Source: a virus. Taken from it: a stretch of 31,469 bases of DNA. Shown piece by piece: positions 1-31,469 of this stretch. The translations under genes and the position numbers were made by a program. The stretch lies in IMG/VR virus record IMGVR_UViG_3300028800_000244, positions 1-31,469 of that record; one strand, given 5' to 3'. The notes under the pieces were generated by a model. The model was not told the origin of the DNA and made no database searches. It saw nothing but the letters and a program-made list of their open reading frames with translations. Each line of letters opens with the position of its first letter. The stretch's first letter is position 1.

Positions 1-244
1 CGACGAGGTCGTTCAATATGGCCTGTCCATCGAGGGAACCGAAGACGATCATCTCGGCACCGAACTCATCAGCTCCGATGGTGTAGAAGAAGGAGTCGTT
101 TCCTCCGATGACGCCGATCACGGCATGACCGTACTTGGCGATCTTCTCGTTCAGTCCTTCCCAGTAACGTGCTTTCCTCTCCTCGAGCGTGCCCTCCATG
201 GAGCACACGCTGCACTCATGTCCTTCGTGGTCGTGGTCACTCAT
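1..244 (-). CDS. DUF4262 family protein (C-terminus beyond window)
   Basis: The gene reads out of the window at position 1; 81 codons are visible. It begins MSDHDHEGHECSVCSMEG, an N-terminal His/Cys-rich patch, and continues into GHAVIGVIGG, FFYTIGADEFGAEMIVFG and ILNDLV. This spacing of a G-x-x-V-x-G-V strand, an F-x-YTIG strand and an E-[ML]-IVFG strand is what I know of DUF4262, a family of unknown function found in bacteria and phages. The ATG overlaps the end of the upstream membrane protein gene, so the two are probably translated together. The family call is from memory of the motif; the function is unknown. Confidence 0.75.
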   Translation of the reverse strand, partial: MSDHDHEGHECSVCSMEGTLEERKARYWEGLNEKIAKYGHAVIGVIGGNDSFFYTIGADEFGAEMIVFGSLDGQAILNDLV

Positions 245-425
245 CGTCTTTCTCCTGTTTGAAGTCTCCGTCGGCGTCGAGGTGTGGCGGCGGCCATCCC
301 CTGTTCAAGATGTTCCTGCTCCTGAGGAACAGCCTGAACGAGGTTGCTATAGTCGCGAATGGGCATAGCACCACGAAGGCTGCCAGAAAGGGGTGAGCAC
401 TGCTCCACGTATAGAAATCACTCAT
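237..425 (-). CDS. small single-pass membrane protein, 62 aa
   Basis: The protein starts MSDFYTWSSAHPFLAAF. It has one hydrophobic stretch of roughly 20 residues (about residues 10-30), then a basic segment (RLFLRSRN) and an acidic tail. I chose the ATG at 425 because it sits just inside the end of the upstream gene (8-nt overlap), the packing used throughout this block; longer frames run into that gene. The positive charges after the hydrophobic segment suggest an inner-membrane protein with a cytoplasmic C-terminus. No family recognised. Confidence 0.6.
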   Translation of the reverse strand: MSDFYTWSSAHPFLAAFVVLCPFATIATSFRLFLRSRNILNRGWPPPHLDADGDFKQEKDDE

Positions 426-621
426 CACGTCCCGACTTTCCAACAGTTGATAGTTTCTCTTCAGGACTCCTGTTGTCGTCCCGAGTCCCTCGCCAGAACT
501 TCTTGACGAAGGGAGAATTGAAGTAGTCAAACGCCCCGATGCTATCCACGACGACTGCCGGTTTGAAGAAACGCTCGCCGTTCGTGTGGAGGTACCAGTA
601 TCCTTCGGTTCCGGTTCCCAT
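418..621 (-). CDS. hypothetical protein, 67 aa
   Basis: It begins MGTGTEGYWYLHTNGERFFK and ends in a charged tail. The aromatic, Gly-rich start (YWYLHTNG) resembles a small beta-hairpin unit but I recognise no family. The start is fixed by a TGATG junction in which its ATG shares a base with the stop of the upstream gene, which argues for translational coupling. No membrane segment is visible. Function unknown. Confidence 0.55.
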   Translation of the reverse strand: MGTGTEGYWYLHTNGERFFKPAVVVDSIGAFDYFNSPFVKKFWRGTRDDNRSPEEKLSTVGKSGRDE

Positions 622-815
622 CAGTGCACCGTCCGCTTGCCGGTCAGGACGATCTCGTCGTCCCAGCGCCACGCAGTTGGGTAGTCGTCGCTGGTGGGGA
701 GGTCGTCTAGGAGATAGTAGGTCTCCCCGTCCACCTCGTCCGTGTCGACCACGACCGTGGATATTCCAGTGACGCCGTCGATGACTCGGTCACCGATCTC
801 GATCTGTCCGTTCAT
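621..815 (-). CDS. hypothetical protein, 64 aa
   Basis: The product begins MNGQIEIGDRVIDGVTGIST and is acidic, with alternating hydrophobic residues that suggest a small beta-barrel (I-G-D-R-V then V-V-V-D-T-D). This resembles the many small phage proteins with a KOW- or SH3-like start, but I cannot assign a family. The start is taken at the ATGA overlap with the stop of the upstream membrane gene rather than at longer in-frame starts inside that gene. Confidence 0.55.
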   Translation of the reverse strand: MNGQIEIGDRVIDGVTGISTVVVDTDEVDGETYYLLDDLPTSDDYPTAWRWDDEIVLTGKRTVH

Positions 816-1114
816 GACATCACCAGATGTGACAGCCATCCGCCGATCAGAGCGACCGTCGTGAATACGATCTGGATGACGCTCGATAACCACGCCGTCT
901 CAACTTCCTTCGGCATCATGAAGGTGAAGAACCCAGATATGCCGAGGAGGAACAGGAGGCCGACGGAGTGGAAGAACCCGATCGGAACGATTCCGAGTGG
1001 AACCAGGAACCAGTTCCAGAGCTTCATGAAGACGAATGCCACGTAGAGGGTCTCAACTAACGTGAGGACCGAGGACCTCGTTAGTTTGAAAGCCATGAAT
1101 TTGTCGATCGTCAT
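812..1114 (-). CDS. predicted membrane protein with three transmembrane segments, 100 aa
   Basis: From the ATG that overlaps the upstream stop (TAATG) the product is 100 aa. Three hydrophobic segments are visible: around residues 15-40 (VETLYVAFVFMKLWNWFLVP), 48-70 (FFHSVGLLFLLGISGFFTFM) and 80-98 (VIQIVFTTVALIGGWL). The N-terminus is short and positively charged. Size and topology would fit a holin-like or other small inner-membrane phage protein. There is no lysis gene next to it, so I leave the role open. Confidence 0.6.
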   Translation of the reverse strand: MTIDKFMAFKLTRSSVLTLVETLYVAFVFMKLWNWFLVPLGIVPIGFFHSVGLLFLLGISGFFTFMMPKEVETAWLSSVIQIVFTTVALIGGWLSHLVMS

Positions 1115-1641
1115 TACTTCACCTTCCGTGTTGGCCACTGGTTGAATACCGTACCGAGTTTTGAGACGTTCAGGATCATCTGGGTCTTCCAGTTCTCGGA
1201 AGTTCCGTCCGCCTTCTTGACTTCCAGGATCGAGTGCTGCCAGACTGCGCTTCCGACCAGCTTGGCCTCCTTGACCTCGCCGATCTTGTGGTTCAGCTTT
1301 CCGACGTAGGCTTCGTACTGGGCTGCCGCCATCTTTTCGGCAGACTCCACGAAGTGGTCGATCTTCGGCTGGCTCATCTCGACGATCTCCGGATCCCTCA
1401 TAGACCGAGAACCATTGACCGACTTCGTTAGGCTACGGACCAATTTGTACCGAGCCAAGACCTCGTGGTACTGCTTCTTGCCCATGCGGAAGGAATCTGG
1501 GTAGGGAGCAACCTTCTTGGCGTCCCAGTCGGCGGCCTCGAGGTCCCGGTAGACTTTCCGAACGATCTCCTTGGCGTACTCGGAAGATGCCGTCACGGCC
1601 TTGTCCTTCAGGGGAGCGACTGCGGTCTCGATCGGGTTCAT
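1114..1641 (-). CDS. hypothetical protein, 175 aa
   Basis: A soluble, Lys- and Ala-rich protein starting MNPIETAVAPLKDKAVTASS. The first 130 residues look mostly helical; the end (VWQHSILEVKKADG, then WKTQMILNVSK) looks like beta strands. No catalytic motif or known family recognised. It is the first full-size gene after the promoter at 1668-1696, and the leader contains GAAGGA about 7 nt before the ATG. It heads the group of small genes running down to position 1. Confidence 0.65.
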   Translation of the reverse strand: MNPIETAVAPLKDKAVTASSEYAKEIVRKVYRDLEAADWDAKKVAPYPDSFRMGKKQYHEVLARYKLVRSLTKSVNGSRSMRDPEIVEMSQPKIDHFVESAEKMAAAQYEAYVGKLNHKIGEVKEAKLVGSAVWQHSILEVKKADGTSENWKTQMILNVSKLGTVFNQWPTRKVK

Positions 1642-1667
1642 GGTGGTTTCCTTCAGTTTCTGGAATC

Positions 1668-1696
1668 AGTATATCCTCTTCCGAGAAATGAGTACA
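1668..1696 (-). promoter_or_regulatory. early-type promoter, TGTACT-N17-TATACT
   Basis: On the - strand, TGTACT (1691-1696) is followed after exactly 17 nt by TATACT (1668-1673). The spacer contains the shared TTCTCGGAA dyad (1679-1687) found in several other candidate promoters here. It lies 27 nt upstream of the ATG at 1641 and is the best -10 match in the family. Confidence 0.7.
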
Positions 1697-1699
1697 CAG

Positions 1700-1768
1700 T
1701 TACTCGTTTGACGTCCCTTTTCCCACAACGGAATCTTCAGGTATCATCACGGCGATGTGCTCAGTCAT
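1700..1768 (-). CDS. possible tiny gene, 22 aa
   Basis: A 22-codon frame starting MTEHIAVMIPEDSVVGKG. Its ATG overlaps the stop of the upstream gene as ATGA, the same junction used by most real neighbours, and it ends just before the promoter at 1668-1696. It fills the gap between two transcription groups. It is too short for a homology argument, so coupling is the only support. Confidence 0.35.
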   Translation of the reverse strand: MTEHIAVMIPEDSVVGKGTSNE

Positions 1769-1923
1769 AAAGAACTGGAGTTCCCATCCCTCAATGAAGC
1801 CAGGGGTTGCCGAATCTTGTCCACGAGGAGATCGTAGTTCGAGAGGTGTGACGGGATGGCACCGAAATCAACCGTCTGGGTTCTAAAGTGGTGAGGTTCC
1901 TTACCGACGGTATCATGGGACAT
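1765..1923 (-). CDS. hypothetical protein, 52 aa
   Basis: I start this at the ATG giving MSHDTVGKEPHHF because GAGGAGGG lies directly upstream. A longer frame from a GTG at 1965 would overlap the upstream gene by 16 nt and is possible. The product is small and polar with no recognisable family. It ends in an ATGA overlap with the possible 22-aa gene. Confidence 0.45.
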   Translation of the reverse strand: MSHDTVGKEPHHFRTQTVDFGAIPSHLSNYDLLVDKIRQPLASLRDGNSSSL

Positions 1924-1949
1924 CACCCTCCTCGAGTATACGAACGCCT

Positions 1950-2198
1950 TCACCGGTTGAACCACATCACGTGCGTGGCCTCCTGTGGGAGCTGGTCCGC
2001 GATGGACGGGTAGATAACGGCCCTGCTCATCTTCTTCCCGTCGGAAGGGGCGCCGTTACCGTCGTAGTCGATGAACCCGCCGCCCTCGACCGTCTCCAGC
2101 CAGTCCTGGCGCGTCATGAGTTCCCCGTAGTCCGGGAGATCCACATCGAATACCAACGGTTCCGAGATCTTCCTGCCGGCGTAATCCTTGAGGCTCAT
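1950..2198 (-). CDS. hypothetical protein, 82 aa
   Basis: An acidic 82-residue protein beginning MSLKDYAGRKISEPLVFDVD and ending ATHVMWFNR. The ATG forms an ATGA overlap with the gene at 2195-2815. A Gly/Asp-rich stretch near residues 38-53 (EGGGFIDYDGNGAPSDG) could be a loop; it is not a clear EF-hand. Function unknown. Confidence 0.6.
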   Translation of the reverse strand: MSLKDYAGRKISEPLVFDVDLPDYGELMTRQDWLETVEGGGFIDYDGNGAPSDGKKMSRAVIYPSIADQLPQEATHVMWFNR

Positions 2199-2815
2199 TG
2201 TACCGTCTCTTTCTTTTCATCTGGTTCTTGGAATTCTGAGTTGAACAGATCCAGCTGACGCTGCAACCGAGCGTCGTCGTCCGGATAGTAGTACCTGGTA
2301 CGGGCCATCGCCATGATGATCCGCTCGTTGCGGAAGATGACCTGCGGGATCCTGTCGACACCGATCTTCCGCATCCTCTCGATGCGCCCCAGAGCCGCCG
2401 CTCGCTTCCGTCGATAGTTCTCGATCGGGAAGTCCGGGCTGTCCTGTTGAGCCTTTATCCGATCGTCAACCTCACGTTCCGCAGCGACCAGCTTACGAGC
2501 CATCTGGATGAACGGGTCGTAGTCCTTCAGGTCCGACTGCGTCTCCGTGGAGACTACGTCGATCATCTCAACGATCATGGGAGTCTCCGAGATCTTCACC
2601 AGAGCATCCTCGAAGGACTTGCCGAACGGGAGAGCCCACCTCTCAGGCAGGGTGTCGTTGACCTTCTGGGCTGCTCGAATGAACCACGTCTTCGGGACCG
2701 TGATGACGTTCCCGTCGACCAGTACTTCGACGTTGTCGGATTCCGGATACACGTTGACGGTCAGGCACACGTTCGAGGTACCGACGAACGTGTCGGTGAA
2801 CTCCTTGTCGCTCAT
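2195..2815 (-). CDS. hypothetical protein, 206 aa
   Basis: The N-terminal third looks like beta strands (VCLTVNVYPESDNVEVLVDG). The rest is helical and highly charged, with a likely coiled stretch around residues 110-150 (KLVAAEREVDDRIKAQQ). A basic patch (NYRRKRAAALGRIERMRK) could contact nucleic acid. No catalytic signature or family recognised. ATGA overlaps at both ends place it in the operon started near 3831. Confidence 0.6.
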   Translation of the reverse strand: MSDKEFTDTFVGTSNVCLTVNVYPESDNVEVLVDGNVITVPKTWFIRAAQKVNDTLPERWALPFGKSFEDALVKISETPMIVEMIDVVSTETQSDLKDYDPFIQMARKLVAAEREVDDRIKAQQDSPDFPIENYRRKRAAALGRIERMRKIGVDRIPQVIFRNERIIMAMARTRYYYPDDDARLQRQLDLFNSEFQEPDEKKETVQ

Positions 2816-3072
2816 GTCTGAAATACCTTTCCTGATGCCATTGCTTCTCGTTCGATTCGGTTGGCGTTCTGTCTTATCTGGTGCGGCGTCTCAGCTCGGT
2901 TCTGGTTGGAACCTATCCTGACGATGAGGAACTTCTTGGACGCCTCGTGCGTGAGACACGCATGTCGTGACTTCATGGAGAACGACCATCCTGGTCTGGA
3001 TAGTACCTCCTCGACGGCCTTCTTGACGTCGGAGTTACCCCACTTCGGTTTTCTGAGGGTCCTGCGGCTCAT
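2812..3072 (-). CDS. small basic protein, possibly HicA/dsRBD-like fold, 86 aa
   Basis: It begins MSRRTLRKPKWGNSDVKKAV and is strongly basic. Its order, helix, GWSFSMKSRHACLTH strands, a FLIVRIG strand and a final helix, recalls the alpha-beta-beta-beta-alpha fold of HicA-type toxins and other small RNA-binding proteins. The usual G-S-H-catalytic pattern of HicA is not clear, and no HicB partner is adjacent. I therefore treat the fold as a guess. Start fixed by an ATGA overlap with the upstream gene. Confidence 0.5.
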   Translation of the reverse strand: MSRRTLRKPKWGNSDVKKAVEEVLSRPGWSFSMKSRHACLTHEASKKFLIVRIGSNQNRAETPHQIRQNANRIEREAMASGKVFQT

Positions 3073-3803
3073 GCCAAGGCCTCGTCGAAAGTCGGAAAGA
3101 CCCGTTCGTCTGGAGATCCCTCCACGTGTTCGTCCCTGAGGACTTCACCCTTCTCCATCGTGATGCGACGGTGTGGAGGAACGTCGATCTTCCACTGGTC
3201 AAATCCTGGAGTCGATATTTCTTCATCATCGAAATGGTCACCGAAAAGACGGCCCGTCTGTTTACGGTAGATCGCTCCCAGAAGGCGGTAATTGATGAGG
3301 GTGATGCTCGCGTCCCAGTGCATACCGAGACGGCCTACATTGCCCCTGTCGAACACCAGGACCCTGGTGATCGCAAATGCCGGTATGCCGCTCAGGTAGG
3401 CGCAGGTACCCATGGCTTTCAGGCTCGTGCGCCAGGGCTTGTCGTTGCTCCCGCCGTCGGCATATTGAAATAGGTTCCGACGGTACCACTCGGTTCGGCG
3501 AGCCATGTCTCCCTTCACGTTGTCTCGACCCCTGCCTGCCTGCTCGAGGACGTCTTCGTCAGGAGCAAAGTAGATGCGATCGAAACGTTCGGTGTCAACC
3601 TCGACGATCACAGGCGAGTGTTTCTTACCGCAGGCGTTCACGGCGAAGTAAGGTGCGTAGGCATCTGTCAGGTAGACGGCTTCCCTGGCCGACGGCGCGT
3701 GGGGCCATAGGCTCCTGGAGCCAGGTCTCTTGTTTCGAGGCAGGATGCCCCTGGTGATGATGTCGTCCAGGGCTGCCGTGGACGTTCCATGGTATAGCTT
3801 CAC
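3069..3803 (-). CDS. putative ADP-ribosyltransferase-fold protein, 244 aa
   Basis: The N-terminus MKLYHGTSTAALDDIITRGI places an HGTS motif at residues 5-8 followed by a helix ending in RGI, then VYLTD (43-47), a Y/F-rich helix, VIVEVD (65-70) and PDEDVLEQ (81-88). An H-G-T-S strand, a helix-GI turn and a later V-Y-L-T strand are typical of the ADP-ribosyltransferase/KptA superfamily that binds NAD. T4-like phages often carry such enzymes (Alt, ModA, ModB) to modify host proteins. The usual R-S-E triad is not seen, so substrate and activity are open. It is the first gene after the promoter at 3831-3859. Confidence 0.55.
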   Translation of the reverse strand: MKLYHGTSTAALDDIITRGILPRNKRPGSRSLWPHAPSAREAVYLTDAYAPYFAVNACGKKHSPVIVEVDTERFDRIYFAPDEDVLEQAGRGRDNVKGDMARRTEWYRRNLFQYADGGSNDKPWRTSLKAMGTCAYLSGIPAFAITRVLVFDRGNVGRLGMHWDASITLINYRLLGAIYRKQTGRLFGDHFDDEEISTPGFDQWKIDVPPHRRITMEKGEVLRDEHVEGSPDERVFPTFDEALA

Positions 3804-3830
3804 GTTCTTTTCCCTTCCAAAAAGAGGACT

Positions 3831-3859
3831 ACCCTACAGCGATTCCTCAGGAACTGACA
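3831..3859 (-). promoter_or_regulatory. early-type promoter, TGTCAG-N17-TAGGGT
   Basis: On the - strand, TGTCAG (3854-3859) is followed after 17 nt by TAGGGT (3831-3836), 27 nt before the ATG of the ART-like gene. The -35 box departs most from the family and the shared TTCTCGGAA spacer is absent, so this is one of the weaker members. It sits in the gap between two coding groups, as expected. Confidence 0.45.
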
Positions 3860-3861
3860 CA

Positions 3862-4146
3862 CTACATGTCTTGGTTGACGGTAAGTTCCCTGAGATAGTA
3901 TTCTCGATGGTCATCCCAATCACGAACCACCTCGCCGTGGTTCTCTCTCCAGACAACCATCTCGAGGCCGTCCCAGTTGAAGCACCGGTCCTCCAGCCAT
4001 GAGACGGAGTTCACAGCGACCGCGGATCGGTTGGCGGCAGCCTGTGCCAATTGTATGTCGTCGAAGACACCGATCAGCATGTCGGAGCATCCGCACTCAT
4101 CATCGGAGTAGTTGGTGAAGGCGCCTATGAGGATCTTGTCAGACAT
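3862..4146 (-). CDS. hypothetical protein, 94 aa
   Basis: An acidic protein beginning MSDKILIGAFTNYSDDECGC. The repeated pattern of a short strand, an acidic loop with Cys (DDECGCSD) and a helix rich in Ala (IQLAQAAANRSAVAV) suggests a small alpha/beta domain. No family recognised. The ATG overlaps the end of the upstream gene by 8 nt. It is the last gene of the 5025-3862 group. Confidence 0.55.
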   Translation of the reverse strand: MSDKILIGAFTNYSDDECGCSDMLIGVFDDIQLAQAAANRSAVAVNSVSWLEDRCFNWDGLEMVVWRENHGEVVRDWDDHREYYLRELTVNQDM

Positions 4147-4567
4147 CTACTAATCCGTTCTGTCGGGCCGGAGTCCGACGGTCCATCTGGAACAAGAGCC
4201 TGTCCCAGGTCTTCACGTAGTCAGCCCAGGATTCACCCCAGACCTCGACGAAGTAGTCCTCGTACTTGCCATCAACCCATCGTCCGGCGAGGCAGTACGA
4301 GGCGCGTCCGAGGCGCCTGATGTCCATGTCGTACATGATGTTGAGGTGGTCGATCGAATGGGAGATCCCGGGCTTCAACGCCATATCTTTCGTCAGAGAT
4401 GCGTTCAGGGTCATTATGGCTCCCCTGTTCTGATCGAAGAGGTCGAAGACAGCTCGGATCTTGGTCCCATCGCGAGGAGTCACACCCACCGATTCCCTGT
4501 GGTAGGTGTAGTGCTTTTTCCGACGGTTCCGAGTAGAAGCCTTGATGGATGCTGCTGTGACACGCAT
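4139..4567 (-). CDS. hypothetical protein, 142 aa
   Basis: It begins MRVTAASIKASTRNRRKKHY, a basic tail, and continues with mixed alpha/beta sequence ending in a Trp-rich segment (VEVWGESWADYVKTW). Nothing marks a known enzyme. The start is defined by a TGATG junction with the upstream gene, so it is probably translated by reinitiation. Function unknown. Confidence 0.55.
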   Translation of the reverse strand: MRVTAASIKASTRNRRKKHYTYHRESVGVTPRDGTKIRAVFDLFDQNRGAIMTLNASLTKDMALKPGISHSIDHLNIMYDMDIRRLGRASYCLAGRWVDGKYEDYFVEVWGESWADYVKTWDRLLFQMDRRTPARQNGLVDV

Positions 4568-5025
4568 CAGGCGACCAAGTGCTTCTCGAGGCCGTTCTTC
4601 ACGGTTTCTGCGGACATCGTGTAGTGACGACCCTTCGTGACGTCAAAGTTCTTCGACAGGGGACCTTCCACCGGAATAACGACGATGGGCTTAGACTTGC
4701 GCGGTCTCGCTCCGACAATCTTGAAGACGTCGCCACGCAGCGGGTCCTTGAACTTGCGGCCGAGGTCAGAATCCTTCATATCCCAGAAGAAAGCATTCCT
4801 CTTGAAGTCCTTCGCATACGTGGCAAAGACGTCCAGGTCGGAATCGCCACTTCTCTGGTTGATGGTGAGTTCGGTGAAACGTCCGCCCGTGCCTGAGACT
4901 TCGTATCGGCCGGTACCCAGTTTGAAGATGAGGCCGTGTTTGTCGCCGAGCGTCTTGAGGGCTGCTTCGATCTCGATCCGCAGATTCTCCATGTTTGCTC
5001 GGTCGATCTTCATTGACTTCGTCAT
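4567..5025 (-). CDS. hypothetical protein, 152 aa
   Basis: Product starts MTKSMKIDRANMENLRIEIE. A first helix (residues 10-27) is followed by FKLGTGRYEVSGTGGRFTEL, a run of strands, and then a basic, Pro-rich segment (VGARPRKSKPIVVIP). The organisation looks like a complete small domain, but I recognise no family. The leader has GGGGAAACCTACC before the ATG. The gene is the first after the promoter at 5065-5093, divergent from the terminase operon. Confidence 0.6.
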   Translation of the reverse strand: MTKSMKIDRANMENLRIEIEAALKTLGDKHGLIFKLGTGRYEVSGTGGRFTELTINQRSGDSDLDVFATYAKDFKRNAFFWDMKDSDLGRKFKDPLRGDVFKIVGARPRKSKPIVVIPVEGPLSKNFDVTKGRHYTMSAETVKNGLEKHLVA

Positions 5026-5064
5026 GGTAGGTTTCCCCTGTTCGGTTGGTCACTCAGTGAGGAT

Positions 5065-5093
5065 ACCCTATCCCTCTTCCGATAACAAGTAAA
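5065..5093 (-). promoter_or_regulatory. early-type promoter, TTTACT-N17-TAGGGT
   Basis: On the - strand, TTTACT (5088-5093) is spaced 17 nt from TAGGGT (5065-5070). The spacer carries TTATCGGAAGAGG, a one-base variant of the shared dyad (5077-5085). It drives the leftward genes from 5025 and lies back to back with the late box at 5118, separating early leftward from late rightward transcription. Confidence 0.65.
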
Positions 5094-5117
5094 TAGCCTT
5101 CCTCAAGAAAGTTTCGG

Positions 5118-5125
5118 GATAAATA
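5118..5125 (+). promoter_or_regulatory. T4-type late promoter box GATAAATA
   Basis: GATAAATA differs in one base from the T4 late consensus TATAAATA, which is read by a phage sigma-like factor (gp55). It lies 25 nt before the GTG start of the terminase small subunit, inside a non-coding gap, and is repeated before other structural genes in this window. Confidence 0.75.
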
Positions 5126-5150
5126 GGTCTCGAGACCAGAAAGGCCATGA

Positions 5151-5591
5151 GTGTCTGACGATCCCCTGGGCAAGGCCCTAGGCCTGTCCCCGATGCCCTC
5201 ACCGAAAGAGGGTGAAGTCACCCTGGTGGGTTCAGGACTGCCTGCCGTGATAGAAACAAGGAAGGACAAGCTCGAGGACGACCTCGACGCTTCTCGCCAT
5301 GCCATCAGGGAAGCCCTGGAGATAGGCGTCGAAGCCCTAAAGGATATGTCCAAGCTTGCCGACGCCGCCCAGAACCCAGCGATGTACGGAGCCTTAGCTG
5401 AGTTCATGTCCAGCATCGGTGAGACCGCCGAACGTCTCGTTGAACTCCATGTCAGAAAGGCCACGTCCAGGAAGATCTCCGGTGAGAAGACCGAAGAGAA
5501 GTCCGAGGGGAGTTCCTATACCCAGCATAACATCTTCGTAGGATCTACCGAGGACCTGCAGAAACACCTGGGACAGATCAAGAAGCTATGA
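5151..5591 (+). CDS. 16: terminase small subunit (gp16-like), 146 aa
   Basis: The small terminase recognises phage DNA and regulates the packaging motor. The central part (about residues 43-105) is helical and reads like the oligomerising core of T4 gp16: DDLDASRHAIREALEIGVEA, then ALAEFMSSIGETAERLVELH. Length (146 aa) is close to T4 gp16 (164 aa). The start must be GTG at 5151, because the nearby ATG at 5147 is in another frame and stops after three codons. The gene overlaps the large subunit as ATGA. Position directly before gp17 makes the call firm despite low sequence conservation of this family. Confidence 0.85.
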   Translation: MSDDPLGKALGLSPMPSPKEGEVTLVGSGLPAVIETRKDKLEDDLDASRHAIREALEIGVEALKDMSKLADAAQNPAMYGALAEFMSSIGETAERLVELHVRKATSRKISGEKTEEKSEGSSYTQHNIFVGSTEDLQKHLGQIKKL

Positions 5592-7315
5592 GCAACTTGT
5601 TCAACCAGTTCGGTGCCTATATGGGCAACGTAAAACTTAAGAAGCCCGGCGTCCAGATCCAATGGACCAAAGAGCTTATTGACGAGTATGTCCTGTGTCA
5701 GCGCGAGCCGATGCATTTCATCAAGAAACATGTGAAGATCATACACGTCGACAAGGGTATCGTCTCGTTCGACCTCTGGCCGTTCCAGGAAGACATCGTC
5801 CAGAAGACGTTCAACAACCGCTTCGTGATCGTCAAGACACCTCGTCAGGTGGGCAAGACCACGACGACTGCAGCCATCATCCTCTGGCATATCCTGTTCA
5901 ACGCCAACTACTCCGTGGCCATCCTGGCCCACAAGGAGAAGCAGTCCAAGGAGATCCTGGGTCGCATCAAACTGATGTACGAGCACCTGCCCAAGTGGCT
6001 GCAACTCGGCGTCATCGAGTGGAATAAGTCCAGCATCGAGCTGTCCAACGGTTCCAAGGTCCTGGCCTCCTCGACCTCCTCGTCCGCCATCCGTGGTACG
6101 ACGCAGAACCTCATCTATCTCGACGAGTTCGCCCACGTCCCGCCCCACATCCAGGATGAGTTCTTCTCCTCCGTGTACCCGACCATCTCCTCCGGTGTCA
6201 CGACCAAGGTGATCATCACCTCGACCCCCAAGGGAATGAACAAGTTCTACAAGATCTGGCACGACGCCGAGAACAAGAAGAACACGTACATCCCCATCTC
6301 CGTGCACTGGTCAGCGATCCCAGGACGCGACGAGGCCTGGAAAGAAGAGACGATCAGGAACACCTCGAAGAGGCAGTTCCGCGAGGAGTTCGAGGCTGAA
6401 TTCCTGGGTTCTGAGAACACCCTCATCGACCCCAGCAAACTATCGAACCTCCCGCATGAAGACCCCCTCTCGGCGTCCGAGAACACGGACATCTTCGAGG
6501 CGCCTCTCCCCGGTCATGTCTACATGATCACCGTGGACACCAGCAGAGGCGTCGCTCTAGACCACTCCGCCTTCATCGTCTTCGACATCACCCAGGTACC
6601 GTACAAAGTTGTGGCCAAGTACCGAAACAACACCGTGCCTGCCCTGATCTATCCCCAGTTCATCTACAACGCGGCCAAGGCCTACAACGACGCCTACGTC
6701 CTGGTCGAGACCAACGACGTCGGTGCACAAGTCGCCGACATCCTCCACTCCGACATGGAGTACGAGGGGATGGTGTGGACGAAGTCCAACGGTCGTACAG
6801 GGATAAGGATGAGCCTCGGCCTCGGCGAAGCCAGGCCGGTCCTGGGCGTCAGGACAACGACTTCCACGAAGAGGATCGGTTGCGCCAACCTCAAGACCCT
6901 CATCGAGAGCGATCGGCTCATCATCAACGACTACGACGTTATCCAGGAGCTCTTTCGTTTCGTCGAGAAGACGAACGGCACGTTCTCAGCAGAAGAAGGT
7001 GAGCACGACGACCTGGTCATGTGCTGTGTGATGTTCGCATGGATGGTGAACCAGCCGTCCTTCCGAGAGCTGACCGACACCAACGCCAGGGCCTCCGTCG
7101 TAGACCAGGCCAGGCACATGATCAGCGAGAACGTGCTTCCATTTGGTTACATCGACATGGGACCTGTTGAGGAGACCCATCAGGCAGATCCGAACGAGGA
7201 CTGGTGGATGTGGGTAGACGACCTGAACAAGAAAGACCCAAAACCTGACGCCAAGTACGACGGTTTCGTCTACGGGGTTCCTTCGAACGTCTACAAGAGA
7301 CCCCCGTCGGACTGA
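5588..7315 (+). CDS. 17: terminase large subunit (gp17-like), 575 aa
   Basis: This is the packaging ATPase/nuclease that pumps DNA into the prohead at the portal. Visible motifs are Walker A TPRQVGKT (residues 84-91), Walker B LIYLDE (175-180) with catalytic Glu180, and the coupling motif TSTPKG (211-216). In the C-terminal RNase H-like nuclease I see VDTSRG (Asp317), VLVETND (Glu374) and EHDDLVM (Asp474). Length is slightly under T4 gp17 (610 aa). It is translationally coupled to gp16 by ATGA. All key residues are present, so it should be active. Confidence 0.97.
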   Translation: MSNLFNQFGAYMGNVKLKKPGVQIQWTKELIDEYVLCQREPMHFIKKHVKIIHVDKGIVSFDLWPFQEDIVQKTFNNRFVIVKTPRQVGKTTTTAAIILWHILFNANYSVAILAHKEKQSKEILGRIKLMYEHLPKWLQLGVIEWNKSSIELSNGSKVLASSTSSSAIRGTTQNLIYLDEFAHVPPHIQDEFFSSVYPTISSGVTTKVIITSTPKGMNKFYKIWHDAENKKNTYIPISVHWSAIPGRDEAWKEETIRNTSKRQFREEFEAEFLGSENTLIDPSKLSNLPHEDPLSASENTDIFEAPLPGHVYMITVDTSRGVALDHSAFIVFDITQVPYKVVAKYRNNTVPALIYPQFIYNAAKAYNDAYVLVETNDVGAQVADILHSDMEYEGMVWTKSNGRTGIRMSLGLGEARPVLGVRTTTSTKRIGCANLKTLIESDRLIINDYDVIQELFRFVEKTNGTFSAEEGEHDDLVMCCVMFAWMVNQPSFRELTDTNARASVVDQARHMISENVLPFGYIDMGPVEETHQADPNEDWWMWVDDLNKKDPKPDAKYDGFVYGVPSNVYKRPPSD

Positions 7316-7327
7316 AAACCCTTCTTC

Positions 7328-7335
7328 GATAAATA
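7328..7335 (+). promoter_or_regulatory. T4-type late promoter box GATAAATA
   Basis: The box lies 34 nt before the tail sheath ATG, right after the terminase stop. A GAAGAGGGAAA leader follows that can serve as the ribosome site. Confidence 0.75.
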
Positions 7336-7369
7336 AGACGAGAACAATCGCGAAGAGGGAAATCCCATC

Positions 7370-9385
7370 ATGAGCCAGTTCCAGGTGTCCCCAGGCGTCG
7401 GCTTCTCAGAAGTAGACTTGACCACGGTGGTCCCGGCGGTCTCGACGACTGTCGGAGCCATCGCCGGACCCTTCAGGTGGGGCCCGATCGGGGTGCCGAC
7501 GTCAGTCGACTCCGAGACCACGCTCGTGAAGCGCTTCGGTGCGCCCACCAACTACAACCCCGAGACCTGGTTCTCGGCAGCCCAATTCCTTGCCTACGGC
7601 AACTCCCTGCTCGTCTCGAGGGCCGCCAACACGACCGACTCCGCCAACGGAGTCCTGACCGCCGTGGCCAACATCGCCTCCGCCGTGGCTAACCTCTCCA
7701 GCTTCGTCGTTGAGAACAGGGACGACTACGAACTCAAGTCAGCCGACTTCCTAGACGCCGATCCGGACATCGCGTACATCGCCAAGTGGCCGGGAGCCAT
7801 CGGTAACTCCCTCCGAGTCTCGATCTGTGACTCGGTCCAGGCCTTCTCATCCAACATCGCCGTCTCCAACGTTTCGTTCACCGTCGGTTCCAACACCGGT
7901 CAGCTGAAGTTCGCCAACACCGACGTCGCCGACGCCGCATGGGCACTCCTGACGGAGGGGGACTTCCTGGTGGTCGGTAACTCGACGATCGGTACCCAGT
8001 TGGTCAAGATCTCGGACCTCGGTGCAGAGCCTTCCGGTAACACCATTACCCTGGGTCTCGCCAACAAGTACACCCTCCACACCGACTGGACCGGAGCCAC
8101 CTCCGTCCAGCGCAAGTGGGAGTTCTTCAACCAGGTCACCCAGGCACCGACGACGAGCCCCTACGTCCAGCAGAACGGAAACACATCGGCCGTAGACCAG
8201 CTCCACCTGGTCGTGACCGACGAGGACGGCCTCTTCTCCGGAACCCCGGGGACGATCCTCAGGGTCTACCAGGGACTGAGCCGTGCCACCGACGCCAAGA
8301 ACGCCGACGGTTCCGGTAACTACTACGCCGACGTCGTCAACCAGGACAGCCAGTACATCTGGTGGGCCAACGATCGAACGGGAGTTCCCTCCAACACTGC
8401 CCTGAACATCGCCTCCGTCAATACCCTCCCGGCTTCCGTTTCCTTCAACTCCGGACAGGATGGCCACGACGAGAGCGCGATGGACTTCGCGTCTCTCGCC
8501 AACGCCTGGGACGTGTTCAAGGATCCTGATTCCGTCGACGTGTCCCTACTCATCACTGGAAAATCCCGTGAAGGTGACGGCGACCTCGGTGAGCAGCTCG
8601 CCAACTACGTCGTCGACAACATCAGCTCGACCCGTAGGGACTGCGTCGCCTTCATCTCACCACCTCGTTCGACCGTCGTGAACAACGTCGGGAACGAAGC
8701 CGCGGACATCGTCGCCTTCTCGGGAGTTCTGACAGGTTCTTCCTACTCGTTCGTGGACTCCGGATATGGGTACATCTACGATCGATACAACGACCTGTCC
8801 CGCTATATCCCTCTGAACGGTGGAACCGCTGGCCTGTGCGTCCAGACCGACATCCTCAGGGATCCGTGGTGGAGCCCGGCCGGAATCAACCGTGGCCAGT
8901 ACAAGAACATCACGAAGCTGGCCTACAACCCGAAAGCCCAGGCCGACAGGGATCTCCTGTTCAACAACGGAGTCAACCCGGTCATGGTCCAGAAGGGCCA
9001 GGGCGTGGTCCTTTGGGGTGACAAGACCCACCTCGACCAGCCGTCTGCCTTCGACGCCATCAACGTCCGACGCCTCTTCATCGTCCTCGAGAAAGCCATC
9101 TCGATCGCTGCGAAGTCCTTCCTCTTCGAGTTCAACGACTCGGTGACGCAGGCCACGTTCGTCAACATGGTGAACCCCTACCTCAGGGACATCAAGGGAC
9201 GCAGGGGCATCACGGACTTCAAGGTCGTCTGCGATGACTCCAACAACACCCCGGAAGTCGTGGATTCCAACCGCTTCGTCGGTGACATCTACATCAAGCC
9301 GGCTCGTGCGATCCGCTTCATCCAGCTGAACTTCGTTGCCGTGCGTGACGGGGTCACGTTCGAAGAGATCGTCGGTCAGATCTGA
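7370..9385 (+). CDS. 18: contractile tail sheath protein (gp18-like), 671 aa
   Basis: The protein polymerises around the tail tube and contracts on infection. The N-terminus is diagnostic: MSQFQVSPGVGFSEVDLTTV, followed by FRWGPIGVPTSV and a KRFGAP-x-NYNPETWFSA stretch. These are the P-G-V-x-x-x-E-x-D and F-x-x-G-P-x-x-x-P patterns of T4-like sheath proteins. The C-terminal domain ends with IKPARAIRFIQLNFVAVRDG and FEEIVGQ, the conserved strand exchanged between subunits. Length matches T4 gp18 (659 aa). Confidence 0.96.
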   Translation: MSQFQVSPGVGFSEVDLTTVVPAVSTTVGAIAGPFRWGPIGVPTSVDSETTLVKRFGAPTNYNPETWFSAAQFLAYGNSLLVSRAANTTDSANGVLTAVANIASAVANLSSFVVENRDDYELKSADFLDADPDIAYIAKWPGAIGNSLRVSICDSVQAFSSNIAVSNVSFTVGSNTGQLKFANTDVADAAWALLTEGDFLVVGNSTIGTQLVKISDLGAEPSGNTITLGLANKYTLHTDWTGATSVQRKWEFFNQVTQAPTTSPYVQQNGNTSAVDQLHLVVTDEDGLFSGTPGTILRVYQGLSRATDAKNADGSGNYYADVVNQDSQYIWWANDRTGVPSNTALNIASVNTLPASVSFNSGQDGHDESAMDFASLANAWDVFKDPDSVDVSLLITGKSREGDGDLGEQLANYVVDNISSTRRDCVAFISPPRSTVVNNVGNEAADIVAFSGVLTGSSYSFVDSGYGYIYDRYNDLSRYIPLNGGTAGLCVQTDILRDPWWSPAGINRGQYKNITKLAYNPKAQADRDLLFNNGVNPVMVQKGQGVVLWGDKTHLDQPSAFDAINVRRLFIVLEKAISIAAKSFLFEFNDSVTQATFVNMVNPYLRDIKGRRGITDFKVVCDDSNNTPEVVDSNRFVGDIYIKPARAIRFIQLNFVAVRDGVTFEEIVGQI

Positions 9386-9407
9386 ACCGCAAAGTAAGGG
9401 AAAATAA

Positions 9408-9959
9408 ATGACTCTGAACATCTCTGACTTGAAGAGCGGACTGACCTTCGGCGGTGCCAGGAGCTCTCTGTTCCAGGTCTTCTTCGCCAACCCCGTGAAC
9501 GGGGCAGGCGACCAGAAGGTACCCCTGCTCTGCAGGGCAGCGGCCATCCCTGAGTCGACGATCGGCGTCATCCAGGTGCCTTTCATGGGTCGTAAGATCC
9601 CTGAGGCCGGTGACCGACCGCCGTTCCAGAACTGGACTGTCACCGTCATCAACGACGAGGACTTCCTGATCCGTAACGCCATGGAGAGCTGGCACAACAA
9701 GATCCTCGGCATGGAGAGCAACGTCCGCGGTTTCGCCTCAGACGCCCCTGCCCTCTATAAGGTCGACGCCAGGATCGTACAGTACGATCGTCAGGGCAAG
9801 AGCATCCGTGAGTACACGATGCAGGATGCCTGGCCAAATCAGATCAGCTCCATCCGACTCGACTGGAACGCCGTGGATACCATCCAGGAGTTCAATATGT
9901 CGTTTGCATTCACCAACTGGTCGGTGTCCGGCGGCAGCACCGGGTCTCCAGGGGTCTGA
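9408..9959 (+). CDS. 19: tail tube protein (gp19-like), 183 aa
   Basis: It forms the inner tail tube through which DNA passes. The sequence starts MTLNISDLKSGLTFGGARSS and contains LCRAAAIPESTIG, VPFMGRKIPEAGDR and WTVTVINDEDFLIRNAMESW, the typical P-x-S-x-x-G, F-x-G-R-x-x-x-x-x-G-D-R and W-x-x-x-x-x-N-D-x-D signatures of gp19-like tubes. It follows the sheath gene by 22 nt with an AAGGGAAAA ribosome site and no late box, so it is probably read from the sheath promoter. Slightly longer than T4 gp19 (163 aa). Confidence 0.95.
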   Translation: MTLNISDLKSGLTFGGARSSLFQVFFANPVNGAGDQKVPLLCRAAAIPESTIGVIQVPFMGRKIPEAGDRPPFQNWTVTVINDEDFLIRNAMESWHNKILGMESNVRGFASDAPALYKVDARIVQYDRQGKSIREYTMQDAWPNQISSIRLDWNAVDTIQEFNMSFAFTNWSVSGGSTGSPGV

Positions 9960-9973
9960 TCCCACGGAGGTCC

Positions 9974-9981
9974 GATAAGTA
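9974..9981 (+). promoter_or_regulatory. variant late promoter box GATAAGTA
   Basis: A one-base variant of the GATAAATA box lies in the 44-nt gap between tail tube and portal genes, 22 nt before the portal ATG. Position and spacing match the other late boxes, but the G may weaken it. Confidence 0.55.
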
Positions 9982-10003
9982 GAGGGACCTCAAGGGATCC
10001 GTC

Positions 10004-11722
10004 ATGGCTGAGCAACGCAGTTACCTGACAGAGTTCGTTCAACGCCTCTTCGGCTATAGGATCGACCGCACCCCTCAGCCGAGGGATATGCTGCCGTCCT
10101 TCACGACGAAGGAAGTCGACGACGGTGCTCTCGTCACGTCTCCTGGTGGTACGTACGGAACCCTTCTCGACATCGACAACTCGGCGAAGACCGAGGCCGA
10201 GATCATCACGAAGTACCGTGAGATGGCACTCCAGCCGGAGTGCGAGATGGCCATTGAGGACATCCTATCGGAATTCATCGTCAAGGAAGACAACGAGGCG
10301 ATCGTCAAGATCAACCTCGACGACGTCGCCCTAGAGGACCCCATCAAGAAGGTCATCGAAGCCAGGTTCGAAGAGATCCTGGACATGCTCGACTTCAACA
10401 ACATCGGGTATGAGATAGCTCGTAGGTTCTATATCGACGGCCGCATTAACTACCACGCCATCATCGACAACCAGCGGCCTCGGGAGGGAATCAAGGAGTT
10501 CCGGTACATCGATCCTAGGAAACTCCGCAAGGTTCGTTCCGTCAAGAGGGTGAAGCAGGACGACATCTACGTCACCGTGACGGACGAGGAGTACTACATC
10601 TACAACGAGAAGGGCTTCAAGGGAGGTACCGTCTCCGGTATCGACAACCAGGGCGTGAAGATCGCCAACGATACCATCATCCGAGTCACCTCAGGCCTCA
10701 CGGATAAGGACAACAAGCTGGTCCTCGGATATATGCACAAGGCCATCAAACCTCTGAACCAGCTCAGGATGCTGGAGGACGCAACGGTCATCAACCGCCT
10801 GTCACGTGCTCCAGACCGCAGGGTCTTCAACGTCCCGGTCGGCCAGATGCCGAAGGCGAAGGCCGAGCAGTACCTCAATGAGATGGCGGTCAAGCACAAG
10901 AACCGCCTCATCTACGACGCCACGACCGGAGACATCAAGGACGATCGTAAATTCATGACCCTCGTCGAGGACTACTGGTTTCCTATCCGAGACGACGGGA
11001 AGGGAACCACCGTGTCCAACCTCCAGGGTCTCCAGAACCAAGGTAGCCTGGAGGACGTCAGGTACTTCCAGGAAAACCTCTACCGATCCCTCAACGTACC
11101 AGTGTCGCACATCCTGCCTGAGACCGGCATCAGCCTGGGGAGGTCCTCCGAGATCACCAGGGACGAGCTGAAGTTCCAGAAGTTCATCCTCCGTCTCCGC
11201 ACCAGGTTCTCCGGCATCTTCCTCCAGGCCCTGGAGCGCCACCTCATCCTGACCGGCGTCCTGACGAGCGAGGACTGGGACCTGATCAAGGGACACATCC
11301 ACTTCGACTTCCGTCGCGACAACTTCTTCGCGGAGCTCAAGGACGAGGAGATCCTGAGGGAACGTCTGGCCACCATGCAGGGGATCGAGCCGTACATCGG
11401 CATGTACTTCTCCATGGAGTGGGTCATGAAGAACGTCCTGAAGATGACGGATGAGGACATCGAGCAGATGCAGGCCCAGATCGCCGAGGAGGGCCCGATC
11501 ATGCAGGAGATGATGATGCAGAAGGATCCTCAGCTCCAGGCAGGAATCGAACAGCAGCAGGCCGAGACCGAACAAGTACAGAACGCCCCGCCTCCCCAGC
11601 AGAAGGGTCCCCCAGGCGGCGGATCCAAGAAGCCAGCTCCGAAGAAGCCTGAGACCAAGAAGCGCCAGCCTCCCACCAAGGAAGGCAAGAAGACGAAGGC
11701 CAAGTCCAAGAACGACGACTGA
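10004..11722 (+). CDS. 20: portal protein (gp20-like), 572 aa
   Basis: It forms the dodecameric ring at one capsid vertex for DNA entry and tail attachment. I recognise EAEIITKYREMALQPECEMA and an IEDILSE-F stretch near residue 80, and YIDPRKLRKVR (residues 169-179). ALERHLILTGV and SRAPDRRVFNVPVGQMPKAK are also characteristic of gp20-type portals. The last 60 residues are a Gln/Pro/Lys-rich tail (PPPQQKGPPGGGSKKPAPKK) that makes it longer than T4 gp20 (524 aa). Such a low-complexity tail is likely disordered. Confidence 0.96.
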   Translation: MAEQRSYLTEFVQRLFGYRIDRTPQPRDMLPSFTTKEVDDGALVTSPGGTYGTLLDIDNSAKTEAEIITKYREMALQPECEMAIEDILSEFIVKEDNEAIVKINLDDVALEDPIKKVIEARFEEILDMLDFNNIGYEIARRFYIDGRINYHAIIDNQRPREGIKEFRYIDPRKLRKVRSVKRVKQDDIYVTVTDEEYYIYNEKGFKGGTVSGIDNQGVKIANDTIIRVTSGLTDKDNKLVLGYMHKAIKPLNQLRMLEDATVINRLSRAPDRRVFNVPVGQMPKAKAEQYLNEMAVKHKNRLIYDATTGDIKDDRKFMTLVEDYWFPIRDDGKGTTVSNLQGLQNQGSLEDVRYFQENLYRSLNVPVSHILPETGISLGRSSEITRDELKFQKFILRLRTRFSGIFLQALERHLILTGVLTSEDWDLIKGHIHFDFRRDNFFAELKDEEILRERLATMQGIEPYIGMYFSMEWVMKNVLKMTDEDIEQMQAQIAEEGPIMQEMMMQKDPQLQAGIEQQQAETEQVQNAPPPQQKGPPGGGSKKPAPKKPETKKRQPPTKEGKKTKAKSKNDD

Positions 11723-11734
11723 GTTTTCCGTTCC

Positions 11735-11742
11735 GATAAATA
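11735..11742 (+). promoter_or_regulatory. T4-type late promoter box GATAAATA
   Basis: It lies 24 nt before the ATG at 11767 and after the portal stop. It probably starts the transcript for the unusual gene cassette between portal and protease. Confidence 0.7.
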
Positions 11743-11766
11743 GCGGAGAACAGTTCGGAGACATGG

Positions 11767-12783
11767 ATGGCAAGGTCGAACGGAGCCCTCAACGAGGGCA
11801 ATGGTTACCACGCCAGGCGCTCCTACCTCCTCGGAAGAGGGTGGGAGGAAGGTGACGACGCCGGCGACTCCGTCGAGTTCTTGAAAGGAAAACACGGCAT
11901 CTCCCTACACAAGAAGGGTCACGGCTGGGACCACTATACCGATGAAAACGGTGAGTATAAAGACGGATATTTCCACAGAGGAGGAAACGACACGGTGTCG
12001 ACGCGAGACCTGAAGACGATAGAATCCAAATTGAACGAAGGTGCCATCACGACGGACAAGAACCTCAGCGAGGCAGACCGTTATCGATACGGTATCGTCA
12101 GACAGGTCGGAAGGTTTGCCGGAGGGATGGTCGGCGGAGGCGCGGCGGGTGCGGCTGTCGGATCTCTCGGAGGACCACTCGGTATCGCTCTCGGTGGTAT
12201 GGGTGGTGCCTACGTGGGGGCGCTGGCAGGAGCCGACAGCGCCGATGCGAAGACCGCAGAAGCCGAAGGTAAGTCTGGTTACTACAAGGCTATCCACAAG
12301 AACGGTGGCAAAGCACCAAATCCTGATAAATTCGACCTCACTGCGAAAGACGCGGCTGACGTCGAGAATCGATACAACAAAGATTCAGTGAGGCGTCGCA
12401 TGAAGTTCGGAGAAGAAGTCGAAACCGTTGAGGAGGGTGCCATCTCTGGCGCCATCGCAGGAGCAGCACTCGCAGGCAAGGGGCACCGTATCTCCGGTGC
12501 CATCGCCGGCGCAGCGCTCGGCCATCTCGCGAAGAAGGCCGAGAACAACCCGGAGTTCAAGGGCAAGGTCGTGAAGGGACTCGGCCATGCCGCTTCGATC
12601 GCCAGCAAGTTCGCTGAGGAGCGTGAGGAGAACGTCACAGCCATCATCGATGCGGCTGTCCAGGACAACGCCCAACGAATCAAGGACGTGGTTTTCTCCG
12701 ACCTCAGGGCCAGGATCATGGACGAGATGGAAACCATCCGCCCCACGGTCTTCGCCGCACCCGAAGAAGACGCTGGGGAGTAA
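11767..12783 (+). CDS. glycine-zipper protein of the head cassette, 338 aa
   Basis: Function not known. The N-terminal part (residues 20-72) is a His/Trp-rich module (KHGISLHKKGHGWDHYTDEN). Residues 117-156 form a long Gly/Ala zipper (GGMVGGGAAGAAVGSLGGPL and following) able to span or insert in a membrane. A second zipper (224-255) contains ISGAIAGAAL twice (226-235 and 242-251). The last 80 residues are helical and charged. L-N-E motifs at residues 8-10 and 89-91 could be cut by the T4-type prohead protease (consensus [IL]-x-E). Late promoter and location suggest an internal head or ejection protein; that is inference. An ATG at 11763 is in another frame. Confidence 0.75.
   Translation: MARSNGALNEGNGYHARRSYLLGRGWEEGDDAGDSVEFLKGKHGISLHKKGHGWDHYTDENGEYKDGYFHRGGNDTVSTRDLKTIESKLNEGAITTDKNLSEADRYRYGIVRQVGRFAGGMVGGGAAGAAVGSLGGPLGIALGGMGGAYVGALAGADSADAKTAEAEGKSGYYKAIHKNGGKAPNPDKFDLTAKDAADVENRYNKDSVRRRMKFGEEVETVEEGAISGAIAGAALAGKGHRISGAIAGAALGHLAKKAENNPEFKGKVVKGLGHAASIASKFAEEREENVTAIIDAAVQDNAQRIKDVVFSDLRARIMDEMETIRPTVFAAPEEDAGE
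12442..12519 (+). repeat. imperfect tandem repeat within a glycine-zipper gene
   Basis: The coding sequence contains two units about 48 nt apart that both encode ISGAIAGAAL. The DNA of the two units differs at several wobble positions, so the peptide is conserved more than the DNA. This points to an old duplication kept for its protein structure. Confidence 0.6.
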
Positions 12784-12790
12784 GAACACC

Positions 12791-14653
12791 ATGGCCAAGG
12801 AAAAGACCATCAACGAGTTCGTAGGCTTGGCCATCGCAGGTGGAGCAGCCCTGGCTGCAGGTCATGCTCTCGGTAACACGAAGCCCATGAAGAAGCTGGC
12901 TGCCCACATCGGATATGAGGGTGACAGACACGTCGCCCACCAGGTTGGGATCGAGACCATGCAGGCAAACGACTGGGACTACTCCCATGACGGCGGCCAA
13001 GGAAAAGATCACCACACCGTATGGACCCACCCGAAACACGGCACGATCCGTCTCGGAGGGGACTGGTGGGACCACAAGAACAAGAGCGGTAAGACCGTAG
13101 CGAAGGGGAAGCCAGGCTATGACTTCCATGTGCACATGGTAGACAACAAGAAATTGAATCCCTCCGGTAACCTCGGGTACGTCGACGAATCGGTCGACGT
13201 CATCACGAAACAGGACAGGGTCCTGAAGAAGGTCCTCGACATGAGGGCCGACCTCAAGAAGGCTTTCACCGGCGGCAACGAGAGGAGCGATCGCTTTCTC
13301 GGAAAGCACCCCGTCTCCAGGACTGACGATCCGGAAGGCAACGGGGACGACGTCTTCAAGGCCACGAACGTCGCCAAGGACACGACCAACTCCGCCAAGG
13401 ACCTGCTCCCGGGCGAGGACGAGTACGTGTACGAGGGAAAAGAACCTGAAATCCATAACCACTTCTATACCGTATCGGCACACCTGGACAGAAAGGCTGA
13501 AAAGAGCAGACATCGAGACCTGAAGAGCCTCTACCACTCCGACGCCAAGGACTACAGGGACATCGGTGATCTGGCCGCTGCAGGAAATCACGAAGCCGCT
13601 AAGAAGAAGTGGCACAGTCTTGACACGGCCTCCAGGGACAACATCGCCGAAATCAGTCCTAAGCACCACGGTCAGATCGCCAAGTACCTGAACGTAAGTA
13701 TCAATGGCGTGACTGAAGAGGTGATGTCTCTAACCGAGAAGCTCAACCCGAAGATGGGTGCGAAGGCCTACATCGACGACTTCGTCCACTCCAAAGATCC
13801 CCGTTTCGAGGGTAAGACCAGGGCGGAACGTGCCCGCATGGCTCTCGGTGCGTTCTACGGCGCCAGGAAGAAGCTGAAGGAAGGCATTGAACCAATCGAC
13901 GAGATGTCGATGGGAAGCTGGTCTCGTGAGAAATACGGTAAGAATAGGGGCACTGAGGTTCGTCATGGGGAGATGGTGTCTCCTAAGGAACACGTCGCCG
14001 CCGCAAAGCCATGGACCGACGTTCTCCAGAAGCATGGGTTCGTGTCCGACGAAAAGATGAAACACAACCGAACCGATTGGAGGAATCCAGAGACTGGAGA
14101 AATCAAGACGATAAATCACACGTCGTCACAGTACTTCAAGCACCCGGACATATCGCATCGGATCTCCGTGCACGTCAACGAACGTGAGAACGGAGGACCA
14201 GTCGCTCACGTGTCTATCAACAGGGGTCTCGGAAACCCAGATAACAGGAGTGCAAAATCTCCAGAACACCTGGACCACATGATCCGTGGCATGAAGGAGT
14301 TCAACGAATCCGTGTCGAACTCCCTAAGGGAAGCGTCCCACCTCACGGCGTTCCACCCCAGTTCCGTCAAGGAACGGGCCGGTCTCGCAGCTCACCTCGG
14401 TACGCAGTGGCACCACGACTACGACGGCAACCACGTCGGTCTTGCCTCAGGTGATTCCGGAGAGCTCCACCGGAAGATGCTGGAGCTCGGATATACACCA
14501 GGCCTCAGCGACCATCCCCACGACGCCAGGGTCGACGCCAGGGATCAGGAGTACTTCAAGGACGGCGACAACCACACCCGCCACAGGGTGACGTTCAAGA
14601 AGCGTCGCACGTCCTCGCAGCTCCACGACGTAGAGATCGAGCACTCGAAATGA
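12791..14653 (+). CDS. large His-rich multi-module protein of the head cassette, 620 aa
   Basis: I start it at MAKEKTINEFVGLA; longer readings would lie inside the previous gene. KTINEFVGLA resembles T4 capsid-targeting sequences and leads into a short Gly/Ala zipper (residues 12-28). Later segments are His/Trp-rich modules: VWTHPKHGTIRLGGDWWDHK (77-96), DWRNPETGEIKTINH (429-443) and HHDYDGNHVGLASGD (541-555). A helical unit with GDLAAAGNHEAAKKKWHSLD (259-278) recurs in the gene at 16654. LREA and LTEK sites could be cut by the prohead protease. No known enzyme motif is visible. Probably a virion-internal protein, by context only. Confidence 0.72.
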   Translation: MAKEKTINEFVGLAIAGGAALAAGHALGNTKPMKKLAAHIGYEGDRHVAHQVGIETMQANDWDYSHDGGQGKDHHTVWTHPKHGTIRLGGDWWDHKNKSGKTVAKGKPGYDFHVHMVDNKKLNPSGNLGYVDESVDVITKQDRVLKKVLDMRADLKKAFTGGNERSDRFLGKHPVSRTDDPEGNGDDVFKATNVAKDTTNSAKDLLPGEDEYVYEGKEPEIHNHFYTVSAHLDRKAEKSRHRDLKSLYHSDAKDYRDIGDLAAAGNHEAAKKKWHSLDTASRDNIAEISPKHHGQIAKYLNVSINGVTEEVMSLTEKLNPKMGAKAYIDDFVHSKDPRFEGKTRAERARMALGAFYGARKKLKEGIEPIDEMSMGSWSREKYGKNRGTEVRHGEMVSPKEHVAAAKPWTDVLQKHGFVSDEKMKHNRTDWRNPETGEIKTINHTSSQYFKHPDISHRISVHVNERENGGPVAHVSINRGLGNPDNRSAKSPEHLDHMIRGMKEFNESVSNSLREASHLTAFHPSSVKERAGLAAHLGTQWHHDYDGNHVGLASGDSGELHRKMLELGYTPGLSDHPHDARVDARDQEYFKDGDNHTRHRVTFKKRRTSSQLHDVEIEHSK

Positions 14654-16302
14654 TCAGGGCTCCTGGAATCAAGAGCAAGCCGACGGTCCAGCCGATGTCC
14701 CCTGGGGAGGTCAGGAAGAACTCAAGCACGAACCTCTACAGGGCCAAGTCGAAGCACGGAAAGGTCAGGGCGTTTTCCGACTACGCAGGAGCCAGCACCT
14801 TTGCCATGGGCGAGTCCGTAGAAGGTATCGACGAGAGCATCGTCGGTATCTGGACGCACCCGACAAAGGGCCGTCACTTCATGCGTAAGGAGAAGGATAA
14901 GGACGGCAGGTGCATCTACTCCGTCTCGAGGGAGAAGGACAAGGCCAGGGTCGCCGAGAAGAAGTTCGGCGCGGTGGAACCCCACGTCGCAGCCCAGTGG
15001 CTTCGTGACGGTGGCTTCAAGCCCGACATGATGAGCGAAGCCGCTGAGTTCCTCGACGAAGCCCGAAAGCCCGGGAAGACCGACCAGGAGATGCTGACTC
15101 ACCATGCCGCCAAGGCAGCCGAGCACGAGAGCCTCTCGAAGCACCACCGCAGGAACTCCAACTCCGAGGAAGCACTGAAGCACGCCAACAAGGGCAAATC
15201 TCCGGACGAGATCAGGATGCTCATGGCCCTGAGGCGCATGTTCGGTGAAGGCAACGATCCCATGGGTCCGAACCCGGCCGGAGGCGAGAACCCAGGCGGT
15301 CCTGACGAATCCAACGCTCCGTCGAATTCGCCGTCTTCCACGGACGGAGAGAAGAGTGAGAACGGCTTCCTCGCTGCGCTCGAGACCATCGCCATCGGTG
15401 CCGCAGAGATGTTTGACGCCCTGAACCAGGCCAACGACCTGCCGAGCTGGGCTGAAGACCAGGCAGGACAGGCACAGCGCATCATCGAGAACCTGTCCAG
15501 AGCACTTGCCCAGCAGATCAAGGACGGTCAGAAGAACCGAGAGGATGAGAACGAGGAAGGCCAGGGAGATCCTGAGGGAGACCAGGGAGATACTCAGACC
15601 TCGCAGCAGAAACCCAACGGCGGGGCCGTGAAGGAATCCATGGAGCGTCCCGACAATAGGGTCCACAAGATCAAGATCTCAGCCTGGAAGAACGGCGACG
15701 AGAACAGCCACGTCGAGAAGACGGTCTACGTCAAGGCCGGAGACAGGAAGAAGGCCTTGAACCAGGGCGTCAAGAAGGCCCAAGCCCTCTGGCCTCATGA
15801 CGGGTACTCCCACTCGGCCGACTACGTCGAGGAGAGCTGGAAGACCGGCGCTGCGCTAGGAGCTTCGACAGGAGCCAACTTCGGGGCGGTCGCGGGACCG
15901 GTCGGAGCTGGACTTGGGGCCATCGCCGGAGGGATCATAGGTGGTGGGATCGAGCACTTCGCCGCGAAGCTCAAGGACAGGAAGGTCACGCCTCCTCCTG
16001 CCACGGATCCCGACAGAGCCGCAGCTCGCCGTAGGGCTCTCATGGGACGCATCGCAGCCGTAGCTGCCCAGAAGGGCGTGACCGAAGCGTGGGGCCCGAG
16101 GAACGGAGCCCTCCGAGGCGTTAGACCCGTCAGGGCCGTCGTGCCTACCCTTGACGACGAGATCGAACAGTTCAAGAAGGCCTCGAAGGGTCCGAGGACC
16201 ATAGCCAAGATAGGGCTGAAGAGCCGCCTGGCGAACAAGGACACCAGTGAAGAAGATCGGAAGAAGATCGAGGACATCCTCTCTTCCGAAATCGAAGGAT
16301 AA
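14650..16302 (+). CDS. large glycine-zipper protein of the head cassette, 550 aa
   Basis: It overlaps the previous gene as ATGA. The order along the protein is: a basic N-terminus; a module with IVGIWTHPTKGRHF (residues 64-77) related to those in the two preceding proteins; a helical region; a low-complexity Pro/Gly/Ser linker (205-235); a long amphipathic helix (240-292); a Glu/Gln/Gly-rich acidic linker (296-325). A beta domain (336-385) follows, then a Gly/Ala zipper (400-433, GASTGANFGAVAGPVGAGLG and following) and a basic tail. A membrane-active zipper between soluble domains fits an ejected internal head protein. No enzymatic motif seen. Confidence 0.72.
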   Translation: MIRAPGIKSKPTVQPMSPGEVRKNSSTNLYRAKSKHGKVRAFSDYAGASTFAMGESVEGIDESIVGIWTHPTKGRHFMRKEKDKDGRCIYSVSREKDKARVAEKKFGAVEPHVAAQWLRDGGFKPDMMSEAAEFLDEARKPGKTDQEMLTHHAAKAAEHESLSKHHRRNSNSEEALKHANKGKSPDEIRMLMALRRMFGEGNDPMGPNPAGGENPGGPDESNAPSNSPSSTDGEKSENGFLAALETIAIGAAEMFDALNQANDLPSWAEDQAGQAQRIIENLSRALAQQIKDGQKNREDENEEGQGDPEGDQGDTQTSQQKPNGGAVKESMERPDNRVHKIKISAWKNGDENSHVEKTVYVKAGDRKKALNQGVKKAQALWPHDGYSHSADYVEESWKTGAALGASTGANFGAVAGPVGAGLGAIAGGIIGGGIEHFAAKLKDRKVTPPPATDPDRAAARRRALMGRIAAVAAQKGVTEAWGPRNGALRGVRPVRAVVPTLDDEIEQFKKASKGPRTIAKIGLKSRLANKDTSEEDRKKIEDILSSEIEG

Positions 16303-16305
16303 ATA
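16298..16305 (+). promoter_or_regulatory. GATAAATA box overlapping the stop of the 550-aa gene
   Basis: An exact GATAAATA spans the stop codon of the preceding gene. It ends only 4 nt before the next ATG, so a transcript starting at the usual distance would begin at or inside that start codon. It may be a functional late promoter giving a leaderless message, or a by-product of a GGA-TAA-ATA ending. Confidence 0.4.
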
Positions 16306-16309
16306 GGAC

Positions 16310-16654
16310 ATGCCAACGATCCTCAAGAACGGTATCAACCGCCACGTCGTCTTCACCGCCATCGCCAACGATAGCATCCAGCTGTCGGACGTCGTGGTGG
16401 CCAACTCCGGCGAGTCCGTGGACGGCCTGAACATCACCAAGATCATCTGGTCCGGGCAGTGGACGGTCAAGCGCGGTGCAAACACCGTCTGGCAGTCCGA
16501 TGCCCTCACCTTCGGTACCCACGACTTCTCCGGAAACGGCTTCACCCTGAACCAGTTCAACACAGCCAACGTGGTGCTGACTACCTCCGGCAACTCGTTC
16601 ATCGCAGTTGAGTGTAACAAGGCCACCTACGCCAACGGGAGTATCGTGACGTGA
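16310..16654 (+). CDS. probable small structural protein, 114 aa
   Basis: An all-beta looking protein starting MPTILKNGINRHVVFTAIAN, with alternating Val/Ile/Thr strands (SIQLSDVVVANSGESV, IIWSGQWTVKRGANTVW) and no charged helices. The composition, with many Asn/Thr/Gly and few Lys, is like that of phage capsid decoration or tail proteins. I do not recognise the family. It lies among late genes and couples to the next gene through TGATG. Confidence 0.65.
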   Translation: MPTILKNGINRHVVFTAIANDSIQLSDVVVANSGESVDGLNITKIIWSGQWTVKRGANTVWQSDALTFGTHDFSGNGFTLNQFNTANVVLTTSGNSFIAVECNKATYANGSIVT

Positions 16655-16671
16655 TGAAGTTCGACGAGATC
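16652..16671 (+). repeat. 20-nt direct repeat at two gene starts (copy 1; copy 2 at 17038-17057)
   Basis: The 20 nt covering the stop/start junction and the first six codons of the gene at 16654 recur exactly at 17038-17057, the start of the next gene. Both encode MKFDEI. The identity ends right after this stretch. Confidence 0.8.
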
Positions 16672-17040
16672 CGTAAGGCATTCGTGTTCGGTTCTGCCCC
16701 GATATTTGAAGGAAAGTCCGAAATCGAAGCGAGGGCGCCGTACATCACCCACATAAACAACATCTCTTCTATGAGAAGCCGGCATTCCAGCATCGCAAAG
16801 GACATCTCTGCATACGGCGGCGCCGGAACTTCGGAATGGAATCGACACAACGAAGCCGATGCTGTACTCGGAGACGTGGCTGACGCCCTCCATAAGGGTG
16901 ATGAAAAGATTGCCAGGAAGCATTATTCGAGATTGGACTGGAACATCAGAAACGGACACAAGACTGATACGGCCGGCAGTCATGCCTGGACAGGACCTCA
17001 TTCCGTCAAAAATACCAGTATTTGGTTGGATAAAAAATGA
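16654..17040 (+). CDS. hypothetical head-cassette protein, 128 aa
   Basis: The ATG at 16654 gives MKFDEIRKAFVFGSAP; a GTG one codon earlier is in the same frame, but the TGATG junction favours the ATG. The middle (VLGDVADALHKGDEKIARKH then YSRLDWNIRNG) aligns with the GDLAAAGNHEAAKKKWHSLD unit of the 620-aa protein, so the two share a small helical domain. Its AT-richer last part (AAAAAATGA end) differs a little from its neighbours. Function unknown; position suggests a role in the head. Confidence 0.62.
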   Translation: MKFDEIRKAFVFGSAPIFEGKSEIEARAPYITHINNISSMRSRHSSIAKDISAYGGAGTSEWNRHNEADAVLGDVADALHKGDEKIARKHYSRLDWNIRNGHKTDTAGSHAWTGPHSVKNTSIWLDKK

Positions 17041-17255
17041 TGAAGTTCGACGAGATCAAGGAACTCTTCGACAAGATCGAGGAAGCCAGGAAGCCAGCCG
17101 GGACTAACCACCTCGCTGAGTTCGAGCACCACATCAACAAGGCTCTGGCGCACCTCGAGAAGCACGCCAAGACGAACGAGAAGAAAGATCCCGACGTTTC
17201 TGAGGCGTCGTACGAGCTGTACCGGAAAATAGCCAAGGCTAGGGAAGAATACTGA
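17040..17255 (+). CDS. small helical core-type protein before the protease, 71 aa
   Basis: Two in-frame ATG codons abut (17037 and 17040). I take 17040 by analogy with the duplicated start at 16654. The product (MKFDEIKELFDKIEEARKPA onwards) is short, helical and highly charged. It sits exactly where T4 has its small prohead core genes 67 and 68, just before gene 21. It may be a functional equivalent of one of these core proteins; sequence similarity is not evident to me. Confidence 0.6.
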   Translation: MKFDEIKELFDKIEEARKPAGTNHLAEFEHHINKALAHLEKHAKTNEKKDPDVSEASYELYRKIAKAREEY

Positions 17256-17256
17256 C

Positions 17257-17913
17257 ATGAAGCTGCTCCGAGAGATCGTAGAGGACGTCAGGATCCTGAC
17301 GGAAGAAACTGCGGAAGGAAAGAAGCGCCACTACGTGGAAGGCATCTTCCTGCAGGGAGACATCAAGAATCGAAACGGCCGCAGGTATCCCTTCCATATC
17401 CTGGAAGGTGGCACCCGGGCGTACAACGAGAACTACGTCGGACGCAACCGCGCCTGGGGCGAACTGGGCCATCCTGACGGTCCGACCATCAATCTCGACA
17501 GGGTCTGTCTCCTGATCAAGGAGATGAAGCAGGATAAGTCGAACTACATCGGCAAGGCCCTCATCACCTCGACCCCGATGGGTCAGGTCCTGGAAGGTCT
17601 CATCCTAGATGGCGGCAACGTCGGTGTCTCCTCTCGCGCCATGGGAACCCTGAAGGAAGGGACCGACGGCGTGATGGAAGTCCAGAACGACTTCACCCTC
17701 TCTGCGGTAGACGCCGTGGCTGATCCGTCGGCCCCCGATGCCTGGGTCAGAGGAGTGATGGAGAACGCCGAGTGGGTCTACTCGGAACAGCATGGTTGGA
17801 GGATGGCGGAAGCCGCCGACAACCAACGCAAGCAGTTCCAAGGGATGACGATCCAGCAGATCCAAGAGTCAAAGGTCGCCGCATTCGAGAAGTGGCTTAG
17901 GTCAGTCTCGTAG
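17257..17913 (+). CDS. 21: prohead maturation protease (gp21-like), 218 aa
   Basis: This serine protease sits in the prohead core and cleaves scaffold, capsid and internal proteins after [IL]-x-E. The conserved parts are present: YVEGIFLQGDIKNRNGRRYP (residues 26-45), WGELGHPDGPTINL with catalytic His72, GKALITSTPMGQVLEGLI, and GNVGVSSRAMG with the nucleophilic Ser (125/126), followed by LSAVDAVADPSAPDAWV. Length matches T4 gp21 (212 aa). It starts one base after the upstream stop. All catalytic features expected of the herpesvirus-like protease fold are there. Confidence 0.95.
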   Translation: MKLLREIVEDVRILTEETAEGKKRHYVEGIFLQGDIKNRNGRRYPFHILEGGTRAYNENYVGRNRAWGELGHPDGPTINLDRVCLLIKEMKQDKSNYIGKALITSTPMGQVLEGLILDGGNVGVSSRAMGTLKEGTDGVMEVQNDFTLSAVDAVADPSAPDAWVRGVMENAEWVYSEQHGWRMAEAADNQRKQFQGMTIQQIQESKVAAFEKWLRSVS

Positions 17914-17925
17914 AAAAACCTGAAC

Positions 17926-17933
17926 GATAAATA
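17926..17933 (+). promoter_or_regulatory. T4-type late promoter box GATAAATA
   Basis: Located 23 nt before the scaffold ATG and 13 nt after the protease stop; a strong GAGGAGGAAAC ribosome site follows. Confidence 0.75.
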
Positions 17934-17956
17934 GACCAGATTCCGAGGAGGAAACT

Positions 17957-19009
17957 ATGACTAAGAAGAATCTCCGCGAGTTCGCCGCAAGTGATGGTAC
18001 CAATACGACCGCTGATCCGGTCGAAACAGGTTCCACGCAGCGCCCCGCGGACAAGACGGACGGCGAGACCGCCATCCCCCAGTTCGCCTCCCAGGCCGAA
18101 GCCCTGAAGGCCATGATGAGCCTCATGAGCGGCTTCCCCACCGGAACCATCGGTGACATCTACAAGGGTCTGACGGACGCCATCCAGCCTGGTCAGGGTC
18201 ATGCCGGACGTGCCGCCGACCAGAACGCCGGAGAAACCGGTCTCATCGTCACCTCCCCCACCGCCGTCTCCGGAGTCACCAAGGAAGACGTCGAGACCAT
18301 CTTCAAGGGTGAGAACCTCTCCGAGGAACTCATCGACAGGGCAACCATCGTGCTGGAAGCCGCCGTGTCGGCCCGCCTGGTCGCCGAGATCGCAGCCCTC
18401 AACGAAGCCTACGACGAGAAGTTGGCGGAAGAGATCTCTTCGGCCGTTTCGGAAATCCAGGAACGTGTTGATGCCTACCTGACCTACGCCGCCGAGGAGT
18501 TCGTCAAGGAGAACAAGCTGGCCATCGTGTCCGGCATGCGGGCTGAGATGCTCGAGAACATGCTGAACCAGATGAAGGAAGTCTGGGTCGAGAACTACGT
18601 CGACGTCCCCGAAGACAAGGTGGACGTCATGGAAGAACTCGTCGCCCGCATCGACGCCCTCGAGGCTGACAACTCCAAGCTCATCTCGGAGAACTCGGAA
18701 CTCAGGGAGAGCAACTCCAAGTCCACGCTCGGTGAAGTCGTCGCCGCCATGACCGAAGGTATGGCCATGACCGATGCATCCAAGCTGAGGACCCTGATCG
18801 AAGGCGTCGACTTCTCTGATGCCGAAGAGCTGAAGAAGAAGGCTGGTATCCTGAAGGAGACCTACTTCCCGGCTACGAAGAAGGCAAGCGGTTCGAAGCA
18901 AGCTGGCGTCCTCAACGAGGAAGTCGACGTGGTCGAAGACAAGACCAAGAACCTCGACCCTCGCCAGAAGGCCTACTACGACTCCATCAGCAAGCTGGTG
19001 AAAAACTAG
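17957..19009 (+). CDS. 22: prohead core scaffolding protein (gp22-like), 350 aa
   Basis: It forms the internal scaffold on which gp23 assembles and is later degraded by gp21. The N-terminal 100 residues are low complexity and Ala/Gly/Thr-rich. The centre and C-terminal part are helical and acidic, with heptad-like stretches such as LVARIDALEADNSKLISENS and EEISSAVSEIQERVDAYLTY. [IL]-x-E sites are common, as expected of a protease substrate (LSEELI, LNEEVD). It is longer than T4 gp22 (269 aa). The call rests on position between 21 and 23 plus composition. Confidence 0.88.
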   Translation: MTKKNLREFAASDGTNTTADPVETGSTQRPADKTDGETAIPQFASQAEALKAMMSLMSGFPTGTIGDIYKGLTDAIQPGQGHAGRAADQNAGETGLIVTSPTAVSGVTKEDVETIFKGENLSEELIDRATIVLEAAVSARLVAEIAALNEAYDEKLAEEISSAVSEIQERVDAYLTYAAEEFVKENKLAIVSGMRAEMLENMLNQMKEVWVENYVDVPEDKVDVMEELVARIDALEADNSKLISENSELRESNSKSTLGEVVAAMTEGMAMTDASKLRTLIEGVDFSDAEELKKKAGILKETYFPATKKASGSKQAGVLNEEVDVVEDKTKNLDPRQKAYYDSISKLVKN

Positions 19010-19013
19010 TTCT

Positions 19014-19021
19014 TATAAATA
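19014..19021 (+). promoter_or_regulatory. exact T4 late consensus TATAAATA before the capsid gene
   Basis: TATAAATA follows the scaffold stop by 4 nt and precedes the gp23 ATG by 47 nt. It is the only exact T4 consensus box seen, placed before the gene whose product is needed in the greatest amount. The leader contains an AGGGAGAG ribosome site. Confidence 0.82.
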
Positions 19022-19068
19022 CACAAGGTTCCTGAACCGCTAGGGCGGTACGGACAAGGGAGAGCAGA

Positions 19069-20406
19069 ATGCTTCTGAATGAAGAAATCAAGAATAAGTG
19101 GAGCGCGGTCATCGACCACGATGGTCTCCCCAAGATCTCCGACGCCCACAGGCGAGCGGTCGTTACCCGTCTCCTCGAGAATACCGAGGTCGAGCTGGGT
19201 AAGGCCGGCGGACTTGGTCCGACGAGCCTCCTCGAGACTTCCGGTGCTGCCCCGACCAACGTCGCGTCCGGCATCCTCAACTACGATCCGGTGCTGATCA
19301 GCCTGGTCCGTCGCGCCATGCCGAACCTCGTCGCCTACGACGTGTGTGGCGTGCAGCCGATGACGGGTCCGACGGGCCTTATCTTCGCCCTCCGTCCGCA
19401 CTACAACAACCAGTCGGATACGACCTACGAAGCCTTCTACTACGAGCCGAACACGGCGTTCTCGACCATCACGGCCGGCAACACCACGATCGGTCAGGCG
19501 AACGGCAACATCGGCGGCGTCTACGGCGTCTCCAACACGGTCGTCGCCTCCGGTAACTCCAGCACCTACAACTACGCCGGCGGCATGCCCACGGCGCAGG
19601 CCGAAGTGCTCGGATCGACCGGCAACGCAGACTTCGCCCAGATGGCCTTCTCGATCGAGAAGGTGTCCGTCACCGCGAAGTCCCGTGCGTTGCGCGCCGA
19701 CTACTCCATCGAACTCGCCCAGGACTTGAAGGCGATCCACGGACTCGACGCCGAGACTGAACTCTCGACGATCCTGACCGCCGAGATCCTGGCAGAAATC
19801 AACCGCGAGGTCATCCGCTCGATCGTCCTGACCGCAGTCCCCGGCGCCGCCGGCACGACCACGGCCGGTACCTTCGACTTGGACGTCGACGCCAACGGCC
19901 GCTGGATGGTTGAGAAGTTCAAGGGCCTGCTGATGCAGCTCGAACTCGAAGCCAACGCCATCGCCAAGCAGACCCGTCGCGGTCGTGGTAACCTCATGAT
20001 CTGCTCGAGCGACGTCGCCTCGGCGCTGACCATGGCCGGTATCCTCGACTACACCCCGGCCCTGGAAGGCAACAATCTCCAGGTAGACGACACCGGCAAC
20101 ACCTTCGCCGGTGTCATCGGTGGTCGCATCAGGGTCTACATCGACCCCTACGCCGGCGGCAACTACATGGTCCTCGGGTACAAGGGAGCCAGCTCGTTCG
20201 ACGCGGGTCTCTTCTACTGCCCGTACGTTCCCCTGCAGATGGTCCGCGCCGTCGGTCAGGACACCTTCCAGCCGCGCATCGGGTTCAAGACTCGATACGG
20301 AATGGTCGCCAACCCCTACAGCCCGGGCGCCACGACTTCCGACGGCTCGTTGGTGATGAACACCAACAAGTTCTACCGCAGGACGCTCATCGCGAACTTG
20401 ATGTGA
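19069..20406 (+). CDS. 23: major capsid protein (gp23-like), 445 aa
   Basis: The HK97-fold shell protein. The diagnostic stretch is at residues 76-108: LISLVRRAMPNLVAYD then VCGVQPMTGPTGLIFAL, the signature used to recognise T4-type gp23. Further landmarks are EKVSVTAKSRALRADYSIEL, RGRGNLMICSSDVASAL and KGASSFDAGLFYCPYVPLQM. A probable gp21 cleavage site is SLLE-TSGA after Glu56, giving a mature shell protein of about 389 aa. T4 gp23 is longer (521 aa), so this is a shorter member of the family. A strong terminator follows. Confidence 0.97.
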   Translation: MLLNEEIKNKWSAVIDHDGLPKISDAHRRAVVTRLLENTEVELGKAGGLGPTSLLETSGAAPTNVASGILNYDPVLISLVRRAMPNLVAYDVCGVQPMTGPTGLIFALRPHYNNQSDTTYEAFYYEPNTAFSTITAGNTTIGQANGNIGGVYGVSNTVVASGNSSTYNYAGGMPTAQAEVLGSTGNADFAQMAFSIEKVSVTAKSRALRADYSIELAQDLKAIHGLDAETELSTILTAEILAEINREVIRSIVLTAVPGAAGTTTAGTFDLDVDANGRWMVEKFKGLLMQLELEANAIAKQTRRGRGNLMICSSDVASALTMAGILDYTPALEGNNLQVDDTGNTFAGVIGGRIRVYIDPYAGGNYMVLGYKGASSFDAGLFYCPYVPLQMVRAVGQDTFQPRIGFKTRYGMVANPYSPGATTSDGSLVMNTNKFYRRTLIANLM

Positions 20407-20435
20407 TCTACACACAACAAGCATTAGAGTAACTA

Positions 20436-20469
20436 GAACCCCCAGGTTTCGGCCTGGGGGTTCTTTTTT
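20436..20469 (+). terminator. rho-independent terminator after gp23
   Basis: A perfect 11-bp stem (GAACCCCCAGG / CCTGGGGGTTC) with a TTTCGG loop is followed by six T residues. It ends the late structural transcript. The next gene, on the other strand, ends within 3 nt of it; read from that side there is no T run, so termination is mainly rightward. Confidence 0.95.
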
Positions 20470-20471
20470 CA

Positions 20472-20753
20472 TCACGCTCGGACGAAGGCTTGGGACTTTG
20501 CGTAGTCCTCACCTTGCTGGTGGTAGACGATCAGTTCTGGAGATATGTCTCTGGTTTCGGTTTCCTCACCGAAGACGGTGAACCACTTCCCAGTATCCAG
20601 GTCGTAGCTATCCATCCGGAAAAAGTCTCCGCCGTTCTCGGCGGAGAGTTCCCGAAGCTTCGTTAGGAAGACCTCGGCGGAGATGGGTTTCCACATCCCT
20701 ATGACGAAGTCCTCGATCGACAGGGGATCTTTCTTCTCTGCAGTCGTACTCAT
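20472..20753 (-). CDS. hypothetical protein, 93 aa
   Basis: Starts MSTTAEKKDPLSIEDFVIGM. It looks like a small alpha/beta domain with WKPISAEVFLTKLRELSAEN as a helix and FRMDSYDLDTGKWFTVFGEE as strands. GAGGAG lies about 8 nt before the ATG, and the promoter at 20779-20807 is upstream. No family recognised. Confidence 0.6.
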   Translation of the reverse strand: MSTTAEKKDPLSIEDFVIGMWKPISAEVFLTKLRELSAENGGDFFRMDSYDLDTGKWFTVFGEETETRDISPELIVYHQQGEDYAKSQAFVRA

Positions 20754-20778
20754 GTACGTACTCCTCTAGGTTGCCTCC

Positions 20779-20807
20779 GGCTTAGGCCGGTAGGTCACGT
20801 GAGTTTA
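20779..20807 (-). promoter_or_regulatory. candidate early-type promoter, TAAACT-N17-TAAGCC
   Basis: On the - strand, TAAACT (20802-20807) and TAAGCC (20779-20784) are 17 nt apart, upstream of the 93-aa gene. The -10 box ends in C rather than T. A 5-bp inverted repeat (CCGGC/GCCGG) overlaps the -10 region. This is a weaker family member. Confidence 0.45.
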
Positions 20808-20885
20808 CCACGGACATGAACAGGTGTACATTTCATTGTCCGACAGGGCGAAGATGTAGAGTGCAAGGGATTCCGCATCGGTCAT
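20805..20885 (-). CDS. possible tiny gene, 26 aa
   Basis: A 26-codon frame beginning MTDAESLALYIFALSDNEMY and ending in a Cys-x-Cys-Pro-Trp tail. Its ATG overlaps the stop of the upstream gene as TAATG, as in real neighbours. It fills an otherwise empty 130-nt gap and ends on the promoter of the next gene. Too short for homology; supported by coupling only. Confidence 0.38.
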   Translation of the reverse strand: MTDAESLALYIFALSDNEMYTCSCPW

Positions 20886-21253
20886 TACCCGAACTCCAGC
20901 ATTATCCTGTTGGCGACGTGGTCCAACTCAGGACTAAGGTCCACCGGCCACAGGTTTGGTCTGACTTCAACCTGCTTCGCATCTAGTTCAGAGAACCATG
21001 GGATATGGAATCCGATCGCTCTGATCAGGCGCATGTTCCAGTTCGCCTGTTCCTTGAAGAAGCGCGCCGTCGCAGGATCCTCCCTACCTGAAGCTTTCTG
21101 GTAGACCAGAAGTTCCTCCCTGTCCTTGGTTGCCTGACGCCGCCACTCCCGGAGTGCATCACCGATGCCTTCCACGGGAGTGACGTATTTCGCAGGCCAG
21201 TCGTATCTCCAGACCACTTCCTTCTTGTCGACGGAGGCCAAGTACTTAGGCAT
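20885..21253 (-). CDS. hypothetical protein, 122 aa
   Basis: I start it at MPKYLASVDKKEVVWRYDWP, which overlaps the upstream gene by 8 nt. The middle (DALREWRRQATKDREELLVY) is a long charged helix and the end (VEVRPNLWPVDLSPELDHVA) is Pro/Leu-rich. No motif or family recognised. It belongs to the same short operon as the 153-aa gene upstream. Confidence 0.6.
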   Translation of the reverse strand: MPKYLASVDKKEVVWRYDWPAKYVTPVEGIGDALREWRRQATKDREELLVYQKASGREDPATARFFKEQANWNMRLIRAIGFHIPWFSELDAKQVEVRPNLWPVDLSPELDHVANRIMLEFG

Positions 21254-21707
21254 CAACCTTCTCAGGTTGCGACAGGTTCTTTCCGATCTGCTGAGCACGA
21301 CCCATGATGTCGTTCATGCTGGTTCGGCGCTTGTCGTTCCATTCGGCCTTGAACTTTTCCTTGTCCTCGGCATTCAGGAGTCCGGATTCGTAGACGGTAC
21401 GTGAGTCCCCGGGTGACGCCACGGCAACCGACAGGAAGGCCTCTGCGATCTCCGCCTTGTTCTGTTTGAAGAACTGCTCCTCGTTCAGGCCGTCTCCGTT
21501 CTCCTTCCACCATTTACACCGGAGCTCCTTGCCTCCGATCAAGTACATCGGAACGCTGCGATGGGACTCGGTCCCATCCTCGCCGACCTCGGTCGCTGCG
21601 TAGGCACCACCTCCGAGAGCCGTGGTGACGATCTCGGCAGTCCGAATGTCCGCAGCCCTGAAGGTGATGGAGTCGGACGGGTTGATGATATACCAAAGCG
21701 CTGTCAT
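21246..21707 (-). CDS. hypothetical protein, 153 aa
   Basis: Start chosen at MTALWYIINPSDSITFRAAD because AAGGAGAGAG precedes it by about 6 nt and the promoter at 21734-21762 would not cover longer versions. The N-terminal half is an alpha/beta unit with a Gly-rich turn (LGGGAYAATEVGEDG) and strands (VPMYLIGG); the second half is helical and charged. I have a sense that similar W/Y-x-I-x-N-P-S-D starts occur in other phages, but I cannot name a family. Confidence 0.62.
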   Translation of the reverse strand: MTALWYIINPSDSITFRAADIRTAEIVTTALGGGAYAATEVGEDGTESHRSVPMYLIGGKELRCKWWKENGDGLNEEQFFKQNKAEIAEAFLSVAVASPGDSRTVYESGLLNAEDKEKFKAEWNDKRRTSMNDIMGRAQQIGKNLSQPEKVDA

Positions 21708-21733
21708 GTAGGCTCTCTCCTTTTTCCATGGAA

Positions 21734-21762
21734 ACCTTACCATCCCCCGAGGTATCCGTACA
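21734..21762 (-). promoter_or_regulatory. early-type promoter, TGTACG-N17-TAAGGT
   Basis: On the - strand, TGTACG (21757-21762) is 17 nt from TAAGGT (21734-21739), 26 nt upstream of the ATG at 21707. The spacer does not carry the common dyad. Confidence 0.6.
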
Positions 21763-21788
21763 CTTTTCAAAAAAGTTGCGGGGGCCTG

Positions 21789-21817
21789 TTTACTTCCTTC
21801 TCGGAAGAGGGTTATGG
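21789..21817 (+). promoter_or_regulatory. early-type promoter facing the metalloprotease gene, TTTACT-N17-TTATGG
   Basis: On the + strand, TTTACT (21789-21794) is 17 nt from TTATGG (21812-21817). The spacer has the shared TTCTCGGAAGAGG with the dyad at 21798-21806. The -10 box is imperfect, but the overall match to the family is strong. It points right, into the 3' end of a gene encoded on the opposite strand, so its transcript would be antisense. Confidence 0.6.
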
Positions 21818-21845
21818 TGCCCCCACGAATTTCTCGGGGGACACC
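21816..21845. repeat. inverted repeat at the 3' end of the metalloprotease gene
   Basis: GGTGCCCCC (21816-21824) pairs with GGGGGACACC (21836-21845), leaving one bulged A, around an 11-nt loop. No T run follows in either direction, so a simple terminator is not shown. The right arm GGGGGA would also be a ribosome site for an ATG at 21846. Confidence 0.5.
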
Positions 21846-21851
21846 ATGTTA

Positions 21852-22337
21852 TCAGGAACGAGGATGGGAAGCCGGCCAACCGTTGAGGTGGCCTATCTCA
21901 TGCACGACGAGGGCGTCATGCATCCCCTGGGTCACCACGACATGGCCGAACCTCTCACCGACCCGGGGGACCAGCAGGACCTTCGACTCGCTGATGGTGG
22001 CTCCCAGGTTGAACTTCTTGTCCCTGCACTTCTGCATGATCCCTCCGACCACGCAGATCCGTGCGACGGTATAGGCCTGGACTGCATGGGTGGTGGTATC
22101 CGCCATGCATGCATCAGTCACCTCAGAGAGGCAGAGGTTTCGGATCTCGGAGGAGGACTTCTCCTCCACACGGAGGTCCTGGTCAGGCGGGTGGAGGTAC
22201 CTGTCAGGAGGGATGAGGACCCCGTCGGTTTCGACTAGGCCACGGTAGGCCTGGTAGTCAACGGTCGGTACCTCCTGGGCACCCGCAAAGACGGTGGTCC
22301 AGAGTAGGACGGCCGCCACACAAAAGATACGCAGCAC
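21852..22337 (-). CDS. secreted zinc metalloprotease candidate, 161 aa
   Basis: The GTG start is preceded by AAGGAG at a good distance. Residues 1-20 (MLRIFCVAAVLLWTTVFAGA) are a classical Sec signal peptide with an A-G-A cleavage site, so the mature protein should reach the periplasm. Near the C-terminus VVHEIGHLNGWPASHP contains an HEXXH zinc site (146-150), Gly153 and a third His158, similar to but wider than the metzincin HEXXHXXGXXH pattern. Four Cys (69, 77, 95, 104) could form two disulfides. A role in host envelope degradation or defence is possible; substrate unknown. Confidence 0.7.
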   Translation of the reverse strand: MLRIFCVAAVLLWTTVFAGAQEVPTVDYQAYRGLVETDGVLIPPDRYLHPPDQDLRVEEKSSSEIRNLCLSEVTDACMADTTTHAVQAYTVARICVVGGIMQKCRDKKFNLGATISESKVLLVPRVGERFGHVVVTQGMHDALVVHEIGHLNGWPASHPRS

Positions 22338-22364
22338 TGGTGGAAACTCCTTGGTTTCATCACC

Positions 22365-22392
22365 ATGCTACGCGTATCCGAAAATAAGTGTA
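22365..22392 (-). promoter_or_regulatory. early-type promoter, TACACT-N16-TAGCAT
   Basis: On the - strand, TACACT (22387-22392) and TAGCAT (22365-22370) are 16 nt apart, 27 nt upstream of the metalloprotease GTG. The spacer begins TATTTTCGGA, a partial match to the shared spacer. It is divergent from the + strand promoter at 22397. Confidence 0.55.
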
Positions 22393-22396
22393 CCCG

Positions 22397-22425
22397 TGTC
22401 TTTAATTTCGGACTCGGGGTACGAT
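22397..22425 (+). promoter_or_regulatory. candidate early-type promoter, TGTCTT-N17-TACGAT
   Basis: TGTCTT (22397-22402) and TACGAT (22420-22425) are 17 nt apart, upstream of the 71-aa gene at 22471. The -35 box is weak. A late box lies just downstream, so the gene could be served by both classes. Confidence 0.4.
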
Positions 22426-22445
22426 GCCTATGCCTGTCGTCACCA

Positions 22446-22453
22446 GATAAATA
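22446..22453 (+). promoter_or_regulatory. T4-type late promoter box GATAAATA
   Basis: Located 17 nt before the ATG of the 71-aa gene; CAGGAGA between them is a good ribosome site. It is the only late box outside the structural block and marks the gene behind it as a late, probably virion, gene. Confidence 0.7.
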
Positions 22454-22470
22454 GGTGTCAGGAGATCCAC

Positions 22471-22686
22471 ATGCCAAAGACGTACCAGCAGTTCGTTACA
22501 GAGGGTCGTCAGACGATCCATGGCCAGGTATTCAAGGACAACTCCGTCGGGCCTGCTGGGCTCGCAAGGTTCCACGTCCATACGATCAGGATGATGAGGG
22601 ACGGCGACACCGAGGAAGTGAAGCACCGGAGCAAGGACTATCTGGTCACCAGGAAAGGCGATGAGTACCACTGGGCTCTGAAGTAA
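22471..22686 (+). CDS. candidate internal head protein with capsid-targeting N-terminus, 71 aa
   Basis: The protein begins MPKTYQQFVTEGRQTIHG. As I remember them, T4 internal head proteins begin MKTYQEFIAE, a capsid-targeting sequence that gp21 removes after the Glu. The match K-T-Y-Q-x-F-[IV]-x-E is close, and here cleavage would fall after Glu11. The remaining 60 residues are small, basic and His-containing (LARFHVHTIRMMRDG). Together with its own late promoter this supports a small protein packed in the head and injected with the DNA. The function after injection is unknown. Confidence 0.68.
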   Translation: MPKTYQQFVTEGRQTIHGQVFKDNSVGPAGLARFHVHTIRMMRDGDTEEVKHRSKDYLVTRKGDEYHWALK

Positions 22687-22702
22687 TCTCCACACCGAGC
22701 GT

Positions 22703-22730
22703 TGTACTTATTTCCGAGAAGAGATAGTAT
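22703..22730 (+). promoter_or_regulatory. early-type promoter, TGTACT-N16-TAGTAT
   Basis: TGTACT (22703-22708) and TAGTAT (22725-22730) are 16 nt apart. The spacer carries TTCCGAGAA (22712-22720), the reverse complement of the TTCTCGGAA seen in sister promoters, so the dyad is kept in inverted form. The 126-aa gene starts 28 nt downstream after a CGGGGA ribosome site. Confidence 0.68.
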
Positions 22731-22758
22731 GGCCCCGTAACCAACGGGGAACCACCCA

Positions 22759-23139
22759 ATGACTGATGCATACGCCGCGACACCTGAAGGAATCTTTCGT
22801 TCAGCACTCGCCGCCGCCACGAAGGCTGTCGACGATAACGCACACCTCGAGAACCCAAACGCCCTCGACTGTGGGTTCGCATGGGTCACGGTGAAGCCGG
22901 CGCGGGGGCCGTTCGTCACCTACCTGAAGAAGAAGATCGCTTCGCTCCCGCCGGGAAGCCCATTGGCTCGCCAGTATGGTTCACGGGATGACTACAAAGG
23001 TGGGTGGATGTTCTGGAAACCTGGCTCAGAGAACTTTCGTGGTCAGTCGATCGCTGTCTTTGAAGCTGGAGCCAAAGCATTCGCGACGGTGCTGAACAGC
23101 CACGGAATCAAGGCTTCCGTGAGCTCCAGACTCGACTAG
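22759..23139 (+). CDS. conserved-looking hypothetical protein, 126 aa
   Basis: Starts MTDAYAATPEGIFRSALAAA. The sequence has a well-structured look: CGFAWVTVKPARGPFVTYLK, a Gly-rich stretch with KGGWMFWKPG and a last part GQSIAVFEAGAKAFATVLNS followed by HGIKA. Repeated aromatic and Gly positions suggest a compact alpha/beta domain, and I believe relatives occur in other phages, but I know no function. It runs convergent with the gp23-fragment gene, whose frame continues antisense through its 3' end. Confidence 0.65.
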   Translation: MTDAYAATPEGIFRSALAAATKAVDDNAHLENPNALDCGFAWVTVKPARGPFVTYLKKKIASLPPGSPLARQYGSRDDYKGGWMFWKPGSENFRGQSIAVFEAGAKAFATVLNSHGIKASVSSRLD

Positions 23140-23355
23140 CGACATAGCGAATATCTGTCCTGTGGGGCCCAGCATCGGTTGGGCCCCACAGATGTCATAG
23201 GCGACGAGACCAGGAAAAGTTCTCCTGACGAGATCGATCAACTTCGGTGGTGCGATTCCTGCATAAGCCTTCACCGGCATCAGTGACGATACCCTGACGA
23301 TCGCAGGTGCGGAGATGATGGCGCCGAGGAAACCGCGTCGAGATATGTTGGTCAC
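23026..23355 (-). CDS. Tat-like leader joined to a gp23 capsid fragment, up to 109 aa
   Basis: The GTG start overlaps the upstream stop (GTGA). The protein begins MTNISRRGFLGAIISAPAIV, a twin-arginine-type leader. Residues 39-71 match residues 76-108 of this phage's own capsid protein at 24 of 33 positions, including LVAYDICGAQPM and GPTGQIFA. This gp23-like part (23143-23241) ends 3 nt from the stop of the convergent gene; beyond it the frame runs antisense through that gene for lack of a stop, so the last 38 residues are doubtful. It may be a small functional protein or a relic of a capsid gene fused to a leader. DNA divergence from gp23 argues for an old event. Confidence 0.55.
   Translation of the reverse strand: MTNISRRGFLGAIISAPAIVRVSSLMPVKAYAGIAPPKLIDLVRRTFPGLVAYDICGAQPMLGPTGQIFAMSLVESGAHGSLDSVAVQHRRECFGSSFKDSDRLTTKVL
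23160..23191. repeat. perfect 12-bp inverted repeat inside the gp23-like segment
   Basis: CTGTGGGGCCCA (23160-23171) and TGGGCCCCACAG (23180-23191) form a 12-bp perfect stem around an 8-nt loop, just after the stop of the + strand gene. It could end transcription from both convergent sides, although no T run follows. On the - strand it encodes part of the gp23 signature (C-G-A-Q-P-M-L-G-P-T-G). Confidence 0.75.
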
Positions 23356-23954
23356 CCAGCCCTCCTCGGATTCAGGGAAAAATAGACCTGGTCCCTACTG
23401 AACAACGCCATACCGGTATGTTGATCTCGGCCGACGGATCTGGATCCCAGCTTGACCCTGTATCCACCTCCATTCCACTCGCTGAGGGTACGTCTATCCG
23501 TGTCCGTGGGTCTCGTCGTCGTCCTCATGTCTCCACGGCTTTGTGGTGAGGAGGATTCCGACGACTGATATGACGGCGGCACCGATGAATATCCAGTCTG
23601 AGAGACACATGCTCCTATTCCTGCATCATTCGGCCACGGCTTCTTCCTAGCCCTGCACATTGGACAGGAATAGCACGGCGATCGATATAGAGAACTACGA
23701 ACTTTCTCAAGCTGTCGAAGCCCATCCATGTATTTCCGGTGGTTGTCTGCTGACACCATCTCGTCCAGACGTGACTTGACGTGATGTACATGCACCTTCC
23801 AGAAAGTGTAGTTACCGATGTTCTCGGCGTAGCTACATCGTACCGGTCCGTTTCTCAACTGGCCGAGACGGTGGATGACGGCCGAGATGATGTCCCCATG
23901 TTGGAGGAGAACCATCTCGACTGCCATGGCCTCTATGTCGGAAGCCTCGACCAC
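23352..23954 (-). CDS. hypothetical protein, 200 aa; possibly two coding parts
   Basis: The GTG start lies 2 nt after the upstream stop. The first 110 residues look genuine: MVEASDIEAMAVEMVLLQHG, a helix-rich region, then a Cys motif SPCYSCPMCRARKKP. Residues 118-142 have a Ser-rich composition typical of a wrong frame and coincide with the nested membrane gene at 23494-23610. From MRTTTRPTDTDRRTLSEWNG (ATG at 23528) the sequence again looks protein-like. So this may be one protein, or two genes in the same frame around the nested one. No family recognised. Confidence 0.45.
   Translation of the reverse strand: MVEASDIEAMAVEMVLLQHGDIISAVIHRLGQLRNGPVRCSYAENIGNYTFWKVHVHHVKSRLDEMVSADNHRKYMDGLRQLEKVRSSLYRSPCYSCPMCRARKKPWPNDAGIGACVSQTGYSSVPPSYQSSESSSPQSRGDMRTTTRPTDTDRRTLSEWNGGGYRVKLGSRSVGRDQHTGMALFSRDQVYFSLNPRRAG
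23494..23610 (-). CDS. nested single-pass membrane protein, 38 aa
   Basis: In another frame of the 200-aa reading, an ATG preceded by CAGGAATAGGAG opens a 38-codon frame: MCLSDWIFIGAAVISVVGIL, then a Thr/Lys turn and an acidic-His tail. This is a textbook short membrane protein with one hydrophobic helix (residues 6-22) and a charged cytoplasmic end. Such small membrane genes are frequent in this phage. Which frame is used here needs comparison with relatives. Confidence 0.5.
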   Translation of the reverse strand: MCLSDWIFIGAAVISVVGILLTTKPWRHEDDDETHGHG

Positions 23955-23955
23955 G

Positions 23956-24450
23956 TCATTCCTTGGACGACTGGACGGGCTTCTTCAGCTCGTTCTCGAG
24001 CTTCTCGAAGTCCTTGTCGTTCACTGCCCGGGAGATCGCAGCCTCCATCTTCTGGACGGCTTCGGCTGCCTTGCGCTTCTCGTCGAGGCGACCCTTCGAC
24101 CAGGAGGCAGAGGCGACGGCGCCGGTCTCCGTGAAAGTCTGCACGTCAGGGCGGTTCACCTTGCCAAGGTTCTTGCGGAGTTGGTCCAGGGTATTGATGG
24201 CTCGAAGCAGCAGGTCGACTCGCCGGCTTTTTTCCTTGTTGGCGAGTTCTGTCGCGACGCCGTTGACGAGCTCTCCTGATTTGTGGAAACCGTCGATGGC
24301 TGCTGTGACGAAGTTGCTGACCTGGTCGGGGATAGAAATCTTTTCCACCGGATCGGGTGCCGCAGCGACTACCTGTGTGTCTTCCACCAGGTTCTCGTTT
24401 GGCTGGTCGTCCGGAGATTCGCCGTTGGTTCCTTCAGTCGATTGGCTCAT
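23956..24450 (-). CDS. hypothetical acidic/helical protein, 164 aa
   Basis: It begins MSQSTEGTNGESPDDQPNEN, a 40-residue acidic and probably disordered leader. A helical region follows (RRVDLLLRAINTLDQLRKNL) and ends in a charged coil (AAEAVQKMEAAISRAVNDKD). The layout resembles phage accessory or regulatory proteins but no motif identifies it. The ATG lies 17 nt inside the upstream gene. Confidence 0.6.
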   Translation of the reverse strand: MSQSTEGTNGESPDDQPNENLVEDTQVVAAAPDPVEKISIPDQVSNFVTAAIDGFHKSGELVNGVATELANKEKSRRVDLLLRAINTLDQLRKNLGKVNRPDVQTFTETGAVASASWSKGRLDEKRKAAEAVQKMEAAISRAVNDKDFEKLENELKKPVQSSKE

Positions 24451-25015
24451 GGTGTATGTCTTCCTTCTCTGTTGGTACTATGTCTGCGGAAACTTCCTCT
24501 ATCCCAGGGACCCTATAGTCGTTCAGTCCGTTGGAGTAGGAATCCTTCTTGGCTGAGTACTGGAACTGGATTCGGCCTGAGCCGTTGTGGAACCTGATCC
24601 GGCACCCGTGCTCGTTCGGGATGAGGAAGTAGTCTATATCCTTCTTGAAGTCGTTGTAAACACCGAGACGTATCCACGAGACCTTCTTTGAGACACCAGT
24701 GACCGCACCTCGGATGACCATGCGTCTCACTCCCTTGATCTCCTGGTACCTCGTCAGGATACCGAGACACTTGGCGTCGGTCCCGTCCTCGTAGTCCCGA
24801 TGGGGATCCTGGGTCCTGATGAGCCTCGGGTTCACCATGGCCAAGGTCTCCTCGAAGAGGAGTTCCGTGTTGTAGTGCCCTCGAAAGGCCTGGATGAGGC
24901 ACATCGCCTTTGTCTGATCTGACAGGGATCGGTATAGGTCATGGTGACGGAGGACGACCTTCTCCATGAAGGCCTTGTCCTTGGCGTGCCCTCCGTCTCT
25001 GTAGAAGCTACCCAC
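24434..25015 (-). CDS. hypothetical protein, possible PD-(D/E)XK nuclease-like, 193 aa
   Basis: The GTG start is chosen because GGGGAACAAG precedes it and no ATG lies upstream before the previous stop. The protein (MGSFYRDGGHAKDKAFMEKV) is alpha/beta. Around residues 77-95 it has DGTDAKCLGILTRYQEIKG, where an Asp is followed about 14 residues later by E-I-K, a spacing seen in PD-(D/E)XK nucleases. This is only a pattern match; I cannot confirm the fold. Confidence 0.5.
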   Translation of the reverse strand: MGSFYRDGGHAKDKAFMEKVVLRHHDLYRSLSDQTKAMCLIQAFRGHYNTELLFEETLAMVNPRLIRTQDPHRDYEDGTDAKCLGILTRYQEIKGVRRMVIRGAVTGVSKKVSWIRLGVYNDFKKDIDYFLIPNEHGCRIRFHNGSGRIQFQYSAKKDSYSNGLNDYRVPGIEEVSADIVPTEKEDIHHEPID

Positions 25016-25033
25016 CTTGTTCCCCGGTCTTCA

Positions 25034-26020
25034 TCACGCCGCCTTGGCGAAGGAGATCGCCTGCTGCAGGGCTTTCGCCTTGACCTTCTGGTTGACCCCG
25101 TACCACGATGAGTAGAGGCGCGTGTCGGCTCCCATCCCTAGGACGTGGTCTGCCAGGTACGTCACGGTGTTGAAGGCGTTCCACCAGGTACCGGGTGCGT
25201 AGGAATGACCGGGTTGCGACTCGACGGTTGAGATCGCGAGCTTCGCCGCCCTGGAGTGGGCCTCGTTGGTCTTGCCGTGCTCACCCTTCTTGTCGGACGT
25301 CTTCGGGAAGACGAGGTTGAAGTACTGGATGAGCGTCTCGTCGGTATATGGCTTCGATCCAAGCAGCTCGGCGGCCTCACGGTACTTCCCGAACTTGACG
25401 TCGGCAAGACCAAGCGTCTGCTTGACGATGGAGGGGTTGAATTCCCTCCGGTGGTTCAGGCGGATGCCGTTCTTGGCGGCACCCGCCAGGGAATCAGCCA
25501 TCGTCGTCTGCGACACCACTCGTATTGGGGTGAACCTGATGTCGATGCTGTATCCGAACTGGTGTGGGAGTGAGAAGAGTAGGTATCCCTCCACCCTGTC
25601 TCCGCCGAAGAGCTCGAACTCCTCGTTCTTGATCTTGGCGAGCGCCCACACGTGCTTACCGCCCATGAGGGCCCCAGCCGTATGCATCTCCATATCGCCG
25701 CGCTCGACGAACTCATTGAAGAACTCGAACGCCTGTCTGTTCTGTACGGGGTTCCAGGAAGCAGTCGGTAGGATGGTGAGGATCTCTGGATCCCTCTCTC
25801 CGTCCAGACGAACGAGAGCCTGCGCCCCCGTCTTGACCCTCTGTTTCCTGACTTCTGCGAACAGGTTGTACTTCTTGACTTCCCAGTCGAGGCCGGCTTT
25901 CTTCAACATCTCCTCTGGGGTCATATCGGGGTCCACCTTGGTCCCGAGACCTTTCCAGGGGGTTTCCCCGTTGTACGCCATCCTAGTCCGTCCGTCTACT
26001 GATTCCGCGGCGTGACTCAT
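25034..26020 (-). CDS. DUF932 phage/plasmid-like protein, 328 aa
   Basis: The start MSHAAESVDGRTRMAYNGET, followed by PWKGLGTKV and DMTPEEMLKKAGLDWEV, is characteristic of the DUF932 family (TIGR03299). Later landmarks are WNPVQNRQAFEFF, IRFTPIRVVSQTTM, and GTWWNAFNTVTYLADHVLG near the end. The family is common in phages, plasmids and islands; its function is unknown to me. I chose the ATG at 26020 because it matches family starts; an upstream in-frame ATG at 26032 sits directly against the AGGAGA ribosome site, which leaves too little spacing. Length is typical. Confidence 0.88.
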   Translation of the reverse strand: MSHAAESVDGRTRMAYNGETPWKGLGTKVDPDMTPEEMLKKAGLDWEVKKYNLFAEVRKQRVKTGAQALVRLDGERDPEILTILPTASWNPVQNRQAFEFFNEFVERGDMEMHTAGALMGGKHVWALAKIKNEEFELFGGDRVEGYLLFSLPHQFGYSIDIRFTPIRVVSQTTMADSLAGAAKNGIRLNHRREFNPSIVKQTLGLADVKFGKYREAAELLGSKPYTDETLIQYFNLVFPKTSDKKGEHGKTNEAHSRAAKLAISTVESQPGHSYAPGTWWNAFNTVTYLADHVLGMGADTRLYSSWYGVNQKVKAKALQQAISFAKAA

Positions 26021-26058
26021 GTATGCCACCATTCTCCTCTCAGATACCCGGCCTTCTT

Positions 26059-26087
26059 CTTGTAACCACTAAACCGTTCCTTGTAAA
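26059..26087 (-). promoter_or_regulatory. early-type promoter, TTTACA-N17-TACAAG
   Basis: On the - strand, TTTACA (26082-26087) and TACAAG (26059-26064) are 17 nt apart, just upstream of the DUF932 gene. The -35 is a strong family member; the -10 ends in G instead of T. Confidence 0.55.
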
Positions 26088-26098
26088 CAACAATCTGA

Positions 26099-26593
26099 TC
26101 AGGGAGCCCAGTCATGCTCAGATTCCGCTTCCTCTACGGAAGGGGCTTCGGCCTCGAGGTCGACGGCCTTCCGCATGATCATCATGTCTGACTGGAGGGC
26201 CTCGATGAAGCCGGCGAAGCGCAGCATGTCGTGCGTGGTCGGATTGTACGTTGAGGTCTTGGCTCTGTCGACGAAGCACTCGATGGGACTTCCATCCCTG
26301 ATGTAGATCTGGACCCCCTGGTCCATCCACACCCGCATCTCCCCCAGGTTCTTATCTTCCTGGGAAGACAGGTGTTTTACGCTAGCACCTGGCATAGGTT
26401 CGATGATGTTCATGCTCTGGAACAAACCGATGACCGGTGTGTAGTTCCACCATTTCCTGCACTGCGGATCGGCGCAGCAGAGGTTGATGCTGATTCCTGA
26501 TTTTGGACCCTCAACAAAGGACTGACTACCGCAGCTGCACTGCTTTCCAGAGAGGGTCTTGATCTTAGCTGCTGGGAGAGGCCACTGGTTCAT
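26099..26593 (-). CDS. zinc-ribbon-like hypothetical protein, 164 aa
   Basis: The start MNQWPLPAAKIKTLSGKQCS follows the upstream stop by one base. Residues 19-47 contain C-S-C-G, then L-C-C-A-D-P-Q-C-R-K-W-W, a treble-clef or zinc-ribbon style Cys set followed by a Trp pair. This may bind nucleic acid. The rest is alpha/beta and ends acidic. It is the last gene of the group before the DUF932 promoter. The exact family is not known to me. Confidence 0.62.
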   Translation of the reverse strand: MNQWPLPAAKIKTLSGKQCSCGSQSFVEGPKSGISINLCCADPQCRKWWNYTPVIGLFQSMNIIEPMPGASVKHLSSQEDKNLGEMRVWMDQGVQIYIRDGSPIECFVDRAKTSTYNPTTHDMLRFAGFIEALQSDMMIMRKAVDLEAEAPSVEEAESEHDWAP

Positions 26594-26594
26594 G

Positions 26595-26816
26595 TTAACT
26601 TCCGTGGTTGAAGTCATAGACCTCGTTTGCGAGGTTGCTGAGTTCATTTGCGAGATCCTTTTCCTCAAGTTCGAGTACATCTAGGATCGTCCCTTGACGG
26701 AAAAAGTGATACCGACATTCATTGATGGCCCTCTTCGCCGCATGGAGCTCATGTAGTTCCTTGGACAGGAGGATGATCCTGCGGCGCTTTTCCGTCTGTT
26801 CTTGAACGATGTCCAT
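26595..26816 (-). CDS. small coiled-coil protein, 73 aa
   Basis: MDIVQEQTEKRRRIILLSKE opens an almost wholly helical protein with two heptad-like helices separated by a short turn (FFRQGTILDV). The design suggests a helical hairpin that dimerises. Start fixed by a TGATG junction with the upstream gene. No family recognised. Confidence 0.58.
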   Translation of the reverse strand: MDIVQEQTEKRRRIILLSKELHELHAAKRAINECRYHFFRQGTILDVLELEEKDLANELSNLANEVYDFNHGS

Positions 26817-27073
26817 CAGAAACTCCCGGCCTCGTGAAGATGCTCACCAGTGTCGTCGTAGACGTGGAGTTTGAGCATGGATGCGTTCTTACCTTTTTCA
26901 TCAGCCTTTTTTATGGCTTCTTCCAAGGTATCGTAGTCGCCGTCGACCCAGTCTCCACCGTCGAAGGTGTCGACACCTATGACCCTGAACTTACCTGGGG
27001 GAGCTCGGCGAGAGAACTCCTCGTCGATTCCCCTGTTGCCTCCCTGGAAGACCGGTCTTGGATCGTATGGCAT
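26816..27073 (-). CDS. hypothetical protein, 85 aa
   Basis: It starts at MPYDPRPVFQGGNRG, one base after the upstream stop. The second half reads WVDGDYDTLEEAIKKADEKG then MLKLHVYDDTGEHLHEAG. This strand-helix-strand unit, an amphipathic helix starting D-T-L-E-E-A and a V-Y-D-D-T-G strand turn, is one I associate with small conserved proteins in phages and bacteria, without a named function. Confidence 0.62.
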   Translation of the reverse strand: MPYDPRPVFQGGNRGIDEEFSRRAPPGKFRVIGVDTFDGGDWVDGDYDTLEEAIKKADEKGKNASMLKLHVYDDTGEHLHEAGSF

Positions 27074-27074
27074 A

Positions 27075-27305
27075 TCACTTTTCCTCAACGAATTCGTACT
27101 GTTCTTTGAACTCTTGCGGTGAGAGCATCTCTGGATCCTCCCATTCATCAGAGATCACGAGCCACTTTCCTCGAAGACCTGAATAATGTCTATTCCATGA
27201 GATGTCCATGTAGACCCATGCTGGGGTATCCTTCAGTTCAGGTCTTCTCTCAGGATACTGCCATGCCTCATGGATTTTTCGTGACCTGACTTTGAAGATC
27301 TTCAT
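27075..27305 (-). CDS. hypothetical protein, 76 aa
   Basis: MKIFKVRSRKIHEAWQYPER begins a Trp/Tyr-rich protein with a central AWVYMDISWNRHYSGLRGKW and an acidic C-terminal helix (PQEFKEQYEFVEEK). The pattern suggests a small beta-sheet domain. The ATG overlaps the stop of the DoxX-like gene as ATGA. Function unknown. Confidence 0.58.
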   Translation of the reverse strand: MKIFKVRSRKIHEAWQYPERRPELKDTPAWVYMDISWNRHYSGLRGKWLVISDEWEDPEMLSPQEFKEQYEFVEEK

Positions 27306-27802
27306 GACAGCAACCCCGTCAGGACGTGGTCGAAACTATAGGCTCCGGCGCCGCAGGTGATCACGACGACGCACAGCATCATGTAGAGAGGCTCGACGGT
27401 CCAAAGGTAGCAGGACGCATAGTCGACGGTATCCACCGGACTCTGGCGCGTCACCTTCTCACGAGCCGTGCAGTACGTGGCGAAGCAGAGGACGGAGAGA
27501 AGTCCCATGGCGGCGAGTGGAGCCAAGAGACCAAAGAGGACGGCGAGACCTCCGAATATCTCGACGAGAGCCACGAAACCTGCGAGCACGGGATGGTTGT
27601 AGTACCCACACGTGCAGAGCTTCCAGATCAGGTGGTCTCGGCGTGCCTTGTTGAACCACATGTCTTCCGGCCTGGAGGGGTCGAAGATCCACCGGAACCT
27701 GGCCAGGATGAAGAAGGTGCCGAGGGTCGCCCTGGCTATGAGCAGGGCGAAGTCGGTGGCTCCGAAGAGACCGTGGTTCAGGAATGCAGTCAACGCAGGC
27801 AT
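27302..27802 (-). CDS. DoxX-family membrane protein, 166 aa
   Basis: I take MPALTAFLNHGLFGATDFAL as the start since GGAAGGGGAAACT precedes it. Four hydrophobic segments are visible: about residues 17-35 (LLIARATLGTFFILARF), 72-98 (VLAGFVALVEIFGGLAVLFG), 97-115 and 138-158. The first has the R-A-x-L-G-x-x-F-x-x-A-R-x pattern and the second the E-x-x-G-G-L-A-V-L-x-G motif of DoxX-type proteins, which in bacteria are linked to quinone or thiol redox chemistry. Its role in a phage is unclear. The gene follows the promoter at 27837. Confidence 0.78.
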   Translation of the reverse strand: MPALTAFLNHGLFGATDFALLIARATLGTFFILARFRWIFDPSRPEDMWFNKARRDHLIWKLCTCGYYNHPVLAGFVALVEIFGGLAVLFGLLAPLAAMGLLSVLCFATYCTAREKVTRQSPVDTVDYASCYLWTVEPLYMMLCVVVITCGAGAYSFDHVLTGLLS

Positions 27803-27836
27803 AGTTTCCCCTTCCGTGGGATTGATTAGTCCACAC

Positions 27837-27865
27837 CCCATACTCTTTTCAGAGGAGGTTGTAAA
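27837..27865 (-). promoter_or_regulatory. early-type promoter, TTTACA-N17-TATGGG
   Basis: On the - strand, TTTACA (27860-27865) and TATGGG (27837-27842) are 17 nt apart, 35 nt before the DoxX-like ATG. The box lies partly inside the last codons of the 45-aa gene upstream. Confidence 0.58.
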
Positions 27866-27986
27866 CCCATAGAACGAGCCTCAGCAGAGGAGGGACCCCG
27901 ACGAACACCAGCGTCACTGCCAGCCCCAGGAGGATAGCTCCTGAGTACATCTCGGTGGGATCTGGTACCCAGTCCTTATTCCTCAT
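27849..27986 (-). CDS. small single-pass membrane protein, 45 aa
   Basis: An ATGA overlap with the stop of the DUF2786 gene opens a 45-codon frame: MRNKDWVPDPTEMYSGAILL, continuing with GLAVTLVFVGVPPLL and a basic-aromatic end. One clear transmembrane segment spans about residues 15-37. It fills the gap between the DoxX-like and DUF2786 genes. Composition and coupling make it a convincing gene despite its size; function unknown. Confidence 0.65.
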   Translation of the reverse strand: MRNKDWVPDPTEMYSGAILLGLAVTLVFVGVPPLLRLVLWVYNLL

Positions 27987-28699
27987 TTCCGTCCCTCCAG
28001 GTAGAGGCGCCTCTCGATCATGGTGTCTCGGTCCCTCTCGTTCATTGGGCGGTGGAGGCTCTCGTCCTTGGCGGCTCTTCGGCCGGCTTCGAGCCCGTCT
28101 CTATGCCATCCGAGTTTCTTGGACTTAGATTCCTTGGTGATCTCACCGAAGGTCTTGAGCTGGTAGGCATCGATGAGCTCGAGGTCCTGTGGTGTTCCAG
28201 CGAAGCCGTGGACGGTCTTTGCGATCTCCTCGACCCAGCCGAGGCAGAAGCCGTTGGCGGCGGCGGTCTTCTCGGAGCGACTGTACCACTCCGGCACGGT
28301 CTTGATGTATGTCTGGCGTGCCTTGGACAGTTTCCTGGCCAAGACGGTGGCGGTGTAGGACGCCAGTTCCGCTCTGTCCTTACGACCGATGAATGAGTAC
28401 TCGGCTTTGTTGTCGAGGAAATGAGACCTTGCGGCGTGGTAGAGCAGAGTACAGCCGAACGCCTTCGCCACGGTGTGGAGGAGACGGTTCTCATACCTGT
28501 TCTCCCTGGAGACCCCGAGGTTCGACTTGTACCTGGTATGGCCGAAGTCGGTGAGGTGGATGTCGGTCTCTGAGATGCCCAGATCATCCATCATCTGGTT
28601 GACCTTGTTCATGAAGAGCGCGGCTTCTTCAGGCCCGACGCCTTCGCCCTTGGCCTTCAGCTTCTTGATCTTCTCGAGTATCTTCGGGTCGATGCTCAC
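27983..28699 (-). CDS. DUF2786 domain protein, 238 aa
   Basis: The GTG start at 28699 overlaps the upstream stop as GTGA and gives a start of (M)SIDPKILEKIKKLKAKGE. This helix, followed by GVGPEEAALFMNKVNQMMDD and LGIS, is the DUF2786 N-terminal helical domain (K-I-x-K-L-x-x-L-A/K, E-A-x-x-A). The middle and end contain an alpha/beta domain (NRLLHTVAKAFGCTLLYHAA, SYTATVLARKLSKARQTYIK) that usually accompanies it. The function is not established to my knowledge. Longer readings would enter the upstream gene. Confidence 0.8.
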   Translation of the reverse strand: MSIDPKILEKIKKLKAKGEGVGPEEAALFMNKVNQMMDDLGISETDIHLTDFGHTRYKSNLGVSRENRYENRLLHTVAKAFGCTLLYHAARSHFLDNKAEYSFIGRKDRAELASYTATVLARKLSKARQTYIKTVPEWYSRSEKTAAANGFCLGWVEEIAKTVHGFAGTPQDLELIDAYQLKTFGEITKESKSKKLGWHRDGLEAGRRAAKDESLHRPMNERDRDTMIERRLYLEGRK

Positions 28700-28965
28700 G
28701 TGTTGATCCCCTTCTGGATGCCGTGTAGTGACGTCTGTGCCAGCTTGACGATCCTCTCGAGGGTCATGCGGCCTGCTTTCGTGTCGATTATATCCTTGAC
28801 GTCCATAGAACTGACACTGGAAAGTAGGTTGAGGGCTGAGCATATCGCTGAGGCCGTCTCAGGACGGCAGCACTCGGCGACGAGCGTGAGGCCTTCACCT
28901 CCGTTCTCGGTCTTGTACGAGGAGTAGACGTCCCCTGGGATCTGCTCTATCTGAACGAACTTCAT
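28696..28965 (-). CDS. hypothetical protein, 89 aa
   Basis: MKFVQIEQIPGDVYSSYKTE begins a small alpha/beta protein; EGLTLVAECCRPETASAICS is a strand-helix unit with two adjacent Cys and a third nearby, and the rest is helical. ATGA overlap with the upstream gene sets the start. No family recognised. Confidence 0.58.
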   Translation of the reverse strand: MKFVQIEQIPGDVYSSYKTENGGEGLTLVAECCRPETASAICSALNLLSSVSSMDVKDIIDTKAGRMTLERIVKLAQTSLHGIQKGINT

Positions 28966-29216
28966 CCCCGGTCTCGCTCCAGTTTCTTCTTGTCGAATTC
29001 CATGATCTGCTCACCGAGCTCAAGGAGGCTGATCTCGACGTAGTCACGCTGCACCCGCAGGGCTCGGTTGATGGCGTAGAGCTTCTCGCGATCCTTGAGA
29101 TTGAACCTACCACCTTGACTCGCCATCTCAGACACCATGGAGATGGAATCTTCAAGGGTCTTCAGTCGGCGAACGTCGACTTCTGCCGAGAGCCGTTGGG
29201 ATATGTCTCCGGACAT
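28962..29216 (-). CDS. hypothetical helical protein, 84 aa
   Basis: Start at MSGDISQRLSAEVDVRRLKT; a GTG directly upstream in frame (29219) is also possible, since both overlap the upstream stop. The protein is almost entirely helical and charged, ending LLELGEQIMEFDKKKLERDR, which looks like a coiled coil. Its length and layout resemble the 73-aa helical protein at 26595, but no clear identity is seen. Confidence 0.55.
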   Translation of the reverse strand: MSGDISQRLSAEVDVRRLKTLEDSISMVSEMASQGGRFNLKDREKLYAINRALRVQRDYVEISLLELGEQIMEFDKKKLERDRG

Positions 29217-29446
29217 CACTCGACCTCCGATATGGACGATATGGAATCGTAACCGGAGTCGAACTTGCCGAGTTCACCCCCGACGATGTCCCACTCGCCG
29301 ACGAAACCTTCGATCACTCCACCTGGAACGGTTTGATGGAGTGAGAACGACTCCATCTCCTTTGCCTTCCTGATGGCCGATGCCTTGTTGCGCGCCTCGA
29401 TGACCACGGTGATCGAGGCCGGGATGTTGACCCTGAATTTCTTCAT
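29216..29446 (-). CDS. hypothetical protein, 76 aa
   Basis: MKKFRVNIPASITVVIEARN begins a compact alpha/beta protein. The strand F-R-V-N-I-P, then V-V-I-E-A followed by helix N-K-A-S-A-I-R-K-A-K-E, is the usual pattern of small phage proteins in which a sheet strand leads into an A-x-x-K-A helix. The end is acidic. ATGA overlap with the upstream gene. No function known. Confidence 0.6.
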   Translation of the reverse strand: MKKFRVNIPASITVVIEARNKASAIRKAKEMESFSLHQTVPGGVIEGFVGEWDIVGGELGKFDSGYDSISSISEVE

Positions 29447-30117
29447 AACGTCATCTCCTGTTGTCCTGCCTTCACGAAGGTGTGGCGCTTCTCGCCCCAC
29501 GGGAGACCGTAGTGGTCGGCGCAGGTCTCGCCGTACCCCATGGCAGTGGAGCGATCGTCCGACAGCTTGAGGTGGCAGAAGCAGCAGCGACCGGTCAGTC
29601 GGCCGTAGTGGGCGGCCGTCTCGGCAGGTTTCTTGGAGAGAGCCTCGAGGAGCTCCCCGAGGTCGTCCATGCGACGTGCGTCGACGTCACGACTTGGGCT
29701 CCAGTTACCGTTCGGTTCGACGCGACCGTACCACGTGTTGGAACCGAACGATCCTCCGTCCGTGATGTTCACTGTTCCAGGAGCACGCGAATTCGGACCG
29801 GCCACGCTCAGGACGATCGGTGAGCCGTCTTCCAGTTGAAGCCGGATCTTCGGGAACTTGAGGTGTTCCTGGGCTTTGCGAAAGAGTCCGATCACGCCGT
29901 CGAACGATCCGACGTTGACCTTCACGGACTTGTCAGCCAAGGGGTTCGGGTTGTCGACCAACTTCAGGAACTTATCGAAGTGGAACTGACGCTTCGGAGA
30001 GAGGTTCCCTCTGTACTGACGATGGGCGTTGATCAACGACCTCGCGAACTCCCGATCGCTGGGCGGAAGTTTTTCCAGTCTCTGTTCGAGGTAGTCGGCG
30101 TTCGTGAGTGGCTGCAT
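29443..30117 (-). CDS. protein with C-terminal zinc motif (DUF6011-like), 224 aa
   Basis: Start at MQPLTNADYLEQRLEKLPPS. The N-terminal 70 residues are helical (DREFARSLINAHRQYRGNLS), and the middle has beta strands with IRLQLEDGSPIVLSVAGPNS. Residues 180-205 contain GRCCFCHLKLSDDRSTAMGY and GETCADHYGLPWG, the Cys-x-x-Cys, x-Y-G-x-x-C-A-x-x-Y-G-L-P signature of DUF6011-type phage and bacterial proteins. This probably binds zinc, perhaps to contact DNA. The role is unknown. It is the first gene after the promoter at 30147. Confidence 0.72.
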   Translation of the reverse strand: MQPLTNADYLEQRLEKLPPSDREFARSLINAHRQYRGNLSPKRQFHFDKFLKLVDNPNPLADKSVKVNVGSFDGVIGLFRKAQEHLKFPKIRLQLEDGSPIVLSVAGPNSRAPGTVNITDGGSFGSNTWYGRVEPNGNWSPSRDVDARRMDDLGELLEALSKKPAETAAHYGRLTGRCCFCHLKLSDDRSTAMGYGETCADHYGLPWGEKRHTFVKAGQQEMTL

Positions 30118-30146
30118 GGCGGTAGTCCCCGGCTTGATTCTGGGCC

Positions 30147-30175
30147 ACCTTATCCTCTTCCGAGAATTATGTAAA
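30147..30175 (-). promoter_or_regulatory. early-type promoter, TTTACA-N17-TAAGGT
   Basis: On the - strand, TTTACA (30170-30175) is 17 nt from TAAGGT (30147-30152). The spacer contains ATTCTCGGAAGAGG with the perfect dyad at 30158-30166. It lies 30 nt upstream of the 224-aa gene, just after the ligase stop, and is among the strongest members of the family. Confidence 0.72.
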
Positions 30176-30178
30176 CAG

Positions 30179-31294
30179 CTATCCCCTGTTGTCAAGGTCC
30201 TCATGCCAGGCAACTGCTACCCCGAACCTCGGCTTACCACCAGGCGTCAGTCCCTTGTACCTGACTGTGACGCCTTCGTAGGACTTCCACTCGCCAAGGA
30301 GCTTTGAGGTGAAGGCCTTGTTGCCCCTGATCCCCGCCTTGAAGGTTTCGCCGTTCGGGAGGGAGCACTCAACCTTCTTGGCGTGTCCGGCCCAGTTACC
30401 TTTACCTTCGTAGACTCCAAGGATCGGAAACTCTCCGTCTGTGAACTCCTTGCGCTTGAGCAGGTTCTTCGTTCTATCCGGCGTGTACGGAGAATCTGTT
30501 CGGACCATCTGGCCCTCGTATCCGGCTTCGAGATATTCCTCGTAGAGGGAGTCGAGGTGGACTTGATCCCTTACCATGTCGGTCCTGACGAATTGGACTA
30601 GATGCGCGTCGTCCCCTTCAGGACCGTACTCCTCGAGCAGCGACCTGAGTTCTCCGGAACGCTCGCCGAAGTGGACTGGGTCTGACGGTAGATCGTAGAC
30701 GTGGAACTCAATGACCCTCTCGAACTCCGCTTGTCGTTCTGGATCCCTATCGCTCTTCCTTATCAGGCTGGAGAGCTCGTTGAAATCGTCCTTAAGGGAA
30801 TGGGAGTAGAGCTCGCCGTCCAACACGACGTCCGGCAGGGCTTCGAATAGGGGTTCGAGGACTCGTCTGATGTGAGGCAACACGACGACCTTGCCGTCCC
30901 TCGAGATGAACTGTTCCCGGGTAGCTATGAGGCGGAAGCCGTCGAGCTTCGGCTGAGAGTAGACGACGCCTTCCGGAAGCTTCTTGTACTTTTCAGCCAG
31001 CATGACAGCAAAGAACTTCTTGCCTGCAGCCGTTTCACGGTCGTCGTAGTACTTGCGGGCTCGCTTCTTATCGTAAAGAGCCAACACCTCAGCGATGGCC
31101 TGCTGTTCTCCGGTCGTTGCGTTGGACTTCCCGACGTTCTTGGGGAGCGCTGTCGTCCACGCAGCTTCTACGGCCTTGCCGTCCACGAGACCGGATACGG
31201 CCCTGAACTGCGAGGGGTCCGTTGGATTGGTCTCCATTCGCCAGAATCGAAGACGACCGTGTGAGTCCACGGTGAAGAGGTCTGGGTATATCAT
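30179..31294 (-). CDS. ATP-dependent DNA ligase with N-terminal WGR-like domain, 371 aa
   Basis: It seals nicks in phage DNA using ATP. Nucleotidyltransferase motif I is QPKLDGFR with the adenylated Lys116. Further motifs are SRDG (131-134), LDGELY (158-163), YEGQMVR (259-265) and LLKRKE with the Lys pair of motif V (278-283). The C-terminal part (EFPILGVYEGKGNWAGHAKK) fits an OB domain. Residues 1-85 (RLRFWRMETN, RAVSGLVDGK, GEQQAIAEVLALYDKK) look like a WGR domain, as seen in some phage ligases. Start fixed by the promoter immediately upstream. No Shine-Dalgarno is seen. Confidence 0.92.
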   Translation of the reverse strand: MIYPDLFTVDSHGRLRFWRMETNPTDPSQFRAVSGLVDGKAVEAAWTTALPKNVGKSNATTGEQQAIAEVLALYDKKRARKYYDDRETAAGKKFFAVMLAEKYKKLPEGVVYSQPKLDGFRLIATREQFISRDGKVVVLPHIRRVLEPLFEALPDVVLDGELYSHSLKDDFNELSSLIRKSDRDPERQAEFERVIEFHVYDLPSDPVHFGERSGELRSLLEEYGPEGDDAHLVQFVRTDMVRDQVHLDSLYEEYLEAGYEGQMVRTDSPYTPDRTKNLLKRKEFTDGEFPILGVYEGKGNWAGHAKKVECSLPNGETFKAGIRGNKAFTSKLLGEWKSYEGVTVRYKGLTPGGKPRFGVAVAWHEDLDNRG

Positions 31295-31300
31295 CTGGAG

Positions 31301-31329
31301 ACGCTACACCGTCACTTGGATATTGTAAA
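31301..31329 (-). promoter_or_regulatory. early-type promoter abutting the ligase start, TTTACA-N17-TAGCGT
   Basis: On the - strand, TTTACA (31324-31329) is 17 nt from TAGCGT (31301-31306). Only six bases separate the -10 box from the ligase ATG, so transcription would begin at or near the A of the start codon. Confidence 0.6.
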
Positions 31330-31469
31330 CGGCTTTAGGTACCGGCATTTGAATTTTTTGTGGTGTGGTAATTTTCCTCTAGCCACTTGGACCATGGCTC
31401 CCGTGTTGAGGCCATTGGCGAGACAAAAATCTTCTATCCCTCGAATTGATTCAACCCTACCATCTGGCC
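31312..31469 (-). CDS. C-terminus of a probable homing endonuclease or similar DNA-binding protein (5' part beyond window)
   Basis: Fifty-one codons are visible, ending at TGA (31312-31314). The sequence PDGRVESIRGIEDFCLANGL followed by NTGAMVQVARGKLPHHKKFK is typical of the C-terminal helix-turn-helix repeat of phage HNH/GIY-YIG homing endonucleases (F-C-x-x-N-G-L, then M-x-x-V-x-x-G-K, H-x-K-x). The catalytic part would lie outside the window. The stop lies within the -10/-35 spacer of the ligase promoter. Alternatively it could be a stand-alone binding protein with the same repeat. Confidence 0.65.
   Translation of the reverse strand, partial: PDGRVESIRGIEDFCLANGLNTGAMVQVARGKLPHHKKFKCRYLKPFTISK

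Follow-up and report, generated by a model that had tools for sequence, protein, structure and literature searches.

The stretch of DNA analysed here, referred to as the window, comprises the 31,469 nucleotides of the IMG/VR virus record IMGVR_UViG_3300028800_000244. Its minus strand encodes a small protein in which a leader of the twin-arginine (Tat) type is joined to a short piece resembling the major capsid protein gp23. The features of this locus and of the gp23 gene are as follows.

19069-20406, plus strand: gene of the major capsid protein gp23, the type from which the piece stems (Pfam and PHROG)
19294-19392, plus strand: segment of gp23 (residues 76-108) that aligns with the small gene (protein alignment)
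22759-23139, plus strand: convergent gene, 126 aa, matching phrog_22149 (E=9e-11)
23026-23355, minus strand: small gene of 109 codons with a GTG start, consisting of Tat-type leader, gp23 piece and antisense-coded C-terminus
23029-23139, minus strand: residues 73-109 of the small gene, antisense to the convergent gene, whose frame scores best there
23143-23247, minus strand: gp23-like piece, residues 37-71, corresponding to about residues 95-127 of T4 gp23 (Pfam, PHROG, alignment to the phage's own gp23)
23160-23191: perfect 12-bp inverted repeat in codons 55-66 of the small gene
23248-23355, minus strand: leader, residues 1-36, with RR at 6-7, an uncharged stretch, APAIVR at 16-21 and SLMPVK at 24-29 (family motif)
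23352-23954, minus strand: upstream gene, 200 aa
23361-23367, minus strand: Shine-Dalgarno sequence GAGGAGG, separated from the GTG start by a 5-nt spacer

Translation of the small gene from its GTG gives VTNISRRGFLGAIISAPAIVRVSSLMPVK / VTNISRRGFLGAIISAPAIVRVSSLMPVKAYAGIAPPKLIDLVRRTFPGLVAYDICGAQPMLGPTGQIFAM.... The initial annotation had proposed translational coupling to the upstream neighbour, which is confirmed by the overlap of the GTG start with the stop of that gene in the sequence GTGA and by the GAGGAGG motif. In both the leader and the gp23-like part, frame 0 has the top codon score among the six frames. From about residue 72/73 to residue 109 the codon score is higher in the frame of the convergent gene; since that frame scores better there, residues 73-109 are probably an incidental by-product of running into the convergent gene and are probably without coding selection in the frame of the small gene. 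The end of the gp23-like part at 23143 indeed lies next to the convergent stop at 23139, as had been noted before.

Recomputation of the alignment reproduced the reported identity: of the 33 residues at 39-71, 24 are shared with residues 76-108 of the phage's own gp23, and the two genes encode 14 of these 24 by different codons. The gp23-profile search suggested for the 109-aa protein returned Pfam Gp23 (PF07068) above the cut-off (E=1.7e-12), with residues 37-78 aligned to positions 6-48 of the 376 positions of the profile. The product also matches PHROG 138 (E=2e-13), and in a comparison within the same contig its tail matches the phage's own gp23 at 71% over 35 residues (E=4e-12). The resemblance to gp23 is far beyond chance. 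The full capsid fold is absent from the product, which retains only about 35 of 445 residues, and a tail that carries a virion piece without the rest of the capsid fold cannot be a capsid subunit.

A different reason for the retention of the fragment could be a function as RNA or DNA, with the inverted repeat beyond the convergent stop forming a transcript end. With -30.9 kcal/mol on the plus strand, the repeat at 23160-23191 forms a stronger hairpin than any other in the window; it starts 20 nt past the stop at 23139, and A58 and L62, at which the small gene departs from gp23, lie within its paired bases. An intrinsic terminator has a G+C-rich stem followed by a T-run, but a T-run is absent here on both strands. 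Furthermore, the gp23 match persists outside the hairpin (12/16 and 3/5 residues), the leader is left unexplained, and such hairpins are not a feature of the related genes described below, being found in 3 of 142 ORFs among the matches listed versus 1.8 expected. Retention as a nucleic acid element is accordingly rated improbable; the hairpin may still help to end the convergent transcript as an extra local role. The sole other perfect repeat of at least 10 bp in the window lies behind gp23, at 20435-20464, and is an ordinary terminator. Elsewhere in the window, the minus strand at 3069-3803 encodes a 244-aa protein starting with MKLYHGTSTAALDDIITRGILP, which looks like an ADP-ribosyltransferase or RNA phosphotransferase-type fold.

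The small gene very probably belongs to a widespread family of phage genes in which a conserved leader (RRxFLxG...APAIVRxxSLM[PK][VI]) precedes a virion-protein piece. The initial annotation had described one curious gene. The gene itself stands, but it is not a lone case: the search for relatives with a leader-plus-fragment layout revealed many phages that carry the leader with a piece of their own capsid protein, and the capsid part differs between phages. A scan of IMG/VR contigs with the pattern AIVRxxSLMPV, which sets no arginine requirement, retrieved 84 ORFs with an RR upstream in all 84; one further match of the same scan was an unrelated protein and is excluded from this count. Together with a second, wider DNA pattern on IMG/VR contigs (APAIVRxxxLM), at least 142 distinct small ORFs were obtained. 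Among the matches listed, the 142 ORFs encode proteins with a median length of about 96 aa, and the motif positions A, P, A, I, V, R, S, L and M are near-invariant. The stretch from RR through IV spans 16 residues in 103 of these 142 ORFs, and the stretch following RR contains a charged residue or histidine in 31 of them. In 83 of the 142 the start lies at most 8 nt from the stop of the upstream ORF, so translational coupling is common in the family. The ORF of the window matches the leader profile with E=3.5e-11, being itself among the profile sequences. Behind the near-invariant leader, the tails are hypervariable and 40-110 aa long.

The twin-arginine character ascribed to the leader is borne out by the RR, the uncharged, weakly hydrophobic stretch and the conserved APA, all of which are present. 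The stretch after RR has a mean Kyte-Doolittle value of 1.84, and a few family members match Pfam TAT_signal. Since the RR is conserved, the stretch is weakly hydrophobic and APA or VRA sites are present, we infer that the leader would act as a working Tat signal directing the product to or across the inner membrane, with cleavage at APA or VRA. A conserved DNA repeat or mobile element was excluded as the source of the conservation, because the leaders agree as protein while their synonymous sites are mostly far diverged. Weak Tat-type leaders were also observed on a 657-aa protein (G017 contig, 35987-37957, minus strand) and on a tailspike-like fragment (G020 contig, 17181-17768, minus strand); the leader family may have originated from Tat leaders of phage tail proteins. 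A pair of genes sharing a start but differing in the tail also occurs in the window itself: the overlapping small genes at 16651-17040 and 17037-17255, located before a prohead-protease-like gene, both have the N-terminus MMKFDEI followed by different bodies and possibly encode prohead core peptides.

The leader motif is nearly absent from 85,000 bacterial and archaeal genomes, in which 9 loci were found, mostly on short MAG contigs and several of them alphaproteobacterial. A Bradyrhizobium locus (L245) was considered as a cultured model and dismissed, its ORF list being without clear phage genes. No homologue was detected in isolate phages when the whole protein and leader consensuses were compared by tblastn with 50,697 phage records; these searches yielded gp23 alone, nothing or one insignificant match. 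Likewise, no isolate relatives were found for two other leader proteins and one tail, and a combined leader and gp23 DNA pattern returned noise. The split gp23 genes of Aeromonas phage Ah1 proved to be unrelated, representing overlapping reading frames in the annotation. A fixed genomic context was not found for the family, whose upstream neighbours encode, among others, scaffold, terminase, primase and endonuclease VII. No publications on such leader-capsid fusions were found in open-access PMC text, and the family of leaders fused to pieces of the phage's own capsid is apparently undescribed so far.

The origin of the tails was analysed in two sets of contigs. In the first set of 51 whole or near-whole contigs, 20 of 54 tails match a protein of the same contig with E<0.01, versus 2.1 expected from the rate of tail matches in other contigs. 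Major capsid proteins account for 19 of the 20 matches and fall into five PHROG families (138, 212, 283, 9953 and 1357); the remaining match is to a portal protein. The targets in three contigs (G016, G008 and G050) were assigned via homology to the scanned ones. The same analysis of a second set (33 tails, 34 contigs) gave 7 matches versus 0.67 expected, all 7 to capsid proteins, and an eighth tail matches a capsid protein at E=0.03. Among 20 contigs whose capsid gene could be identified, 17 of 23 leader ORFs match the capsid protein of their own phage, versus 1 of 10,573 other small ORFs. The evidence lies in this contrast rather than in the 17 of 23, because these contigs were mostly picked for having a match. 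All PHROG-annotated tail matches in the PHROG and Pfam searches are virion proteins, namely capsid, head-tail connector, collar and tail fibre; about two thirds of the tails have no recognised source. The donor is most often the phage's own major capsid protein (gp23, P22-like, gpE-like and others) and sometimes a portal or connector, collar or tail-fibre protein. The source region within the capsid protein varies by phage and includes the N-arm, the middle and the C-terminus. This piece differs even among gp23 phages: in a second gp23 phage (L020/L080), whose gp23 is 53% identical to that of the window, one tail corresponds to the C-terminal part of gp23 (residues 376-427 of the window's gp23 ORF, numbered from the stop that precedes it), with a gap of 8 residues. 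This phage has two leader ORFs located 1.3 and 2.5 kb downstream of gp23 on the opposite strand, and the small gene of the window likewise lies 2.6 kb downstream of gp23 on the opposite strand.

Several individual loci deserve mention in their own right. The lone match among the control ORFs (G006 contig, 26118-26588, minus strand; tiles L114-L116) has no Tat leader and matches the N-terminus of its own capsid protein at E=1e-4. In L061 (2913-3673, minus strand) and L018 (5674-6287, plus strand), leader genes are arranged in tandem and overlap at their ends; each of them bears its own portion of one capsid protein, different from that of its neighbour. The tails in L270 (3091-3360, minus strand), L277 (211-513, plus strand) and L283 (10530-10784, plus strand) are apparently mosaics of two capsid segments, the N-terminal helix and a middle-region strand (GDxxTIxG) of a P22-like capsid protein, and the tail in L285 joins, as judged by eye, connector-like and collar-like pieces. 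A common tail with a metal-binding-like motif (PRCxxC...GMCxHTGGP) and of unrecognised origin is found in L045 (4594-4848, minus strand), L086 (477-731, plus strand) and L294 (1155-1469, plus strand).

Wherever both can be identified, the type of the tail is the capsid type of the contig, and the capsid protein encoded on the same contig is often, but not always, the nearest relative of a tail. When ten P22-type tails were placed in a tree with the matching capsid segments, the tails were intermixed with the capsid proteins and sat on long branches, and the tail of L030 clustered with the divergent subtype to which the capsid protein of its contig belongs. This pattern suggests that pieces were captured more than once and have since evolved under constraint, yet faster than the capsid protein itself. 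Selection was estimated from other members of the family, as the window record is a fragment for which no close relative with both parts was found. For a pair of orthologues that both carry the leader and a P22-like tail (L023 and L254), the leader has a Ka of 0.31 and a Ks of 1.09 (Ka/Ks about 0.28) and the tail a Ka of 0.30 and a Ks of 1.5 (Ka/Ks about 0.20). Other orthologue pairs point in the same direction, with Ks near saturation. Wherever orthologues are available, purifying selection thus acts on the leader as well as on the tail.

These values bear on the suggestion in the initial annotation that the small gene arose by chance fusion of a leader gene with a gp23 fragment and is now a relic in decay, for which a lack of relatives with both parts or a dN/dS near 1 had been named as the sign. 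Neither sign applies: many phages have the leader followed by a piece of their own capsid protein, and the values for leader and tail, estimated separately in this orthologue pair, are far lower than 1. A direct orthologue keeping exactly the two parts found in the window was not detected by tblastn against the 50,697 phage records or in a related-locus search, and the last 37 residues of the product are encoded antisense to a different gene, both of which would fit a relic. Against this, the gene has a perfect Shine-Dalgarno sequence, a coupled start and the correct coding frame in both parts, and the same architecture recurs across unrelated phages under purifying selection. In view of this selection on both parts among orthologues, the genes of the family are not relics, and decay of the copy in the window is considered very improbable.

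With regard to function, the leader could be the active part, acting as a small membrane peptide or as a competitor for the Tat machinery, while the tail could be any soluble sequence, with virion genes as its commonest donors. This would account for a near-invariant leader in front of hypervariable tails that are partly of unrecognised origin. It is unlikely, however, in view of the purifying selection on the tails (Ka/Ks about 0.2), the donors, which are almost solely capsid proteins and not arbitrary genes, and the retention of one capsid segment in ten phages (alignment A6).

A role in assembly control is doubtful but deserves consideration. A membrane-held piece would bind the full-length capsid protein as its partner through N-arm or E-loop contacts and thereby tether, delay or poison head assembly, either for timing or placing assembly or for hindering a co-infecting phage with a similar capsid. 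The assembly of T4-type heads begins on the inner membrane, the N-terminal part of the capsid protein supplies most of the mapped pieces, and tail and capsid type agree wherever they are comparable, all of which is in line with such a role. On the other hand, some pieces stem from the capsid protein's middle or C-terminal part and others from collar and tail-fibre proteins, and a phage would gain little from poisoning its own heads.

The best explanation overall, with a probability of roughly 0.4, combines membership in the leader family, a Tat leader and a role as virion mimic. Capsid mimicry and interference with assembly, both proposed in the initial annotation, remain candidates. The likeliest role, advanced tentatively, is that of a virion-protein mimic which occupies a partner of that protein: the tail would mimic part of the virion protein, the likeliest partner would be a host factor sensing capsid proteins, and the leader would remove this partner or pin it at the membrane. 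Our best guess is therefore capsid mimicry directed to the membrane or periplasm, for instance as a decoy for capsid-sensing host factors. To our knowledge, the capsid sensors described so far are located in the cytoplasm, and an export leader has no obvious fit to a decoy role there. The varied capsid regions in the tails also speak against a decoy, because a single preferred epitope would be expected if the decoy were aimed at one sensor, and close co-evolution of tail and capsid, as expected of a decoy tracking its target, is unsupported since only some of the tails have the phage's own capsid as their best match. AlphaFold models are of low confidence (pLDDT 53-59) and were uninformative.

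The recognition of one conserved leader defines a class of genes with recognisable variable parts in phage dark matter, which is usually tackled gene by gene, and APAIVRxxSLM together with RR provides a simple sequence handle for it. Pieces of the phage's own capsid were acquired independently in phages with unrelated capsids, and this recurrence points to a general selective need. It is conceivable, if somewhat speculative, that phages of many capsid types share a common Tat-leader device that brings pieces of their own virion to the envelope. In that case, the infected cell or its neighbours would meet 'self-virion' peptides, by which capsid-sensing immunity would be blinded or the cell marked as taken. 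If the product is exported or held at the membrane, it would connect virion proteins with the envelope in a new way and might constitute a new form of counter-defence against capsid sensing.

Compared with known systems, the family leader shares with Tat signal peptides a short n-region, RR-x-F/L-L, a weakly hydrophobic stretch and an AxA-type site (APA or VRA). In contrast to an ordinary Tat signal, its conservation extends past the expected cleavage site (SLM[PK][VI][KR]) and its spacing is nearly fixed. The tails are homologous to stretches of 30-60 residues of full-length major capsid proteins (PF07068 Gp23; PHROG 138, 283, 212, 9953 and 1357), which, unlike the tails, have the remaining fold. 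Capsid proteins are established triggers of bacterial immunity in the Lit/Gol system (PMC3014915) and in Thoeris (PMC11312562), and CapRel immunity is triggered by phage major capsid proteins (PMC9712102). In the Gol/Lit system of T4, EF-Tu is bound and Lit activated by Gol, a short peptide located in the first quarter of gp23 (PMC3014915); this peptide acts by itself, and the fragment in the window (T4 residues 95-127) is derived from the same quarter. Gol, however, acts inside full-length gp23, whereas the piece in the window is a separate gene with an export-type leader, and most family members draw on capsid families other than the gp23 of Gol. CapRel and Thoeris recognise major capsid proteins, which are the main source of the family tails (PMC9712102, PMC11312562). 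While these two are host sensors, the family protein would be a counter-measure of the phage.
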